Below, in pieces: positions 1-64,000 of a stretch of DNA of 64,000 bases; the stretch's first letter is position 1, and each line of letters begins with the position of its first letter. A model generated the notes under the pieces. It saw only the letters and a list, made by a program, of their open reading frames with translations. It was not told the DNA's origin and made no database searches. Position numbers and translations under genes: made by a program. This DNA is from Burkholderiales bacterium (GTDB lineage: Bacteria > Pseudomonadota > Gammaproteobacteria > Burkholderiales > Burkholderiaceae_C), in contig JACRAY010000005.1 in the NCBI GenBank assembly GCA_016213325.1, positions 248,001 through 312,000 of the forward strand, written 5' to 3'.

Positions 1-2594
1 GGCTGCTTGAGGGCGGCCTGCATCCCCTGCGTTGCCGTGGCGAACGAACCCGTGTAGCCGAACCCGACCGTGTAGGAGCCGCTCACTTCAGCCGGAGCGG
101 CCAGCGCCACCGGTTGCGCGACGATCGGCAGCCGTACCGAGTGCACGCCGTCGCTCCACGTCAGTTGCCCGCCCACGTACGTGTTGAGCGCCGCGCCGTT
201 GCGCGTGAAGGTGACGCTGAACTTCGCCGAAGCCCCCGGCTTGACGCGCAGCGACGACGGGCTGACCGACACGTTGAAGCCGCTGATACCGGAAACGGTC
301 GGCGTGTAGGTGCTCGCGGCGCCGGACACGTTGCGAACCGTGCGCGTCACGGTCTGCGTGCCGGCCACGTTGGCCACCGAGATCGAGGGCAGGTTCACGT
401 TGCGCGGCAGCAGGATCTTGATGCCGTTGGACGTGCAGAACGACGCCTCGATTTCGGTCGAGCACAGGTAGCCCAGCCACTGCATGATGCCGTGGTCGAA
501 CACCAGCCCGGGGTTGAGGGCGCTGGTGGGCTGCACCTGGCCGGCACCCTGGCCGAAGATCGTGGTGGCGCTGGTCTGCGAAGCGCCCAGCATGCCGGTG
601 GCGGTCGTCATCAGGGCCGACTTGATCATCATGGGCGACCAGGTCGGCTTCGCCTGCTTGAACAGCGCCCCGATGCCTGCGATGTGCGGGCTGGACATCG
701 ACGTGCCGTTGTACAGGTCGAAGTCGCGATCGAAGTTGAAGGGCGGGGCCACGGCTGCCAGCACGGCCTGTCCGGGCGCGCTGATGTCCGGCTTGAGGAT
801 TTCGCTGCGGTTGGCCAGCGAGGGGCCGCGCGACGAGAAACTCGACTGCAGGGGTGCAGGGGTGGCGTTGTTCAGAGTGGCCGTCCCGATGCTGGCCGTG
901 CCGCCGCCGGCGAGCGCGTAGTCGCGTACTGCCGTGCGATAGGTGTGCGCCAGGTGCACCGTGGGAACCGAGTGGAAGTCGGCGTCCACCGAACCCGAAG
1001 ACACGTTGACCAGGATCACGCCGAGGCCGCCTGCTTCGGCTACCGCCAGGCTCTTGTTGACCCGCGCGATCACACCGCGGTCGCACACCACGATCTTGCC
1101 GGCGACCTTGTCCGGGTCGAGCACCGCGACGCCGCCGTTGTCGGCGGCCGGGTAGCACAGCGACACCTTGCCGGCGTCGGCGCCGTCCTTGCCCGCCTGC
1201 GTCGCGTCGATCAGGGGAATGCCGTTGATCGCGGTAGCGTTCGTCGAAGAACCCGTGTACGGCGTGCCGTTGCCGAGCGTCACGATGCCCGTGGAGCCCC
1301 GGGCGTGCGTATTGGCCGCCACCGTGGTGACCCACGGCGAGGCGTGCGCTACGGTGCTGGCGGTGGGGCCGCTGTTGCCGGCGGAAGTGGCGACGAACAC
1401 GCCGGCTTCGGCCGCGTACATGAAGGCAATTTCGACGGGGTCGAGCACGGTGGTGCGCGAGCCGCTCACCGAGAAGTTGATCACGTCGACGCCGTCGGCC
1501 ACGGCCTGGTCGATGGCTGCGACCGAGTCGCTGCTGGCGCAGGTGCCGCCGTCGCCGTCTTCCCAGCACACCTTGTAGATCGCCAGGCGGGCCCGCGGCG
1601 CCATGCCGCTGATGGTGCCCCACGCAGCCGCCTGCCCGGTGATCGGGACGCCGGAATTGCCGCCGGCCGTGCTGGCCGTGTGCGTGCCGTGGCCGCCGAA
1701 ATCGCGCGGGGAGTTGTACTCCCAGGGGAAGTACTCGGCGATGGCGGCGTCCCCGCCCTGGCCCGCGTTGTAGTAACGCGCGCCGATCAGCTTGTTGTTG
1801 CAGTTGGCCGCCGAGAATTCGGTGCCCGACACGCAGGTGCCGGACCAGCCCACGGGCGCCGCGTACCCCGAATTGGGCATGCCGGGCGTGTACACGCCCT
1901 GCGCGTCGGCCTTGTCGCTGAAGGCGGGATTTTCCGGCCACACACCGCTGTCGACCATGCCGATCACGATGTTCTCGCCGGTAAAGCCGGTCTGCGCCCA
2001 GAAACCGGAGTTGCCGCTCAGGCCCAGGAAGGCCGGCGTCGATGCGGTGTCGAGCTTGCGCCTCTCGTCCTTGCTCACGGCCAGCACGCCCTTGGTGGCG
2101 CGCAGGCGCTGCACCTGCGAGTCGGTCAGCTCCGCGCTGAACCCGTTGAAGACGTAGCTGTAGTCATGCACCTTGCGGGCGCCCACGCTGCGGGCGACGG
2201 CGTCCTGGCGCGCGCGCAGCTGGCCGACGTAGGCCACCACGTTGGCGGCGCGCCGGTCGAGCTTGCTGCCGGGGGCCGGTTTGGTGGACGGATTGGCCGC
2301 GGCGGGCGGCTCGGCCAGCTGCACGATGTACAGCTTGCTGGGCGGCGGTGCCGCCTTGCCGGCCAGCTTCCTGCGGCCATCATCCGTGGATGAAGCCGTG
2401 GCGGCTTCTTCTGCCGACTTGGCTGGCGCGGATCGGGGAATCGGGCTCGTGTTGGCCGCTTCGGCCTCGCGGGGTTGCGCTGCAGCAGACTGGACGGACT
2501 GCGTGGTGTCTTCCCCGCCGCCGCCGCAAGCTGCCAATAAGAATGCCGCCAGGGCCGTTGTGAGGCCCAGGCGGCATGGATGGTTGAATCGCAT
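1..2594 (-). CDS. Secreted subtilisin-like serine protease (S8), 3' end missing
   Basis: This is a peptidase of the S8 family; 864 codons are inside the window and the C-terminus runs off the left edge. The start at 2594 gives a lipoprotein-type signal (LLAACGGGG), so it is probably lipid-anchored or exported. After a low-complexity stretch comes an I9-type propeptide (about residues 80-190). The catalytic triad is visible: Asp215 in MVDSGVWP, His302 in GGHGTHTAS and Ser632 in NGTSMSSPH. A PA (protease-associated) insert lies between His and Ser, and an Fn3-like C-terminal domain follows Ser. This is the layout of large plant- and Burkholderiales-type subtilases. It probably degrades extracellular protein. 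Its neighbour, adenine deaminase, is divergent, 95 bp away. The assignment is secure; the substrate is unknown. Confidence 0.93.
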   Translation of the reverse strand, partial: MRFNHPCRLGLTTALAAFLLAACGGGGEDTTQSVQSAAAQPREAEAANTSPIPRSAPAKSAEEAATASSTDDGRRKLAGKAAPPPSKLYIVQLAEPPAAANPSTKPAPGSKLDRRAANVVAYVGQLRARQDAVARSVGARKVHDYSYVFNGFSAELTDSQVQRLRATKGVLAVSKDERRKLDTASTPAFLGLSGNSGFWAQTGFTGENIVIGMVDSGVWPENPAFSDKADAQGVYTPGMPNSGYAAPVGWSGTCVSGTEFSAANCNNKLIGARYYNAGQGGDAAIAEYFPWEYNSPRDFGGHGTHTASTAGGNSGVPITGQAAAWGTISGMAPRARLAIYKVCWEDGDGGTCASSDSVAAIDQAVADGVDVINFSVSGSRTTVLDPVEIAFMYAAEAGVFVATSAGNSGPTASTVAHASPWVTTVAANTHARGSTGIVTLGNGTPYTGSSTNATAINGIPLIDATQAGKDGADAGKVSLCYPAADNGGVAVLDPDKVAGKIVVCDRGVIARVNKSLAVAEAGGLGVILVNVSSGSVDADFHSVPTVHLAHTYRTAVRDYALAGGGTASIGTATLNNATPAPLQSSFSSRGPSLANRSEILKPDISAPGQAVLAAVAPPFNFDRDFDLYNGTSMSSPHIAGIGALFKQAKPTWSPMMIKSALMTTATGMLGASQTSATTIFGQGAGQVQPTSALNPGLVFDHGIMQWLGYLCSTEIEASFCTSNGIKILLPRNVNLPSISVANVAGTQTVTRTVRNVSGAASTYTPTVSGISGFNVSVSPSSLRVKPGASAKFSVTFTRNGAALNTYVGGQLTWSDGVHSVRLPIVAQPVALAAPAEVSGSYTVGFGYTGSFATATQGMQAALKQ

Positions 2595-2689
2595 CTTCTC
2601 GACTCCTCGTTGTGGGAGCCGCAATTCGTCCATAGTCGAGTAGCGCCGTCAAGCAGGTTAACTCGCGATCACAGGGGATATCCTTAGAC

Positions 2690-3730
2690 ATGCCGAACCT
2701 GCACTCCGTCGAACCCGCCCTGCTGCCCGAGCTGCTCAAGCGCATGCCGAAGGCCGAACTGCACATCCACATCGAAGGCTCGCTGGAGCCCGAGCTGATC
2801 TTCGCCCTGGCCCGGCGCAACGAAGTAGCCATTCCGTATGCCAGCGTGGAAGAACTGCGCCGCGCCTACGCCTTCACCGACCTGCAATCCTTCCTGGACA
2901 TCTACTACGCCGGTGCCAGCGTGCTGCTGCACGAGCAGGACTTCTTCGACATGGCATGGGCTTACCTGCAACGCGCGGCGCACGACAACGTGGCGCGCGC
3001 AGAGATCTTCTTCGACCCGCAGACGCACACCGCGCGCGGGGTCACTATGGAAACGGTGGTCACGGGGCTGCATCGCGCATGCGCAGCCGCCGCCACCCAA
3101 TTGGGGGTTGACGCCGAACTGATCCTCTGCTTCCTGCGGCACCTGAGCGAAGAGGACGCGTTCGCCACCCTGGAGCAGGCCCTGCCGCACCGCGACAAGT
3201 TCATCGGGGTCGGCCTGGACTCCAGCGAGGTCGGCCATCCGCCGGAGAAGTTCGCGCGCGTGTTCGCGCGCTGCCGCGAGCTGGGGCTGCACCTGGTGGC
3301 GCATGCCGGCGAAGAAGGGCCGCCCGCCTATGTGTGGTCGGCGCTCGACGTGTTGCAGGTGGAGCGCGTCGACCATGGCGTGCAGTCGGTGCAGGACCCC
3401 GCGCTGATGCAGCGGTTGGCCGAGGAGCGCGTGCCGCTGACCGTGTGCCCGCTGTCCAACCTGAAGCTGTGCGTGTTCGACCGGCTCGAAAGCCACAACC
3501 TGCCGCAGCTGCTGGAAGCCGGCCTGTGTGCCACGGTCAATTCGGACGACCCGGCCTACTTCGGCGGCTACCTCAACGACAACTTCCTGCAGGTCTTCGC
3601 CGCCACCGGCATGCGGGCCGAGCACGCCTACCAGCTGGCCCGCAACAGCTTCGAGGCCGCCTTCATCGACGAGGCAGCGCGCACCAAGTACATTGGGCAG
3701 CTGGACAAGACGTTCGCCTCCTTTTCCTGA
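2690..3730 (+). CDS. Adenine deaminase (adenosine deaminase superfamily)
   Basis: A 346-residue zinc amidohydrolase that hydrolyses adenine to hypoxanthine and ammonia in the cytoplasm. Metal ligands are visible: His25 and His27 in HIHIEGSLEPE, His205 in HAGEEG (Glu208 catalytic) and Asp286/Asp287 in NSDDPAYFGGY. The IHIEGSLEPE block, the FFDPQTHT block and the DSSEVGHPP block are those I associate with bacterial adenine deaminases rather than true adenosine deaminases, so I favour adenine as substrate by family resemblance. An AGGGG-type ribosome site lies about 11 bases before the ATG. It fits with the purine-catabolic genes further right, feeding hypoxanthine to xanthine dehydrogenase. The acylase gene follows after 27 bp and may be co-transcribed. 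Confidence 0.88.
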   Translation: MPNLHSVEPALLPELLKRMPKAELHIHIEGSLEPELIFALARRNEVAIPYASVEELRRAYAFTDLQSFLDIYYAGASVLLHEQDFFDMAWAYLQRAAHDNVARAEIFFDPQTHTARGVTMETVVTGLHRACAAAATQLGVDAELILCFLRHLSEEDAFATLEQALPHRDKFIGVGLDSSEVGHPPEKFARVFARCRELGLHLVAHAGEEGPPAYVWSALDVLQVERVDHGVQSVQDPALMQRLAEERVPLTVCPLSNLKLCVFDRLESHNLPQLLEAGLCATVNSDDPAYFGGYLNDNFLQVFAATGMRAEHAYQLARNSFEAAFIDEAARTKYIGQLDKTFASFS

Positions 3731-3757
3731 GGAGGTGCGGCGCGAGAGGGGACGAGC

Positions 3758-6211
3758 ATGCGGATCGTGAAATGGACGCTGGGCGCCATGGCTGCGCTGC
3801 TGGCGGCGGCTGCACTGGCGGCCGCGATTTATGGCTGGCGCAGTTTCCCGGCGCTGGACGGCGAGATCAAGGCGCCGGGCCTCAAGGCGGCGGTGCAGGT
3901 GCGCCGCGATGCGTCGGACGTCACGCACATCGAAGCGCAGTCGGTTGCCGATGCCTACTTCGCGCTGGGCTACGTGCACGCGCAGGAACGCAGCTGGCAG
4001 CTCGAGTTCAACCGCCGCGTGATGCACGGGCGGCTGTCCGAGGTGTTCGGTACGGCCACGCTGGAGACCGACCGCACGTTGCGCAAGCTGGGCATCGTGC
4101 GCGCTGCGCAGGCGCAGTGGGACAAGCTGCCGCCCGAGGCGCAGGACCTCGGCAAGGCCTATGCGAACGGCATCAACGCCTTCCACGCAACGAGTTCGCA
4201 GGCGCTGCCGCCGGAGTTCCACATCCTCGGCGTGAAGCCGGGCGAATGGACGCCGCAGGACAGCATGGGCTGGGCGCTGATGATGGCGCTGGACCTGGGC
4301 GGCAACTGGGGCTCGGAGTTCGCGCGCTTCTCGCTGCTGCAGCGCCTGTCGACCGAGCAGTTGTGGCAACTGATGCCGCCGTACCCGGGCACGGCACCGG
4401 CCACGCAGGTGGACCTGGCGGCGCTGTATCGCGGGCTCGGTGCCTATCGCACCGGCAGCGACGGCAAGACGGCGGCCGCCCCCGCTGCTTCGCAGCTGGC
4501 CGACCTGCAGGAGTGGACCCGCGGCCTCGGCCACACCGAAGGCATAGGCTCCAACAACTGGGTGATCGCGGGCCCGCGCACGCAGAGCGGCAAGCCGCTG
4601 GTGGCGAACGACCCGCACCTGGGCTTGAGCGCGCCGGCCATCTGGTACTTTGCGCGGCTGACGGCGCCCGCAGCGCCGGGCGGCAAGCCGCTGGACGTGG
4701 TCGGCGCTACGCTGCCCGGGCTGCCCTCGGTGGTGCTGGGCCGCACGGCCGGCGTGGCTTGGGGCTTCACCAACACCGGCCCCGATGTACAGGACCTGTA
4801 CCTCGAGCAGGTGAACCCTGACAACCCCAAGCAGTACCGCACGCCGCAGGGCTGGGCCGATTTCCAGGCCCGCGAAGAAGTCATCCGCATCAAGGGCCAG
4901 CCCGACGAACGCCTCGTCGTGCGCAGCACGCGCCACGGCCCGGTGGTGAGCGATGCCAACCCGGCCTACGACGCGGTGCTCGATGCACGCAAGTTCGTGC
5001 TGGCGCTGCGCTGGTCGGCGCTGGATGCCGACAACACGACGGTGCTGGCGGGCATGCGGGCCAACTTCGCGCAGTCGGTCGACGAGCTGCGCGCTGCGTT
5101 CGCTGCCTATCACTCGCCGATGCAGAACATGGTGGCCGCGGACACGCAGGGCCGCACGGCCTACCAGGCGATCGGCCGCGTGCCGTTGCGCGATGCGGCC
5201 AACGACCTGCGCGGCGCGGCGCCGGCGCCGGGCTGGGACGCCAGGTACGACTGGACCGGCTGGCTGGCAGTGGGCGATAACCCGCGCGCCGAGCACGAAG
5301 CGATCACGGCCAAGGGCTGGCACGCCACGGCGAACGAGCGCATCCACCCGGCCGGCTACCCGCACTTCATCACGTCGGACTGGGAGCCGCCGTACCGCTT
5401 CGACCGCATCGAGGCGCTGCTGGGGGCCACGCCCAGGCACACGGCGCAGAGCTTGCGCGACGTGCATGCCGACACGCTGTCGCTCGCCACGAAGGCGGTG
5501 TTGCCCGTGCTGCAGGCCACGGCCAGCACGCACCCGCTGGCGCCCGCGGCGCTGGAGCAGTTGAAGGGCTTCGACGGCAACATGCGGGCCGAAAGCGCCG
5601 CTCCGCTCATCGTGGCCTATTGGGCCGACGAACTCACGCGCCAGCTGGTGGTGCCGAAAGTCGGCGAGGCAAGGTTCAAGGCGCTCTACGGCAAGCGGTC
5701 GTTCCGCAAGGGGCTGGAGGTCATGCTGCTGGACCCCAAGGCCGGCGCCTTCTGGTGCGGGGCAGCCGGTTGTGCCGAGGCGTCGTCGCGCGCGCTGGCA
5801 GGCGCGCTCGACCGCATCTCCTCCGCCTACGGCAAGGACGTGGCGCAGTGGCGCTGGGGTGCCGCCCATGCGGCGAAGTCGGCGCACCGGCCTTTCAGCA
5901 ACGTCGGGGCGCTCGCGCAGTTCTTCGACGTGGCGGTGCCCACGCCGGGGGACCCATGGACGGTGAACGTGGGCCAGTACTGGGCCAACCAGGAAAAGAT
6001 GCCGTTCGCCAACCGGCATGCGGCGAGCCTGCGCGCGGTGTACGACCTGTCCGACCTGGAGAAGTCGCAGTTCATCTACCAGACCGGGCAAAGCGGGCTG
6101 GTATTCAGCGACCGCTACCGCGACATGAAGGATGAATGGGCGCAGGTGAAGTACCGGCCGCTGCAGCTGAAGCCCGCCGCTTGGGCGCACAGCGCGACGC
6201 TGCTGCCCTGA
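3758..6211 (+). CDS. Penicillin acylase family N-terminal nucleophile hydrolase
   Basis: An 817-residue precursor of the penicillin/acyl-homoserine-lactone acylase family, which cleaves amide bonds after autocatalytic maturation in the periplasm. A hydrophobic N-terminal segment (about residues 8-25, rich in Ala/Leu) is a signal or anchor. The alpha chain spans about 26-240. The self-processing site is GIGSNNWV, making Ser265 the N-terminal nucleophile of the beta chain; NDPHL shortly after is the conserved beta-chain block. Length is normal for the family. The physiological amide (beta-lactam side chain, acyl-homoserine lactone or another) cannot be told from sequence. It lies 27 bp after the adenine deaminase gene, but no functional link is obvious. 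Confidence 0.9.
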   Translation: MRIVKWTLGAMAALLAAAALAAAIYGWRSFPALDGEIKAPGLKAAVQVRRDASDVTHIEAQSVADAYFALGYVHAQERSWQLEFNRRVMHGRLSEVFGTATLETDRTLRKLGIVRAAQAQWDKLPPEAQDLGKAYANGINAFHATSSQALPPEFHILGVKPGEWTPQDSMGWALMMALDLGGNWGSEFARFSLLQRLSTEQLWQLMPPYPGTAPATQVDLAALYRGLGAYRTGSDGKTAAAPAASQLADLQEWTRGLGHTEGIGSNNWVIAGPRTQSGKPLVANDPHLGLSAPAIWYFARLTAPAAPGGKPLDVVGATLPGLPSVVLGRTAGVAWGFTNTGPDVQDLYLEQVNPDNPKQYRTPQGWADFQAREEVIRIKGQPDERLVVRSTRHGPVVSDANPAYDAVLDARKFVLALRWSALDADNTTVLAGMRANFAQSVDELRAAFAAYHSPMQNMVAADTQGRTAYQAIGRVPLRDAANDLRGAAPAPGWDARYDWTGWLAVGDNPRAEHEAITAKGWHATANERIHPAGYPHFITSDWEPPYRFDRIEALLGATPRHTAQSLRDVHADTLSLATKAVLPVLQATASTHPLAPAALEQLKGFDGNMRAESAAPLIVAYWADELTRQLVVPKVGEARFKALYGKRSFRKGLEVMLLDPKAGAFWCGAAGCAEASSRALAGALDRISSAYGKDVAQWRWGAAHAAKSAHRPFSNVGALAQFFDVAVPTPGDPWTVNVGQYWANQEKMPFANRHAASLRAVYDLSDLEKSQFIYQTGQSGLVFSDRYRDMKDEWAQVKYRPLQLKPAAWAHSATLLP

Positions 6212-6308
6212 GACGGCTCAGGCGGCGGGCCTTACACCGCAGCCCGCCTTGTGCCGACGGCCCCTGGCGTGGCCCCGTGCGACGATGCTTCGCAAACGGA
6301 GCACGAGC

Positions 6309-6653
6309 ATGACCCGAACATCCGAAGCACGGGACTTTTTCACGCAAAGGCTGCACAGCCTGCACCACCCACGGCCGCGCTTCGCGCTGCGCCGCCCCGA
6401 GCGGGTGACCCGGCGCGTCTGCCTGAAGCTGGCGCGCGGCGCCACCGAAGTCATCCCCGATGTCGACGGCAGCATCGTGGTGCGATGCGCCAGGGGCAGC
6501 GTGTGGATCACGCACGACGGCGACCCGAAGGACGTGATCCTTCAGCCGCAGCAGACCTACCAGGCCGAGCGCGACGACCCGATGCGCATGCATGCGCTGC
6601 AGGCGTGCGTGCTGGAGATCCAGTTCGAGGACGAGGCGGCCGGGGCGGGCTGA
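6309..6653 (+). CDS. DUF2917 domain protein
   Basis: A 114-residue protein from the ATG at 6309; an in-frame upstream extension exists, but its composition is unlike a protein start. Residues about 40-110 match the small beta-rich DUF2917 fold (GSIVVRCARGSVWITHDGDPKD), a cupin-like single-sheet domain common in Burkholderiales with no assigned function. There is no signal peptide or membrane segment. It converges with the M20 hydrolase gene: their stop codons are adjacent (6653/6654). Family membership is fairly certain; function is unknown. Confidence 0.75.
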   Translation: MTRTSEARDFFTQRLHSLHHPRPRFALRRPERVTRRVCLKLARGATEVIPDVDGSIVVRCARGSVWITHDGDPKDVILQPQQTYQAERDDPMRMHALQACVLEIQFEDEAAGAG

Positions 6654-7877
6654 TCAGGCCAGCAGGTCGTACAGCGTGCGGGCCACGACCTTGGTGGCGC
6701 GCCGCAGGTCGTCGAGCACGATGTGCTCGTCCGCGCGCTTGGCATTGGACTCGAGCACGGTGCGCGGCCCGGCGCCATAGATCACGCCGGGCACGCCCGC
6801 TTCGCCATAGAGCCGCACGTCGGTGTACAGCGGCGTGCCCATGGCGGGGATGTCCCGGCCGAACAGCTCGCGCCCGTGCTGCTGGATGGCCGCCACCAGC
6901 GGCTGGTTGCCGGGCAGCGGCTTCAGCGATTTGGCGAGCAGCATGCGGCGAACCTCGACGCGGATGCCCGGTTGCTGCGCGGCCGCTTCCTCGATCACGC
7001 GCCGGACCGCGGCTTCCACTTCGACCGGGTTCTCTTCGGGAATCATCCGCCGGTCCAGCTTGAACGTGACCTTGCCGGGGACCACGTTGGTGTTGGTGCC
7101 GCCTTCGATGAGGCCGATGTTCAGGTACGGATGGCGGATGCCGGGTACCTTCGACGTGACCTGGCGATACAGCGTGTTCTGCCCGTACAGAGCATTGAGG
7201 ATCTTCACCGCGCCTTGCAGCGCGTCGACGCCCGTGTCGGGGATGGCGGCATGCGCCATCTTGCCGTGCACCGTCACTTCCATCTGCAGGCAGCCGTTGT
7301 GCGCGGTCACCACTTCGTAGCTGAAGCCGGCGGCGATCATCAGGTCGGGCTTGGTCAGGCCGTTCTTCAGCAGCCAGCCGGGGCCCAGCTCGCCGCCGAA
7401 CTCCTCGTCGTAGGTGAAGTGCAGTTCGACGCCGCCCTTCAGTGCGGCGCCCAGCGCCTCGAGCGCGCGCACCGCAAAAGTGAAGGTGGTGAAGTCGCAC
7501 TTGCTCACCGCGGCCGCGCGACCGTACAGCTTGCCGCCTTCGATTTCGCCGCCATAGGGGTCGTGCGTCCAGCCTTCGCCCGGCGGCACCACGTCGCCAT
7601 GCGCATTGAGGGCAACCGTGCGGCCTTCGCCATAACGCCGGCGCACGATGAGGTTGGTGATGGACGCCATGCCGCAGGCCTGCACGGCGTCGGCAGGCAC
7701 CGGGTGCTTTTCGGCAGGCAGGCCGAACGCCTCCAGCAGTTGGGCCGTGCGCTCGGCGTGCGGCGCGTTATTGCCGGGTGGCGTGTCGGTGGGCACGCGC
7801 ACCAGCTCCTGCAGGAAGGCCACCTGCTCGTCGAAATGCGCGTCGACCCAGGCGTCGAGTTTCTCGTAGGGGTTCAT
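6654..7877 (-). CDS. M20-family metallohydrolase, last gene of the purine operon
   Basis: A 407-residue protein of the ArgE/DapE/M20 zinc-hydrolase family. Visible ligands are His93 and Asp95 (NAHGDVV) and the Glu158-Glu159 pair (YDEE). At the place of the usual bridging aspartate (LYGRGAxDMKG) the protein reads LYGRAAAVSKCD, so Val124 replaces that Asp by my alignment. Its ATG overlaps the stop of the uraD/allC fusion by 4 bp (7874-7877), so it is translationally coupled to allantoate degradation. A step on ureidoglycolate, ureidoglycine or another N-carbamoyl compound is plausible, because no lyase for that step is seen nearby. That is inference; the family also includes dipeptidases and deacylases. 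Confidence 0.82.
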   Translation of the reverse strand: MNPYEKLDAWVDAHFDEQVAFLQELVRVPTDTPPGNNAPHAERTAQLLEAFGLPAEKHPVPADAVQACGMASITNLIVRRRYGEGRTVALNAHGDVVPPGEGWTHDPYGGEIEGGKLYGRAAAVSKCDFTTFTFAVRALEALGAALKGGVELHFTYDEEFGGELGPGWLLKNGLTKPDLMIAAGFSYEVVTAHNGCLQMEVTVHGKMAHAAIPDTGVDALQGAVKILNALYGQNTLYRQVTSKVPGIRHPYLNIGLIEGGTNTNVVPGKVTFKLDRRMIPEENPVEVEAAVRRVIEEAAAQQPGIRVEVRRMLLAKSLKPLPGNQPLVAAIQQHGRELFGRDIPAMGTPLYTDVRLYGEAGVPGVIYGAGPRTVLESNAKRADEHIVLDDLRRATKVVARTLYDLLA

Positions 7878-9646
7878 GTGTGTTCTTCGGCCAGCTGTTG
7901 CAGCAGGTGCGAGAAGGCGCGCACCGCCAGGTCGATGTCGTCGCTGGTCGTGCTCTCCAGCGGGTTGTGGCTGATGCCCGAGTTCTGGCCGCGCACGAAC
8001 AGCATGGCCTGCGGCATGACCTCGTGCAGTTTCATGGCGTCGTGGCCGGCGCCGCTGGGCATGCGATGCAGGGGCACGCCGAGCGCCTCGACGGCCTGCT
8101 CCCAGCGCGCCTGCCATCCGGGTGCGCTCGGCGCCGCCGCCGCGCGCATGGTTTCCTCGGCGCTGCAGTGCAGGCCGCGCCGTTCGCAGATGGCCTGCAG
8201 CTGCGCCAGCACGTCGGCCACCAGCGCGTCGCGCTGCGCGTCGTTGGGGGCGCGCAGGTCCAGGCTGAACAGGCAGCGGCCCGGCACCACGTTGATCGAA
8301 CCGCCCGGCACCTGCAACATGCCGATGGTGCCCACGCTGTCGCCGTCGCGCGCCGCACGCTGCTCGATGTAGAGCGCGAGTTCCGCCGCCGCTACCGCTG
8401 CATCGCGCCGACGGTCCATCGGCGTGGTGCCCGCGTGGCTGGCCATGCCCGTCACTTCGCACTGGAAGCGCACGCCGCCGTTGATGGAGGTGACGATGCC
8501 CAGGGGCAGGTCGATCTCGTTGAGCACGGGGCCTTGCTCGATGTGCACCTCGACGAAGCCGAGGTAGCGGGCCGGGTCGCGCTTCACCTTCGGGATGTCG
8601 CCGATCGGCAAGCCGGCCTGCTGCATCGCCTCGCGCATCGAGACTCCGTCGGCGTCTTTCTGGTCCAGCCAAGCTGGGTTGAAGTGGCCCGTGAGCGCGC
8701 CCGAGCCGAGGAAGGTGGCCTTGTAGCGCTGGCCTTCCTCTTCGGCGAAGCCCACCACTTCGATGCCGAAGGGCAGCCGTTGGCCCGCGCGAGCCAGCTC
8801 GCGCACGCAGGCCACCGGCGTGAAAATCCCCAGTCGCCCGTCGTACTTGCCGCCATTGCGCACGGTGTCGTAGTGCGAGCCGGTCAGCAGCCGCTTTTCT
8901 CCCTCACCGGCGTGATACACCCCCACCACATTGCCCACCGCATCGATGCCCACCTCGTCGAAGCCGCTGTCACGCATCACCTGCACCAGCAGCTGCGCGC
9001 AGGCGCGGTGCGCGTCGGTGAGGTAGGTGACGGTGAGCTGGCCCTTGTCCTTGAACTCCGGGTCGCTGAACTGCGCGAGCTGCTCGTGCCAGTCCCACAC
9101 CAGGTTGCCGAGCGCCGGCTCCATGCCGAACTTGTCGTTCAAGCGCAGCTCGACGATGCGATGGATGTTGCGCAGCGCTTCCGGCAGCTCGAAGTCCGGC
9201 GGGTTGTCCAGCCGCCGCTCGAACGTATCGATGATCTCGCGGCGAGTGAGCCCGGTGCCGCGCGGGCCGCGTACGGCCAGGATGAAGGGGAAGCCGAACT
9301 TCGCGTTGTAGGCGGCGTTGAGCCGCTGGATCTTCGCGAATTCTTCCGGCGTGCAGTCGGCCAGGCCGGCCTTGCCCTGTTCATGGGTGGATTCGGCAGT
9401 GAGTGTCTTCGCGACCATTGCCTTGCCGGCCAGTTCGGGGTGGGCGCGGATGAGCGCGAGCTGCCTGTCGCGCCCGGCGTCGCGCACCACGCCGGCCATC
9501 GCGTGCTTCAGGTGCGCCAGCGAGTGGAACGGCCGCTGTGCCAGCGCCTGCTGCGCGATCCACGGCGAATGTTCGTACAGGCCGTCCAGCAGCTGCGCGG
9601 CTTGTTCCGGGCTGGCGGCGTTGAGTTGTTCCAGTGTCAGGGCCAT
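7874..9646 (-). CDS. Fusion of OHCU decarboxylase (UraD) and allantoate amidohydrolase (AllC)
   Basis: A 590-residue two-domain enzyme. Residues about 1-165 are 2-oxo-4-hydroxy-4-carboxy-5-ureidoimidazoline decarboxylase, with an RPFHSLAHL segment, the HPELAG block and KFGFPFILAV. Residues about 175-590 are an M20-type allantoate amidohydrolase with GSHYDTVRNGGKYDG, the AEEEGQRY metal and catalytic block, EVHIEQGPVL and SGAGHDAM. It thus joins the enzyme that makes S-allantoin to the one that opens allantoate, with the intervening allantoinase encoded just upstream. Only 2 bases separate it from the stop of puuE; the start at 9646 gives the usual UraD N-terminus. Domain assignments are strong; whether the second half uses allantoate or a related ureido acid is inferred from context. 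Confidence 0.92.
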   Translation of the reverse strand: MALTLEQLNAASPEQAAQLLDGLYEHSPWIAQQALAQRPFHSLAHLKHAMAGVVRDAGRDRQLALIRAHPELAGKAMVAKTLTAESTHEQGKAGLADCTPEEFAKIQRLNAAYNAKFGFPFILAVRGPRGTGLTRREIIDTFERRLDNPPDFELPEALRNIHRIVELRLNDKFGMEPALGNLVWDWHEQLAQFSDPEFKDKGQLTVTYLTDAHRACAQLLVQVMRDSGFDEVGIDAVGNVVGVYHAGEGEKRLLTGSHYDTVRNGGKYDGRLGIFTPVACVRELARAGQRLPFGIEVVGFAEEEGQRYKATFLGSGALTGHFNPAWLDQKDADGVSMREAMQQAGLPIGDIPKVKRDPARYLGFVEVHIEQGPVLNEIDLPLGIVTSINGGVRFQCEVTGMASHAGTTPMDRRRDAAVAAAELALYIEQRAARDGDSVGTIGMLQVPGGSINVVPGRCLFSLDLRAPNDAQRDALVADVLAQLQAICERRGLHCSAEETMRAAAAPSAPGWQARWEQAVEALGVPLHRMPSGAGHDAMKLHEVMPQAMLFVRGQNSGISHNPLESTTSDDIDLAVRAFSHLLQQLAEEHT

Positions 9647-9648
9647 GT

Positions 9649-10587
9649 TCAGCCTTCGAAGGGGTGGGCCTGCTTCCAGTGGCGGGCAATGTCGATGCGG
9701 CGGCACACCCACACGCGGTCGTGCCGCGCGACGTGGTCCAGGAAGCGCTGCAGTGCGACGATGCGCCCGGGCCGGCCGAGCAGGCGGCAGTGCATGCCGA
9801 CGCTCATCATCTTCGGCGCTTCGTCGCCTTCGGCATACAGCGCATCGAAGGTGTCGCGCATGTAGGCGAAGAAAGGCTCGGCATGCGAATAGCCTTGCGG
9901 CAGCGCGAAGCGCATGTCGTTGCAGTCCAGCGTGTAGGGCACCACCAGGTGCGGCACTACGGCGCCGTCGGTCTTGCGCACCTTCATCCAGAAGGGCAGG
10001 TCGTCGCCGTAATAGTCGCTGTCGTACTCGAAGCCGCCGTAGTCGGCCACCAGCCGCCGCGTATGGGGGCTGTCGCGGCCGGTGTACCAGCCGAGTGGCC
10101 GGTCGCCGGTGAGCTGATGGATGGTCTCCATGCCGATGCGCATGTGCTCGCGCTCGGTGGCCTCGTCGATGCCCTGGTAATTGATCCAGCGCCAGCCGTG
10201 GCACGCGATTTCGTGGCCCAGCTCGCGGAAGGCGGCGGTGACTTCGGGCGCGCGTTGCAGCGCCATGGCGACGCCGAACACCGTGAGCGGCAGGCCGCGC
10301 CGCTCGAACTCGCGCAGCAGCCGCCAGACGCCCGCGCGCGAGCCGTACTCGTAGATGCCCTCCATGCTGAGGTGGCGGTCCGGGTACGACGGAGGGTTGG
10401 CCATCTCGGACAGGAACTGCTCGGAGCCGGCGTCGCCGTGCAGCACGCTGTTCTCGCCGCCTTCCTCGTAGTTCAGCACGAACTGCACGGCAATGCGCGC
10501 GTTGCCGGGCCACTGCGCGTTCGGCGGGTTGCGGCCGTAGCCGCGCAGGTCGCGCGGGTAGGGCGCTGTGGTGTCGTAGGTGCTCAT
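9649..10587 (-). CDS. puuE: Allantoinase, polysaccharide-deacetylase type
   Basis: A 312-residue PuuE-type allantoinase, the metal-cofactor-independent form related to polysaccharide deacetylases; it opens allantoin to allantoate. The N-terminus DLRGYGRNPPNAQWP and the block FVLNYEEGGENSVLHGD are typical, as are GHEIACHGWRW and the C-terminal SVGMHCRLLGRPGR. Length is that of the family. It is the second gene of the leftward operon: its ATG overlaps the stop of the gntR gene by 4 bp (10584-10587), and 2 bases separate it from the uraD/allC fusion. Likely repressed by the adjacent GntR regulator. Confidence 0.95.
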   Translation of the reverse strand: MSTYDTTAPYPRDLRGYGRNPPNAQWPGNARIAVQFVLNYEEGGENSVLHGDAGSEQFLSEMANPPSYPDRHLSMEGIYEYGSRAGVWRLLREFERRGLPLTVFGVAMALQRAPEVTAAFRELGHEIACHGWRWINYQGIDEATEREHMRIGMETIHQLTGDRPLGWYTGRDSPHTRRLVADYGGFEYDSDYYGDDLPFWMKVRKTDGAVVPHLVVPYTLDCNDMRFALPQGYSHAEPFFAYMRDTFDALYAEGDEAPKMMSVGMHCRLLGRPGRIVALQRFLDHVARHDRVWVCRRIDIARHWKQAHPFEG

Positions 10588-11249
10588 GACAGCGCGGTGG
10601 AAAGGTCCTGCGTCGGCACCGGGCGGTGGAAGGCCAGGCTCTCCTCGACGTGCTGCAGGTGGTCGACCATGAGCTTCACGGCGCGCTTCTCGTCGCGCCC
10701 CGCCAGCGCCCGGACGATTTCGACGTGCTCTTCCTGCGAATGGCTTGCTGCGCCTTCGCGCTGGTACATCAGCGAGATCAGCGAGCTGCGCGACACCAGG
10801 TCGCGCAGGATCTGGGCCAGCACCTCGTTGCCGGTGAGCTCGGCCATGCGCACGTGGAAGTCGCCGAGCAGCTCGTTCTGGCCCGCCGTGTCGTGGCGCT
10901 CACCGGCCGCCTGTTCCTGCGCCACGTGGTCCTTCAGCGCGCGGATGCGTGCCGGCGTGACGTTGCGCACGAACTCGCGCGTCATCTCGGCTTCGAGCAT
11001 GCGGCGCACCTGGAACACCTGCCGGGCTTCTTCGACCGTGGGTGCCGCGACGAAGGCGCCGCGCGCCGGCTCCATCTTCACCAGCCGGTTCTGCGCCAGC
11101 TGGAACAGGGCCTGCCGCACCAGCGTGCGCGACACGCCGAAGTGGTCGGCCAGCTTCTGCTCGGCGAGCTTGGTGCCGGGCTGCAGCCGGTGGTCGACGA
11201 TGGCCCGGGTGATCGCCTCGACGATGGCATGGGTGGTCGTGGACTCCAT
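10584..11249 (-). CDS. GntR-family (FCD) regulator of purine catabolism
   Basis: A 221-residue transcription factor. The winged helix (about residues 1-70, with KLADHFGVSRTLVRQAL) is of GntR type; residues 80-215 form an all-helical FCD ligand-binding domain with the expected metal-type Asp/His pattern. The start at 11249 is chosen because the longer in-frame reading would begin inside the operator. As the first gene of the operon gntR-puuE-uraD/allC-M20 it would autoregulate. The palindromic TGTATACA site lies 30 bp upstream, shared with divergent uraH; a near-copy precedes puuD. The effector is probably a purine intermediate such as urate or allantoin, which is inference from context. Confidence 0.9.
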   Translation of the reverse strand: MESTTTHAIVEAITRAIVDHRLQPGTKLAEQKLADHFGVSRTLVRQALFQLAQNRLVKMEPARGAFVAAPTVEEARQVFQVRRMLEAEMTREFVRNVTPARIRALKDHVAQEQAAGERHDTAGQNELLGDFHVRMAELTGNEVLAQILRDLVSRSSLISLMYQREGAASHSQEEHVEIVRALAGRDEKRAVKLMVDHLQHVEESLAFHRPVPTQDLSTALS

Positions 11250-11277
11250 GCAGCCATGATAGCCGCAAATCCAAAAA

Positions 11278-11301
11278 GTGTATACACTTCGGTCCACAAA
11301 A
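11278..11301. promoter_or_regulatory. Putative GntR operator between gntR and uraH
   Basis: A perfect 10-bp palindrome GTGTATACAC is followed by TTCGGTCCACAAAA. The 24-bp stretch matches the one at 13122-13145 at 22 positions, including the non-palindromic tail. It sits between the divergent gntR and uraH start codons (11249 and 11315) and its tail ends just before the uraH ribosome site. GTATAC-centred palindromes are typical of GntR/FadR-type regulators. Binding is inferred from position and repetition. Confidence 0.72.
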
Positions 11302-11314
11302 CAGGAGCATGACC

Positions 11315-11668
11315 ATGGGCCTGAGCACCCACGTCCTCGACACGATGCACGGCACGCCGGCGCCGGGCATGCAGGTGCAGCTGTACGACACGACCGGCGG
11401 TGCGGCCACGCTGGTGAAGCAGTTCGAGTTGGATGCGGACGGCCGCAACCCCGGCGGCGCGCTGTTCGACGACGCTAGCCTCAGGCAGGGCACCTACCGG
11501 CTGGTGTTCAGTGTGGCCGCGTACTTTCGCGGCCGCGGCGTGGCGCTGCCCGATCCGCCTTTCCTGGACCGGGTCACGCTGGACTTCGGCATCGCCCACC
11601 CCGAGCAGCACTACCACGTGCCCTTGCTGGTGAGCCCGTGGAGCTACTCCACGTACCGGGGTTCCTAG
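11315..11668 (+). CDS. uraH: 5-hydroxyisourate hydrolase (transthyretin-like)
   Basis: A 117-residue transthyretin-related enzyme that hydrolyses 5-hydroxyisourate, the product of urate oxidation, to OHCU. Signatures are LSTHVLDTMHG at the N-terminus, the central QHYHVPLL and the C-terminal SPWSYSTYRGS, which carries the family YRGS end. There are two close ATGs (11309 and 11315); AGGAG at 11303-11307 is 1 base from the first and 7 from the second, so 11315 is preferred. The gene is divergent from gntR and shares its operator. It converges with the TonB-like gene, overlapping it by 4 bp at the stop codons. Confidence 0.96.
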   Translation: MGLSTHVLDTMHGTPAPGMQVQLYDTTGGAATLVKQFELDADGRNPGGALFDDASLRQGTYRLVFSVAAYFRGRGVALPDPPFLDRVTLDFGIAHPEQHYHVPLLVSPWSYSTYRGS

Positions 11669-12177
11669 TCCTGGCCTTCGGTCAGGGTGTCGAGCTGGAA
11701 GCGGCCGCTCTTGTGCCACAGCCACGTGTCGGTGTAGACCACCTTGCCCATACGCGCGGGCACGGGGTAGGGCGCCGCGGCCATCACGGTGCGCTCGATC
11801 TCCTTTACCACTTCGGGCGCGTGGCTGGGCTTGCGCATCCAGTCGATCCTCTGCACGTTGCCCTTGCGGTCCACTTCGACGTTCAGCACGCCGATGGCGT
11901 ACAGCAGGGGCGGCAGGCGGCCCTTGAAGATGCGCGTGGCGTTCTGCGCGTAGATGTGGGAGGCGGCGTCCTTGCGGTAGGCACGCGGGTTGACGGCGTC
12001 GGACTTCATGACGTAAGTGTCGCCGCGTTCTTCCAGTGCCCCTTGTGCCGGCGCAAGGGGACGGGGCGCCGGCTGCACCACGGCCGGGTCACGCGGCAGC
12101 GGGGTAGAGGTGCACGCTGCGAGCAGCGCGGCCAGGGCTACCGGTGCGCCGTGGCGCAGGATCGAGTAATGCTTCAT
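11665..12177 (-). CDS. TonB C-terminal-like lipoprotein
   Basis: A roughly 170-residue exported lipoprotein: the N-terminus has a hydrophobic stretch ending in LAALLAACTS, a lipobox. A proline-rich linker follows, and then about 80 residues resembling the TonB C-terminal fold (IGVLNVEVDRKGNVQRIDW then VMAAAPYPVP). Burkholderiales have many small proteins of this kind annotated as TonB-family energy transducers. The usual TonB membrane anchor is replaced here by a lipid anchor, so it is unlikely to be a classical energy transducer. Two adjacent ATGs (12180 and 12177) follow a GGGGA site; the second has better spacing. Its role is unknown and it interrupts the purine cluster. Confidence 0.7.
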   Translation of the reverse strand: MKHYSILRHGAPVALAALLAACTSTPLPRDPAVVQPAPRPLAPAQGALEERGDTYVMKSDAVNPRAYRKDAASHIYAQNATRIFKGRLPPLLYAIGVLNVEVDRKGNVQRIDWMRKPSHAPEVVKEIERTVMAAAPYPVPARMGKVVYTDTWLWHKSGRFQLDTLTEGQD

Positions 12178-12321
12178 CATGAGTCCCCGTTGGTATGTAC
12201 GACTGCGCACGCCGTCACCGGTGGCGCGATGCTTCAACGGCCCAGCTTCCTGCCCTGACGACCTTGCTTTACTCTAGCGGCGAGCTTGTCACCAACTGAT
12301 GCACGTAATCACCGAATCGGC

Positions 12322-13110
12322 ATGAAAGAAATCACAAAGAGCGATGCGAAGCCCGTCGCCGTGCTGGTTTCGGTGGATCGGGCGCAGGGCTCGGTGCCGC
12401 GCGAGGAAGGCGCCTGGATGGCGGTGTCCGCCGATTCGGTGGAAGGCACCATCGGCGGCGGGCACCTCGAGTTCGAGGCCATCGCGCAGGCCCGCGCGCT
12501 GCTGGCGGGGCAGGGCGGCGAGGCGGTCGTGCGCTATCCGTTGGGGCCCAGCCTGGGCCAATGCTGCGGCGGCGTGGCCCACCTGCGGTTTCGGTCGGTG
12601 ACCGCGGGCGAACTGGCGCAGGCGCGCGCGCAGCTCGCATCGGCCCTGGCGCCGGTGGCGCTGTTCGGCGGCGGGCACGTGGGCCAGGCGCTGGTGCGTG
12701 TGCTGGGGACGCTGCCCTTCGAGGTCACCTGGGTCGACAGCCGCGACGAGATCTTTCCGGCGGAAGTGCCGGCCAACGTGCATTGCGAGCATTCCGACCC
12801 GGTGCAGGCGGCCGTGGGTGGGCTGCGCCCGGGTTCCCGCGTGCTGGTCATGAGCTTCAGCCATGCCGAAGACCTCGACATCGTGGCGGCCTGCCTGAAG
12901 CGGCAGCGGGTGCATGGCGACCTGCCCTACATCGGCCTGATCGGCAGCAAGACCAAATGGGCGGTGTTCCGGCACCGGCTGGAGCAGCGCGGCTTCTCCG
13001 CGGATGAGCTGGCGCGCGTCACGTGCCCCATCGGCGTGCCCGGCATCGCGGGCAAGCAGCCCGGGGTGATCGCCGTGGCCGTGGCCGCCCAGCTGCTGCA
13101 GCTTGCATGA
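12322..13110 (+). CDS. xdhC: Xanthine dehydrogenase accessory protein XdhC
   Basis: A 262-residue XdhC/CoxI protein, which binds molybdenum cofactor, promotes its sulfuration and inserts it into xanthine dehydrogenase. Seen are RAQGSVPREEGAWMAV, the GTIGGGHLEFEA motif, the cysteine block LGQCCGG and a Rossmann motif FGGGHVGQAL, ending with IGVPGIAGKQPGVIAVAVAA. The ATG at 12322 is used; an in-frame TTG at 12286 is possible, and neither has a strong ribosome site. The dehydrogenase genes xdhA/xdhB normally next to xdhC are absent from this window, so they must lie elsewhere. Only the intergenic operator region separates it from puuD. Confidence 0.93.
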   Translation: MKEITKSDAKPVAVLVSVDRAQGSVPREEGAWMAVSADSVEGTIGGGHLEFEAIAQARALLAGQGGEAVVRYPLGPSLGQCCGGVAHLRFRSVTAGELAQARAQLASALAPVALFGGGHVGQALVRVLGTLPFEVTWVDSRDEIFPAEVPANVHCEHSDPVQAAVGGLRPGSRVLVMSFSHAEDLDIVAACLKRQRVHGDLPYIGLIGSKTKWAVFRHRLEQRGFSADELARVTCPIGVPGIAGKQPGVIAVAVAAQLLQLA

Positions 13111-13121
13111 ACGCTCAGAAA

Positions 13122-13145
13122 CTGTATACACTCCGGTCCACAAAA
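13122..13145. promoter_or_regulatory. Second copy of the GntR-type operator, upstream of puuD
   Basis: TGTATACA followed by CTCCGGTCCACAAAA; 22 of 24 positions match the site at 11278-11301. It lies 102-125 bp before the puuD start, just after the xdhC stop codon. Repetition of the whole 24 bp, not only the palindromic core, suggests that a promoter element was kept along with the operator. Confidence 0.68.
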
Positions 13146-13158
13146 GTCGCAGCGGCAA

Positions 13159-13183
13159 TTAATTGGAATCTGACCCCGATTAA
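13159..13183. repeat. Short AT-rich palindrome-ended repeat-like motif
   Basis: A 25-base stretch beginning TTAATTGGAATC and ending ACCCCGATTAA has complementary ends (TTAAT/ATTAA) and much lower GC than its surroundings. It resembles the GGGGTCAGATTCCAATT words that recur near REP-associated transposases in proteobacteria. Only one copy is in this window. It lies between the operator and the puuD start. Confidence 0.35.
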
Positions 13184-13246
13184 CAGGCGCGACACACGCT
13201 GCTCAGAGCGCCCGCGGTGGTGAGCAGGTCCTTCGGACAGACAGCC

Positions 13247-14446
13247 ATGGAAAGCTATCTCCTCGACTGGGCCAACCTGCTGCTGCGGTGGGTCCACGTG
13301 ATCACCGCCATCGCCTGGGTCGGCTCGTCGTTCTACTTCGTCTTCCTCGACTCCAGCCTCACGCCGCCCACCAGCGACCGCCTGCGCGCGGAAGGCGCCA
13401 CCGGCGAGCTGTGGGCGGTGCACGGCGGCGGCTTCTACCACCCGGTGAAGTACGCGGTGCAGCCACCGCAACTGCCGCCGCACCTGCACTGGTTCTACTG
13501 GGAAAGCTATTCGACCTGGCTGTCGGGCTTTGCGCTGTTCACGGTGTCGTACCTCTGGAGCGCCGGCACCTACCTGGTCGACAAGTCGCTGGTGGACTGG
13601 GCGCCGGCGACGGCCATCGGGGTGGCGCTGGCCTTCCTGGTCGCCTTCTGGGCCCTGTACGACCTGATCTGCCAATTGTTCGGCCAGCGCAAGAATGGCG
13701 ACGCCATCGTCGGCGCCTTGGTGTTCGTCCTGGTGTGCGTGGCCTCATGGCTCGCATGCCACTGGTTCGCCGGCCGCGCAGCTTTCCTGCTGGTGGGGGC
13801 GATGCTGGCCACCGCCATGAGCGCCAACGTGTTCTTCTGGATCATCCCGGGCCAGAAGACGGTGGTGAAGGCCATCGAGACCGGCCAGCCGGTGGACCCG
13901 ATCCACGGCATCCGCGGCAAGCAGCGCAGCGTGCACAACACCTACTTCACGCTGCCGGTGCTGTTTTCGATGCTGTCCAACCACTACGGCTTCCTGTACT
14001 CGCACCAGCACAACTGGCTGGTGCTGATCCTGATGATGTTCGCGGGCGCGGCCATCCGCCAGTTCTTCGTCATGCGCCACGGCTGGAAGCTCGGGCGCAA
14101 CCCGCACCCCATCGGCTATGCGGTGGCGGGCGTCGTGACCATCGCCGCCGTCGCTGCGTGGATGGCCCCCGACACCAGCCAGGCCGCGAAGGCCCCGGTG
14201 GCAGCGGCCGGTTATGCCGAGGTGCGCCAGGTGCTGCAGCAGCGTTGCCTGCAATGCCACGGTGCGCAACTGCAGATGAAGAACGTGCGGCTCGACACGC
14301 CCGAAGCATTGAAGACGCATGCGCAGGCGGTGTACCAGCAGGCCGTGGTGGCGAAGACCATGCCGATGAACAACGCCACCGGCATGACCGACGCCGAACG
14401 GGCCCTGCTGGCCCAGTGGTTCCAGGCGGGCGCCAAGGTGCAGTAG
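13247..14446 (+). CDS. puuD: Membrane urate oxidase with C-terminal cytochrome c domain
   Basis: A 399-residue PuuD-type urate oxidase, an integral membrane enzyme that converts urate to 5-hydroxyisourate. About eight membrane helices are visible (e.g. LLLRWVHVITAIAWVGSSFYF near the start), with conserved His-rich segments HGGGFYHPVKY and WFYWES. Residues about 320-399 form a periplasmic cytochrome c domain with one heme site, Cys334-Cys337-His338 (CLQCH), so electrons probably go to the respiratory chain rather than making H2O2. The ATG at 13247 is used because it begins at the first helix. The upstream region carries the second GntR-type operator. Glycerate kinase follows 40 bp downstream. 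Confidence 0.95.
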   Translation: MESYLLDWANLLLRWVHVITAIAWVGSSFYFVFLDSSLTPPTSDRLRAEGATGELWAVHGGGFYHPVKYAVQPPQLPPHLHWFYWESYSTWLSGFALFTVSYLWSAGTYLVDKSLVDWAPATAIGVALAFLVAFWALYDLICQLFGQRKNGDAIVGALVFVLVCVASWLACHWFAGRAAFLLVGAMLATAMSANVFFWIIPGQKTVVKAIETGQPVDPIHGIRGKQRSVHNTYFTLPVLFSMLSNHYGFLYSHQHNWLVLILMMFAGAAIRQFFVMRHGWKLGRNPHPIGYAVAGVVTIAAVAAWMAPDTSQAAKAPVAAAGYAEVRQVLQQRCLQCHGAQLQMKNVRLDTPEALKTHAQAVYQQAVVAKTMPMNNATGMTDAERALLAQWFQAGAKVQ

Positions 14447-14486
14447 CCCCGGGTTACCACGCGGTTACGGCGTCACAATCGCATCC

Positions 14487-15803
14487 ATGGCCGCCCCCGA
14501 CCCGCACACCCACCCGCACGCGTTTCTCGAACACCTGTACCGGGCCGCGGTGCAGCGCGCCCTGCCGCTGCACAACACGGCGGCTTTCCTGCCGCAGCCG
14601 CCCAAGGGCCGCACTGTCGTGCTGGGCGCGGGCAAGGCCGGCGGCGCCATGGCGCAGGCGGTCGAGGCGCTGTGGCCTGCCCAGGCGCCCCTGTCGGGGC
14701 TGGTGGTCACGCGCTACCACCACGTCCCGCCGCGCCCCGCCGGGCTGGCGCAGCGCATCGAAGTGGTGGAGGCGGCGCACCCGGTGCCCGACGCCGCAGG
14801 GCTGGAAGCGGCGCAGCGCATCCTGCAGCTCACGCAGGGCCTCACCAGCGACGACCTGGTGCTGTGCCTCATCTCCGGCGGCGGCTCGGCTTTGCTGACG
14901 CTGCCGGCCGATGGCCTCACGCTGCAGGAAAAGCAGCGCATCAACCGCGACCTGCTCGACTCCGGCGCCAACATCGGCGAAATGAACTGCGTGCGCAAGC
15001 ACCTGTCGCGCATCAAGGGCGGGCGGCTCGCCGCTGCCTGCGCGCCGGCAAAAGTGGTGACGCTGACCATCAGCGACGTGCCGGGCGACGACCCTTCAGT
15101 CATCGCCAGCGGGCCGACGGTGCCCGATGCGTCGACCTGCGCCGATGCCGTTGCCATCCTGCAGCGTTACGGCATCGAGGTGCCCGCGGCCATCATGGCG
15201 AAGCTGCAGCACGGCCAGCTGGAGACGCCCAAGCCGGGTGACCCGGTGTTCGAGGGGCACGAGGTGCACCTGATCGCCACGCCGCAGCAGTCGCTGGAAG
15301 CTGCCGCGGCCGCGGCGCGCGCCGCCGGCGTCGAGGCGCACGTCCTCAGCGACGAAATGGAAGGCGAGTCGCGCGAGGTCGGCAAGGTCCATGCCGCGCT
15401 GGCGCGTGCGGTCGCGCTGCGCGGCCAGCCCTTCCGCAAGCCCTGCGTGATCCTCTCCGGAGGAGAGACCACGGTGACGGTGCGCAAGGCGCCCGAAGGA
15501 GCGCCGCGCGGGCGCGGCGGGCGCGCCGGCGAGTTCTGCCTGGGGCTGGTGCAGGCGCTGCAGGGCCAGCCCGGCGTGTGGGCGCTGGCTGCCGACACCG
15601 ACGGCATCGACGGCATGGAAGAAAACGCCGGGGCCTGCGTCGGCCCGGAAACCCTGTCGCGCGCCTTGTCGCTGGGCATGAAGGTCGACCAGTACCTGGC
15701 GCGCAACGACGCCTACGGCTTCTTCCGGCTGCTCGACGACCTGGTGATTACCGGACCGACCCACACAAACGTGAACGACTTCCGGGCCATGCTGGTCCTG
15801 TGA
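14487..15803 (+). CDS. Glycerate 2-kinase (DUF4147/MOFRL)
   Basis: A 438-residue kinase of the GckA/TtuD family that phosphorylates D-glycerate to 2-phosphoglycerate. The N-terminal DUF4147 domain shows GAGKAGGAMAQAVE, the CLISGGGSALL loop and VRKHLSRIKGGRLA; the C-terminal MOFRL part shows SGGETTVTV and ADTDGIDG. In this context it would return glyoxylate-derived carbon (glyoxylate to tartronate semialdehyde to glycerate) to central metabolism, as the last step of purine use. A tartrate dehydrogenase lies close downstream, and TtuD-type kinases also serve tartrate use, so it may serve both. Confidence 0.93.
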   Translation: MAAPDPHTHPHAFLEHLYRAAVQRALPLHNTAAFLPQPPKGRTVVLGAGKAGGAMAQAVEALWPAQAPLSGLVVTRYHHVPPRPAGLAQRIEVVEAAHPVPDAAGLEAAQRILQLTQGLTSDDLVLCLISGGGSALLTLPADGLTLQEKQRINRDLLDSGANIGEMNCVRKHLSRIKGGRLAAACAPAKVVTLTISDVPGDDPSVIASGPTVPDASTCADAVAILQRYGIEVPAAIMAKLQHGQLETPKPGDPVFEGHEVHLIATPQQSLEAAAAAARAAGVEAHVLSDEMEGESREVGKVHAALARAVALRGQPFRKPCVILSGGETTVTVRKAPEGAPRGRGGRAGEFCLGLVQALQGQPGVWALAADTDGIDGMEENAGACVGPETLSRALSLGMKVDQYLARNDAYGFFRLLDDLVITGPTHTNVNDFRAMLVL

Positions 15804-15865
15804 TTCTCACGGGCGGACAGACGCGTTAGAGTCGCGGAGCCGGACTCAAAGAGAGAAAGACCCCC

Positions 15866-16930
15866 ATGTCGCAAGGGAAGCCCCCGCCCAAGGGCGGCCA
15901 AGACAAGGCCGCACTGGAGAATTTCATCGACCGCCTGTCGCGGCATGCGAAGGAATTGAAGGGCGTGGACGCCAGCTCCATCCGCGACCAGTGGGACACG
16001 CGGCTGGAGGTGCTGCAGAAGAAGATCAACACCAGCCTGGGTGACATCCTGGGGGTCAGCACCCCGGAGTACAAGCAGTACAAGCAGGGGACCTTCTTCC
16101 ACGGGCTCGACACCACTTTCGGCGACCGCTATTCCACCGACGAGCTGCAGCAGGCGCTGAAGAAGGGCCTGGGGGTGGCCGTGAGCAACCTCGAGGCGGT
16201 GAAGAAGCTGCTGGCCGACCGGCTGGAGGCCGGCTCGGCTGCGCCGACGCCGGCACCCACGGAGGCGCCGGCGCCCCCGCCTCCGCCCCCGCCTCCGCCG
16301 CCGCCACCTCCTCCCGTTACCGCAGCACCGACGCCTGCGCCGACCCAGGCGCCACCGCCACCGCCACCGCCACCGCCACCGCCACCGCCACCGCCACCCC
16401 CGCCTGCGCCGCCAGCCGCGACGAAGGCCCCTCCTCCCCCACCGGCGACCCCGGCGCCCACGAGCGCGCCACCGCCGCCGGCCACTTCGCCAACCGCATC
16501 CGCATCCAAGAAGACCATGACCACATCCCACAATCGCGTCGCGCTCGTCGGCCCGCTCGACGACACCGCCAGCCAGGCCTCGGAACTGCTCGACCAGCTC
16601 GGCCTGGAAGCCGTGGTGGTCGGCAAGCCCGCCGGTGCCAAGGACAGCATCTCGCTGGAGGCGCTGGAGGGCCTGCGCGACGTCGATTACGCGATCGTCA
16701 TGGCCTCCGGCGATGGCGACTCACCCACGGCCTTCCTCACGCTCGGCTTCCTGCTGGCCGTGCTGGGCCGCGGCCGCCTCTGCTTCCTGGCGCCGCCCTC
16801 GCAGTCGGCCTTCCCCGCGCTGGGCGATGCGGTGCGCGTGAGCACCGACGAAGCGGGCCTGTGGCGGCTGCTGATGGCGCGTGAGATGAAGAAGGCCGGG
16901 CTCGCGGTCGACCTGAACAAGGCGATGTGA
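15866..16930 (+). CDS. Three-part protein: helical N-domain, polyproline linker, degenerate TIR-like domain
   Basis: A 354-residue protein that I do not recognise as a named gene. Residues about 20-122 are helical (IRDQWDTRLEVLQ, LGVSTPEYKQY), like the N-domains that precede TIR-like predicted nucleotide-binding domains (the PF10137 type, also found in CBASS/Pycsar effectors). Residues about 125-215 are Ala/Pro/Thr-rich, with two pure proline runs of 14 and 18 residues. Residues about 222-354 follow the TIR-like pattern: a first strand RVALVGP, LDQLGLEAVVV, DYAIVMASGD, LGFLLAVLGRGRLCFL, and the end AREMKKAGLAVDLN. The glutamate expected before LGxF (pattern NVxFELGxF) is Thr292, so NADase activity seems lost. 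No signal peptide or membrane segment. The domain call is by eye. Confidence 0.65.
   Translation: MSQGKPPPKGGQDKAALENFIDRLSRHAKELKGVDASSIRDQWDTRLEVLQKKINTSLGDILGVSTPEYKQYKQGTFFHGLDTTFGDRYSTDELQQALKKGLGVAVSNLEAVKKLLADRLEAGSAAPTPAPTEAPAPPPPPPPPPPPPPPVTAAPTPAPTQAPPPPPPPPPPPPPPPPPPAPPAATKAPPPPPATPAPTSAPPPPATSPTASASKKTMTTSHNRVALVGPLDDTASQASELLDQLGLEAVVVGKPAGAKDSISLEALEGLRDVDYAIVMASGDGDSPTAFLTLGFLLAVLGRGRLCFLAPPSQSAFPALGDAVRVSTDEAGLWRLLMAREMKKAGLAVDLNKAM
16351..16398. repeat. Tandem 6-bp repeat encoding polyproline
   Basis: Eight perfect copies of GCCACC (frame CCA-CCG) encode the second polyproline run of the TIR-like protein. The first proline run (about 16266-16316) uses mixed proline codons, so only the second looks recently expanded. 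Such a tract can change length by slippage in multiples of two codons without breaking the frame. Confidence 0.85.
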
Positions 16931-16939
16931 AAGGGGGGA

Positions 16940-17037
16940 GCTGGGGTTCCACCCCAGCCTACAGGAGACCCCGACGCCGTGTTACCCGGCACCCGATGCC
17001 GATGGCGTGTTTTCGTAGGCTGGGGTGAAACCCCAGC
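16940..17037. repeat. Paired-hairpin intergenic repeat, copy 1
   Basis: Two hairpins with the same arms, GCTGGGGT and ACCCCAGC with 3-base loops (16940-16958 and 17019-17037), face each other; the 23-bp outer segments are inverted repeats with one mismatch, each bordered inside by CTAC/GTAG. The spacer is about 52 bp. It fills the gap between the TIR-like gene and the tartrate dehydrogenase gene, ending 15 bp before the latter's ATG. The same family recurs at 23335-23426. This is REP/BIME-like architecture. Confidence 0.8.
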
Positions 17038-17052
17038 GACCAGGAGCCCAGC

Positions 17053-18120
17053 ATGAAGACCTACCGCATTGCCTGCATCCCCGGCGACGGCATCGGCAAG
17101 GAAGTGATCCCGGCCGGCCAGGCCGCGTTGCAGGCACTGGCCGATGCCCAGGACAGCTTCCGCTTCGAGTTCCAGTCGTTCGGCTGGGGCGGCGACTGGT
17201 ACCGGCAGCACGGCGAAATGATGCCGGCCGACGGGCTCGATGCGCTGCGCGGCATGGACGCCATCCTGTTCGGCTCGGCCGGCGACCCCGGCATCCCGGA
17301 CCACATCACGCTGTGGGGGCTGCGCCTGAAGATCTGCCAGGGCTTCGACCAGTACGCCAACGTGCGGCCCACGCGAATCCTGCCCGGCATCGACGCGCCG
17401 CTGAAGCGCTGCAAGCCAGCCGACCTCGACTGGGTGATCGTGCGCGAGAACTCCGAAGGGGAGTACGCCGGTGTCGGTGGTCGCGCCCACCAGGGCCACC
17501 CGATCGAAGTGGCCACCGACGTGAGCATGATGACCCGCGTGGGCGTCGAGCGCATCATGCGTTTCGCCTTCCGGCTGGCCGAGTCGCGGCCGCGCAAGCT
17601 GCTGACGGTGGTCACCAAGTCCAACGCCCAGCGCCATGCGATGGTGATGTGGGACGAGATCGCGGCCCAGGTCGCCAGGGAGTTCCCGGCCGTGCGCTGG
17701 GACAAGGAGCTGGTGGACGCCTGCACGGCGCGCATGGTCAACCGGCCCGCCTCGCTCGACACGCTGGTGGCGACCAACCTGCATGCCGACATCCTGAGCG
17801 ACCTGGCAGCGGCACTGGCCGGCAGCCTGGGCATCGCGCCCACCGGCAACATCGACCCCGAGCGCCGCTACCCGAGCATGTTCGAGCCGATCCACGGCTC
17901 GGCCTTCGACATCATGGGCCAGGGCCTGGCCAACCCGGTGGGCACGTTCTGGAGCTGCGTGATGCTGCTGGAGCACCTGGGCGAGGGCGCAGCGGCGCAA
18001 AGGCTCATGCAGGCGGTGGAAGCCGTCACGGCCGACCCGTTGCTGCACACGCGCGACCTGGGCGGCACGGCCACGACGCAGCAGGTGACCGCGGAGGTCT
18101 GCCGGAGCTTGCGCGCATGA
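17053..18120 (+). CDS. Tartrate/D-malate dehydrogenase (isopropylmalate dehydrogenase family)
   Basis: A 355-residue NAD-dependent hydroxyacid decarboxylating dehydrogenase. Signatures are IPGDGIGKEVIPAG at the N-terminus, the substrate-side ENSEGEYAG, the TDVSMMTR segment, KSNAQRHAM, the metal-binding ATNLHADILSDLAAAL and the adenine-binding EPIHGSAFDI. The sequence is of the TtuC/DmlA type (tartrate dehydrogenase, D-malate dehydrogenase) rather than LeuB or isocitrate dehydrogenase; the exact substrate is not certain. GACCAGGAGC precedes the ATG. The last 4 bases (ATGA) overlap a candidate start for the amidohydrolase, and a binding protein and an isochorismatase-like gene follow on the same strand, suggesting an organic-acid uptake and use operon. 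Confidence 0.9.
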   Translation: MKTYRIACIPGDGIGKEVIPAGQAALQALADAQDSFRFEFQSFGWGGDWYRQHGEMMPADGLDALRGMDAILFGSAGDPGIPDHITLWGLRLKICQGFDQYANVRPTRILPGIDAPLKRCKPADLDWVIVRENSEGEYAGVGGRAHQGHPIEVATDVSMMTRVGVERIMRFAFRLAESRPRKLLTVVTKSNAQRHAMVMWDEIAAQVAREFPAVRWDKELVDACTARMVNRPASLDTLVATNLHADILSDLAAALAGSLGIAPTGNIDPERRYPSMFEPIHGSAFDIMGQGLANPVGTFWSCVMLLEHLGEGAAAQRLMQAVEAVTADPLLHTRDLGGTATTQQVTAEVCRSLRA

Positions 18121-18168
18121 AGCTGCCGATCAAGCTCGACAGCACGAGCAACGGCGAATTCGACCCCC

Positions 18169-19563
18169 GTGCCGCTGCAGCCGGTGGAACGGCAGGCCAA
18201 CCAGGCCGCGCAGGAACTCACCGAGCGGGGCGCCAGGCGCAGCGGCATGGCGCGGCGTGCCTACCTGGCCTCGGCCTGCGGGGCCGCCGCCACCCTGCTG
18301 GCCTTCGACCGCGTGTTCGCCGCGGCGGGCCGCACCGGAGGGCGCTACGTCGTCGAACCCGATGCGGCTTTCGACGCTCAGCTGGCGCAGGCCGCGGTCG
18401 GCGGCGACGAGTTCATCTTCGACGTGCAGCTGCACCACGTGAACCCCAACGGCCCGTGGCGCCGCCCGGACAACGGTTGGGTGCGCGTGCTGTCGGAGGG
18501 CATGCCCTATTCGAAGTGCGGCGACAGCGACCCCGTAGCCTGTTTCTCGCGCGAGCGCCTGTTGAAGGACGTGTTCCTCGACAGCGACACCAGCGTGGCC
18601 GTGCTGTCGCACGTGCCGGCGATCCAGGCCAACGCGCCGCTGACGCACGAGGACGCGATAGCGACCAAGCGCGCCATCGACGTGCTCGACGGCACCGAGC
18701 GCCTCTTCCTGCACGCCGCCGTCAACCCGGCGGAGCCGGGCGCCATGGAGCGCATGGAAGCGCATGCGCGCAGCATGAAGCTGGCTGGTTTCAAGACCTA
18801 CACGCAGTTCGACCCCGACCCCAACGGGCCGGGCGGCTTCTGGCTGGACGACGAGAAGCTGGGCCTGCCGCTCATCGAGCAGGCGCGCCGCCTGGGCGTG
18901 CGCAACATCTGCATCCACAAAGGCTTTCCGCTGTCGCGGCGCGGCGTGCAGTTTGCGGGCTGCCGCGACATCGGCGTGGTGGCGAGGCGCTACCCCGACA
19001 TGAACTTCATCGTGTACCACTCGGGCTTCCTGCCGGCCAGGGGCGAGCGCGCCTACGACCCGGCCAACCCGAGCGGCATCGACGACCTGGTCAATTCGCT
19101 GCAGGCCAACGGCATCGCGCCCAATTCCAACGTCTACGCCGAACTGGGCTCGACCTGGCGTTACGTCATGCGCAACCCCAACGACGCCGCGCACCTGCTG
19201 GGCAAGCTGCTGCGCCAGGTGGGCCCCGACAACGTGCTGTGGGGCACCGACTCCATCTGGTACGGCAGCCCGCAGGACCAGATCCAGGCTTTCCGGGCGT
19301 TCCAGATCGCGCCGGACCTGCAGGAGCGGCACGGCTACCCGGCGCTGACGCCGGAACTCAAGCGCAAGATGTTCGGGCTGAACGGCGCGCGCGTTTACGG
19401 GCTGGACGCCAGCGCCCTGCGGCCGAAGCTGCGCAAGGACCCGCTGGGACGGGCCAGGGCCGGGTACCTGCCGCATGCCGACCCCCGGTTTGAAACTTAT
19501 GGCCCACGCGACCGGCGCGAATTCCTCGCTTTCAAGCGGCAAGAAGCGGGAAGTCACCTATAG
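18169..19563 (+). CDS. Tat-exported amidohydrolase, probable frameshift at the 5' end
   Basis: A 464-residue metal-dependent hydrolase of the amidohydrolase-2 type (FDVQLHHVNP near the start, NFIVYHSGFLP, LWGTDSIWYGSP). Residues about 24-55 (RRAYLASACGAAATLLAF) look like a twin-arginine signal. In this frame the only start before the signal is GTG 18169. An ATG at 18117 overlaps the upstream stop (ATGA) and opens MKLPIKLDSTSNGEFDP in another frame. Removing one C from the five-C run at 18164-18168 joins that peptide to PLQPVER here. So the true gene is probably 18117-19563 with a one-base insertion or a sequencing error. Substrate unknown; it is in the tartrate dehydrogenase operon. Confidence 0.82.
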   Translation: MPLQPVERQANQAAQELTERGARRSGMARRAYLASACGAAATLLAFDRVFAAAGRTGGRYVVEPDAAFDAQLAQAAVGGDEFIFDVQLHHVNPNGPWRRPDNGWVRVLSEGMPYSKCGDSDPVACFSRERLLKDVFLDSDTSVAVLSHVPAIQANAPLTHEDAIATKRAIDVLDGTERLFLHAAVNPAEPGAMERMEAHARSMKLAGFKTYTQFDPDPNGPGGFWLDDEKLGLPLIEQARRLGVRNICIHKGFPLSRRGVQFAGCRDIGVVARRYPDMNFIVYHSGFLPARGERAYDPANPSGIDDLVNSLQANGIAPNSNVYAELGSTWRYVMRNPNDAAHLLGKLLRQVGPDNVLWGTDSIWYGSPQDQIQAFRAFQIAPDLQERHGYPALTPELKRKMFGLNGARVYGLDASALRPKLRKDPLGRARAGYLPHADPRFETYGPRDRREFLAFKRQEAGSHL

Positions 19564-19615
19564 CGAGCCGCTGCCAACTTCGCTGCAATGGGCCGGTTAC
19601 TGCAAGGAGCTGAAG

Positions 19616-20569
19616 TTGAGCGTCAACCGATTCACCATCGCCGCCTGCCTGGCCCTGGCGGCCACCTCCACCTTTGCCCAGGGGTGCCCCGACAAGAACC
19701 TGATGTACTGGCAGGCCTTCCCGCCGGGCGGCGAGTCCGACATCTCGGCGCGCCACCAGCAGGTGGTGCTGAAGAAGAAGTGCCCGGCCATCGACACCAT
19801 CATCCAGTACAAGGCGGGCGCGGGCGGCGCGCTGATGTGGTCGCAGATGAACCAGCTGCCGGGTGACGGCCTCAACGTGGTGGGGGTCAACCTGCCGCAC
19901 ATCGTGTTCCAGCCGCTCGAAGGCGAGGTGCAGTACAAGACGGCCGACGTGACGCCGGTGTTCTGGTACCACTTCACGCCCGACGCGCTGGTGGTGCCCG
20001 AAGCCAGCCCGCACAAGACCTTTCAGGACTTCATTGCCTGGGCCAAGGTCAACCCGGGCAAGGCCAACCTCGGCGGGTCTGGCCGCAATTCAGCCAACCA
20101 TGCCTCGCACGAAAGGCTGAATGCCGCATTCGGCATCAAGAGCACCTACGTGCCGTACAAGGGTACCGGCGACATGACGCTGGCGGTGGTGGCCAACCAG
20201 ATCGACGGTGCCGTGAGCTACACCGCTTTCGCCATCAACAACAAGGGCAAGGTGCGCGCGCTCGCGGTTGCCATGGAGAAGCGCCATCCGCTGCTGCCCG
20301 ACGTGCCCACGTTCCGCGAGCTGGGGGTCGACTGGGTCGACGGCGCCTATCGCGGCATCGGCGTGCCCAAGGGCACGCCCGCGGCCGAGCGCAAGAAGCT
20401 GTCGGACATGTGGCGCGGCCTGAACAACGAAGCCGAGATGAAGGAGCTGGCGGCCAAGAGCGGCTTCGAGCTGACCAACGTGGGCGTGGAGGAAATGGAC
20501 GGCTTCATGCGCGACAAGGTGAAGCTGTACACCGAAGGCGCGCAGCGCCTGGGCCTCGGCAAGAAGTGA
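19616..20569 (+). CDS. Bug/TctC-type solute-binding protein
   Basis: A 317-residue periplasmic receptor of the tripartite tricarboxylate transporter (TTT) family. I place the start at TTG 19616: AAGGAG at 19604-19609 lies 6 bases before it and the product opens with a standard signal (RFTIAACLALAATSTFAQG). The mature part has the family's PPGGESDISAR ligand loop, GAGGAL, GGSGRNSANH and GIGVPKGTPAAER. It is unusual in the Cys-containing CPDKNLMYW start. No permease (TctA/TctB) is adjacent; the only pair in the window is at 56.4 kb. The next gene overlaps its stop by 4 bp. The ligand is probably a carboxylate linked to the tartrate dehydrogenase and amidohydrolase upstream. Confidence 0.88.
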   Translation: MSVNRFTIAACLALAATSTFAQGCPDKNLMYWQAFPPGGESDISARHQQVVLKKKCPAIDTIIQYKAGAGGALMWSQMNQLPGDGLNVVGVNLPHIVFQPLEGEVQYKTADVTPVFWYHFTPDALVVPEASPHKTFQDFIAWAKVNPGKANLGGSGRNSANHASHERLNAAFGIKSTYVPYKGTGDMTLAVVANQIDGAVSYTAFAINNKGKVRALAVAMEKRHPLLPDVPTFRELGVDWVDGAYRGIGVPKGTPAAERKKLSDMWRGLNNEAEMKELAAKSGFELTNVGVEEMDGFMRDKVKLYTEGAQRLGLGKK

Positions 20570-21126
20570 CGCCGCACCCGCGGCTGCCCCGCAGCCGGCG
20601 CGTGCTGGTGCTGATCGACTTCATCAACCCGCTGGACTTTCCTGGCGCCGACAAGCTGGCCGAGCCTGCGGTGCGTGCGGCGCGTGCGACGGCGCGGCTG
20701 CGTGACCGGCTGGGCACCAGCCTGGCGGTGGTCTACGCCAACGACAACTATGGCGTCTGGCAATCGGACTTCCACAGCCTGGTCTCGCGTTGCATCGGCC
20801 GCGACGACGCCAGCGGCCGCATCGCGCGCATGCTGTCGCCGGGGCCCACCGACCTGACGCTGCTGAAGCCGCGGCACTCGGCCTTCTTCGGCTCGCCGCT
20901 GAAGCTGCTGCTGGACGAAATGGGTGCCCGCGAGCTGGTGCTGTGCGGGCTGGCCGCCGACATCTGCGTGCAACTGACCGCAGCCGACGCCTTCCTGCAC
21001 AACTACGAGGTGTGGGTGCCGTCGGACTGCTGCGCCTCGGAGTCGCCGAAGCTGAAAGCGCAGGCGCTGAAGTACATGGCGTCCATCCTCAAGTGCGACG
21101 TGCGGCCCTCGCGCCACTTGATCTAA
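20566..21126 (+). CDS. Isochorismatase-family cysteine hydrolase
   Basis: A 186-residue enzyme beginning with GTG at 20566, which overlaps the preceding TGA (GTGA). The cysteine-hydrolase triad is clear: Asp18 (LIDFINP), Lys101 (LLKPRHSAF) and Cys134 (LAADICVQL), with the non-proline cis loop GLAAD before the cysteine. The fold hydrolyses amides, ureido groups or vinyl ethers (nicotinamidase, N-carbamoylsarcosine amidase, isochorismatase). Position in the operon with an amidohydrolase and a solute receptor suggests release of ammonia or a carbamoyl group from an imported compound; this is inference. Confidence 0.88.
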   Translation: MTPHPRLPRSRRVLVLIDFINPLDFPGADKLAEPAVRAARATARLRDRLGTSLAVVYANDNYGVWQSDFHSLVSRCIGRDDASGRIARMLSPGPTDLTLLKPRHSAFFGSPLKLLLDEMGARELVLCGLAADICVQLTAADAFLHNYEVWVPSDCCASESPKLKAQALKYMASILKCDVRPSRHLI

Positions 21127-21205
21127 CGCAAGCCCACCGGCGGCACGCGCCGCAAAGATAGCCGTTCTGATCATGGGCGCCGTGCGCCTGCAGGAGACGC
21201 TTACC

Positions 21206-22612
21206 GTGGACAGCACCCGCCGCCGCTTCCTCCAGACCGCTGCCGCGGGACTGGGCGCTTCCGTCCTGCCGCAGGCCCAGGCTGCGCGCGCCACCACGCA
21301 GCTCACGGCCGGCGTGCTGATGCAGCAGGTGCGTGCCGCAGGCCCTCGCACCACCGCGTGGGGCTTCAACGGCTCGGTGCCGGGGCCGGCCTTGCGCTTC
21401 CGGCAGGGCGAAGACGCCGTGATCCGCGTGCACAACCGCCTGCCGCAATCGACCACCGTGCACTGGCACGGGCTGCGCGTGCCGAACGCCATGGACGGCG
21501 TGCCGCAGGTCACGCAGCCGCCGATCGAGCCGAAGGACGAGTTCCTCTACGGCTTTCGCTGCGAGGACGCCGGCACCTACTGGTACCACCCGCACCAGTC
21601 GAGCTTCGAGCAGGTGCCGCGCGGCCTGTACGGCGCCTTCATCGTGCAGGAGGCCAAGCCCTTGCCGGTGGACCGTGAAGTGGTGTGGGTCATCAGCGAC
21701 TTCAAGCTCGACGGGCGCAACCAGCAGGTCGAGGACTTCGGCCGCGTGGTGGACTTCGGCAGCGGCGGGCGGCTGGGCAACACCATCGCCATCAACGGCA
21801 AGGCGGCCGGCGCGCACCAGCGGCTGCAGGTGCGGCCCAACGAGCGCGTGCGGCTGCGCCTGGTCAATGCTTCGTCGGCACGGCTGTTCCTGCTGGACTT
21901 CGCCGGCCATGAGCCGTGGGTCGTCTCGTACGACGGCCAGTCTGTCGAGCCGCACCCGCTGCGCGAGCCGCTGCTGATGGGTGGTGGCCAGCGCACCGAC
22001 CTGGTCATCGACGGCACCGCGGGGCGCGGCGAGTTTGCGATCATGGACAAGCGGGACAAGGGCACGCGCCTCGCGACCATCGCATATGCGGGCAAGGCGG
22101 TGCGCGCCAGGCCGCTGGGCAAGCCTGCCGCCATCCAGCCCAATCGCCATGTGGAGCCCAACCTCACCACGGCCACGCAGCACTTCATCGTTTTCGAGGG
22201 CGGCGTGCTGGGCATGCCTGCCATCGCGGCCATCGACGGCAAGAAGCTCGACGTCAAGACCATCATGGAGCACCACGGCCTGTCGTGGACCATGAACTAC
22301 ACGGCGCAGCACGAGCACGCCATGATGCACGAGCCGCTGTTCCGCTTTCGCAAGGACGAACACGCGGTCATCCGCATGATCAACCGCACGGACTTCGAGC
22401 ACCCGATGCACCTGCACGGGCACTTCTTCCAGGTGGTGGCGGTGGACGGCCGCGCCGTGCCGCAGCGCATCTGGCGCGACACCGTGGTGATGGCGCCGCG
22501 GCAGGAAATGGACATCGCCTTCGTCGCGGAGAACGTGGGCGAGTGGATGTTCCACTGCCACATCCTCGACCACTCGGCCGGGGGCATGATGGGCACCATC
22601 GGCGTGGAATGA
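21206..22612 (+). CDS. Tat-exported multicopper oxidase
   Basis: A 468-residue laccase-like oxidase. The start is put at GTG 21206, with AGGAG at 21192-21196; an ATG at 21173 in frame lacks such a site. The N-terminus STRRRFLQTAAAGLGASVL is a twin-arginine signal, as needed for export of a copper-loaded protein. Copper-ligand motifs are complete: HWHGLR and YWYHPH in the first domain, HPMHLHGHFF and HCHILDHSAGGMM in the last, the latter with the type-1 Cys and axial Met. Three cupredoxin domains fit the length. Substrate could be Cu(I), phenols or a tetrapyrrole; there is no copper-resistance neighbour. Confidence 0.92.
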   Translation: MDSTRRRFLQTAAAGLGASVLPQAQAARATTQLTAGVLMQQVRAAGPRTTAWGFNGSVPGPALRFRQGEDAVIRVHNRLPQSTTVHWHGLRVPNAMDGVPQVTQPPIEPKDEFLYGFRCEDAGTYWYHPHQSSFEQVPRGLYGAFIVQEAKPLPVDREVVWVISDFKLDGRNQQVEDFGRVVDFGSGGRLGNTIAINGKAAGAHQRLQVRPNERVRLRLVNASSARLFLLDFAGHEPWVVSYDGQSVEPHPLREPLLMGGGQRTDLVIDGTAGRGEFAIMDKRDKGTRLATIAYAGKAVRARPLGKPAAIQPNRHVEPNLTTATQHFIVFEGGVLGMPAIAAIDGKKLDVKTIMEHHGLSWTMNYTAQHEHAMMHEPLFRFRKDEHAVIRMINRTDFEHPMHLHGHFFQVVAVDGRAVPQRIWRDTVVMAPRQEMDIAFVAENVGEWMFHCHILDHSAGGMMGTIGVE

Positions 22613-22792
22613 GCCGTTTGATCTAGAATCCGCCCCCACGGGTCCACAGTTCACCCAGTCGTTGCCGGAGCCTCGTGCTCACGCTGAACCTGTGACGAAC
22701 CACGAAGCTCCTGGCTTTTCCCCGGGCCTTCGCTGCAAGCGGCAACTCCAGCACTCGAGCGTTTCGAGTCGAGGCACGGATGGGAAACGCCC

Positions 22793-23329
22793 ATGACCCG
22801 GACACTCGTCCCCCTTTCGACACCCGACGTGTCGACCTTCGCCAAGTTGCTGAAGCGCTCGCTCGATGAGCGGCATGCCGCCGCCAAGCCGCCGCCTTCG
22901 CACCTGGAACTCCTGAACCTGATCGCGCGCGCCGCGGGCTTGCGCAACTTCAGCACGCTGAAGGCGACGGCCACTGCCGAACCCGTGGCGGCCCAGGCGG
23001 AGTTGTCCCCCGCCGCCCGCAAGACGCTGCAGCAGTTCGACGAGCAGGGCCGGCTGGTGCGCCTGCACGCCAAGCTGTCGGTCCAGCAGATGGCGGTGTG
23101 GGCGCTGTGGACCCACTTTGCGGCGCGGCGCAACTACACCGAGAAGGAAGTCAATGCGCTGCTGAACGCGCACCACACTTTCGGCGACCCGGCGTCGCTG
23201 CGGCGCGAGATGGTGGAGATGCGCCTGCTGGGGCGCCTGTCGGACTGCAGCAGGTACTGGAAAGAGCCGAAGCGGCCGACGGCGGAGGTGCAGGCTTTCC
23301 TGAAGGCGTGGCGGGCTGCGCTGCGTTGA
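22793..23329 (+). CDS. DUF2087 domain protein
   Basis: A 178-residue protein. Residues about 85-175 match DUF2087, a small winged-helix-like domain (FDEQGRLVRL, YTEKEVNALLNAHH, LRREMVEMRLLGR, YW). The N-terminal 75 residues (LKRSLDERHAAAKPP then LLNLIARAAGLRNFSTLKA) are a helical domain of the kind that often accompanies DUF2087 in Burkholderiales. This suggests a DNA- or protein-binding role, but no function is established. The 180 bp before it contain no gene that I can see. A paired-hairpin repeat begins 5 bp after its stop codon. Confidence 0.75.
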   Translation: MTRTLVPLSTPDVSTFAKLLKRSLDERHAAAKPPPSHLELLNLIARAAGLRNFSTLKATATAEPVAAQAELSPAARKTLQQFDEQGRLVRLHAKLSVQQMAVWALWTHFAARRNYTEKEVNALLNAHHTFGDPASLRREMVEMRLLGRLSDCSRYWKEPKRPTAEVQAFLKAWRAALR

Positions 23330-23334
23330 TGCGA

Positions 23335-23426
23335 GCTGGGGTTGCACCCCAGCCTACAGGAATGCCCGGTTGGTGCGGGCGTTCGCGACGGGGTCCGGGC
23401 TTCGTAGGCTGGGGTGAAACCCAAGC
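23335..23426. repeat. Paired-hairpin intergenic repeat, copy 2
   Basis: Same family as 16940-17037: the left hairpin GCTGGGGT/ACCCCAGC (23335-23353) continues into CTACAGGA, and the right arm (23404-23426) reads GTAGGCTGGGG then TGAAACCCAAGC, with one decayed base. The internal spacer is unrelated in sequence to copy 1. It separates the convergent DUF2087 and DUF3016 genes and could act as a two-way transcription stop. Confidence 0.8.
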
Positions 23427-23431
23427 GGCGG

Positions 23432-23905
23432 TCAGGCCGGCGACGCGAAGCGCACAACGAACCACTTCTCGAGCAGCAGCTTCTCGTACCACAGCGGCGT
23501 GTCGGCGCGGAAGCGCCCGACGCCCGAGGTGTAGTTCATGTCGCTCACGTGGTCTTCGCCGGTGCGCACCGGCTGCCCCGGCACGCGCAGCGTGTAGCGC
23601 AGGTGCAGGCGCGGGAAGTCGGCGCCGCCGCGCACCATGCGCACTTCCTTGCCGTGGAACATGCGCACCGTGCCGGCGATGTCGAGGTCGAGCACTTCGA
23701 CCGTCAGCGCGTGGTCGGCCGGCAACATGCGGCCCGCCAGCTTTTCGATGTGGAGCCCGAGCACCGAGAGGTTGTACTTGATGTCCCAGGCGCTGTCGCC
23801 GGCGTCGGTGTAGCCGTCGGCCTTGTAGCGCACTTCGACCGTGCCGGCCCAGGCGGTGCCGCTGGCCGCAAGCAGGGTTGCGAGGAGCAGTGCACGGGTT
23901 TTCAT
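23432..23905 (-). CDS. DUF3016 exported protein
   Basis: A 157-residue protein with a cleavable signal (LLLATLLAASGTAWA). The mature part matches DUF3016: VEVRYKADGYTDAGDSAWD, LHIEKLAGRMLPADHALTVEVLDLDIAG, then a VRMVRGGADFPRL stretch and a C-terminal WYEKLLLEKWF. Such proteins are periplasmic and of unknown function, usually about 160-180 residues, as here. It is the last leftward gene after the thioesterase operon, 27 bp beyond the 66-residue gene. Confidence 0.82.
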   Translation of the reverse strand: MKTRALLLATLLAASGTAWAGTVEVRYKADGYTDAGDSAWDIKYNLSVLGLHIEKLAGRMLPADHALTVEVLDLDIAGTVRMFHGKEVRMVRGGADFPRLHLRYTLRVPGQPVRTGEDHVSDMNYTSGVGRFRADTPLWYEKLLLEKWFVVRFASPA

Positions 23906-23932
23906 GGCTGGCCTCCTTGGTCGACTGGACCG

Positions 23933-24133
23933 TTACTCGTCGAGGAACCCGCCCTTGTAGAAACTCCAGGCGGTGCCGTCGTGCAGGTAGAAGTATCCGT
24001 CTGCGCAGCCTTCCTTGCCAGGGAAATATTCGCGCACGGCTTTGGGCACCAGCCGGGCCAGCTGCTCGTCCGTCAGCTCCTCGAATTCCTCGGGGGTGAT
24101 AGCCTGCCCCACGCGCAAACGGCGGCGTTCCAT
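23933..24133 (-). CDS. 66-residue hypothetical protein
   Basis: A small acidic protein that I do not recognise. It starts RRRLRVGQAITPEEFEELTDEQ and ends with an aromatic-rich tail (GYFYLHDGTAWSFYKGGFLDE). There is no signal or membrane segment. Its ATG lies 2 bases after the thioesterase stop codon, which supports it as a real, coupled gene. The single Cys lies in KEGCADGYF. Confidence 0.62.
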   Translation of the reverse strand: MERRRLRVGQAITPEEFEELTDEQLARLVPKAVREYFPGKEGCADGYFYLHDGTAWSFYKGGFLDE

Positions 24134-24135
24134 GG

Positions 24136-24552
24136 CTATTCGCACAAGGCCCGGATGGAGGCAGGGATTTCCAGCGCGCGGATGCTGCCCGGCGCATCCG
24201 CGCGGTGCCCGGCAAAGATGCGCACCTCGTCGCATTCCATGATGAGGTCGTCGCCGCGCATCACGCGGTAGCGCTGCACGAAGCTCTTGCCGCGCCATTC
24301 GGCGATGCTGGTGTGGAACTGCAGCACGTCGCCGTAGGTGGCCGTCTTCACGAAGCGCGCATGCGTGTCGACCACCGGCGTGCCGATGACGCCCATGGCC
24401 TGCTCGGTCTGGTGCCACGGCGGCACGCCGCATTCGATGAAGAAGTGGCGCGACGCGGCGTCGATCCAGCGGAAGAAATTGGGGAACCAGACGATGCGCG
24501 CCGGGTCGCAGTCGCCGAATTCGACGCGCTGCGTGTAAACGACTTCTTTCAC
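24136..24552 (-). CDS. Acyl-CoA thioesterase (4-hydroxybenzoyl-CoA type hot-dog fold)
   Basis: A 138-residue hot-dog thioesterase. The active-site segment EFGDCDPARIVWFPNFFRW matches the 4-hydroxybenzoyl-CoA thioesterase group, with the catalytic Asp of DxDPAxI present. Further blocks are GTPVVDTHARFVKTATYGD and RRVMRGDD-like VMRGDDLIMECDEVR. It hydrolyses acyl- or aryl-CoA thioesters in the cytoplasm. Its ATG directly follows the stop of the Bug receptor gene. Upstream in the same operon is an indolepyruvate oxidoreductase, which makes aryl-acetyl-CoA, so aryl-acetyl-CoA is a reasonable substrate; this is inference. Confidence 0.88.
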   Translation of the reverse strand: MKEVVYTQRVEFGDCDPARIVWFPNFFRWIDAASRHFFIECGVPPWHQTEQAMGVIGTPVVDTHARFVKTATYGDVLQFHTSIAEWRGKSFVQRYRVMRGDDLIMECDEVRIFAGHRADAPGSIRALEIPASIRALCE

Positions 24553-25539
24553 TCAGTCGCCCTTGATGCCGCGCGCCCTGATGAGCGCGCCGAAGCGCAC
24601 GCTGTCGATCTGCGCGCGCGCGGCGAAGTCCTGCGGCGAGCCTTCTGCAGGAATGGCGCCGATGGCGGCCATGCGTTCCTGGAACGGCTGCGAGCGCAGG
24701 ATCTTGTTGATCTCGGTGTTGAGCCTCGCCACTACCGGCTGCGGCGTGCCGGCCGGCGCATAGAAGCCGAACCAGGTGTCGGCGTCGAAGCCCTTCAGGC
24801 CGGCTTCTTCCATCGTCGGCACGTCGGGGTATTGCGGCGAGCGCTTGGGGCTGCCGATGGCCAGCAGCTTGAGCTTGCCCGCCTTCACGTGCTGCAAGCC
24901 GATGCCCGGGTCGAACATGAAATCGATCTGCCCGCCCAGCAAGTCCTGCATGGCGGGTGCTGCTCCGCGGTACGGGATGTGCGTGGCGAACAGGTTGTCG
25001 TGTGCCTTCATCATCTCGGCGGCCAGGTGCGGCGAGCTGCCGTTGCCGGGCGAGCCGAAGGTGAGCTTGCCCGGGTTCTTCTTCAGGTACGCGAGGAATT
25101 CCTTCGCGTCCTGCACAGGCACCTTTTGCGGGTTGACCTCCAGGAACACCAGCACCCGGGCCGCCGCGGCCACGGGAACCAGGTCTTTCACCGGGTCGAA
25201 CGGCATTTTCGAATACAGGTGCGGGTTGATCGACACCGTGCCGCCCGAGCTCATCAGCAGCGTGTGGCCGTCCGCAGGCTGCTTGGCGACGAAGTCCCCG
25301 GCGATGTTGCCGTTGGCGCCGGCGCGGTTTTCCACCACCACCGGCTGGCCCAGTGCGTCCTGCAGCGGCTGCGAGACGGCGCGCGCGATCTGGTCGGCCG
25401 CGCCGCCCGGCGGGAAGCTCACGATCACGCGGATGGGCTTGGCCGGAAAGGCCTGCGCCTGCGCCAGCACAGGCAATGCGGCGCACGCGCACACGGCGGC
25501 GGCCAGCAGGCAGCGTCGAACGGGACTGGGCTTGTTCAT
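24553..25539 (-). CDS. Bug/TctC-type solute-binding protein
   Basis: A 328-residue periplasmic TTT receptor. The start at 25539 follows AAGGAGACATCC and opens a signal peptide (RRCLLAAAVCACAALPVLAQA). Family blocks: AFPAKPIRVIVSFPPGGAADQIAR, ENRAGANGNIAGD, GSPGNGSSPHLAAEM and WFGFYAPAGTPQP. It lies 32 bp after iorB and abuts the thioesterase gene, so it belongs to the ior operon. No permease is adjacent. The ligand is unknown; an aromatic or branched carboxylate would suit the operon. Confidence 0.93.
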   Translation of the reverse strand: MNKPSPVRRCLLAAAVCACAALPVLAQAQAFPAKPIRVIVSFPPGGAADQIARAVSQPLQDALGQPVVVENRAGANGNIAGDFVAKQPADGHTLLMSSGGTVSINPHLYSKMPFDPVKDLVPVAAAARVLVFLEVNPQKVPVQDAKEFLAYLKKNPGKLTFGSPGNGSSPHLAAEMMKAHDNLFATHIPYRGAAPAMQDLLGGQIDFMFDPGIGLQHVKAGKLKLLAIGSPKRSPQYPDVPTMEEAGLKGFDADTWFGFYAPAGTPQPVVARLNTEINKILRSQPFQERMAAIGAIPAEGSPQDFAARAQIDSVRFGALIRARGIKGD

Positions 25540-25571
25540 GGATGTCTCCTTCCTGGTACGGCTAGTTTCCT

Positions 25572-27047
25572 TCATACCGCCGACTTCGTCTTGCGGATGA
25601 AGCGGATCGGCACGGCTTTGACGGGACGTGCCGGCGCGCCATGTTGCGCCAGCGTCGCATCCAGTGCCTGGCCGGCGTCGTCGGCCAGCGCGGCTTCGCG
25701 GGCGGCGGCGACGGCGCGCGCGGCGTGCTCGGGGTCGGGCAGGCGCGCGAGGTGGTCCAGCACGTGCAGCAGGTTATCCTTGCCGCGCTCGTTGGTAGTG
25801 CCGTAGCCCTTGATGAGGCGGCCGCACTTCGCGACTTCGAGGCCCAGCGAGCGGTGGCGGCGTGCGCCTTCGACGATGCCCGCCAGCCACTTCTCGATCA
25901 TCCGCTGCTCCAGCGCGTAGCGGTGCCCGCGCACGCGCAGCCACTTCAGCGAGGCGAGCAGGCGCAGGCCCAGCATGCCGAAGACGGTGTGGCTGCCGAC
26001 CTTGAGCGGCAGCGCCCACGGTTGGGGGCGGCGGCGGTCCCATGCGGTGAGCCGGGTCGCCAGCGACTCGGGCAGGAGGGCAGCGAACTCGGGCACGCCG
26101 GGCTTGAAGTGGTCGTACACCTTCAGCAGGTCGTCGTCGCCGGCTTTCACTTCGCTGCGCACGCGCTGCCAGCGGGACGTCCGGCTCTTCAGGTCGGCGA
26201 CCCGCACGATGTCGTCGAAGGCCATCCACAGCGCGAGCCAGCGGGCGGTTTCGTTGGCGATGTCGGGGTCGGGGATGGCTTGCAGGCGCTGGGTGTAGAG
26301 GTCGGCGTAGGCTTTGCCTTGGTATTCGATGAGGCGGGCGTAGCCGAGGTCCCTGATGGTGGGCAGCGGAGCTGCCCACCCTACGGGGTGCGTGGAATCG
26401 CCCGTGGTCGTAGTCGGCGTTGGGTGGGCAGCTTGGCTGCCCACCATGTCGAATCCGCGCGCAAAGCCGCGCAAACTGGCCTCGCCCTTCACCACCGCCT
26501 CGTACTGCTCCCGCGCAAAGGGGAAGACGCCACTGCCCGCAATCGCCCCCAGCATCACAGCACTGACCACCGTCCCGCATTCCTTCGCCACCGCCGCCAT
26601 GTCGAACACATGGTGTTCGCGGCTGAAGCGTTGCACCAGCTTCAACAGGTCCGCGGAATCCGAGCGGCCGTCGCCAAGCTGCATCTTCTCGTGTGTGGTG
26701 AGCGCGCGCGACGACGACGTGACCACCAGTGTGCGGTCCGGCGCGCTCATGCCGTTGGATACCTGCCGTGCCGTTTCCAGCAGTTCGGACGACACGATCG
26801 CATCCAGCGCGCCCGGCACCGGGCTCAGGCTGAACACCGGTCGCTTGCCGGCGAGCTGCGCAACCGGCACCGGGAACACCTCGATGTAGTAGGTGGTGGC
26901 GCCGGTGCGTTGCGCTACGCCGGGGATCGACGTGGCCTGCACGGCATGGCCCGCGTGGCGCGCGACTTCCACCAGCCATTCGGTGAGCACGCCGCCGCCT
27001 TCGCCGCCGAGCGCGCACACCAGCAGGGAGATGGGGTGTGCGTTCAT
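25572..27047 (-). CDS. Indolepyruvate oxidoreductase, beta-type subunit with C-terminal extension
   Basis: A 491-residue protein. Residues about 1-190 are the pyruvate-ferredoxin-oxidoreductase gamma-type domain of IorB (ISLLVCALGGEGGGVLTEWL, PGVAQRTGATTYYIE); the rest is the large C-terminal region typical of proteobacterial fused IorB proteins. With IorA it oxidatively decarboxylates aryl-pyruvates to aryl-acetyl-CoA. The ATG overlaps the iorA stop by 4 bp. Oddity: residues about 201-231 (MVGSQAAHPTPTT onward to WAAPLPT) are encoded by a paired-hairpin repeat at 26358-26445, which looks like an in-frame insertion. Subunit naming follows the family. Confidence 0.88.
   Translation of the reverse strand: MNAHPISLLVCALGGEGGGVLTEWLVEVARHAGHAVQATSIPGVAQRTGATTYYIEVFPVPVAQLAGKRPVFSLSPVPGALDAIVSSELLETARQVSNGMSAPDRTLVVTSSSRALTTHEKMQLGDGRSDSADLLKLVQRFSREHHVFDMAAVAKECGTVVSAVMLGAIAGSGVFPFAREQYEAVVKGEASLRGFARGFDMVGSQAAHPTPTTTTGDSTHPVGWAAPLPTIRDLGYARLIEYQGKAYADLYTQRLQAIPDPDIANETARWLALWMAFDDIVRVADLKSRTSRWQRVRSEVKAGDDDLLKVYDHFKPGVPEFAALLPESLATRLTAWDRRRPQPWALPLKVGSHTVFGMLGLRLLASLKWLRVRGHRYALEQRMIEKWLAGIVEGARRHRSLGLEVAKCGRLIKGYGTTNERGKDNLLHVLDHLARLPDPEHAARAVAAAREAALADDAGQALDATLAQHGAPARPVKAVPIRFIRKTKSAV
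26358..26445. repeat. Paired-hairpin repeat inside iorB
   Basis: Two hairpins with identical 10-bp arms, GGTGGGCAGC and GCTGCCCACC, have different 3-base loops (26358-26380 and 26423-26445), flanked inside by CCTACGGGG and GTTGGGT. The design is that of the intergenic repeats at 16.9 and 23.3 kb, but the arm sequence is different. The iorB frame runs through it without a stop. Confidence 0.85.
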
Positions 27048-29173
27048 GCGGTTTGCAGCGCGCGCACGAAGGCGCCACGGAAGCGGTGGAAGAGGCGCTC
27101 GTGCCACTTGGGATTGCGCACGACTTCGGCGCGGTAGAAACTGGGGCACAGCGTGGCCGCATGGGCGTTCTCGCCGCACAGTCCGCAGCCGACGCAGCCG
27201 TCGACCACCGTGGCCACCGGGTCCACCTTCAGCGGGTCGGGGTTGTCCTTGAGGGTCAGCGTGGAGCAGCCCGACAGCCGTATGCAGGCATGGTCGCCAT
27301 TGCACACGTCTTCGTCCACGCCGTATTTCACGCGCACCACGCGCTGCCGCTGCTTCAGCAGGTTCGCGATCCAGGGCTTGATGCGACGCTGCCTTTCGAG
27401 CTGGCACTCGCCTTCGGCCACGATCACCTTCAGCCCGTTGAAGTCGGACGTGAACGCCTCGGTTAGCGTCTTGCGCATCTTCGCCACGTCGTAGCTGTGC
27501 ACCGTGCGCAGCCACGTCACGCCCAGGCCCTTCAGCGTGGCCTCTATCGTGCGATTGGTGTGCACCATGCTCAGCGACCTGTCGCCGGCGTCCGACCGGG
27601 CGTCCTCCTGCGGCGTGGAGATGATCTCCTGCGTACCGGTGGCCGAGGTGTAGCCGTTCTTGAAGATCAGCAGCACCGCGTCGTCGCCATTGAACAGCGC
27701 CGACTGCACGCCGGTGAGCAGGCCGTTGTGCCAGAAGCCGCCGTCACCCATGATCGCCAGCGTGCGTTTCTCCATCATGGGCGACACGCCCGCGCGGCTG
27801 GCGAGCGACATGCCGTAGCCCAGGATCGAGTGGCCGGAGGAAAACGGTTCGAACGTGCCGAAGGCGTGGCAGCCGATGTCGGCGGCGATGTGGACCTTGC
27901 CCACCTGTTGCTGCGCGAGCTTCAGGGCGGAGAACACGGGGCGCTCGGGGCAGCCGACGCAGAAGCTCGGCGGGCGCGCGGGCAGGGGCGCTGCGAGCTG
28001 CGCGGCAGCGGACTGGCGGCGCGCATCGAGTTCGGTGAGCCACGCATCGGGCCCCGAGCCCAGGAAAGCTTGCAGGCCCCGGGTCAGCACTTCGACCGTG
28101 TACTCGCCTCCCATCGGCAGCAGGTCCTTGCCGTGCAGCCTGGCCTGCACGTCGCGCCGGCGCAGCAGGGTGGCGATTTCCTGCTCGATGTAGTCGGGCT
28201 GGCCCTCTTCGACCACCAGCACGGACTGCTTGCCCACGCAGAAGTCGGCCACCTGTTCAGGCACCAGCGGGTACGCGACGTTCAACACCAAAAGGGGAAT
28301 CTCGCTTTCGCCGAAAGCGTCGGCCAGCCCCAGCTGCTGCAGGCTGCGCACCAGCGCGTTGTACAGGCCACCCTGCACGATGATGCCCACGTCGCTGCGC
28401 GTGCCGGGAAACAGCTCGTTCAGGTCGTTGTCGACGATGTATTGGCGCGCCGCCGGGATGCGCTGCTCGCCCTTGAGCTTCTCGTGGCGGAACGTCACCG
28501 GCGGATGCGACAGGCGCATGTAGTCGAAAGCCGCGGGGTTCTCCATCAGCGCGCGGGTGGACACCGGCGGCGGCACGTTGTCGCTGGCCTCGAAGCTGCC
28601 GCGGACGTGGCAGGCGCGGATGCGCAGCTCCAGCATCACCGGCATGTTGGACGCCTCGGACAGGCGGAAGCCCTGTTCCACCATCCGCACCATCACCGGC
28701 AGGTCGGGCCGCGGGTCCAGCAGGCACATGCCGGACTTCAGCGCGTAGGCATGCGTGCGCTCCTGGATCACCGATGCGCCTTCGCCGTAGTCCTCGCCTA
28801 CCACGATCAGCGCGCCACCGGTGACGCCGGGCGACGACAGGTTGGACAGCGCGTCGGCCGCCACGTTGGTGCCGACGATCGACTTCCAGGTGACCGCCCC
28901 GCGCAACGGGTAGTGGATGGAGGCGCCGAGCATGGCGGCGGCCGAGGCTTCGTTGGAGCAGGCTTCGACATGCACGCCCAGTTCATCCATGTAGCCCCTG
29001 GCTTGCACCATCACGTCCAGCAGGTGCGACACCGGCGCGCCCTGGTAGCCGCCGATGTAGGCCACGCCCGACTGCAGCAGCGCCTTGGTGATGGCGAGGA
29101 TGCCCTCGCCATGGAAGGTTTCACCTTGCCCCAGCCGCAGCGACTTGATTTCCCTGCTGAACGAAATTTCCAT
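27044..29173 (-). CDS. iorA: Indolepyruvate oxidoreductase, alpha-type subunit
   Basis: A 709-residue thiamine-diphosphate enzyme subunit. The N-terminal half has GEGILAITKALLQSGVAYIGGYQGAP and EACSNEASAAAMLGAS; the C-terminal half has the TPP motif GDGGFWHNGL ending in FKNGYTSATG. The last 80 residues carry ferredoxin-type cysteines: CVGCGLCGENAHAATLCP and an upstream CNGDHACIRLSGC set. It uses CoA and ferredoxin to turn indolepyruvate and related aryl-pyruvates into aryl-acetyl-CoA. It is first in the operon iorA-iorB-receptor-thioesterase-66aa. About 180 bp of AT-richer DNA upstream (29174-29355), between it and the divergent lipoprotein gene, should hold both promoters. Confidence 0.93.
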   Translation of the reverse strand: MEISFSREIKSLRLGQGETFHGEGILAITKALLQSGVAYIGGYQGAPVSHLLDVMVQARGYMDELGVHVEACSNEASAAAMLGASIHYPLRGAVTWKSIVGTNVAADALSNLSSPGVTGGALIVVGEDYGEGASVIQERTHAYALKSGMCLLDPRPDLPVMVRMVEQGFRLSEASNMPVMLELRIRACHVRGSFEASDNVPPPVSTRALMENPAAFDYMRLSHPPVTFRHEKLKGEQRIPAARQYIVDNDLNELFPGTRSDVGIIVQGGLYNALVRSLQQLGLADAFGESEIPLLVLNVAYPLVPEQVADFCVGKQSVLVVEEGQPDYIEQEIATLLRRRDVQARLHGKDLLPMGGEYTVEVLTRGLQAFLGSGPDAWLTELDARRQSAAAQLAAPLPARPPSFCVGCPERPVFSALKLAQQQVGKVHIAADIGCHAFGTFEPFSSGHSILGYGMSLASRAGVSPMMEKRTLAIMGDGGFWHNGLLTGVQSALFNGDDAVLLIFKNGYTSATGTQEIISTPQEDARSDAGDRSLSMVHTNRTIEATLKGLGVTWLRTVHSYDVAKMRKTLTEAFTSDFNGLKVIVAEGECQLERQRRIKPWIANLLKQRQRVVRVKYGVDEDVCNGDHACIRLSGCSTLTLKDNPDPLKVDPVATVVDGCVGCGLCGENAHAATLCPSFYRAEVVRNPKWHERLFHRFRGAFVRALQTA

Positions 29174-29355
29174 GAAGGAGCGAGTGTGGGCCCTGCAGAG
29201 TCATGAATCAATAAAATGAGATGACTAAGAGTTATCACGCCAGCGAATACCGCAGAGGCGCTGTATCAGGGGCTCACGTCGGGTCACCCGGGATACTTTT
29301 AGCCGCCACTTCCTTGGGCGCACGGATGCAAACTGGCGGCAAGGAGATTCGCACC

Positions 29356-29544
29356 ATGAAAGCCTCTTACCTCATCGTTCCCGTGATGGCCCTGCTGGCA
29401 GCGGGCTGTTCTTTCACCACCAGCACGCCGGCGGTCGTGGCCGCGCCGTCGCCATACTACGCCGTGGCCCCGCTGGCCGACAGCGACATGGACGGCACCG
29501 CCGACATCTACGACCGTTATCCGCTCGACTCGCGTTTCAGGTAA
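29356..29544 (+). CDS. Small lipoprotein with a calcium-repeat-like end
   Basis: A 62-residue lipoprotein. AAGGAG at 29341-29346 and a signal with lipobox LLAAGC (Cys18) set the start. The mature part is only about 44 residues: a Thr/Ala/Pro-rich linker, then DSDMDGTADIYDRYPLDSRFR, a sequence like one thrombospondin-type-3 or dockerin-like calcium loop. Small proteins of this form are common in Comamonadaceae and have no known function. It converges with the ABC receptor gene (4 bp between stops). Confidence 0.75.
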   Translation: MKASYLIVPVMALLAAGCSFTTSTPAVVAAPSPYYAVAPLADSDMDGTADIYDRYPLDSRFR

Positions 29545-29548
29545 GCGA

Positions 29549-31339
29549 TCAAGCCTCCCGGTACCAGTCCTGGATCGCCCAGTAATTGGTGTCCCAGGCC
29601 GAGGGCCGGGTCTGCATCCTGTTGCCGGCAGCCTGCACGTTGGCGCGGCTGATGAGCGGCAGGATCGCGCCGTCGTTGACGACCATGTCGTTCATGCGGA
29701 TGACGAGGGCGGCGCGCTTGACGGGGTCGAGTTCGAACTTCATCACGCGATAGAGCTTGTCGAACTCGTCGTTGGACCAGCGCGCGATATTGCGGCCTTG
29801 CCACTTGTTGGCCTTGGACGCGATTTCCCAGCTGACGAAGCGGTCGAAGCTGCGCTGCGGGTCCGGCCCTGCGCCGGACACGCCGAACATCTGCATATCG
29901 GCGCTGAAGCGGCCGTTGATGTCGGGGTTGGCCGGGTCGGACGAGAAGAACACCGAGGCGCTGATCGCCTTCAGCTCCAGCTCGATGCCGGCCTTCTGGC
30001 AGGCCTGCTTGATCACGCTCTGCACCTTCTGCCGCACCGGGTTGATCGAGGTCTGGAACACCAGCTTCATCTTGCGGCCCCCCTTTTCGCGCAGGCCGTC
30101 GGCGCCCTTCTTCCAGCCTGCCTCGTCCAGCAGGCGCTGCGCCTTGTCGATGTCGAACACCGCCTTCGTGTTGCGCGAGCGGTAGCGTTCGGGCGCGTTG
30201 ATCCAGTTGTTGGACACGGTGCCGGCGCGCCCGTAGATGTACTGCTGGATGCTGTCGCGGTCGATCAGCAGCGACATGGCTTGCCGCACCTTCAGCTCTG
30301 CAAAGGCGAAGTGCTTCGACTTGGCGCTGGACCGCTCGCCATCGACCTCGGTCCACGGGTCGGTGAGGTTGAGGAACACGAACTCGACGTCGGGCCCGCG
30401 CGTGAAGATGGCGCGGCCCTTGCCGCCGTCTTCCAGCCGCCTGAGCACGTCGTCTTCCACCTGGATGCCCCAGGCATAGTCGTACTCGCCCACCTGGATC
30501 ACGGCGCGCGCGGCCGACGTGGGGTCGCCGCCGCCCTTGATCTCGAGCGCATCGAAGTACGGGCGGTTGGGCATGTGGTAGCTGGGGTTCAGCTCCGCAC
30601 GCAGCAGGTCACCCGGCTTGAAGTCGGCGTAGCGGTACGGCCCCGTGCCCACCGGCTTGTGGTTGGCGGGCGCCTCGCGCGAATTGGCACCCTTGAACGG
30701 CCCGAACACGTGTTTGGGGATGATGCCGGCGCCGCCGCCGACGAAGGCCTGCGCCCAGAACGGCGTAGGCTTCTCGAAGGTGAGGCGCACCGTGTGCGAG
30801 TCGAGCTTGGTGACCTGGATGGCCTGGTACACGCTGATGCTGGTGGCAGCCGTGGCGGGGTCGCGCGCGTAGTCCCAGGTGAAGACGACGTCGTCGGCGG
30901 TGAAGGGTTTCCCGTCGTGCCAGGTGACGCCCCGCTTCAGCTTCCAGGTGACCGACTTGCCATCCCGCGCCAGTCCGCCGTTGGCCAGCGAAGGGATTTC
31001 GGCGGCCAGCACCGGCACCAGGTTGGCGTCGCTGTCCCAGTGGGCCAGCCCTTCGTAGAAGATCCGCGCGGCCGCCACGTCCTTGGCGCCCGTCGATGTC
31101 AACGGGTTCAGCCCCGTGGGGCCCTGCCACATCAGCATGCGCAGCAGCCCACCGCCGCCGCGCTTGGCCGGCTTGTAGTTGAATGCGGGCTGCGCGTTGG
31201 CGACGCCCGCGTGCATCAGCAGCTGCGCCGCCATGGGGCCCGTCAGCCCCAGCGCCACCATCCGGTCGATGAAGGTGCGCCGGTTCAGTCGGCCTTCGCG
31301 GACCGACTCGATGGACTCACGCAGTTTTCGTTCGATCAT
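29549..31339 (-). CDS. ABC transporter peptide-type substrate-binding protein
   Basis: A 596-residue SBP_bac_5 (DppA/OppA) receptor. A twin-arginine-like leader (LNRRTFIDRMVALGLTGPMAA) precedes the mature part. Typical blocks are LVPVLAAEIPSL, KSVTWKLKRGVTWHDGKPFTADDVVFTW, PVGTGPYRYADFKPGD, then VRQAMSLLIDRDSIQQYIYG. It binds oligopeptides or another extended ligand in the periplasm. No permease or ATPase gene is adjacent on either side, so it is either an orphan or uses a transporter encoded elsewhere. Confidence 0.92.
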   Translation of the reverse strand: MIERKLRESIESVREGRLNRRTFIDRMVALGLTGPMAAQLLMHAGVANAQPAFNYKPAKRGGGGLLRMLMWQGPTGLNPLTSTGAKDVAAARIFYEGLAHWDSDANLVPVLAAEIPSLANGGLARDGKSVTWKLKRGVTWHDGKPFTADDVVFTWDYARDPATAATSISVYQAIQVTKLDSHTVRLTFEKPTPFWAQAFVGGGAGIIPKHVFGPFKGANSREAPANHKPVGTGPYRYADFKPGDLLRAELNPSYHMPNRPYFDALEIKGGGDPTSAARAVIQVGEYDYAWGIQVEDDVLRRLEDGGKGRAIFTRGPDVEFVFLNLTDPWTEVDGERSSAKSKHFAFAELKVRQAMSLLIDRDSIQQYIYGRAGTVSNNWINAPERYRSRNTKAVFDIDKAQRLLDEAGWKKGADGLREKGGRKMKLVFQTSINPVRQKVQSVIKQACQKAGIELELKAISASVFFSSDPANPDINGRFSADMQMFGVSGAGPDPQRSFDRFVSWEIASKANKWQGRNIARWSNDEFDKLYRVMKFELDPVKRAALVIRMNDMVVNDGAILPLISRANVQAAGNRMQTRPSAWDTNYWAIQDWYREA

Positions 31340-31437
31340 GGTGCCCCTTGTGCCTGGGCCGAATCTAGACCGAAAGGGGTGCTGTGGGAAGGTGGCTGCA
31401 ATTCATGGTTTCCCCACGATGCCCTGTGCCGAAGCGT

Positions 31438-33036
31438 TCACTGCTTCGCCGCGGCGGGTAGTCGCACCTCAAATTTCACGGCGGCGAGCTGGTCCGGTGC
31501 CATGCCGGCCTTGCGCAGGAACGGCAGCCAGCGCGCGTCCTGGTGCAGCGGCTTGAGCATGTGGGAGCCGGGAGCCCGGATGAGGCCGGAGTCGCGGATG
31601 GCCAGGGCCTTCTCCAGCCACTCGAACGCGCGGTCCGGCTCCTCTCGGAATGCGTACACCTCGGCGATGTTGTACGAGGCCGTCACCGAGTGTTTCGCCA
31701 CCAGGTTGGCCAGCTCCACACCGGACTCGCGCGTGCGCCCGACGGAGTGGTACGCGGCACCTAGCGCGATGCTTCGCCAAACGGGGTGGGGCTCGAGCTG
31801 GGACTCGGCCAGCGCGCCGGTGGCGTCTCCCTGGGCCAGCAGGGCGTCCGCCAGCGCCGCGTGAAGGCTGCCCGCCGTCGGTGTCAGCCGCAGTGCAGTG
31901 CGCAGCGCGTCGACGGCGTCCGGCCAGCGGCCGGCGAGTGCGCTTGCGGCCGCCAGCTGGGAATGGACATTGGGGCTGGCCGGGTCCAGCGTGACCCGGT
32001 AACGCGCCACCCGGACGGCGTCGTCGGAGCGTCCAAGTCGCCTGGACAGGACCACCGCGGAACCGGGTGCGGCGGAATTGGCCGGCTCGATGTCGAGTGC
32101 CCGTTCCAGGTGGCGCGCCGCCAGCCCGAAGTCGTGTTCCAGGACGGATGCAACGTTGGCCAGTTGGGCATGGGCGTGGGCGTTGCCGGGATCGATCGCC
32201 AGCGCCTCCTGCGCCAGCTGGCGCGCAATCCTGAACTCGGTGCGGTGATCATCGACGCCCGTCGTCGATCCACGGTCCAGGTAGAGCCATGCGAGCCCGA
32301 CCCGCGCATAGTTGGACCGCGGGGCGAGCGCCATCGCCTCGCGGTAGAGCCGTTCCGCGTCGGCACCGCTTTCCGGGGTGTGCAACCGTGCCAGCGCCCG
32401 AGCCTGCAGGACACGTTCGTAGACCTTCGGGTCGCGTCCTGCCGTGCCCGCGCCGCTGCCCAGCAGCCTGGCATGCAGCTGCACTGCGACCGCATTCGCC
32501 ACCTCGTCCTGGACCTGCAGGATGGCGTGCATGCTGCGGTCATAGGTGGCCGACCAGACCGGCGTGCTGTCGGTGGCACGCACCAGCTGCAGCTTGATCC
32601 GCACGGTGTCGCCGGACCGTCGCACGCTGCCTTCGAGCACCGAGGCGACGTTGAGTTGCCGGGCGATCGCCTCGATGGGCACGTTGCGGCCCTTGAAGGA
32701 AAAACTGGACGTGCGCGCGATGACGCGCAGGTTGGGCGCCCTGGCCAGCAACGCGATGAGGTCTTCCGCGATCCCGTCGGAAAAATACTCCTGCTCCTTG
32801 TCGGAGCTGAGGTTCACCAGCGGCAACACGGCGATCGATGGGTCCGCCTCGATCGTGGGCACATGCGAGACAGGCTTGGTCTCCGTGACTGCGCGATAAG
32901 TCGTGTAGTAACCGACCAGCCCGCTCAACACGGCACCCACGCTTGCGATCGCCACGAGGGGCCCGCGCATCGCCGCCAGGCGGTCGCGCCACGTGCCCTT
33001 GGCCGCGCTGACACGCCGCAAGCGAGCCACCGTCAC
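31438..33036 (-). CDS. Membrane-anchored TolB-like/TPR protein, paralogue 1
   Basis: A 532-residue protein: a short basic N-terminus, one membrane helix (about 28-48, LVAIASVGAVLSGLVGYYTTY), a TolB N-terminal-like domain (about 65-185: SIAVLPLVNLSSD, FSDGIAEDLIALLA, RVIARTSSFSFKG, YDRSMHAILQVQDEVA) and a long C-terminal TPR array (about 205-510). The usual partner at the N-terminus of such proteins, a CadC-type winged helix or an adenylate cyclase domain, is absent. It begins with GTG overlapping the stop of its paralogue. Probably a scaffold in the periplasm; function unknown. Confidence 0.82.
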   Translation of the reverse strand: MTVARLRRVSAAKGTWRDRLAAMRGPLVAIASVGAVLSGLVGYYTTYRAVTETKPVSHVPTIEADPSIAVLPLVNLSSDKEQEYFSDGIAEDLIALLARAPNLRVIARTSSFSFKGRNVPIEAIARQLNVASVLEGSVRRSGDTVRIKLQLVRATDSTPVWSATYDRSMHAILQVQDEVANAVAVQLHARLLGSGAGTAGRDPKVYERVLQARALARLHTPESGADAERLYREAMALAPRSNYARVGLAWLYLDRGSTTGVDDHRTEFRIARQLAQEALAIDPGNAHAHAQLANVASVLEHDFGLAARHLERALDIEPANSAAPGSAVVLSRRLGRSDDAVRVARYRVTLDPASPNVHSQLAAASALAGRWPDAVDALRTALRLTPTAGSLHAALADALLAQGDATGALAESQLEPHPVWRSIALGAAYHSVGRTRESGVELANLVAKHSVTASYNIAEVYAFREEPDRAFEWLEKALAIRDSGLIRAPGSHMLKPLHQDARWLPFLRKAGMAPDQLAAVKFEVRLPAAAKQ

Positions 33037-34616
33037 TTCGGCAGCTCCACATGGAAGCGAACCGCAGCCAGCTGTTCCGGCGATTTGCCGAGCCGCCGCA
33101 GGAGGGCGCCCCAGCGCGGGTCGCCGTGGAGGGACTGGAAGTCACGCGACACGGGCAGCCGGCTGAGGCCAGTGTCGTTGCTGCGCACGGCTTTCTCCAG
33201 CCAGGCAAAGGACTGGTCGGGTTCGCCGCGAAAGGCGTGGACCTGCGCGATGTTGGAAGGCCCCGACTCTTCGTACCGGGCGACCAGCGCGGCCAGCGCA
33301 GCGTCGGATTCGGGGCGCTGGCCCAGGGCGTGGTGCACTCGCGCAAGCCCTATCAGTCGCGCGAAGTCCCAAGGCTCGCGCTGCAGTTCCGCCAGCGCTG
33401 CTTGCGGATCGCCGCGCCAGAGGTGCACGCGGGCGATGTCGGCGTGCCCGCCCGCGAAGGAGGGCGACAGCTCGAGTACCTTGGCGTAGGAGGCGATCGC
33501 CTCGTCCCAGCGCCGCGCCGAGGCATGCCAATCTCCCACGAGGCGGTGCCAACGGGGATTGGCCGGATCGCGTTGCGCGAGGTGGTGGAAGGCTGCGCCC
33601 GCCGCGTCCTCGCGCGCGAGCAGCAGCAGCAAACGCGCAGCCCGCGCCAGGACCGGGGTGTCGCCCGGCGCGACGGCCAGGGCTCGCTGGAGGTGGCTGG
33701 CGGCACCGGGCAGGTCGCGGTCGAACACGCCCGCGATGTTGCCCAGCATCGCGTGCGCATCCGCGTTGTCGGGGTCGGCCGCGAGCGCCTGTTGCGCGAG
33801 CGTGCGAGCGCGGCCATAGCCTTCGGCCAGCGGCCTGTCACTGGTCTCGGCCTGCAGCTGGTGCGCGACACCGAGCGCCAGCAGCAGCCGCGGCTCACGC
33901 GGCGCCCGTGCGAGCCCCTGCTCGAGGAGGCCCACGGCGCGCTGGCTGGACGCCACCGAGCCTTGCCGCAGCAGCTCCTGCCCGCGCAGCAGCAGCTCGT
34001 ACGCTTGCGGATCCATCGGCCGCGCTTTCGGGGCGGCGCCGAGCAGCGTTCCCTTGAGCTGGGCGACGACCGCCGATGCGATTTCGTCCTGCAACTGGAA
34101 CACGCCCTGCACCGGGCGGTCGTACGTGGCCGACCACATGCGCGAGCTGTCGGTTGCGCGCACCAGGTGCAGCTGCACCCGTATCGAGTCGCCCGAGCGG
34201 CGCACGCTGCCCTCGAGCAGGGCCGCCACGTTGAGCTGGCGCGCAATGGTTTCGGCGGGCAGGTCCTTGCCCTTGAAGGAGAAACTGGAGGTTCGCGCGA
34301 TCACGCGCAGGCGGGGCACCTGCGCCAGCAGGTTCAGCAGCTCCTCCGACAGGCCGTCCGAGAAGAACTCCTGCTCCTTGTCGCCGCCCAGGTTCACCAG
34401 CGGCAGCACCGCGATGGAAGGATCGGATTCGATCGTGGGAAGAGCAGAGACGGTCTTCGTCTCGGTCACCGCGCGATAAGTCGTGTAGTACCCCACCAGC
34501 CCGCTCAACACGGCACCTACGCTGGCGACGGCAACCAGCGGTCCCCGCATCCGCTTCACGCGCTCCAGCCAGCCCACGCGCTGTGCGGTGACGCGGCGCA
34601 GGCGGCCGGCGATCAT
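33033..34616 (-). CDS. Membrane-anchored TolB-like/TPR protein, paralogue 2
   Basis: A 527-residue tandem paralogue of the following gene, with the same order: basic start, membrane helix (about 29-48), TolB-like domain (SIAVLPLVNLGGD, FFSDGLSEELLNLLAQ, RVIARTSSFSFKG, QLQDEIASAVVAQL) and TPR repeats to the end. The helix-coding DNA is almost identical in both genes, whereas the TPR parts have diverged in sequence. The two genes overlap by 4 bp and follow the DUF1566 gene by 13 bp, so the three form one unit. Confidence 0.82.
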   Translation of the reverse strand: MIAGRLRRVTAQRVGWLERVKRMRGPLVAVASVGAVLSGLVGYYTTYRAVTETKTVSALPTIESDPSIAVLPLVNLGGDKEQEFFSDGLSEELLNLLAQVPRLRVIARTSSFSFKGKDLPAETIARQLNVAALLEGSVRRSGDSIRVQLHLVRATDSSRMWSATYDRPVQGVFQLQDEIASAVVAQLKGTLLGAAPKARPMDPQAYELLLRGQELLRQGSVASSQRAVGLLEQGLARAPREPRLLLALGVAHQLQAETSDRPLAEGYGRARTLAQQALAADPDNADAHAMLGNIAGVFDRDLPGAASHLQRALAVAPGDTPVLARAARLLLLLAREDAAGAAFHHLAQRDPANPRWHRLVGDWHASARRWDEAIASYAKVLELSPSFAGGHADIARVHLWRGDPQAALAELQREPWDFARLIGLARVHHALGQRPESDAALAALVARYEESGPSNIAQVHAFRGEPDQSFAWLEKAVRSNDTGLSRLPVSRDFQSLHGDPRWGALLRRLGKSPEQLAAVRFHVELPK

Positions 34617-34629
34617 TTCGGTTGGCTGC

Positions 34630-35082
34630 TCACTGGTCGCGCACCAGCCGCAGGTGATGCTTGCTGCCTGAGGAGCCGTAGACCTTGCCGGTGCCGAAGT
34701 CCACCAGCGAGCCGTTCAGGTTGTCGTTGAACCCGGGCCGGGTAGCCAGGAAAACCGTCGAGGGGGTGGCAGGGAAGGCCTCCTTGTCCACCATGGGCTT
34801 CTTCTTCGACTTGATGACGATGCCGGTGAGTTCGTCCTTGCTGGGCACCCGCCAGCCGCCTTCGCCCTTCTTGCGCGCCATGCCCAGGCTGAACTTGAGC
34901 GCCTTGCCCGTGCAGGAAGTGCCCTTGAACGACATGCCTTCGGGACAGCGCTTCCACACCAGCTGGGTCCGGGTGTCGAGCACTTCCTGCCCGTCGGCCG
35001 AGACCTTGAATCGCGCCTCCTGGCTCCAGCATGCGGAGGCCGCGGCGAGGCAAGCCGCGGCAATGGCCAACTGCATCTTCAT
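34630..35082 (-). CDS. DUF1566 (Lcl-like) exported protein
   Basis: A 150-residue protein with a signal peptide (LAIAAACLAAASACWS; the first 21 residues). The mature part matches DUF1566: VLDTRTQLVWKRCPEG, then ARKKGEGGWRVPSKDELTGIV, and an FLATRPGF..GKVYGSS end with LRLVRDQ. DUF1566 domains are small lectin-fold-like modules seen on exported proteins. It leads a unit with the two TolB/TPR paralogues and may be their periplasmic partner; that is inferred from spacing only. The 99 bp upstream hold no gene. Confidence 0.8.
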   Translation of the reverse strand: MKMQLAIAAACLAAASACWSQEARFKVSADGQEVLDTRTQLVWKRCPEGMSFKGTSCTGKALKFSLGMARKKGEGGWRVPSKDELTGIVIKSKKKPMVDKEAFPATPSTVFLATRPGFNDNLNGSLVDFGTGKVYGSSGSKHHLRLVRDQ

Positions 35083-35181
35083 GTTGAACTCCTTGCTTCG
35101 AGCGAAGCGATAGCGTACTGCTGTGTCGGCGCCAAGGAAAGCTGGCGCCGAGCCGCAGGCAGGCGCACAGAGAATGAACTG

Positions 35182-36885
35182 TCAGGCTGGCTCGGCCTCC
35201 TCCACCGCTACTGCATGCCAGTTACGCCCGGCCAGGCCGAGCAGCACGACCCCGCCCGCCAGCGGCACGAGGTAGATGAGCACGTCGGCCAATGGCATGA
35301 GCGACGGGTTCAGCTTGCCCACGAAGTTACGCGCGTACATCAGCAAGAGCAAGGGGGCCAGCCACAGGGCAGCGCGCCGCCACCGGCCGGCCCCTGCGCC
35401 CAGCACCTCGCGCCCTGCCAGCAGGAACAGGGCGGATGCCACGAACACCAGCGTGTAGAAGGTGCCGGTCACCAGCGGCTGCGCCTTGCCGAACACGTCG
35501 CGGAACGCCCAGCACGGCAGCCACAGCAGGCACAGCACGCCCAGCACCAGGGCGGTGTTGCGCGCGCGGCCTTCGGCCAGCGCATCGGTGAAGCCGCCGG
35601 ACTTGCGCACCATGGCCGGCAGCAGCAGGATGCAGAGTGGCCCGGTGATGGCGTCGACCAGCAGCGTGATGGGGTAGCCCCAGGCCTCCACCGCGATGCC
35701 CTGCCACGTGGCGGCAATGGCGATGGCCAGGTTCATCATCGCCATGTAGGCGGTGAACTGCGTGGCCGCCACCGCGGGGTTGGTCACGTCCATCATGATG
35801 GCCGAGCGCGTGCCGTACATCAGGCCCTGGAACACGGAGTAGGCCAGCGTGGAAATCCACAGCGCCGTGATCAGCGTGGGGATGGGCGCGCCGCCGGGTG
35901 TGCGCGGCATCACGTAGTTGTGGTCGGCCAGCACCCACATGAGGTACAGCACCGGCAGGCTCATGCCCGCCAGATATACCGCCAGCGTGCCGCGGCGCCC
36001 CAGCTTGTCGGACCACCAGCCGCCCACCACCATGCACACCGACGACACGATCATCGACCAGAGCGACAGCACCGCGACCTCTTCGTCGTTCATGCCCACT
36101 TCCACCGCCAGGTTCGACTGCAGCGCCAGGCCCAGCGACATCGCGCCTGCCGGCAGCAGCGAGAAGAACACGCCGCGGTAGGCGCCCGCGGTGCCGACGA
36201 AGGAGCGGAACGACTCCACCGCGAACTTCTTCATCTCGGTGCCTGCTGCGCGCCAGCCGGCCGTCTGTTCGCGCAGGCCTTCCGCCAGCGCCTCTTTCAT
36301 CGGCAGCACGATGAAGGTGGTAACCAGCAGCAGCGCCAGCGCTACCAGCACGATGCTGGACTGGAAGCCCACGTACCCCAGCACGAACAGCACGCCGCTG
36401 CCGCCGATGGCCTGGCCCACCGAAGCGCCGGCGAACATGAGGCCGTTGGCGAGCCCGCGCTCGTCTTCGTTGAGCGTGGCCACCGCCAGCGAGTCGATGG
36501 CCACGTCCTGCACCGCCGCCACCAGGTTGTGCACGAACAGGATGGCGGTGAACAGCCACAGCCCCTGCGGCAGTTCCACCGGGATCAGGCACAGGATGGT
36601 CGCCGCCATGACGAGCTGGGTAGCCAGGATCCAGCCGCGCCGGTGCCCGAAACGCTGCGAGCGGAACACGTCCACGAACGGCCCGGCCGCCCACTTGAAG
36701 GCCCACGGCAGGTAGAAGGAGGCGACGAATGCGCCGATCTCGGCCGGGCCCACGCCCATGCGGCGCAGCTGCGTGGCCACTGCGGTGGCCGCGAAGCCGA
36801 GCGGGATGCCTTCGGTGATGTAGAGGGCGAAGAACGCGGCCAGGCGGCCGCGGCGGGTGGCTAGGAGGTTGGGCAGGCCGAGCAT
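35182..36885 (-). CDS. PAT/AmpG-family MFS transporter
   Basis: A 567-residue membrane protein with about 12-14 helices. The N-terminus (FFALYITEGIPLGFAATAVATQLRRMGVGP) and the FYLPWAFKWAAGPFVDVF segment are typical of the PAT family (AmpG muropeptide permeases and relatives). It is longer than the 430-490 residues of classical AmpG because of extra C-terminal helices. Substrate could be a muropeptide or another large solute. The start at 36885 is preferred over an in-frame ATG at 36930, which would lie inside the divergent LysR gene. Only 19 bp separate its start from that of the LysR gene, so the regulator may control it. Confidence 0.85.
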   Translation of the reverse strand: MLGLPNLLATRRGRLAAFFALYITEGIPLGFAATAVATQLRRMGVGPAEIGAFVASFYLPWAFKWAAGPFVDVFRSQRFGHRRGWILATQLVMAATILCLIPVELPQGLWLFTAILFVHNLVAAVQDVAIDSLAVATLNEDERGLANGLMFAGASVGQAIGGSGVLFVLGYVGFQSSIVLVALALLLVTTFIVLPMKEALAEGLREQTAGWRAAGTEMKKFAVESFRSFVGTAGAYRGVFFSLLPAGAMSLGLALQSNLAVEVGMNDEEVAVLSLWSMIVSSVCMVVGGWWSDKLGRRGTLAVYLAGMSLPVLYLMWVLADHNYVMPRTPGGAPIPTLITALWISTLAYSVFQGLMYGTRSAIMMDVTNPAVAATQFTAYMAMMNLAIAIAATWQGIAVEAWGYPITLLVDAITGPLCILLLPAMVRKSGGFTDALAEGRARNTALVLGVLCLLWLPCWAFRDVFGKAQPLVTGTFYTLVFVASALFLLAGREVLGAGAGRWRRAALWLAPLLLLMYARNFVGKLNPSLMPLADVLIYLVPLAGGVVLLGLAGRNWHAVAVEEAEPA

Positions 36886-36904
36886 CGGTGCATCATAGGG
36901 CCCG

Positions 36905-37798
36905 ATGCAGCTGAAAGACATCGACCTCAACCTCCTGCGCCTGTTCGACGCGGTCTACCGAACGCGCAACGTGAGCCGCGCGGCCGACCTGCTGGACCTG
37001 ACGCAGCCGGCGGCCAGCCAGGGGCTCACGCGCTTGCGCGGCCTGATGCACGACCCGCTGTTCATGCGCGCCGCCGGCGGCGTGCAGCCCACGCCCAAGG
37101 CGCAGCGGCTGGCCGAGCCGGTGCGCAGCGCGCTGGCGATGCTGGAGCAGGCGCTGGGCGAGACGGCGGGATTCGAGCCCGCCATCTCGCAGCGCACCTT
37201 CAACATCCACATGAGCGACATCGGCGAAAGCCGCTTCCTGCCGGGGCTGATGGGGGCGCTGAGCGAGCAGGCGCCCGGCGTGCGCGTGCAGACGCGGCCG
37301 TGGCCGCGCGAGCAGGTCACCGAGGCGCTGGACAACGGGCGCATCGACTTCGCCATCGGCTTCCTGCCGATGGTGAAGGACACGCAGCGGCTGCAGCTGC
37401 TGAAGGACCGCTACATCGTGCTGCTGCGCAAGGGCCACCCGTTCGCGCGCAAGCGCCGCACGGCCAAGGCGCTGCTGCCGGCGCTGCGCGAGCTGGAGTT
37501 CCTGGCGGTGCGCTCGCACGCCGACACCCTGCGCATCCTGCAGCAGCAGAAGCTGGAAGACCGCGTGCGGCTGGTCACCGAGCACTTCCTGGTGCTGCCG
37601 TCCATCGTGGCCGCGACCGACCTGGCGGTGATCATGCCGCGCAGCATCGCGCTGGGCTTCCCGGGCGACTACGCCATGGTGGAGCCCGCATTCGCGCTGC
37701 GCGACTTTGCCGTGTCGCTGCACTGGAGCCGGCGGTTCGAGCAGGACGCCGGCAACCAGTGGCTGCGCGCCTTGATCGGGGAGCTGTTCAGGGAGTAG
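36905..37798 (+). CDS. LysR-family transcriptional regulator
   Basis: A 297-residue regulator. The N-terminal helix-turn-helix (DLNLLRLFDAVYRTRNVSRAADLLDLTQPAASQGLTRLR) is of the NodD-like LysR type, followed by a two-lobed effector domain. It is divergent from the PAT-family transporter with 19 bp between starts; LysR proteins often control the divergent neighbour. No effector can be read from the sequence. Confidence 0.93.
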   Translation: MQLKDIDLNLLRLFDAVYRTRNVSRAADLLDLTQPAASQGLTRLRGLMHDPLFMRAAGGVQPTPKAQRLAEPVRSALAMLEQALGETAGFEPAISQRTFNIHMSDIGESRFLPGLMGALSEQAPGVRVQTRPWPREQVTEALDNGRIDFAIGFLPMVKDTQRLQLLKDRYIVLLRKGHPFARKRRTAKALLPALRELEFLAVRSHADTLRILQQQKLEDRVRLVTEHFLVLPSIVAATDLAVIMPRSIALGFPGDYAMVEPAFALRDFAVSLHWSRRFEQDAGNQWLRALIGELFRE

Positions 37799-37803
37799 GA
37801 ACC

Positions 37804-38766
37804 TCAGGCCCCCGACTTCAACAACCCGTCGAAGTACGCAATCGTCTTCACCAGGCCCTCGCGCAGCGCCACCTTCGGTTCCCACTGCAACTGCTCACGC
37901 GCCAGCGAGATGTCGGGCTTGCGCTGCAGCGGGTCGTCGGACGGCAGGGGCTTGGACACGATCTGCGACGACGACCCCGTCAACTCGACCACCAGCCGGG
38001 CCAGCTCCCCGATCGTGAACTCGCCCGGGTTCCCCAGGTTGACCGGCCCCGGGCACGGCCCGTCCTGCGACATGTACTTCAGGAACCCGTCCATCAAGTC
38101 GTCGACGTAGCAGAAGCTGCGCGTCTGCTCGCCGCTCCCATACACCGTGATCGGCTCGCCGCGCAGCGCCTGCACGATGAAGTTGGACACCACGCGCCCG
38201 TCGTTCGGGTGCATGCGCGGCCCATAGGTGTTGAAGATCCGCGCCACGCGGATGTCCAGCCCGTACTGGCGGTAGTAGTCGAAGAACAGCGTCTCGGCAC
38301 ACCGCTTGCCTTCGTCGTAGCAGCTCCTGATGCCTATGGGATTGACCCGGCCCCAGTACGACTCGGGCTGCGGGTGCACGTCGGGGTCGCCGTACACCTC
38401 GCTGGTCGACGCCTGGAAGATGCGCGCCTTCGTTCTTTTCGCCAGCCCCAGCATGTTGATCGCGCCATGCACAGACGTCTTGGTGGTCTGCACCGGGTCG
38501 TGCTGGTAGTGCACGGGCGACGCGGGGCAGGCCAGGTTGTAGATCTGGTCTACCTCCACGTACAGCGGAAAGGTCACGTCGTGCCGCACCAGCTCGAACC
38601 GGGGGTGGTCCACCAGGTGCTCGATGTTGCGCTTGCTGCCGGTGAAGAAGTTGTCGGCGCAGATCACGTCGTGGCCCTGGGCCAGCAGCTGGTCGCACAG
38701 GTGGCTGCCCAGAAAGCCGGCCCCGCCCGTCACCAGGATCTGGCTGCGTTCGTTGTACTTGCGCAT
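37804..38766 (-). CDS. UDP-glucuronate decarboxylase (UDP-xylose synthase)
   Basis: A 320-residue extended SDR enzyme. The NAD motif is [15 protein letters not shown]; substrate-side blocks are [54 protein letters not shown] and the catalytic [13 protein letters not shown] (YxxxK form), then [10 protein letters not shown]. These blocks are very specific for UDP-xylose synthase, which converts UDP-glucuronate to UDP-xylose for surface polysaccharide. The start at 38766 gives the normal N-terminus. No glycosyltransferases are nearby. Confidence 0.94.
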
Positions 38767-38844
38767 GCCGCCTTTATACGCGGGGTGCGCCATCCCTTAA
38801 AATTCCCGTTGCCCGCACTCCCGCGGGCCATGTAGAGGACCACC

Positions 38845-39921
38845 ATGTATAAAAACCTCGCAGCCGCGCTGGCGGCCGCCTCCGTTTTTGCCACCACCCC
38901 CGCCACCGCGCAAACCCCGCCGCCTCTGAAGGCCGGCTTCGTCTATGTGGCGCCCGTTACCGACGCCGGCTGGGTGCGCCAGCACGACGACGGCCGCAAG
39001 GCGGTAGAGGCGGCCCTGGCCGGCAAGGTGAAGACCACTTTCGTCGAGAACGTGCCCGAAGGTGCCGACGCCGAGCGCGTCATCCGCGACCTGGCCCAGC
39101 AGGGCCACAAGCTGATCTTCACGCCGAGCTTCGGCTACATGGAGCCCACGCTCAAGGTGGCCAAGGACTTCCCCGACGTGAAGTTCGAGTCCATCACCGG
39201 CTACAAGACGGCGCCCAACGTGGCCGTGGCCAATGCGCGCTACTACGAGGGCCGCTACCTCGCGGGCATCGCGGCCGGCCGCATGACCAAGAGCAACGTG
39301 GCGGGCTACGTGGCGGGCTTCCCGATCCCCGAGGTGCTGCAGGGCATCAACGCCTTCACGCTCGGCATGCGATCGGTGAATCCGAAGGCGCAGGTCAAGG
39401 TGGTCTGGCTCAACGCCTGGTTCGACCCGCCCAAGGAGCGCGACGCGGCCATGGCGCTGTTCAACCAGGACGTCGACGTGATCGCCTTCCATACCGCATC
39501 CACCGCGGTGATGGCCGCCGCGCAAGAAAAGGGCAAGCTGGCCGTCGCCTACCACTCCGACATGCGCAAGACCGCGCCCGACGCGCAGCTGGTCGCCGTC
39601 ACGCACCACTGGGGCGACTACTACACGCGCCGCGCGCGCGCCGTGCTCGACGGCACGTGGAAGAGCGGCGGGGTGTGGGGCGGCGTCAAAGAGGGCATGG
39701 TCCGCGTCGAAGGCTTCGGCCCCAAGGTGCCGGCCGCCGTGCAGCAAGAGGTGCTGGCGCGGCAGAAGGACATCGCCGCGGGCAAGCTGCATCCGTTTGC
39801 GGGGCCGGTGGTCACCAACGAGGGCAAGGAGATCACGCCCAAGGGCAGCGCGATGACGGATCCGCAGATACTGGATATGAACTTTCTCGTATCCGGCGTG
39901 CAGGGCAAGGTCCCACAATAG
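38845..39921 (+). CDS. BMP-family ABC receptor, probably for purines or nucleosides
   Basis: A 358-residue periplasmic receptor with signal peptide (first 22 residues, ending ATAQ). BMP/PnrA-type blocks are GFVYVAPVTDAGWVRQHDDGR, IFTPSFGYMEP, YYEGRYLAGIAAGRMTKSN and HHWGDYY. BMP receptors bind nucleosides or related compounds. The guanine deaminase gene starts 5 bp downstream, so the ligand is probably a purine base or nucleoside; that is context inference. Permease and ATPase genes are not in this window. Confidence 0.9.
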   Translation: MYKNLAAALAAASVFATTPATAQTPPPLKAGFVYVAPVTDAGWVRQHDDGRKAVEAALAGKVKTTFVENVPEGADAERVIRDLAQQGHKLIFTPSFGYMEPTLKVAKDFPDVKFESITGYKTAPNVAVANARYYEGRYLAGIAAGRMTKSNVAGYVAGFPIPEVLQGINAFTLGMRSVNPKAQVKVVWLNAWFDPPKERDAAMALFNQDVDVIAFHTASTAVMAAAQEKGKLAVAYHSDMRKTAPDAQLVAVTHHWGDYYTRRARAVLDGTWKSGGVWGGVKEGMVRVEGFGPKVPAAVQQEVLARQKDIAAGKLHPFAGPVVTNEGKEITPKGSAMTDPQILDMNFLVSGVQGKVPQ

Positions 39922-39926
39922 GCGGG

Positions 39927-41207
39927 ATGCGAGGCTACCGAGGCGCTGTCCTGCGTTTTGCCGACGACCGTTCGGCTCTGTATGAAGAAGACGGCCTGCT
40001 GGTCATAGGCCCCGATGCAGCCGGCCGGCAAGTGGTGCGGGCGGTCGGCCCCTATGACAAGCTGGCGCCCGACTACGAAGGCATCGCCGTCGAGCACCTG
40101 CCCGGGCGCATCCTCGCGCCCGGCTTCATCGACCTGCACGTGCACTTCCCGCAGACCGACGTCATAGGCTCGCCGGCCGATGGCCTGCTGCCCTGGCTGG
40201 AAAACTACACCTTCCCGCACGAGTCGCGCTTTGCCGACCCGGCCTATGCGGCCGAAGTGGCCAAGGTGTTCCTCGACGAGCTGGTGCGCCACGGCGTGAC
40301 CACGGCGCTCACGTTCGCCACCTCGCATCCGCAATCGGTCGACGCGCTGATGGCCGAGGCGCAGTCGCGCGGCTTGCGGCTCATCGCGGGCAAGGTGCTG
40401 CAAGACCGCCATTCGCCCGACGGCGTGCGCGACGAGGCCGTGCAGTCGCTGCTGGATACCGAGTCGCTCATCCGCCGCTGGCACGGCACAGACCGGCTCG
40501 GCTACGCGATCACGCCGCGTTTTGCGCCGAGCTGCAGCGAAGAGCAGTTGCGCGGCGCGGGCGAGCTGGCCGCGAAGTACCCCGACGTGTGGATCCAGTC
40601 GCACGTGGCCGAGAACAAGGACGAAATCCGCTGGGTGCACGAGCTGTTCCCCGCGGCGCGCAGCTACCTGTCGGTGTACGACGACTTCGGCTTGATGCGC
40701 GAGCGCGCCATCTACGCGCACTGCATCCACTTCGACGACGAAGACCGCGCGCTGATGCGCTCCACCGGTGCGGCAGCGGCGGTCAGCCCCACCAGCAACC
40801 TGTTCCTTGGCAGCGGCTTCTTCGACTACGAAGGCGCCGAGCGCGTGGGCTTTCGCTACGGGCTCGCCAGCGACGTCGGCGGCGGCACCAGCTTCAGCCC
40901 CTTTCACACCATGCTCGCGGCCTACTACGTGGGGCGCGAGGGCCAGACCAAGCCCGGCGTGAGCCTGGGCCCTCAGGCGCTGTGGTGGCAGCACACCGCG
41001 GGTGCAGCCGTCGCGCTGGGGCTCGAAGGCGTGGTGGGCAACCTGCAGCCGGGCTGCGAGGCCGACTTCGTGGTGCTCGACCCCGGTGCCACGCCGCTGC
41101 TCGCGCGCAAGGTGGCCCACGCGCGCAACCTCGACGAACTGCTGTTCTCGCTGGTCGTGCTGGGCGACGACCGGGTCATCGAGCGCGTCGTCGTCGACGG
41201 GCACTGA
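39927..41207 (+). CDS. guaD: Guanine deaminase
   Basis: A 426-residue zinc amidohydrolase that converts guanine to xanthine and ammonia. The zinc site begins with His71/His73 (FIDLHVHFPQTD), the guanine deaminase hallmark; further ligands are in QSHVAEN, AHCIHFDDED and SDVGGGTSFSP. It lies 5 bp after the BMP-type receptor gene and supplies xanthine to the same pathway as the adenine deaminase at 2.7 kb. The ATG at 39927 is preceded by a weak GGCGG site. Confidence 0.94.
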   Translation: MRGYRGAVLRFADDRSALYEEDGLLVIGPDAAGRQVVRAVGPYDKLAPDYEGIAVEHLPGRILAPGFIDLHVHFPQTDVIGSPADGLLPWLENYTFPHESRFADPAYAAEVAKVFLDELVRHGVTTALTFATSHPQSVDALMAEAQSRGLRLIAGKVLQDRHSPDGVRDEAVQSLLDTESLIRRWHGTDRLGYAITPRFAPSCSEEQLRGAGELAAKYPDVWIQSHVAENKDEIRWVHELFPAARSYLSVYDDFGLMRERAIYAHCIHFDDEDRALMRSTGAAAAVSPTSNLFLGSGFFDYEGAERVGFRYGLASDVGGGTSFSPFHTMLAAYYVGREGQTKPGVSLGPQALWWQHTAGAAVALGLEGVVGNLQPGCEADFVVLDPGATPLLARKVAHARNLDELLFSLVVLGDDRVIERVVVDGH

Positions 41208-41210
41208 CGC

Positions 41211-41474
41211 CTATTGCCCCGTGCCCCGGGACAGCTCGGGCGGCAGGCGCTTGAGCATCCAGCGGATGGCCAACGGCACGATCACCAGGTCGTCCACCAC
41301 GCCGAAGAACGGGATGACGTCGGGGATGATGTCCACGGGCGAAATGAGGTACAGCAGCACCAGCGCCGTCCCCAGCTTCAGCCAGCCGGGCGCAGCCGGG
41401 TGCCGCAGGGCCAACCAGAGACGGCGCGCGTCGCCGCGCACCAGGGTCCAGAGCAGGGTGAGGCGTTTGAGCAT
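41211..41474 (-). CDS. DUF1232 small membrane protein
   Basis: An 87-residue protein with the DUF1232 core (GTALVLLYLISPVDIIPDVIPFFGVVDDLVIV), a hydrophobic hairpin found in small membrane proteins of unknown function. The stop codon is 3 bp from that of guanine deaminase (convergent). Basic residues dominate the N-terminus. Confidence 0.85.
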   Translation of the reverse strand: MLKRLTLLWTLVRGDARRLWLALRHPAAPGWLKLGTALVLLYLISPVDIIPDVIPFFGVVDDLVIVPLAIRWMLKRLPPELSRGTGQ

Positions 41475-41522
41475 GGGCGGTAGAGCCCTGCCGTGCGCGA
41501 TGGTTCCCCCGGGTGGGCGCCG

Positions 41523-42077
41523 TTACACGTCCTCTTCGGACGGCGTCGATCCCGGCTCGTCGTTCATGTGCCGCACCAGCCCCTCGCTCCACTCGCCGGC
41601 CTCGGCGTCCACCTGCTCCAGCCGCTCCACCGTCAGGCCCGCCGCCGTGAACATCTTGCGCGCCGCCGCGTTGGACTGTGCGTGGTGCGGCTTCTCGCGC
41701 AGGTACACGACCTTGTTGATGCCGGCCTGGATGATGGCCTGGGCGCAGCGCGGGCAGGGGAACTGCGTGGCGTAGATGGTCGCGCGATTGAGCGGCAGCA
41801 CCACGCAGTTGAGGATGGCGTTGATCTCCGCGTGCACCACGTAGCTGTGGCGCGACTCGTAGGGGTCGGCGTCGTTGTCCGACCAGTAGACCGGGTCGGC
41901 GTCGTCGCAGCCGCGCGGCAGGCCGTTGTAGCCCACGCCGACGATGCGGTGTTCCGGGGTGACGATGCACGCGCCGTTGCGCGCCCGGTGGTCCTTGGAC
42001 CGCGCCGAAGCCAGCAGGGCCACGCCCATGAACATCGAATGCCAGCCGATCAGGGCCTTGGGTTTGCCGTGACTCAT
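41523..42077 (-). CDS. dCMP deaminase-like cytidine deaminase family protein
   Basis: A 184-residue zinc deaminase. The zinc site is His82-Ala-Glu84 (VVHAEINAIL) and Cys108/Cys111 (PCPRC), with the extra segment (GLPRGCDDADPVYWSDNDAD) of the deoxycytidylate deaminase group. It would produce dUMP for thymidylate synthesis. The family contains ComE-type proteins too. It starts 60 bp before the toxin-antitoxin pair, on the opposite strand. Confidence 0.88.
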   Translation of the reverse strand: MSHGKPKALIGWHSMFMGVALLASARSKDHRARNGACIVTPEHRIVGVGYNGLPRGCDDADPVYWSDNDADPYESRHSYVVHAEINAILNCVVLPLNRATIYATQFPCPRCAQAIIQAGINKVVYLREKPHHAQSNAAARKMFTAAGLTVERLEQVDAEAGEWSEGLVRHMNDEPGSTPSEEDV

Positions 42078-42105
42078 GGAGGGGAAAGTATAGGGTCAGG
42101 CAGAA

Positions 42106-42125
42106 GGTGTTACCATAGTCATACC
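42106..42125. promoter_or_regulatory. Imperfect inverted repeat upstream of the antitoxin gene
   Basis: GGTGTTAC and GTCATACC (6 of 8 paired) flank a 4-base centre, 13 bp before the antitoxin ATG, inside an AT-richer stretch. Position suits autoregulation by the RHH antitoxin. Weak evidence. Confidence 0.3.
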
Positions 42126-42137
42126 TCGCAGTCCGCC

Positions 42138-42440
42138 ATGCCTACCTTGTCCGTCAAATTGCCCGATGAAACCAAAGCGCGGCTCGATCGCCTGGCGGCC
42201 GAGCAAGGCACGTCGCCGCACGCGTTGATGGTTGGGGCGATCGAGGCCGAGCTGGAGCGTCGTGAACAACGCGGTGCGTTCATCCAGGACGCCCTGCGAG
42301 CACGCGACGAGATGCTGGCTACTGGCCGGGCTTTCGACGGTGATGACGTGATCGCTTACCTGAGGGCGCGCGCCCGGGGCGAAAAGCCGCCCCGGCCCAA
42401 GTCCAGGCAACTGAAGTCCCTGCTGCGCCCCGCCAAGTGA
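42138..42440 (+). CDS. Ribbon-helix-helix antitoxin
   Basis: A 100-residue protein with an N-terminal ribbon-helix-helix (TLSVKLPDETKARLDRLAAEQGTSPHALMVGAIE), the DNA-binding fold of CopG/ParD antitoxins. The basic C-terminal half (ARARGEKPPRPKSRQLKS) should wrap the toxin. The toxin gene overlaps its stop codon by 4 bp (GTGA). As usual it should neutralise the toxin and repress the operon. Confidence 0.85.
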   Translation: MPTLSVKLPDETKARLDRLAAEQGTSPHALMVGAIEAELERREQRGAFIQDALRARDEMLATGRAFDGDDVIAYLRARARGEKPPRPKSRQLKSLLRPAK

Positions 42441-42733
42441 CACGGCTGGTTGTCTCGCATCAGGCGCAGTCGGACGTCGAGCGGCTCTGTGATTTCCTGG
42501 AGTCCACCTTGCCCGAAGAGGCAGCTCGCACGGCCGATGTGCTGGCGGATGGTCTGGACATCCTGAGGCGGCATCCGGGCGTCGGTCGTCCCGTTGAAGA
42601 AGGTTTGCGCGAACTGGTGATCTCCCGCGGCAAGACCGGGTATGTGGCGCTCTACTTGTTTGACGAAGAAGCCGACGCGGTGATCGTTCTGGCCCTGCGC
42701 CACCAGCGGGAGAGTGGCTACAGGCTCACCTGA
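42437..42733 (+). CDS. ParE/RelE-family toxin
   Basis: A 98-residue protein beginning with GTG 42437. The ParE/RelE pattern is clear: VSHQAQSDVERLCDFLE, GLDILRRHPGVGRPVEEGLRELVI and YVALYLFDEEADAVIVLALRHQRE. ParE toxins poison gyrase and RelE toxins cut mRNA; ParE is closer to the spacing seen here, but I cannot settle the target. Coupled to the RHH antitoxin. Confidence 0.85.
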   Translation: MTRLVVSHQAQSDVERLCDFLESTLPEEAARTADVLADGLDILRRHPGVGRPVEEGLRELVISRGKTGYVALYLFDEEADAVIVLALRHQRESGYRLT

Positions 42734-42743
42734 GTCAGTAGCT

Positions 42744-43658
42744 CTAGCCCTTCCTTTCACCGCGCTCCCTCCGCATTGCCGCCCGAGCCGCCGCCAGGTC
42801 CCACCCCGCCCACCCACAGCTCTTGAACAGCACCGGCCGGCCATGCGTGGGCGGGTTGGCCACGATGTCTTTCAGCGAGGCAAAGGAAGACAAGTCCAGC
42901 CCCGCCTGAATCAGGTCGCCTGCTTCGTGCCGTGCATGGTCCGTGTCCAGCACGATGCGACCGTGCGCAGCGAAGTGTCGGCACAAGTCTGCGTCCAGCT
43001 CGGCCATCCGCGGCGTGAACGCGCCGATGGCCGCGATGAAGGCATCGTCGCGGGGCACGCCGCGCAGCACCACGCGGTCGGCCGGCGTGCAGGTGACGAC
43101 GAGCGGGCAGTCCGCCAGCACCGCGTGGGGGTCGTCGATGGCTTCGGCCTGCAGGCCGAGCGAACGCCCGAATTCGGCCAGCGCCTGCGCACTGGTCCTG
43201 CTGCGCGAAGCCACCAACACCTTCTTCAGCGGCAAGCCCTGCGCAAAGGCATCGAGGTGCGAGCGGCCCTGCGCCCCGGCGCCCACGACCAGCAGCGGAC
43301 CATCGGGATTGGGTGCCAGCAGTTGCGCGGCCAGCAGTGAAACCGCCGCCGTCCGCCGCGCCGTCACCGTAGGCCCATCGAGCACCAGCCGCCGCTCGCC
43401 CGTGGCAATGTCGAACACGATCACGTCGCCCTGGATCGCCGGCCGCGCGGTGCCCGCATTGGCCGGCGTGTACGTGATCAGCTTGGTGATCGCCACCTGC
43501 GCGTCATGCGCCGGCATCAGGAACAGGGTGCCGCCCCCCGGCAGCGGCTGCACCATGCGTTCGGGCACGCGCACGTTCCCATCGGCCAGCACGGCGCGCA
43601 ACTCGCGCAAGAGCGCGGGGTAGGCCAAACGGTCTGCGGTTTGTGAAGGATCACGCAT
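42744..43658 (-). CDS. Ornithine cyclodeaminase/mu-crystallin family imine reductase
   Basis: A 304-residue NAD(P)-dependent protein. Blocks: LFLMPAHDAQVAITKLITYTP near the substrate site, a Rossmann loop VVGAGAQGRSHLDAF, VTCTPADRVVL and IGAFTPRMAELD. The sequence resembles Lhp/DpkA-type delta1-pyrroline/piperideine-2-carboxylate reductases more than true ornithine cyclodeaminase, by the short length and N-terminus. It would reduce cyclic imines from D-amino acid or hydroxyproline catabolism to L-proline or L-pipecolate. It is divergent from the small membrane protein gene. Confidence 0.82.
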   Translation of the reverse strand: MRDPSQTADRLAYPALLRELRAVLADGNVRVPERMVQPLPGGGTLFLMPAHDAQVAITKLITYTPANAGTARPAIQGDVIVFDIATGERRLVLDGPTVTARRTAAVSLLAAQLLAPNPDGPLLVVGAGAQGRSHLDAFAQGLPLKKVLVASRSRTSAQALAEFGRSLGLQAEAIDDPHAVLADCPLVVTCTPADRVVLRGVPRDDAFIAAIGAFTPRMAELDADLCRHFAAHGRIVLDTDHARHEAGDLIQAGLDLSSFASLKDIVANPPTHGRPVLFKSCGWAGWDLAAARAAMRRERGERKG

Positions 43659-43770
43659 GAAGGTGCAAAGCTCAACTGTGCCGATTTTGTCCTACGAAGC
43701 TTCGCGCCTTTCGAGGCTGCCTGTTCGCCAAGCGTGAACTTACAGTGGTTTCACAGTGAAGAAAGCATCC

Positions 43771-44097
43771 ATGTCCCTGCTGAACGGCCTCCTGGACCCC
43801 CATACGCACCAGCCGCGCAACCGGCTGTTCTGGGTCATCGTCGGCGGCGTCATCGTCGCCCAGCTCATCGCGCTGTGGATGCTGTGCAACCACCAGGTCA
43901 GCCAGGCCGAGGTGCGGCAGGCCCAACTGCGTTCGCAGCAGGTGGCAATGGCCGAATGCCTGCGTGACGTCCCGGGCTCCAACCGGGCCAGCTGCAACGG
44001 CCGCATCGCCCGCGACAACCGCGTGCCGGTGCAACTCGACCGCATCGCCGTCAGCACGACCCAGGCCGGCACCGTGCCGGTCGTCTACACGCGCTGA
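43771..44097 (+). CDS. Small single-pass membrane protein
   Basis: A 108-residue protein from ATG 43771, preceded by GAAGAAAG; a GTG at 43756 is an alternative start. A membrane helix spans about residues 22-43 (FWVIVGGVIVAQLIALWML), followed by a helical exported part with two cysteines (AECLRDVP and ASCNGRIA), possibly a disulphide. I do not recognise a family. It converges with recJ; the stop codons are adjacent. Confidence 0.6.
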   Translation: MSLLNGLLDPHTHQPRNRLFWVIVGGVIVAQLIALWMLCNHQVSQAEVRQAQLRSQQVAMAECLRDVPGSNRASCNGRIARDNRVPVQLDRIAVSTTQAGTVPVVYTR

Positions 44098-45807
44098 TCA
44101 GGTCTCGGCCGCTTCCACCAGGAAGCGCACGCGCCGCGTGCCCTGCCACTCGTCCGCATCCAGCCTGAAGGCCAGCTTCACCCGCGCCGGCAGCGGCTCG
44201 GTATGGCCGAACCAGATGCCGTCCACCAGCTGCCCCTGGTGCTTCAGCCGGATCGACAGGTGCTTCTCACCCACCAGCCGCTGCGACACGATCTCCACTT
44301 CCTCGCTGAACACCGGCGGCGCAAAGCCCTGGCCCCACACTTCCCGGTGCAGCGTATCCACCAGGTCGGGCCGGCGGTACTCCGCGGCCAGCGGCCCGTC
44401 GGTGTGGATGCGGCGCAGCAGCGTGGCGGCGTCCAGCCATTCCTGCGCAACTTGCGCCAATGCCTGCTCGAACACGTCCAGGTGTTCCTCGGCGATCGTG
44501 CAGCCCGCCGCCATGGCGTGGCCGCCGAAGCGCAGCAGCACGCCAGGGTGCCGCTTGGCGACGAGGTCCAGCGCGTCGCGCAGGTGAAAGCCCGCGATCG
44601 ACCGGCCCGAGCCCTTCAGCTCGTGTTCCTTGCCCGGCGCCTGGCTGGCCGCGAAGACGAAGGTCGGCCGGTGCAGCTTGTCCTTGATGCGGGATGCGAC
44701 GATGCCGACCACGCCTTCGTGGAAGTCCGGGTCGAAGACGCAGATGGCGGGCGGCGGCTCGTCGCCTTCCTCGAACAGCGACTCGGCCGCCGCCAGCGCC
44801 TGCTCGCGCATGTCGCCTTCGATCTCGCGCCGCTCGCGGTTGATGGAGTCGAGGCTCTTCGCCAGCTCGGCGCCGCGCGCGGCCTCGTCGGTCAGCAGGC
44901 ATTCGATGCCCAGCGTCATGTCCGCCAGGCGCCCGGCCGCATTGACGCGCGGACCCAGCGCAAACCCCAGGTCGAAGGTGGTCGCCACCGCCGCCTGGCG
45001 CCCCGCCACCGTGAACAGGCTCGCCAGCCCGCACGGCAGCTGGCCCTGGCGGATGCGCTTCAGGCCCTGCGCCACGAGCCGCCGGTTGTTGGCGTCGAGT
45101 TTCACCACGTCGGCCACGGTGCCCAGGGCCACCAGCGGCAGCAAGGCATCGAGCTTGGGCTGCGTTTGCGCCGTGAAGCGGCCGCGGGCGCGCAGTTCGG
45201 CGCGCAATGCCAGCAGCACGTAGAACATCACGCCCACACCGGCCATCGACTTGCTCTGGAACTCGCAGCCCGGCTGGTTGGGGTTGACGATGACGCCGGC
45301 GTCGGGCAGTACCTGCCCCGGCAGGTGGTGGTCGGTCACCAGCACTTTCAGCCCGAGCGCATTGGCGGCGGCGATGCCTTCGACACTGGCGATGCCGTTG
45401 TCCACCGTCACCAGCAGTTGCGCGCCCTGGTCCTTCACGCGCCGGGCGATGGGCGGCGTGAGCCCGTAGCCATCGATCACGCGGTCCGGCACCAGGTAGC
45501 CGACCTCGCGCGCGCCCAGCAGCCTGAGGCCCCGCACGGCGACCGCACAGGCAGTGGCGCCGTCGCAGTCGTAATCGGCCACGATGCAGATGCGTTGCCC
45601 CAGCTCGATGGTGTCGGCCAGCAGCGCGGCGGCTTCGGCCGCGCCCTTCAGCGTGGCGGGTGGCAGCAACAGGGCAAGGCCGTCGTCCAGCTCTTCCTTG
45701 CCCAGCACGCCGCGTGCGGCGTACAGGCGGGCCAGCAGCGGGTGGATGCCGGCCTGCTCCAGCACCCAGGCGGCGCGGGGCGGCACGTCGCGGGTGACGA
45801 TCTTCAC
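44098..45807 (-). CDS. recJ: Single-strand-specific 5'-3' exonuclease RecJ
   Basis: A 569-residue DHH-family exonuclease for recombination and mismatch repair. Motifs: VADYDCDGATACAV, TDHHLPG (the DHH), ALGTVADVVKLD, and the DHHA1 part SGRSIAGFHLRDAL with FGGHAMAAGCTI, then an OB-like C-terminal domain. The start is GTG 45807, overlapping the upstream stop (GTGA); a longer in-frame reading would run into the upstream gene. Size matches RecJ. Confidence 0.96.
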   Translation of the reverse strand: MKIVTRDVPPRAAWVLEQAGIHPLLARLYAARGVLGKEELDDGLALLLPPATLKGAAEAAALLADTIELGQRICIVADYDCDGATACAVAVRGLRLLGAREVGYLVPDRVIDGYGLTPPIARRVKDQGAQLLVTVDNGIASVEGIAAANALGLKVLVTDHHLPGQVLPDAGVIVNPNQPGCEFQSKSMAGVGVMFYVLLALRAELRARGRFTAQTQPKLDALLPLVALGTVADVVKLDANNRRLVAQGLKRIRQGQLPCGLASLFTVAGRQAAVATTFDLGFALGPRVNAAGRLADMTLGIECLLTDEAARGAELAKSLDSINRERREIEGDMREQALAAAESLFEEGDEPPPAICVFDPDFHEGVVGIVASRIKDKLHRPTFVFAASQAPGKEHELKGSGRSIAGFHLRDALDLVAKRHPGVLLRFGGHAMAAGCTIAEEHLDVFEQALAQVAQEWLDAATLLRRIHTDGPLAAEYRRPDLVDTLHREVWGQGFAPPVFSEEVEIVSQRLVGEKHLSIRLKHQGQLVDGIWFGHTEPLPARVKLAFRLDADEWQGTRRVRFLVEAAET

Positions 45808-46760
45808 AGCGCCTCCAGCAACTGCGCCGCCGCCGGCTGTTGCGAGAAGTTGCGGCTCACGCGCTGCCACCAGCCGCCGCCCGCCGGCGCCCAGGTTCGC
45901 GAGCTTCGCTCGCCGCACAGGGTGACCCGTACATACTCCCCACGGTCGAGCTGCTGGCCCAGCCGCGCCACCTCGCCGGCGTCCAGCCGTTGCCAGGCGG
46001 CCGCCCAGGCCGCCCAATCGCCCTGCAGCGCGGCGGCGCGCAGCCCCTGCGTCACTCGCAAGCCGTCTGGGGTATCGGTGCGTCCGCCGGCGGGCAAGGC
46101 GCCGGTGCCACTGACCCAGAACGAATTGACGGGCTGCAAGCCGGCGCCGGCCCGCTCATCATTGACCGGGTGCGTGTACAGCAACATCTGCATTTCCTGC
46201 TGCAACCTGCGCAGCGCCGTGGCCTGGCCGTTGCGCGCGAGCCAGGCATCGATCATGCGGCCCACCACGCGGTCCAGCGAGGCCGCGGGCTGGTCGCGGA
46301 ACACCTCGCCGTGCGCCAGCCAGCGGGTGGGGCCCTCGTATTCCAGCCGGATGCCGTCCTGTTCGAAGTACGGTTGCATCGCCTGCAGCAGCCTTTGCGA
46401 GTGCTCCGCCGCCAGGCCCAGGTGCTGCGGGTGTCCCATGACCACGTTGCTGGTGCCCACCTGCCAGTGGCATGGCGTGATGAAGGCCCAGCCCGTGCCA
46501 TGGGTCTCGCCGCCGGCCTGCGCGACCTGCCACGCCGCCCAGGGGATGCGGCCGTCGGGCGCCGCGATGCCGTACTCGCGCGCCAGGGCGCGTTCGTGCG
46601 GCATCGACAGGGCGGTCTCGTCGCCCTCGTCGGTGGCCAAGCACGCCATCCGGGCCAGGAGCCTGCGCAGGTTGGGCAGCGCCAGCGTCCGCATGGCCTC
46701 GCGGCAGGCCGCCGCGAGGCCGGCCGCAAAAGGGACGAGCATGTGCACTCCGTCTGACAT
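45804..46760 (-). CDS. RpfE-like protein (phosphoglycerate mutase-like), coupled to recJ
   Basis: A 318-residue protein of the group annotated as RpfE-type regulator or cofactor-independent phosphoglycerate mutase-like, which is commonly next to recJ in Xanthomonas and Burkholderiales. Seen: TPCHWQVGTSNVVMGHPQHLGL, LRLEYEGPTRWLAHGEVF-like text, MQMLLYTHPVNDERA and VNSFWVSGTGALP. The metal-site residues of a true mutase are not evident. The start at 46760 is 36 bp from the divergent lolC start. Function is unknown. Confidence 0.75.
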   Translation of the reverse strand: MSDGVHMLVPFAAGLAAACREAMRTLALPNLRRLLARMACLATDEGDETALSMPHERALAREYGIAAPDGRIPWAAWQVAQAGGETHGTGWAFITPCHWQVGTSNVVMGHPQHLGLAAEHSQRLLQAMQPYFEQDGIRLEYEGPTRWLAHGEVFRDQPAASLDRVVGRMIDAWLARNGQATALRRLQQEMQMLLYTHPVNDERAGAGLQPVNSFWVSGTGALPAGGRTDTPDGLRVTQGLRAAALQGDWAAWAAAWQRLDAGEVARLGQQLDRGEYVRVTLCGERSSRTWAPAGGGWWQRVSRNFSQQPAAAQLLEAL

Positions 46761-46795
46761 GGGGCCTATTGTCGGGGATGCCACAATCGGTCCCG

Positions 46796-48041
46796 ATGCG
46801 AATCCCCTATGAGCTCGTCCTGGGCTGGCGCTACACGCGGGCCGGCCGCGCCACGCGCCGCAACGGCTTCATCTCGTTCATCTCGGGCGTGTCCATGCTG
46901 GGCATCGCGCTGGGCGTGGCGGCGCTCATCATCGTGCTGTCGGTGATGAACGGCTTCCAGAAGGAAGTGCGCGACCGCATGCTGGGCGTGGTGTCGCACA
47001 TCGAGATCTACGGGCCGGGCGGCGGCATGCTGGCGGACGTCAACCGCACCATGGCCGAGGCCAGGCGCCATCCGCAGGTGGTGGGTGCGGCGCCCTTCGT
47101 GGCGACGCAGTCGCTGATCGCGCGCGGCGAAGACATGCGCGGCTCCATCGTGCGCGGCATCGAGCCGAAGCTGGAGCCCGAGGTGACCGACCTGGCCGCC
47201 GGGTTGCGCGAAACGCTGTCGCGGCTGCAGCCCGGGCAGTTCGGCGTGGTGCTGGGCGGCGAACTGGCGCGCGCGCTGGGCGTGCGCATGGGCGACCCGG
47301 TGACGCTGATCGCGCCTGGCGGGCAGGTCACGCCCGCGGGCGTGGTGCCGCGCCTGAAGCAGATGACGGTGGTGGGCACTTTCGAGTCGGGCCATTTCGA
47401 ATACGACAGCGGCCTCGTCATGGTCCACATCGAAGACGCGCAGCGCATCTTCCGGCTCGAAGGGCCGACCGGCGTGCGCCTGAAGCTGAAGGACCTGCAC
47501 CAGGCGCGCGAGGTCGCGGCGCAGCTTGCCGCCACCCTGAGCGGCGAGTTCCTGGTAAAGGACTGGACGCGCCAGAACCGCACGTGGTTCGCCGCCGTGC
47601 AGCTCGAAAAGCGCATGATGTTCATCATCCTCACGCTGATCGTCGCGGTGGCCGCGTTCAACCTGGTGTCCACGCTGGTGATGACGGTCACCGACAAGCG
47701 CGCCGACATCGCGATCCTGCGCACGCTGGGCGCCAGCCCGCGCAGCATCATGGGCATCTTCGTCGTGCAGGGCGCGGCGGTCGGCGTCATCGGCACGCTG
47801 GCGGGGCTGCTGCTCGGCCTGGGCATCGCGCTGAACATCGACGTGATCGTGCCCGCCCTGGAGAGTGCGCTGAACGCCAGCTTCCTGCCGCGGGACATCT
47901 ACCTCATCAGCCGCATGCCGAGCGACCCGCAGTCGAACGACATCGTGCCCATCGCGATCATCTCGCTGGTGCTCGCGTTCGTCGCCACGCTGTACCCGAG
48001 CTGGCGCGCCAGCCGCGTCAACCCGGCAGAGGCGCTGCGCT

Positions 48042-48049
<8 letters not shown>
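46796..48049 (+). CDS. lolC: Lipoprotein-releasing ABC transporter permease
   Basis: A 417-residue inner-membrane permease of the LolC/LolE type. Four membrane helices are placed as expected: one near the start ([23 protein letters not shown]) and three near the end ([56 protein letters not shown]), with a large periplasmic domain between. The C-terminal [17 protein letters not shown] is the family end. Only one permease gene is present, so it probably acts as a homodimer with LolD or with a partner elsewhere. It overlaps lolD by 8 bp. Confidence 0.94.
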
Positions 48050-48770
<721 letters not shown>

Positions 48771-48798
48771 GCAGGGTGGGTGCGCGCCAGCGCGTCGT

Positions 48799-49839
48799 TC
48801 ACAGGATGCGGTTGAACCAAAGCAAAGACAGCCCGGCCGACACCAGCATCAAGGCCGCCGCCACCATCGCCAGCAGCGCCGACACCTCCGTCTCCTTCTT
48901 CTCCACCGTCAGCTTGGAGCTGAGCGCCTCGTACACCTTCTTCAGGTCCTGCGCGGTGCCGGCATAGAAGTATTCGGCCGCGGTCTTCTGCGCTACCGCC
49001 TTCAGCGCCTCTTCGTCCAGCCGCACGCGCATCGACCAGCCCTCGAAGCCGATGGTCTCGCCGTCGACCGTGCCGATGCCCACCGTGTAGACGCGAACGC
49101 CGCGCTCGGCCGCGAGCTTGGCAGCGTCCAGCGGGTCCACGCCGGTCGTGCGCTGGCCGTCGGTCAGCATGATGATGGCGGCCGACGTGAAAGAGCCCGG
49201 CGGCACCGGCTCGCGCACCTTCTTCTCCTTCTTCTCGGTGTCGATCGCGAAACCGCGATTGCGCATGCTGCCGCCCTGCATCGACTGCAGGTCGATGCCG
49301 TCGTCCGGGAACAGGGTGGCCAGCGAGATCACGATGGCATTGCCGGTGGCGGTGGCGCGTTGCAGCTGGAAGCGGTCGATGGCGGTGATGAGGTCTTCGC
49401 GGTTCACGGTGGGCAACTGCGCCACCTGGGCCGACCCGGCAAAGGCCACGATGCCCACCTTCACGTGGCGCGGCAGCTCGGTGATGAACGCCTTGGCCGC
49501 GTTCTGCGCGGCCACCAGCCGGTTCGGCTGCACGTCGGTGGCGCGCATGCTGCCCGACACGTCCATGGCCAGGATGATGGTCTGCTGGTTGGACGGAAGC
49601 GTGACCACGGCCACCGGCCGCGACGCCGCCACCAGCATGGCCGCCATGGCCAGCAGGAACAGCGCCGGCGGGATGTGCCGGCGCACCTGCTGGCCGGTGC
49701 CCATGGCTTCCTTCACCATCGACAGGGACGCATAGCGCACGGCCATCTTGCGCTTGCGGCGCAGCAGCCAGGCGTAGAACACCACGAGCATCGGCAGCGC
49801 GAGCAGCAGCCAGAGGTTCTGGGGCCAGAGGAAGTGCAT
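48799..49839 (-). CDS. VWA-domain membrane protein (BatA-like)
   Basis: A 346-residue protein with two N-terminal membrane helices ([18 protein letters not shown] and [15 protein letters not shown]), a von Willebrand A domain (about 88-300) with a complete metal site DVSGSM and LTDGQ, and a C-terminal helix ([21 protein letters not shown]). This is BatA-type. It ends the unit htrA-like/moxR/DUF58/VWA. Such MoxR-VWA units are thought to work as chaperones or envelope-stress systems. 12 bp separate it from the DUF58 gene. Confidence 0.9.
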
Positions 49840-49851
49840 GGTGGTTCTCCT

Positions 49852-50850
49852 TCAGGCCGCGCGCTGCAGGTGGCTGGGCATGCCGCCGCCGGAAGAAAGG
49901 CGGATGCGGCGCTTGCGCATGTCGACGAAGCGCACGATGGCATCCACCAGGTCGGAATCGGTCGCGAGTTCCAGCGCGTCGACGTGCGCGTTGGCCAGCG
50001 CCTGGCGCAGGTCGGCTTCGCGCTGGGCCGCGATGCGGGCGAAGCGCCGCCGGAAACCCCTGTCGTGGGTGTCGACCACGAGCTGTTCGCCGGTTTCGGC
50101 GTCGCGCATGGTCAGCAGGCCCAGGTCGGGCAGTTCCAGCTCGAGCGGGTCCAGCACGCGCACCGCCACCACCTCGTGCCGCAGCGAAAGGCGTGCCAGT
50201 GAATGTTCCCAGCCCGGCTCGCTGATGAAGTCGGACACGACGAACACCGTCGAGCGGCGCTTGAGGAAGCCGGCCGCCGAGTCCAGCAGGTCGGCCAGCC
50301 GCGTCTGCCCGGTCTCGGCGCCCGGCGGACTCTGGCGCACGCGATGCAGGATGTGCAGCACATGGGCGCGGCTGCAGCGCGTGGGGATCACCGCCTCGAC
50401 GCCCGAGCCGTACAGCATGGCGCCCACGCGGTTGCCGTGGCGCGTGAGCAGCCGCGCGATGACGGCGACGAACTCCGACGAGATGTTGCGCTTGCGCTGC
50501 TCGCCCGAGCCGAAGTCCACCGACGGGCTCAGGTCCAGCAGGAACCAGGCCGACATCTCGCGGTCTTCGGTGAACACCCGCACGTGCGGCACGCCGGTGC
50601 GTGCCGTCACGTTCCAGTCGATGTGGCGCACGTCGTCGTGGTGCTGGTACTCGCGCAGGTCGGCCAGGTCCAGGCCGGTGCCGCGCAGCAGCGTGCGGTA
50701 GTCGCCCTGCAGCAGGCCGTCGAGGCGGCGGATCACTTTCCATTCGAGCCGGCGCAGGATGTGCTCGGCCGCCGGCAGGTGCGCCTGCGCGACGGGCGCG
50801 CTCGCGGCGGGTGCCGCTTCGGCGCGGGCCTTACGCCACCAGCTTCTCAT
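49852..50850 (-). CDS. DUF58 domain protein of the MoxR unit
   Basis: A 332-residue protein with the DUF58 core DLADLREYQHHDDVRHIDWNVTARTG, followed by a VWA-like fold carrying FLLDLSPSVDFGS. DUF58 proteins are regular partners of MoxR ATPases. The start at 50850 overlaps the moxR end by 20 bp, implying translational coupling. Biochemical role is unknown. Confidence 0.88.
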   Translation of the reverse strand: MRSWWRKARAEAAPAASAPVAQAHLPAAEHILRRLEWKVIRRLDGLLQGDYRTLLRGTGLDLADLREYQHHDDVRHIDWNVTARTGVPHVRVFTEDREMSAWFLLDLSPSVDFGSGEQRKRNISSEFVAVIARLLTRHGNRVGAMLYGSGVEAVIPTRCSRAHVLHILHRVRQSPPGAETGQTRLADLLDSAAGFLKRRSTVFVVSDFISEPGWEHSLARLSLRHEVVAVRVLDPLELELPDLGLLTMRDAETGEQLVVDTHDRGFRRRFARIAAQREADLRQALANAHVDALELATDSDLVDAIVRFVDMRKRRIRLSSGGGMPSHLQRAA

Positions 50851-51835
50851 GTTCCAGGGGCTTCGCAGGGGCCGGGATCTTGGCCATGACCTTGCCGATG
50901 ATCGCATCGGAGGTGAGGCCCTCCGACAGCGCTTCGTACGACAGCACCACGCGGTGCCGCAGCACGTCGGGCACCAGGTCGGTCATGTCTTCGGGCAGCG
51001 CGTAGCTGCGGCCGCGCAGCATCGCCAGCGCACGCGCACCTTCGGTCAGGTTGATGGTGGCGCGCGGGCTCGCGCCGTAGGTGATGTAGGGCGCCAGGTC
51101 CTTCAGGCCGTGACGGTCGGGCCAGCGCGTGGCCGACACCAGCTTCACGGCGTACTGAACGAGCGACGGGTCCACGTAGACCTGCCGGCATTCCTGCTGC
51201 AGCAGCGCGAGCTGGTCGGTGGTGGCGACCGAGGTCACGTCCACCGACGGGCCGGTGACGCGCTGCACGATCACGAATTCCTCTTCGTCGGTCGGGTAGT
51301 CGACCAGCACCTTCATCATGAAGCGGTCCACCTGCGCCTCGGGCAGCGGGTAGGTGCCCTCGGTCTCGATCGGGTTCTGGGTGGCCATCACCAGGAACGG
51401 GCTGGGCACCTTGTGCGTCTCGCCCGCGATGGTCACCTGCCGCTCCTGCATCACTTCGAGCAGCGCGCTCTGCACCTTGGCCGGCGCGCGGTTGATTTCG
51501 TCGGCCAGCAGCAGGTTGGCGAATACGGGGCCCAGCGCCGTGGCGAACTCGCCGGTCTTCTGGTTGTAGATGCGCGTGCCCACCAGGTCGGCCGGCACCA
51601 GGTCGGGCGTGAACTGGATGCGCTTGAAGCGCCCGCGCATGGTGTTGGCCAGCGTCTTCACCGTCAGCGTCTTGGCCAGGCCCGGCACGCCTTCGACCAG
51701 CAGGTGGCCCTGCGCCAGCATGGCGACCATCACGCGCTCGAGGAAGCGGTCCTGGCCGACCACGACCCGCTTCACTTCGTAAAGGATCTGCTCCATGAGC
51801 TGGGCGGTGGCGCTGTCGGTGCGGTTGGGTTCCAT
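50831..51835 (-). CDS. MoxR-family AAA+ ATPase
   Basis: A 334-residue AAA+ protein: Walker A GVPGLAKT (49-56), Walker B LLADEINRAPAK, sensor-1 MATQNPIE and TEGTYPLPEAQVDRF, all hallmarks of MoxR. It begins at 51835 (MEPNRTD); longer readings add a Pro/Arg-rich, shadow-like N-terminus. Works with the following DUF58 and VWA proteins, probably as a chaperone for protein complex assembly. Confidence 0.94.
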   Translation of the reverse strand: MEPNRTDSATAQLMEQILYEVKRVVVGQDRFLERVMVAMLAQGHLLVEGVPGLAKTLTVKTLANTMRGRFKRIQFTPDLVPADLVGTRIYNQKTGEFATALGPVFANLLLADEINRAPAKVQSALLEVMQERQVTIAGETHKVPSPFLVMATQNPIETEGTYPLPEAQVDRFMMKVLVDYPTDEEEFVIVQRVTGPSVDVTSVATTDQLALLQQECRQVYVDPSLVQYAVKLVSATRWPDRHGLKDLAPYITYGASPRATINLTEGARALAMLRGRSYALPEDMTDLVPDVLRHRVVLSYEALSEGLTSDAIIGKVMAKIPAPAKPLEHEKLVA

Positions 51836-51893
51836 GGGCGTGGGACTTCGGGTGTAGGAGGAGGATCGAGCGGGAGCGTCCGTGCCCGGGCCG

Positions 51894-52892
51894 TCAGAAC
51901 GGCGGCAGGCCGGCAGCGGCGGCGGCGTTCTCGATGGGCACGGCAAATGCGATGCCCAGGAAGGTGCGCGCCGGCGTGGGGTTGAGGATGGCGGTCACGA
52001 TGCCCACCACCTCGCCGTCCATGGTGACCAGCGGTCCGCCCGAATTGCCGGGGTTGGCCGCCGCGTCGAACTGGATCAGGTTCTTCATTTCCTGCTTGCC
52101 CTCGGGCGAGCGGAACACGCGGCCCAGGCCGGAGACCACGCCCCCGGAGGCCGACGGGCCGATGCCGAAGGGATAGCCCACTGCCAGCACCCGGTCGCCG
52201 GGTCGCAGGTCGCTGGTCGACCGCATGGTGGCGGCGATCATGTCGTCGGGAATCTTGGCGGCCTGCAGCACCGCCAGGTCGTTCTCGGTCTGCACGCCGG
52301 TGATGTGGGCCGGCGACTTCAGGCCGTCATGGAAGATCACCTCGACGCGGTCGGAGCCCGACACCACGTGCAGGTTGGTCAGGATGATGCCCTTGTCGAC
52401 GATGACGACACCCGTGCCCACGCCGGCTTCGACCTCGTCACTGTTGGGGTCGGCGGCGGCGGGGTCCAGCGGCTTGGGCTTGGCGGCGCCGCCCTTGCCC
52501 GCCTTGGCGTCGGGGTCTTCCTTCAGCCGGCTCTTCTTGACGTAGCTGACCACGCGAACCACGGATGGCCGGATGTTCTCGTACGCCCGGGCGTACTCGG
52601 AAGGCAGCACCTCCGTCTCCAGCGTCTTCAGCACGGCGGCGTTGATGTCGTCCTGGGTGAGCTTGCGCTGCATCGGCCTGAGCGCAAAGCTGGCGGTGAG
52701 CGCGATGGCCAGCAGGAGGATGGCGGCCCACAGCAGCCGGGGGCTGGAGGCCTCAAACGAAAACCGGCGGCGCCTGGCGACCGCCGGTGGGGCGGGCTGC
52801 GTGCCGGCAACAGGCCCGTCGCCGCCCCCGGAAAACCGGGTTTCCGTTGTCCGGCTGGACCGGCTTGTGCTGTAAAGGGCGGGCCTGCGCAT
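51894..52892 (-). CDS. Membrane-anchored HtrA-like protease without PDZ domain
   Basis: A 332-residue S1C-family serine protease. One membrane helix spans about 50-68 (LLWAAILLLAIALTASF) after a Ser/Pro/Arg-rich cytoplasmic start, so the protease faces the periplasm. The triad is visible: His in LTNLHVVSGSD, Asp in TENDLAVLQA and Ser in GNSGGPLV. A Lys/Pro-rich insert lies after the first strand (about 125-145). It stops at IAFAVPIENAAAAAGLPPF, where DegS-type proteins would begin a PDZ domain, so regulation by PDZ is absent. It is 58 bp upstream of moxR. Confidence 0.88.
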   Translation of the reverse strand: MRRPALYSTSRSSRTTETRFSGGGDGPVAGTQPAPPAVARRRRFSFEASSPRLLWAAILLLAIALTASFALRPMQRKLTQDDINAAVLKTLETEVLPSEYARAYENIRPSVVRVVSYVKKSRLKEDPDAKAGKGGAAKPKPLDPAAADPNSDEVEAGVGTGVVIVDKGIILTNLHVVSGSDRVEVIFHDGLKSPAHITGVQTENDLAVLQAAKIPDDMIAATMRSTSDLRPGDRVLAVGYPFGIGPSASGGVVSGLGRVFRSPEGKQEMKNLIQFDAAANPGNSGGPLVTMDGEVVGIVTAILNPTPARTFLGIAFAVPIENAAAAAGLPPF

Positions 52893-52976
52893 CCGTGGCA
52901 CCTGAGAACTGCTGGAGATTGGAGACACACTATCACGGTTTGCTGGCGCCTGCACGGCTTGCTGCATGATCGGGCG

Positions 52977-53804
52977 GTGACTTCGTGGATTGATACGCAC
53001 TGCCACCTGGACGCGCCGGAATTCGAGCCCGACCGCGACGCCGTGCGCTCGCGCGCCGCGGCCGCGGGAGTCCGCATGTGCCTGCTGCCGGCCGTGCACG
53101 CCGCCAACTTCGACACCGTGCGCGAGCTGGCCCACCGGCACGGCGACTGCTACGCGCTGGGCATCCACCCGATGTGCACGCCGCAGGCGGTGACCGCCGA
53201 CCTGCAGTTGCTGGACGAGGCGCTGGCGCGACAGCGTGACGACCCCCGGCTGGTGGCGGTGGGCGAGATCGGGCTCGACTACTTCGTGCCGGGGCTCGAT
53301 GAGCAGAAGCAGGAACTTTTCCTGCGCGAACAGATCGCGATCGCGCGCCGCCACGGGCTGCCGGTGATCCTGCACGTACGCCGTTCGGCTGACCGGCTGC
53401 TGAAGCATTTGCGCAGCACCGGCTTGCAAGGCATTGCGCATGCCTTCAACGGCAGCCGGCAGCAGGCCGCCGAGTTCGTGCAGCTCGGCTTCAAGCTCGG
53501 TTTCGGCGGCGCCGTCACTTTCGAGCGCGCCCTGCAGTTGCGGCGGCTGGCCGCCGGGCTGCCGCTCGGGGCCATCGTGCTGGAAACCGATGCGCCCGAC
53601 ATCCCGCCGCACTGGCTGTACCGCACCGCGCAGCAGCGCGCCGCCGGCGAAGCCCAGGGCCGCAACGAGCCGGCGCAGCTGCCGCGCATCGCACAGGTGG
53701 TCGCGCAGCTGCGCGATTTGCCGCTCGACGAACTCGCTGCAGCGACCACGCGCAACGCCTCGCAGGCGCTGCCGCGCCTGGCCGCGATAATCGGCGCCCA
53801 GTGA
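52977..53804 (+). CDS. TatD-family metal-dependent hydrolase
   Basis: A 275-residue TatD-type DNase. Metal-site blocks: WIDTHCHLDAPEF, GEIGLDYF, LHVRRSADR and LETDAPDIPP. The start is GTG 52977, which begins the first strand; no ATG is available close by. TatD proteins are 3'-5' exonucleases acting on damaged DNA and RNA. It is divergent from the HtrA-like gene and coupled to the next gene by a GTGA overlap. Confidence 0.92.
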   Translation: MTSWIDTHCHLDAPEFEPDRDAVRSRAAAAGVRMCLLPAVHAANFDTVRELAHRHGDCYALGIHPMCTPQAVTADLQLLDEALARQRDDPRLVAVGEIGLDYFVPGLDEQKQELFLREQIAIARRHGLPVILHVRRSADRLLKHLRSTGLQGIAHAFNGSRQQAAEFVQLGFKLGFGGAVTFERALQLRRLAAGLPLGAIVLETDAPDIPPHWLYRTAQQRAAGEAQGRNEPAQLPRIAQVVAQLRDLPLDELAAATTRNASQALPRLAAIIGAQ

Positions 53805-54559
53805 AAGCCCTTCCCGAAGTCAATTTCTCCGACCACGGCGACATCCGCTACCTGCACCTGGGCACCGAATGGGTGCAGGGCTCGATGGACCTGGACCAGC
53901 CGTTCGAAATCCACCTGGAGTACGTGCAGCGCATGATGGCGTGGCTGCTGTTCGTGGACCTGTCGTCGGTCTCGAAACGGCACGCGATGCAGCTGGGGCT
54001 GGGCGCCGGCTCGCTCACCAAGTTCTGCTGGAGGCGGCTGCGCATGAAGACCACCGCCATCGAACTCAACCCGCAGGTGGTCGCGGCCTGCCGGCTCTGG
54101 TTCAAGCTGCCCGCCGACGACGCGCGCCTGTCGGTGGTGCTGGGCGACGCGGCTGAAGTGGCGGCGCACGAGCACTGGCGCGGCACCGTCGACGCGCTGC
54201 AGGTCGACCTGTACGACCATGAAGCGGCGGCGCCGGTGCTGGATAGCGAAGCCTTCTACCGTGACTGCCGGCGGCTGCTCACCGAAGACGGCGCCATGAC
54301 CGTCAACCTGTTCGGGCGGTCTTCCAGCTACGAGCGCAGCCTCGAGCGCATAGTCGCGGCCTTCGGCGAGGAAGCGGTGTGGGCCTTCCGTCCCACGCGC
54401 GAGGGCAACACCATCGTGCTGGCGTTGCGCGCACCGCAGACGCCGCTGCGCGGCGAGCTTGCCGAGCGCGCCGAAACCATCCAAACTCGCTGGGGCCTTC
54501 CCGCCCGCAAGTGGCTGCGGGTGTTCCGGCCCGTGTCCCAAAGCCCCCGCAACACATGA
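53801..54559 (+). CDS. Spermidine synthase-like methyltransferase-fold protein
   Basis: A 252-residue Rossmann-fold protein beginning with GTG 53801. The SAM-binding region is LGLGAGSLTKFCWRRLRMKTTAIELNPQVVAA, then DARLSVVLGDAAE and ALQVDLYDHEAAAPVLDSEAFY. This fits the polyamine synthase family. The gate-keeping active-site Asp pattern of true spermidine synthases (DxTDP) reads VDLYDHEA here, so the activity may differ. Both ends overlap neighbours (tatD, gspE-like) by 4 bp. Confidence 0.82.
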   Translation: MKALPEVNFSDHGDIRYLHLGTEWVQGSMDLDQPFEIHLEYVQRMMAWLLFVDLSSVSKRHAMQLGLGAGSLTKFCWRRLRMKTTAIELNPQVVAACRLWFKLPADDARLSVVLGDAAEVAAHEHWRGTVDALQVDLYDHEAAAPVLDSEAFYRDCRRLLTEDGAMTVNLFGRSSSYERSLERIVAAFGEEAVWAFRPTREGNTIVLALRAPQTPLRGELAERAETIQTRWGLPARKWLRVFRPVSQSPRNT

Positions 54560-56346
54560 CCGCCGTCCACAAGACCAAGTCCCTCGCCCGCACCCCGCCC
54601 CGTGGCCCGCTGAACTGGCGCCAGATCGTCGAGTGGCTGAGCGAGGACGGCGTGATCAGCGCCGACCAGGCGAGGCGCACCATCGCGCGCTGCTCGCAGG
54701 CCGAAAGCTCGCAACACCCCCTGGTACGGCTGGCGGCGGTGGCGGTCGAGCGCGCCAGCGACTCGAAGCCGCTCGACATCGAGGCGCTCACGCAATACGT
54801 GGCCCAGCGCGTGCAGATGGAGTACCTGCGCATCGACCCGCTGAAGGTCGAAGTGGGCAAGGTGGCCGACACCATGAGCGCCGCTTATGCCGAGCGCCAC
54901 AAGGTGCTGCCGGTGCAGGTGACGTCCACCGAGGTCGTCGTGGCGACGGCGGAGCCGTACGTCAACGACTGGATCGAGGAGGTCGAGCGGCAGGCGCGGC
55001 GTTCGGTGCGGCGGGTGATGGCCAACCCGCAGGACATCCACCGCTACACCGCCGAATTCTTCGCGCTGGCCAAGTCGGTGCGCGCCGCGCAGAAGACCGG
55101 CGGCAACTCGGGCGCCGCCAGCTTCGAGCAGCTGGTGGAACTGAACAAGGCCAACAAGCAGCTCGACGCCAACGACCAGGGCGTGGTGCAGGTGGTCGAC
55201 TGGCTGTGGACCTATGCCTTCGACCAGCGCGCGAGCGACATCCACCTGGAGCCGCGGCGCGAGCAGGGCGTCATCCGTTTCCGCATCGACGGCGTGCTGC
55301 ACCCGGTCTACCAGATGCCGCTGGGCGTGATGAACGCCATGACGGCGCGCATCAAGCTGCTGGGCCGCATGGACGTGGTGGAAAAGCGCCGCCCGCAGGA
55401 CGGCCGCATCAAGACGCGCAACCAGCGCGGCGAGGAAGTGGAGATGCGCCTGTCGACGCTGCCCACGGCGTTCGGCGAGAAGATGGTGATGCGCATTTTC
55501 GACCCCGACACCGCGGTGAAGGACCTCGACGCGCTGGGCTTCGCGCAGCACGACGCGCAGCGCTGGGAGGCGCTGGTGCGCCGCCCGCACGGCATCGTGC
55601 TGGTGACCGGGCCTACCGGCTCGGGCAAGACCACCACGCTGTACTCCACGCTCAAGCGCCTGGCCACCGAGGAAGTGAACGTGAGCACGGTCGAGGACCC
55701 GATCGAGATGATCGAGCCCTCGTTCAACCAGACGCAGGTGCAGGTGCAGCTCGACTTCGGCTTTGCCGAGGGCCTGCGCGCCCTGATGCGGCAGGACCCG
55801 GACATCATCATGGTGGGCGAAATCCGTGACCTGCAGACCGCCGAGATGGCGGTGCAGGCCGCACTGACGGGCCACCTGGTCTTTTCGACCCTGCACACCA
55901 ACGACGCGCCGTCCGCCATCAGCCGGCTGATGGAACTGGGCGTGCCCTCGTACCTCATCAACGCGACCGTGCTGGGGGTGCTGGCCCAGCGCCTGGTGCG
56001 CACGCTGTGCAGCCAGTGCCGCGAGCGCGACCGCGAGGCCACGCGCGACGCGCTGGACGAGGTGGTCAAGCCCTGGAAGATCACCGGCAGCTGGCAGCCC
56101 TACAAGCCGGTGGGCTGCGTGGACTGCCGAATGACCGGCTTCCGCGGCCGCATGGGCCTGTACGAGCTGCTGACGGTGACCGAGGCGTTCAAGGACAAGG
56201 TGACGCGGGAGCCGGGCATGGCGCCCCTGCGCCGCCAGGCCGTGGCCGACGGCATGCGGCCGCTGCGCCTGGCCGGGGCGCTGCGGGTGGCGGAAGGACT
56301 GACGACCATCGAGGAAGTGCTGACGGCCACCCCGCCGCTGGACTGA
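54556..56346 (+). CDS. GspE/PilB-type secretion or pilus ATPase, orphan
   Basis: A 596-residue hexameric ATPase. N1/N2 domain (about 20-190), then the C domain: DIHLEPRREQGVIRFRIDG, Walker A GPTGSGKTT (from 352), Asp box STVEDPIEMIEP, Walker B LRQDPDIIMVGEIRDLQTAEMA with His box TGHLVFSTLHTNDAP. A zinc-binding Cys4 (CSQCRERD and CVDCR) is present. Such ATPases power type II secretion or type IV pilus extension. No other gsp or pil gene is in the window; the gene is instead coupled to the spermidine synthase-like gene by ATGA. Confidence 0.93.
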   Translation: MTAVHKTKSLARTPPRGPLNWRQIVEWLSEDGVISADQARRTIARCSQAESSQHPLVRLAAVAVERASDSKPLDIEALTQYVAQRVQMEYLRIDPLKVEVGKVADTMSAAYAERHKVLPVQVTSTEVVVATAEPYVNDWIEEVERQARRSVRRVMANPQDIHRYTAEFFALAKSVRAAQKTGGNSGAASFEQLVELNKANKQLDANDQGVVQVVDWLWTYAFDQRASDIHLEPRREQGVIRFRIDGVLHPVYQMPLGVMNAMTARIKLLGRMDVVEKRRPQDGRIKTRNQRGEEVEMRLSTLPTAFGEKMVMRIFDPDTAVKDLDALGFAQHDAQRWEALVRRPHGIVLVTGPTGSGKTTTLYSTLKRLATEEVNVSTVEDPIEMIEPSFNQTQVQVQLDFGFAEGLRALMRQDPDIIMVGEIRDLQTAEMAVQAALTGHLVFSTLHTNDAPSAISRLMELGVPSYLINATVLGVLAQRLVRTLCSQCRERDREATRDALDEVVKPWKITGSWQPYKPVGCVDCRMTGFRGRMGLYELLTVTEAFKDKVTREPGMAPLRRQAVADGMRPLRLAGALRVAEGLTTIEEVLTATPPLD

Positions 56347-56441
56347 CACGGCCGGCCTGCCTCCGTAGAACCCACAACCGGAGGGCAGGGGTTTTCCCCC
56401 ACAATGCGACGGGTCGAGAAAATCCTTTCAGGAGACAACAC

Positions 56442-56927
56442 GTGAAAATCAAGAGCCAGAAGGACTTTTTTGCCGGGCTAATGTTCATGGTGGTCGGCAT
56501 CGCGTTCGCGTGGGGCGCCACCAACTACAGCATCGGCGAAGGAGCGCGCATGGGGCCGGGATACTTCCCGCTCGTGCTGGGCGTCATCCTCACCGGCATC
56601 GGCGCCTTCGTGGTGTTCGAGGCGCTGGTCGTGGAGACCGAAGACGGCGAGAAGATCGGCAACTGGGCGTGGAAGCCCCTGTGCTACATCATCGGCTCCA
56701 ACGTGCTGTTCGGCATCTGCCTGGGCGGGCTGCCGAAGCTGGGCATCCCCTCGCTGGGCCTGATCATCGGCATCTACGTGCTGACCTTCGTGGCCAGCAT
56801 GGGCGGCGAAGAGCACAAGCCCAAGGAAGTGATCGTGCTCGCCACCGTGCTCGCGGTCATGAGCTACGTCGCCTTCATCCTGCTGCTGAAACTGCAGTTC
56901 CCCGTGTGGCCCAGCTTCATCGGCTGA
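56442..56927 (+). CDS. tctB: TTT transporter small membrane subunit TctB
   Basis: A 161-residue four-helix protein: DFFAGLMFMVVGIAFAWGA then MGPGYFPLVLGVILTGIGAFVVFEAL and two more helices. The GARMGPGYFPLVLG block is the TctB mark. The start is GTG 56442, with AGGAGA 11 bases earlier. The tctA gene starts 16 bp downstream. Together they form the permease of a tripartite tricarboxylate transporter whose receptor is encoded elsewhere, possibly at 19.6 or 24.6 kb. Confidence 0.92.
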   Translation: MKIKSQKDFFAGLMFMVVGIAFAWGATNYSIGEGARMGPGYFPLVLGVILTGIGAFVVFEALVVETEDGEKIGNWAWKPLCYIIGSNVLFGICLGGLPKLGIPSLGLIIGIYVLTFVASMGGEEHKPKEVIVLATVLAVMSYVAFILLLKLQFPVWPSFIG

Positions 56928-56943
56928 CAGGAAGACAAGAACC

Positions 56944-58461
56944 ATGGACCTGTTTACCAACCTTGCGCTGGGCTTCGGCGTCGCCTTCACGCCGATCAAC
57001 CTGCTGTATGCCTTCATCGGCTGCGTGCTGGGCACGCTCATCGGCGTGCTGCCCGGCATCGGCCCGGTGGCGACCATCGCCATGCTGCTGCCCGCCACCT
57101 ATGCGCTGCCGCCCGTGTCGGCGCTGATCATGCTGGCCGGCATCTACTACGGCGCGCAGTACGGCGGCTCCACCACGGCCATCCTGGTCAACCTGCCGGG
57201 CGAATCGTCCTCGGTAGTGACAGTGATCGACGGCTACCAGATGGCCAGGCAGGGCCGCGCGGGCCCCGCGCTGGCTGCGGCAGGCCTCGGCTCGTTCTTC
57301 GCCGGCTGCGTCGGCACGCTGATCCTGGCCGCGTTTGCTGCGCCGCTGACCGAAGTGGCCTTCAAGTTCGGCCCTGCGGAGTACTTCTCCCTGATGGTGC
57401 TGGGCCTGATCGGTGCCGTGGTGCTGGCCTCGGGCTCGCTGGTCAAGGCCATCGGCATGATCGTGCTGGGCCTCCTGCTCGGGCTGGTCGGCACCGACGT
57501 CAACTCCGGCGTGGCGCGCTTCTCCTTCGACGTGCCGGAACTGACCGACGGCATCGGCTTCATCGTGATCGCCATGGGCGTGTTCGGCTACGGCGAAATC
57601 ATCAGCAACCTGGGCAAGCACGAGAGTGAGCGCGAAGTGTTCACTGCCAAGGTGCACGGCCTGATGCCCAGCAAGGAAGACTTCAAGCGCATGACTCCCG
57701 CCATCCTGCGCGGCACGGCGCTCGGCTCGGCGCTGGGCATCCTGCCCGGTGGCGGTGCGCTGCTGTCCGCCTTTGCAGCCTACACGATCGAGAAGAAGAC
57801 CAAGCTGAAGCCCGGTGAAGTGCCGTTCGGCAAGGGCAACATCCGCGGCGTCGCTGCGCCGGAAGCGGCCAACAACGCCGGCTCGCAGACCTCCTTCATC
57901 CCGCTGCTGACGCTGGGCATCCCGCCCAACGCCGTGATGGCGCTGATGGTGGGTGCCATGACCATCCACAACATCCAGCCGGGCCCGCAGGTGATGACCA
58001 GCAACCCGCAGCTGTTCTGGGGCCTGATCGCCTCGATGTGGATCGGCAATGCGATGCTGGTGATCCTGAACCTGCCGCTGATCGGCCTGTGGATCAAGCT
58101 GCTGACCGTGCCCTACCGCTGGCTGTTCCCCGCCATCGTGCTGTTCTGCGCCATCGGCGTGTACTCCACCAACAACAACACCTGGGACATCTGGATGGTG
58201 GCGATCTTTGGTGTGATCGGCTACCTCTTCATCAAGCTCGGGTGCGAACCGGCGCCGCTGCTGCTCGGCTTCATCCTGGGCCCGATGATGGAGGAGAACC
58301 TGCGCCGTGCGCTGCTGCTGTCGCGCGGCGACTGGAGCGTGCTGGTCACGCGTCCGCTGTCGGCCGGCCTGCTGGCGGCGGCGCTGCTGCTGATCGTGAT
58401 CGTGATGCTGCCTGCGATCAAGAGCAAGCGAGAGGACGTCTTCCACGAAGAAGAAGCGTAG
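56944..58461 (+). CDS. tctA: TTT transporter large membrane subunit TctA
   Basis: A 505-residue permease with about 11-12 helices. The signature GCVLGTLIGVLPGIGPVATIAMLLP and the following YYGAQYGGSTTAILVNLPGE are complete; an inverted copy occurs later (LGSALGILPGGGALLSAFAAY). The end LKSKREDVF-like KSKREDVFHEEEA is cytoplasmic. Paired with tctB; a strong terminator follows 20 bp after the stop codon. Confidence 0.95.
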   Translation: MDLFTNLALGFGVAFTPINLLYAFIGCVLGTLIGVLPGIGPVATIAMLLPATYALPPVSALIMLAGIYYGAQYGGSTTAILVNLPGESSSVVTVIDGYQMARQGRAGPALAAAGLGSFFAGCVGTLILAAFAAPLTEVAFKFGPAEYFSLMVLGLIGAVVLASGSLVKAIGMIVLGLLLGLVGTDVNSGVARFSFDVPELTDGIGFIVIAMGVFGYGEIISNLGKHESEREVFTAKVHGLMPSKEDFKRMTPAILRGTALGSALGILPGGGALLSAFAAYTIEKKTKLKPGEVPFGKGNIRGVAAPEAANNAGSQTSFIPLLTLGIPPNAVMALMVGAMTIHNIQPGPQVMTSNPQLFWGLIASMWIGNAMLVILNLPLIGLWIKLLTVPYRWLFPAIVLFCAIGVYSTNNNTWDIWMVAIFGVIGYLFIKLGCEPAPLLLGFILGPMMEENLRRALLLSRGDWSVLVTRPLSAGLLAAALLLIVIVMLPAIKSKREDVFHEEEA

Positions 58462-58481
58462 GGCACGGAGCTTGCAGCAAC

Positions 58482-58508
58482 AAACGGCGCCCTGCGGCGC
58501 CGTTTTTT
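58482..58508 (+). terminator. Rho-independent terminator after tctA
   Basis: A perfect 10-bp stem AAACGGCGCC / GGCGCCGTTT with a CTGC loop is followed directly by a T run (six Ts in all). It ends the tctBA transcript before the DUF3422 gene. Confidence 0.92.
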
Positions 58509-58530
58509 CTTGTTCGGACACAATCACGCC

Positions 58531-59814
58531 ATGATCCTTCCCCACGCCCACCCGCAACGCGTGGCGCTCCACAACGAAATCCACGCGCGGCCGCCGGAAT
58601 CGATGGCGGCGCCGCTGGCGATCTCGCACATCGTGATGCTGGCCGACGCCACCCAGCGCGAAGCGAGCCGCCAGCACGTGGCCGCCCTGCTGCGCGGCCA
58701 CCACCTGCCGCCGCCCGATGGGCAGACGGGGCACATCCGCATGGACGTCGCGGGCTTCCGCATCCGCTGGGAGCTGCACACCGAGTTCGTCACGTGGACC
58801 TTCTCGCGCGCCTTCGACGCCCAGGGCTTCGGCGAGCGCGAGCCGGCGACGGCGATGGAAGCGGTGCCGCAGGAATGGCTGGCCGGCCTGCCGGGCCAGT
58901 GCCTCAACGCGATGCACCTGTGGGTGCTGGACACCCGGGACTTCGGCAGCAATTCGCTGGTCAGGCACGTGCTGCACGAAGACACGCTGGTGGGCTCCAA
59001 CGTGGCCGACGGCCACGGCGAGCTGTATACCGACTTTGCGCTGCATGCCGACGGCTTCTCGCGCATGGTGCTGCTGGCCGGCAGCATCACGCCGCGCCGG
59101 CTGGGGCGGCTGGTGCAGCAGCTGCTGGAGATCGACACCTACCGCATGGCCGGGCTGCTCGGGCTGCCGGCGGCGCGTGACGCAGCTGCCGTGCTCGCCT
59201 ATGCCGAGAGCGAACTCGCCGCACTGGCCGAGTCGATCCGTGCCGCCGGCAGCGATGAAGAGCCGCAACTGCTGGACCGCCTGACCAAGCTGGCCGGACA
59301 GGTGGAGAGCGAATACGCGTCCACGCACTCGCGCTTCTCGGCAAGCGCTGCCTACTTCGAGCTGGTGGACCGCCGCATCGGCGACATCGGCGAGTCGCGG
59401 CTGGCGGGCCTGCAGACCATCGGCGAGTTCATCAACCGCCGCCTGTCGCCGGCGCGCGCCACCTGCGCCTGGGCCGTGCGGCGGCAGGATGCGCTGTCGC
59501 AGCGCGTTTCGCGCATCAGCAACCTGCTGCGCACGCGCGTGGAAATCGAGCAGCAGCAAAGCAGCCAGGCGCTGCTGGGCGCCATGAACCGCCGCCAGGG
59601 CCTGCAGCTGAAACTGCAGGCCACGGTCGAAGGCCTTTCGGTGGCCGCCATCACGTACTACATCGTCGGGCTGGTGAGCTACCTCGCCAAGGGCGCGCAT
59701 GCCATCGGCTGGCCGTTCAGCGCCGAGGCCACGGCGGCCTGCGCCATCCCCGTGGTGGCGTTCGCCGTGTGGTGGTCGCTGCGTGGCCTGCACAAGCGGG
59801 TGCTGAAGTCCTGA
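58531..59814 (+). CDS. DUF3422 family membrane protein
   Basis: A 427-residue protein of the DUF3422 family. The N-terminus (HPQRVALHNEIHARPPE) is the family mark. The C-terminal third has two membrane helices (ITYYIVGLVSYLAKG and TAACAIPVVAFAVWWSL) after a coiled-coil-like helical part (RVSRISNLLRTRVEIEQQQ). Such proteins occur mainly in Proteobacteria and are of unknown function. The ATG at 58531 fits the family start. Confidence 0.88.
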   Translation: MILPHAHPQRVALHNEIHARPPESMAAPLAISHIVMLADATQREASRQHVAALLRGHHLPPPDGQTGHIRMDVAGFRIRWELHTEFVTWTFSRAFDAQGFGEREPATAMEAVPQEWLAGLPGQCLNAMHLWVLDTRDFGSNSLVRHVLHEDTLVGSNVADGHGELYTDFALHADGFSRMVLLAGSITPRRLGRLVQQLLEIDTYRMAGLLGLPAARDAAAVLAYAESELAALAESIRAAGSDEEPQLLDRLTKLAGQVESEYASTHSRFSASAAYFELVDRRIGDIGESRLAGLQTIGEFINRRLSPARATCAWAVRRQDALSQRVSRISNLLRTRVEIEQQQSSQALLGAMNRRQGLQLKLQATVEGLSVAAITYYIVGLVSYLAKGAHAIGWPFSAEATAACAIPVVAFAVWWSLRGLHKRVLKS

Positions 59815-59869
59815 GCGGCTGGCCTGAAACCGTATCATCGGGGCGACTAATCTGCTGGAGGTGAATCGC

Positions 59870-60661
59870 ATGGACCTGGGAATCGCGGGCAAGTGGGCGC
59901 TGGTGTGCGGCGCCAGCAAGGGACTGGGCTTCGGCTGCGCGCAGGCGCTCGTGCGCGAGGGCGTGAACGTGGTCATCGCGGCGCGCGGCGCCGAGGCGCT
60001 GGAAGCGGCGGCTGGGAAGCTGCGCGCCGACGCGACGGCCGGCGCACAGGTGGTGGCCGTGGCGGTGGACGTGACCACCGAGGACGGACGCGCGCAGATC
60101 TTCGCGGCGCGGCGCGACTACGACATCGTGGTCACGAACGCGGGTGGCCCGCCGCCCGGCGACTTCCGCGACTGGGGCCGCGAGGCCTGGCTGAAGGCGG
60201 TCGACGCCAACATGCTGACCCCCATCGAGCTGATCAAGGCCACCGTGGACGGCATGGCGCAGCGCGGCTTCGGCCGCATCGTCAACATCACGTCCAGCGC
60301 GGTGAAGGCGCCGATCGACATCCTCGGCCTGTCCAACGGCGCGCGCAGCGGCCTGACCGGTTTTGTCGCGGGCGTCGCGCGCACCAAGCAGCTGGCGGGG
60401 GCCAACGTCACGATCAACAACCTGCTGCCGGGTGCCTTCGACACCGACCGCCTGCGCGCCACCATGGAAGGCGCCGTCAAGAAGACCGGCAAGTCGATGG
60501 ACGAGGTGGCCGGTGCGCGCCGGCAGGCCATCCCGGCCAGCCGGTTCGGCACGGCCGAGGAGTTCGGCGCCACCTGCGCGTTCCTGTGCAGCCGGCACGC
60601 GAGCTACATCACGGGGCAGAACGTCCTGATCGACGGCGGCGCCTACCCCGGCACCTACTAG
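59870..60661 (+). CDS. Atypical SDR oxidoreductase without the catalytic Tyr/Lys
   Basis: A 263-residue short-chain dehydrogenase-like protein. GGAGGTG at 59857-59863 sets the ATG at 59870. The NAD(P) loop GASKGLGFG (14-22), TNAGGPPPG and the Ser pair 142/143 (NITSSAV) are present. Thirteen residues after Ser142, where YxxxK should be, the sequence is Ser155-NGA-Arg159 (LSNGARSG). An SDR subgroup with such SNxxR motifs is known, so this is a family trait, not a local mutation. Reaction unknown. It opens the unit SDR-PfkB-SDR-cupin. Confidence 0.87.
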   Translation: MDLGIAGKWALVCGASKGLGFGCAQALVREGVNVVIAARGAEALEAAAGKLRADATAGAQVVAVAVDVTTEDGRAQIFAARRDYDIVVTNAGGPPPGDFRDWGREAWLKAVDANMLTPIELIKATVDGMAQRGFGRIVNITSSAVKAPIDILGLSNGARSGLTGFVAGVARTKQLAGANVTINNLLPGAFDTDRLRATMEGAVKKTGKSMDEVAGARRQAIPASRFGTAEEFGATCAFLCSRHASYITGQNVLIDGGAYPGTY

Positions 60662-60670
60662 GGGCCCGGC

Positions 60671-61603
60671 GTGGCCGTCGACATCCTCGCGCTCGGCGAG
60701 CCCATGGTCGAGTTCAACCAGACCGGCGAGGGCGGCGGCCGCGTGTACCTGCAGGGTTTCGGCGGCGACACCTCCAACTTCGCGGTCTCGGCGGCGCGGC
60801 AGGGCGCGCGCGCCGGCTGCATCTCGGCGCTGGGCGACGACACGCACGGCCGCATGCTGCGTGAAATGTGGGAGCGCGAGGGCGTCGACCACTCGCTGGT
60901 GGCGGCCGACCCCGACGCCTACACGGCGATCTACTTCGTGACGCACGGCCCCGCGGGGCACGAGTTCAGCTTCATGCGCAGCGGCTCCGCCGCGAGCCGC
61001 ATGACGACAGCGCTGCTGCCGCGCGAGGCGATCGCACAGGCGAAGGTGCTGCACCTGTCGGGCATCAGCCTGGCGATCTCGCCGTCGGCGTGCGACACCT
61101 GCTACGCCGCGATCGAAGCGGCACGCGCCCACGGCGTGCGCGTGTCGTTCGACACCAACCTGCGCCTGAAACTCTGGCCGTTGCAGCGGGCACGCGCGGT
61201 CATGGCCGACGTCATGCGCCGCTGCGACATCTGCCTGCCGAGCCTGGACGATGTCTCGGCCATCACCGGCCTGGCCGACCCCGACGCACTGGTGGACCAC
61301 TGCCTCGCGCAAGGCGCGAAGGTGGTGGCCTTGAAGCTCGGCGAACGCGGCGCCATCGTGGCCGATGCGAACCAGCGGCACCATCTGCCGCCGCACGCCT
61401 GCAAGCCGGTCGATGCCACCGGCGCGGGCGACACCTTCGGCGGCGCCTTCGTGGCGCGGCTGGTTGCCGGCGACGGCTTGCTCGCAGCGGGCCGCTATGC
61501 GGTGGTCGCGGCGGCCCTGTCCACCGAGGGCTATGGCGCGGTGGACCCGATCCCGCGCGCGGCGCATGTGCGCGCGGCGCTGGGGCAGGCGGTGGCGGCA
61601 TGA
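60671..61603 (+). CDS. PfkB-family sugar kinase, 2-keto-3-deoxygluconate kinase-like
   Basis: A 310-residue ribokinase-family kinase starting with GTG 60671, 9 bp after the SDR gene. Blocks: ALGEPMVEFNQ, GFGGDTSNFAVSAARQGARAG, FDTNLRLKLW and the PfkB signature DATGAGDTFGGAF with the catalytic Asp. The FDTNLRLKLWP segment and the N-terminus are those of 2-keto-3-deoxygluconate kinases. With two dehydrogenases and a cupin around it, sugar-acid breakdown is likely. Confidence 0.9.
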   Translation: MAVDILALGEPMVEFNQTGEGGGRVYLQGFGGDTSNFAVSAARQGARAGCISALGDDTHGRMLREMWEREGVDHSLVAADPDAYTAIYFVTHGPAGHEFSFMRSGSAASRMTTALLPREAIAQAKVLHLSGISLAISPSACDTCYAAIEAARAHGVRVSFDTNLRLKLWPLQRARAVMADVMRRCDICLPSLDDVSAITGLADPDALVDHCLAQGAKVVALKLGERGAIVADANQRHHLPPHACKPVDATGAGDTFGGAFVARLVAGDGLLAAGRYAVVAAALSTEGYGAVDPIPRAAHVRAALGQAVAA

Positions 61604-62325
61604 CGACCTACGACAAGGACCTGTTCTCGGGCCGGCAGGTGCTGGTGGTCGGCGGTACCTCCGGCATCGGCGCGGGGATTGCGGCCGCCTTCGCGCAGCA
61701 TGGCGCGCAGGTGCAGGTGACGGGCGCCACCGGCGCGGAAGTGGCCAGCGCAGAAGGCACGGCCAAGGCCGTCGTGCTCGACGTGCGCGACGACGATGCC
61801 GTGCGGGCCTGCATCGATGCCTTGCCGTCGCTCGACGTCCTCGTCAACTGCGCCGGCATCCTGCGCCGCGGTGAAGAGCACGACCCGGCGGTGTTCCAGC
61901 AGGTCGTGGACATCAACCTCAATGGAACGATGCGCACCTGCGCCGCCGCGCGCGGCAAGCTGCGCGCGAACGGCGGCTGCATCGTCAACACCGCTTCCAT
62001 GCTCAGCTTCTTCGGCGGGCCGCTGGTGCCGGGCTACTCGGCCAGCAAGGGCGGGGTCGCGCAGCTCACCAAGTCACTCGCCATCGCCTATGCGGCCGAT
62101 GGCATCCGGGTGAACGCCATCGCACCGGGGTGGATCGCCACCCGCCTGACGCAGGCCCTGCAGGACGATCCGGCCCGCAGCGACCCGATCCTGGCCCGCA
62201 CCCCGCTGAAGCGCTGGGGCCGTCCCGACGACGTGGCGGGGGCCGTGCTGTTCCTCGCATCGCCCGCCGCTTCGTTCGTCACCGGCGTCGTGCTGCCGGT
62301 GGACGGCGGCTACCTCGTGAGCTGA
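61600..62325 (+). CDS. Classical SDR family oxidoreductase
   Basis: A 241-residue short-chain dehydrogenase whose ATG overlaps the kinase stop (ATGA). The cofactor loop VVGGTSGIGAGIA, the NCAGI strand, Ser in NTASMLS and the catalytic YSASK are complete, as is the end VLPVDGGYLVS. Unlike its neighbour at 59.9 kb this is a competent enzyme. It probably oxidises a sugar or sugar acid handled by the operon. Confidence 0.93.
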   Translation: MTTYDKDLFSGRQVLVVGGTSGIGAGIAAAFAQHGAQVQVTGATGAEVASAEGTAKAVVLDVRDDDAVRACIDALPSLDVLVNCAGILRRGEEHDPAVFQQVVDINLNGTMRTCAAARGKLRANGGCIVNTASMLSFFGGPLVPGYSASKGGVAQLTKSLAIAYAADGIRVNAIAPGWIATRLTQALQDDPARSDPILARTPLKRWGRPDDVAGAVLFLASPAASFVTGVVLPVDGGYLVS

Positions 62326-62338
62326 AAGGGGCCGGGCC

Positions 62339-62827
62339 ATGATCATCCAGCTGCCGGGCGTGCGCCCCGAGATCGCCGTGCAGGCCATCCCCGACGACGA
62401 GCGCGTGTGGGTGCCGCAGGCGCCGGACGTATGGTTCCGCCCGCTGCTGCTGAACACGGCCACCGGCAGCTGGTGCAACCTGCTGCGGGTGCGCAAGTCG
62501 GGCGTGCTGTCGCGGCACATCCACCCGTCATGGGTGACCGGCATGGTGCTCAAGGGTGCCTGGCGCTACCTCGAGCACGACTGGGTGGCGCGCGAGGGCA
62601 GCTTCGTCTACGAGCCGCCCGGTGAAATCCACACGCTGGTGGTCGACGAGGCTGTCGGCGCGCAGGAGATGGTCACCTTCTTCAACATCCACGGTGCCAT
62701 GGTGTATCTCGACGAGCACGGTGCCGTCACCGGCTATGAGGACGTGCTGACCAAGATCGACATGTGCCGCAAGCACTACGCCGGCTGCGGCCTCGGTGCA
62801 GGTTACGTGGAGCAGTTCATCCGCTAA
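62339..62827 (+). CDS. Cupin of the 2,4'-dihydroxyacetophenone dioxygenase type
   Basis: A 162-residue single-domain cupin. Metal-ligand segments RHIHPSWVTGMVLKG(A)W and the Glu/His of PPGEIHTLVV are in place. This resembles the 2,4'-dihydroxyacetophenone dioxygenase family and other ChrR-like cupins, whose members range from ring or C-C cleaving dioxygenases to isomerases. It follows the SDR gene by 13 bp and ends the unit. The substrate is probably a keto-sugar or aryl ketone; not determined. Confidence 0.83.
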   Translation: MIIQLPGVRPEIAVQAIPDDERVWVPQAPDVWFRPLLLNTATGSWCNLLRVRKSGVLSRHIHPSWVTGMVLKGAWRYLEHDWVAREGSFVYEPPGEIHTLVVDEAVGAQEMVTFFNIHGAMVYLDEHGAVTGYEDVLTKIDMCRKHYAGCGLGAGYVEQFIR

Positions 62828-63729
62828 CCGCGGCGCGACGACACCACGATGCCGCCCACGATGAGCACGAATGCGATGGCGTGGTACACCTTCGGCGGCT
62901 CGCCGAGGAAAGCCGCCGACATCAGCGCCGCGAACAGCGGCGCGAGGTTGGCGAAAAAACCCGCCACGTTCGGCCCGGCGCGCTGCACGCCCGCGCCCCA
63001 GCAGCGGTAGGCGATGATTGCGGGCCCGACGGCGATGTACGCGATGGCTGCGGCCAGCGGCCAGCCCCACACGATGCGCTCGCCGCCGCCGGCCCACTCG
63101 GCGGCCGAGAACAGCGCCGACCACGCGATGCCCGGCACCATCTGCACCATCAGGAAGGCCGCCCAGTCGCCGCGGATTGCGGGCGGGTCGCGCTCGCGCT
63201 GGGTCAGCATCCAGCTGTACCAGGCCCAGGCCGCGGTGGCGAGCAGGACGTACAGGTCGCCCGGCACGAAACGCAGCTGCGCGAGCTGCCCCATCTCGCC
63301 CCGCACCAGCACCAGCAGCACGCCGCTGATCGACAGCGCGGCGCCCACCATCTGCCGTGCGACGATGCGCTGGCCGAAGAACAGGGCCCCGATGGCCAGC
63401 ATGAACACCGGCGTGCTGGCGGCCACCAGCGTCACGTTGATCGGGGTCGACGTCTGCAACGCCAGGTACTGCAGCGCGTTGTAGCAGCCCACGCCCAGCA
63501 GCCCGAGCACGGTGTAGCGCCGCCAGTTGCGCCACAGGCCGCTGCCCGGCTTGAGCACCCAGGCAGCCAACGGCAGCAGCAGCACCAAAGCCACGGCCCA
63601 GCGCAGCAGGTTCAGCGTGATGGGCGGAACCAGCGGCGCCACCACCCGGCCGACCACGGCGTTGCCCGCCCACAGCAGCGGTGGCAGCGTGAGCAGCAGG
63701 GCAGTGCGGGCGTCGAGTCGCGCGGTCAT
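62824..63729 (-). CDS. EamA/DMT-family exporter
   Basis: A 301-residue membrane protein with ten helices in two EamA repeats (LLLTLPPLLWAGNAVVGRVV at the start; VGPAIIAYRCWGAGVQ and FVLIVGGIVVSSRRG near the end). DMT exporters move amino acids, nucleosides or other metabolites out of the cell. The start at 63729 gives the first helix at once. It converges with the cupin gene: the stop codons overlap (62824-62827). Confidence 0.9.
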   Translation of the reverse strand: MTARLDARTALLLTLPPLLWAGNAVVGRVVAPLVPPITLNLLRWAVALVLLLPLAAWVLKPGSGLWRNWRRYTVLGLLGVGCYNALQYLALQTSTPINVTLVAASTPVFMLAIGALFFGQRIVARQMVGAALSISGVLLVLVRGEMGQLAQLRFVPGDLYVLLATAAWAWYSWMLTQRERDPPAIRGDWAAFLMVQMVPGIAWSALFSAAEWAGGGERIVWGWPLAAAIAYIAVGPAIIAYRCWGAGVQRAGPNVAGFFANLAPLFAALMSAAFLGEPPKVYHAIAFVLIVGGIVVSSRRG

Positions 63730-63826
63730 GGGAACGAGCACTGTAGCGGCAAGCCCCAAGTCCCGGCCGGCGCGGGCCCCCCGGAATCGTGGCACGATGG
63801 CGCCCATTGCAACGAGGAGTGCCGCC

Positions 63827-64000
63827 ATGAGCAAAGCCGTCCGCATCCGCCAGACCGGCGGTCCCGACATGCTGCAGGTCGAAGACATCGAGGTGGGCCA
63901 GCCCGGCCCGGGCGAGATCCGCATCCGCCACAAGGCGGTGGGCCTGAACTTCATCGACGTGTACCACCGCACCGGGCTGTACCCGCTGCCGTTGCCGGCC
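63827..64000 (+). CDS. Quinone oxidoreductase (zinc-free MDR family), 5' part only
   Basis: Only 58 codons are inside the window. The sequence (KAVRIRQTGGPDMLQVEDIE, then GEIRIRHKAVGLNFIDVYHR and TGLYPLPLPA) is that of NADPH:quinone oxidoreductases of the QorA type. GAGGAG lies 7 bases before the ATG. It reduces quinones or enones with NADPH. Gene continues past the right edge. Confidence 0.88.
   Translation, partial: MSKAVRIRQTGGPDMLQVEDIEVGQPGPGEIRIRHKAVGLNFIDVYHRTGLYPLPLPA

Follow-up and report, generated by a model that had tools for sequence, protein, structure and literature searches.

The window examined here, a 64,000-nucleotide stretch from the genome of a Burkholderiales soil bacterium, contains a gene whose product is very probably a TIR pseudoenzyme, judging from the residues that it has kept and lost. 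The protein belongs to a family of Comamonadaceae, of which 72 distinct, near-full-length members were analysed. This pseudo-TIR family derives from PDC-S35, a group of proteins in which a helical domain is combined with a TIR domain of the CAP12/Pycsar type. TIR domains of bacteria are generally interpreted as enzymes that consume NAD or make signals; a family under selection in which the fold is kept but most of the NAD-binding residues are gone would show that bacteria can retain such a domain purely for binding or assembly.

Gene and protein architecture

The open reading frame at 15866-16930 is a real gene. It begins with an ATG 62 bp past the stop codon of a probable glycerate kinase gene, encodes 354 residues, and has a coding-like G+C content of 0.86 at the third codon position against 0.56 at the second. 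A promoter scan of 14300-17200 gave no match, and none was expected. A search with the family profile finds a single copy in the genome; the seven other matches cover model positions 97-195, chiefly the linker. The main features of the gene and its surroundings are as follows.

14487..15803, + strand: probable glycerate 2-kinase (Pfam DUF4147 and MOFRL; NCBIfam models match below their cut-offs)
15866..16930, + strand: pseudo-TIR gene, 354 aa, ATG start
15899..16231, + strand: N-terminal helical domain, residues 12-122, homologous to the PDC-S35 N-domain
16232..16528, + strand: disordered Pro/Ala/Thr linker, residues 123-221 (AlphaFold2 model, composition)
16274..16315, + strand: poly-proline run of 14, residues 137-150 (translation)
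16352..16405, + strand: poly-proline run of 18, residues 163-180 (translation)
16529..16927, + strand: TIR-like domain, residues 222-354 (predicted fold)
16724..16765, + strand: αC helix, residues 287-300, site of the catalytic Glu; core dimer interface in SfSTING
16739..16741, + strand: Thr292 codon, in the column of SfSTING E84
16847..16927, + strand: conserved C-terminal segment D328...GLWRLLMAREMKKAGLAVDLNKAM, in which W333, L335, R339, G345, D349 and N351 are invariant in 72/72 members
17053..18120, + strand: tartrate dehydrogenase, TtuC type (TIGR02089 above cut-off)
19475..20569, + strand: TctC-type receptor (PF03401)

The AlphaFold2 model of the protein, computed from a 50-row alignment, places helices within residues 14-122, leaves residues 123-220 without regular structure, and builds an α/β domain from about residue 222 to 354 (mean pLDDT 81.8). 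Residue 292, a threonine lying in AFLTLGFLLAVLGR, falls within the helix formed by residues 287-300. The helical N-terminus and the two proline runs, of 14 and 18 residues, described in the initial annotation are thus borne out by the translation and the model. The longer run is mostly encoded by a CGCCAC hexamer repeat (8.2 copies at 16350-16398).

All 72 members have a linker of 50-167 residues (median 102), of which 56-91% are Pro, Ala or Thr, compared with a median of 22.5 residues (19-25) in eight canonical relatives. Proline runs of at least 10 residues occur in only three of the 72. The conserved feature is therefore the long Pro/Ala/Thr linker and not polyproline, and the earlier description of the linker as stiff finds no support because polyproline is so rare in the family.

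Fold of the C-terminal domain

The C-terminal domain is predicted to have a TIR-like fold, as had been proposed from the sequence. This fold is common to the TIR domains of CAP12 TIR-STING (SfSTING, PDB ID: 7un8) and PycTIR (PDB ID: 8jsj) and to PF10137. In the fold comparison the nucleotide N-glycosidases MilB and DNPH1 trail the top-scoring TIRs by only about 2 Z units. A profile built from family and canonical rows matches the SfSTING and PycTIR TIR domains with E values of 7e-10 to 4e-5. PF10137 itself has no match in the whole window protein or across the window genome; with the TIR part alone it reaches 14.4 bits (E 0.038), under the Pfam gathering score of 24.7 bits. Thirteen of 35 family proteins match PF10137 at E<=0.01.

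The window protein differs from CAP12 TIR-STING and PycTIR in its surroundings. It has no STING match at E values up to 10, and the remark in the initial annotation that no cyclase is adjacent agrees with a scan of nine nearby genes, including three on each side, among which none was found.

Derivation from PDC-S35

PDC-S35 is a candidate phage-defence family in PADLOC; no paper using this name was found in open-licence PMC. Its PADLOC model matches the window protein with an E value of 2.2e-15 (no PADLOC cut-off applied) and the canonical protein P0048 with 3.4e-80, over profile positions 6-262 of 264; values of 1.8e-83 to 9e-77 were obtained for the three canonical proteins scanned among P0047-P0055. 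In the proteins P0047-P0055 an N-domain like that of the window protein is joined through a short linker to a typical CAP12/Pycsar TIR domain. Profile-profile comparison (hhalign) of the pseudo-TIR family with the canonical proteins gave a probability of 100 and an E value of 1.2e-38 over 273 columns, covering both the N-domain and the TIR. The window protein has the helical N-domain, the TIR and the full-length homology that characterize PDC-S35.

P0048 and its relatives share with the pseudo-TIR family the domain order, homology over both domains, and a C-terminal W...E...G...D.N signature. They differ in their linkers (19-25 residues in the eight measured) and in the motifs VHGHDD, GRTIIEK-like, LTPDD, RxRQNVxxELG and P[ST]D, which are mostly lost in the window family. 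Models for finding defence systems can pick up proteins that have probably ceased to act as defence enzymes, as the PADLOC PDC-S35 model does with the window protein.

An N-domain profile searched against 398 sampled genomes of the phylum matched, besides the window genome, only two, and the form present in these is the canonical one. Once among 30 matches, in P0056, the N-domain is fused ahead of a Hypoth_Ymh domain (PF09509), to which PADLOC PD-Lambda-3_B and a HEPN model match as well. This fusion suggests that the N-domain may be a portable module of defence proteins.

Active-site residues

In SfSTING, S10, R78 and N80 hold NAD, E84 is the catalytic residue and D110 is contributed by the dimer mate, and the αC helix forms a nonpolar dimer core (these points from the accessible part of PMC9402430). 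The equivalent positions were located on a PDB alignment in which the 7un8 row was counted with an offset of 8, a count of our own.

The window protein has lost the equivalents of R78, N80, E84 and D110, all four. The R78, N80 and D110 columns hold a gap, Thr and Ala, respectively, and Thr292 stands where PF10137 has the catalytic Glu of NVxxELG. The family alignment and the PDB alignment with SfSTING both place Thr292 in the catalytic column, as had been claimed from the sequence. The initial annotation saw the lost glutamate as the defect; the glutamate is indeed gone, but the loss is wider and includes most of the NAD-binding set.

Each of the four residues is kept in 8/8 canonical relatives. 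Across the 72 family members the N80 equivalent is never present, the D110 equivalent is found once (L103) and the R78 equivalent three times, its column being a gap in 53; the His of VHGHDD is absent from all 72. The E84 equivalent survives in 38. At the Thr292 column the 72 distinct members have E 38, A 28, T 2, Q 2, S 1 and H 1 (E 26, A 21, T 2 and S 1 in the 50-row alignment). By alignment, then, the NAD-binding set is mostly lost across nearly the whole family, beyond the glutamate alone. From the distribution, in which the pocket loss is nearly family-wide and Glu is still present in 38/72, we infer that in the glutamate-less lineages the Glu went last, after the other pocket residues.

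An alternative conserved glutamate elsewhere in the pocket would have offered a replacement, but no new conserved Glu is found in the glutamate-less members. The only well-kept one, Glu340, sits in the last helix and is ancestral, being present in 33/34 glutamate-less, 24/38 glutamate-keeping and 8/8 canonical proteins. These residues support the earlier proposal of a probably non-catalytic TIR of the CAP12/Pycsar type; inactivity is strongly suggested for the members without Glu and less strongly for those that keep it. One member, L103 (genome G692, 7767-8978), keeps the glutamate, has Asp in the D110 column and matches PF10137 over the cut-off, and is a candidate for residual activity.

Repeated loss of the catalytic glutamate

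In trees built without the Glu column, the pattern of presence and absence of the glutamate needs three changes by parsimony. A clade of 30 rows with Ala or Thr, which includes the window protein, has support values of 97 (bootstrap) and 96 (SH-aLRT); a second lineage, that of Ramlibacter sp. WS9 (L014), has Ser; the third is a clade of three rows with Gln, His and Gln (support 98/84). Placing all 34 glutamate-less rows in one clade is rejected with a p-AU of 0.024, in a test that is approximate and whose constrained group is defined by the trait itself. The catalytic Glu thus seems to have been lost independently on about three branches. Glutamate-keeping and glutamate-less members together offer a natural series for testing a binding or assembly role of the TIR domain.

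Selection and new constraints

Ratios of dN to dS (ω) were taken from 18 pairs with a TIR dN below 0.2; distant pairs were set aside, their dS being near saturation and the ratios among those listed reaching about 1.5. Five close glutamate-less copies (Polaromonas L002, L003, L006 and L007, together with L040) are under purifying selection: in all 10 pairs ω is 0.03-0.25 for the TIR domain and 0.01-0.25 for the N-domain. The window gene has no close DNA relative in this set. The TIR ω is 0.36 for a pair with Gln and His, and 0.12-0.57 for seven glutamate-keeping pairs.

Several positions distinguish the family from its canonical relatives, namely Arg271 (70/72 against 0/8), Asn55 (70/72 against 0/8) and Leu335 (72/72 against 1/8). 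Seven TIR positions (294, 333, 335, 339, 345, 349 and 351) are invariant in all 72 members. The αC helix carries on average 2.88 residues of the set DEKRNQH in canonical proteins, 2.24 in glutamate-keeping members and 0.09 in glutamate-less ones; because most glutamate-less rows form one clade, this drop in polarity is largely one evolutionary event.

Genomic neighbourhood

On its 3′ side the pseudo-TIR gene is followed by the tartrate dehydrogenase gene and then by genes for an amidohydrolase and the TctC receptor. The initial annotation named glycerate kinase and tartrate dehydrogenase as neighbours and treated them as bystanders. Both are present, but the association with this locus is conserved: 31 of the 36 carrier genomes of the window's genus, which are related to one another, have one or more of the three genes (glycerate kinase, tartrate dehydrogenase, receptor) within 5 kb and on the same strand. 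Of the other five, three have the gene at contig ends (G687, G720 and G733), one is unlinked (G198) and one shows no link in the 11.6 kb of sequence covered (G734). Gene order varies, with the pseudo-TIR gene lying before or after tartrate dehydrogenase, after glycerate kinase, or between others.

All eight gene-less genomes examined, out of 23, have tartrate dehydrogenase within 1 kb of a TctC receptor gene regardless, so the pseudo-TIR gene is not required for the cluster to persist. In the Curvibacter/Hylemonella branch the tartrate/glycerate linkage is absent; there, the 7/7 distinct named loci with upstream sequence (L013, L020, L022, L023, L026, L027 and L029) have a gene for a HerA-like ATPase upstream on the same strand, at most 1.8 kb away, which is Pfam PF05872 in three of them.

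The 9649-15803 region of the window is a urate/allantoin cluster comprising allantoinase PuuE, hydroxyisourate hydrolase, XdhC, a Urate_ox_N protein and the probable glycerate kinase. The Urate_ox_N protein, which we take to be PuuD, shows a weak cytochrome domain match.

Distribution of the family

Named carriers are Ramlibacter, Polaromonas, Caenimonas, Curvibacter and Hylemonella, besides assemblies labelled Burkholderiales, Comamonadaceae and Burkholderiaceae, with 30 loci. Within the window's genus the gene is carried by 36/59 sampled genomes (27/44 among good assemblies), and 23/59 have no match. Scoring of 7,997 candidates gave at least 34 relatives (P0002-P0035, of which P0035 is partial) among the matches listed; the last 10 of the 44 listed (E 7.5e-6 to 8.2e-3) were set aside, as they look unrelated or merely proline-rich, two of the 10 having been inspected. 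A family-wide search of 299 genomes found matches in 41, mostly to linker columns or the TIR alone, and spanning both domains in six.

Altogether, 117 ORFs or proteins contain both domains. A match-length filter removed eight (P0035, the canonical P0047, P0051 and P0053, and L010, L079, L090 and L114), and the 109 left were reduced to 80 distinct rows, of which 72 belong to the family and eight are canonical. ORFs cut by contig ends and frame-split ORFs (L026, L088/L113) are excluded from the counts. In the frame-split members, L026 (9866-11025) and L113 (7148-8320, the same gene as L088), the N-domain and TIR lie in different frames, with the break in the linker region. In G697, the source of L113, an assembly error is likely because the tartrate dehydrogenase there also has an in-frame stop.

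Carriage by mobile elements or phages was considered and rejected. Matches were found in 6/72,556 plasmid records and 1/50,697 phage records, all of them to the TIR part alone (37-39% of the query, under 31% identity), and none in either set covers 80% or more of the protein.

Proposed function and alternatives

The ancestor would have been a candidate anti-phage NADase of the PDC-S35 type, in which a short linker joined a helical sensor or partner domain to a CAP12/Pycsar-type TIR. Most of the NAD-binding residues may have gone, and the linker lengthened, when the Comamonadaceae family arose, and independent losses of the catalytic Glu in several lineages, including that of the window, would have followed. 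In the present protein the N-domain may bind a partner or itself, the linker of about 100 residues would act as a flexible spacer, and the TIR domain would self-associate through an αC helix without charged residues and the new conserved Arg271. The window protein is thus probably a self-assembling scaffold or regulator, and of the three roles suggested earlier (nucleotide sensor, scaffold or decoy) scaffold fits best. Since the gene lies within a tartrate/glycerate catabolic locus, its most likely job would be to organise or regulate the enzymes of that locus. The full statement, a pseudoenzyme derived from PDC-S35 that works by binding and not by catalysis and organises or regulates tartrate/glycerate enzymes, has in our estimation an even chance or slightly better at most. 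More tentative, and on balance doubtful, is the broader reading of an immune-to-metabolic domestication, in which a bacterial immune TIR lost its enzymatic function and became a non-catalytic assembly protein within a metabolic operon, dropping its Glu independently about three times. In open-licence PMC we found neither a report of the pseudo-TIR family nor a paper joining tartrate dehydrogenase with a TIR domain.

The closest published parallel found is the reuse of CAP12/Pycsar-type TIRs outside bacterial immunity by the amoebal proteins TirB and TirD which, in the accessible part of PMC13142454, have unstructured N-terminal linkers similar to those of the window family and show no NAD processing. 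According to the same part of that source, they are eukaryotic and were acquired by transfer, whereas the window family would be a reuse inside bacteria, and they keep the putative catalytic Glu that the window protein has lost.

It is rather unlikely, in our view, that the protein serves as scaffold or regulator with no connection to the tartrate/glycerate genes, the linkage reflecting only inherited gene order; this overlaps the preferred explanation but removes its metabolic role. Such a reading would account for the Curvibacter/Hylemonella branch and for the eight gene-less genomes that keep the metabolic genes together, but not as readily for a gene that remains within the cluster, its strand unchanged, though the order around it changes. 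That the protein still serves phage defence, its inactive TIR sensing or regulating an enzyme encoded at another locus, appears unlikely: descent from PDC-S35 and the fusion of the N-domain to Hypoth_Ymh, with its PD-Lambda-3_B and HEPN matches, would fit, but the conserved neighbours are catabolic, no plasmid or phage record matches 80% or more of the protein, and PF10137, the one type of partner searched for, is absent from the window genome and present at canonical strength in 2/59 genus genomes (G695 and G702). The same absence or rarity of canonical partners makes a decoy unlikely and disfavours an inhibitor acting on a canonical CAP12 TIR. PF10137 matches occur in 10 genomes of the genus, and in 8/10 the match is the pseudo-TIR gene itself; G695 carries a glutamate-less pseudo-TIR (L097/L118) and, on a different contig, a canonical-strength PF10137 protein (L120, E 1.7e-29).

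A nucleotide sensor is made less plausible by the loss of nearly all the residues that hold NAD in SfSTING, and we consider it quite improbable that the protein, or at least its glutamate-keeping relatives, is still an enzyme acting on NAD or another nucleotide with a remodelled pocket. Part of the family could be enzymatic because 38/72 members keep the Glu and L103 also has the Asp at D110; loss of the SfSTING set is no proof of inactivity, since the pocket residues in use may differ among TIR enzymes, and another substrate is conceivable because the fold scores of MilB and DNPH1 are close to those of the best TIRs. Yet A, T, Q, S or H occupies the Glu column in the window protein and 33 others, the N80 equivalent is missing from 72/72 and that of D110 from 71/72, and the domain has gained no new conserved Glu, Glu340 being ancestral. 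A decaying relic without function is highly improbable and disfavoured: the patchy occurrence (36/59 genus genomes) and the loss of active-site residues could be read in this way, but the low TIR ω among the five close glutamate-less copies, the seven invariant TIR positions and the gain of new conserved positions argue against it, and split frames are few, two of the three loci being one genome.

Other elements of the window

An inverted pair of REP-like palindromes, at 16940-16962 (- strand) and 17015-17037 (+ strand), lies 3′ of the pseudo-TIR gene, and the intergenic RNA there folds with a z score of -7.5. The 23-bp pattern, allowing up to two mismatches, has 83 forward and 81 reverse matches genome-wide, against 0 for a control pattern, and an extra copy is found at 23335-23357. 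The sole Rfam match of the window at the gathering threshold is RF02940, the 'COG3860' cis-regulatory RNA, at 22640-22695 (+ strand; 50.8 bits).
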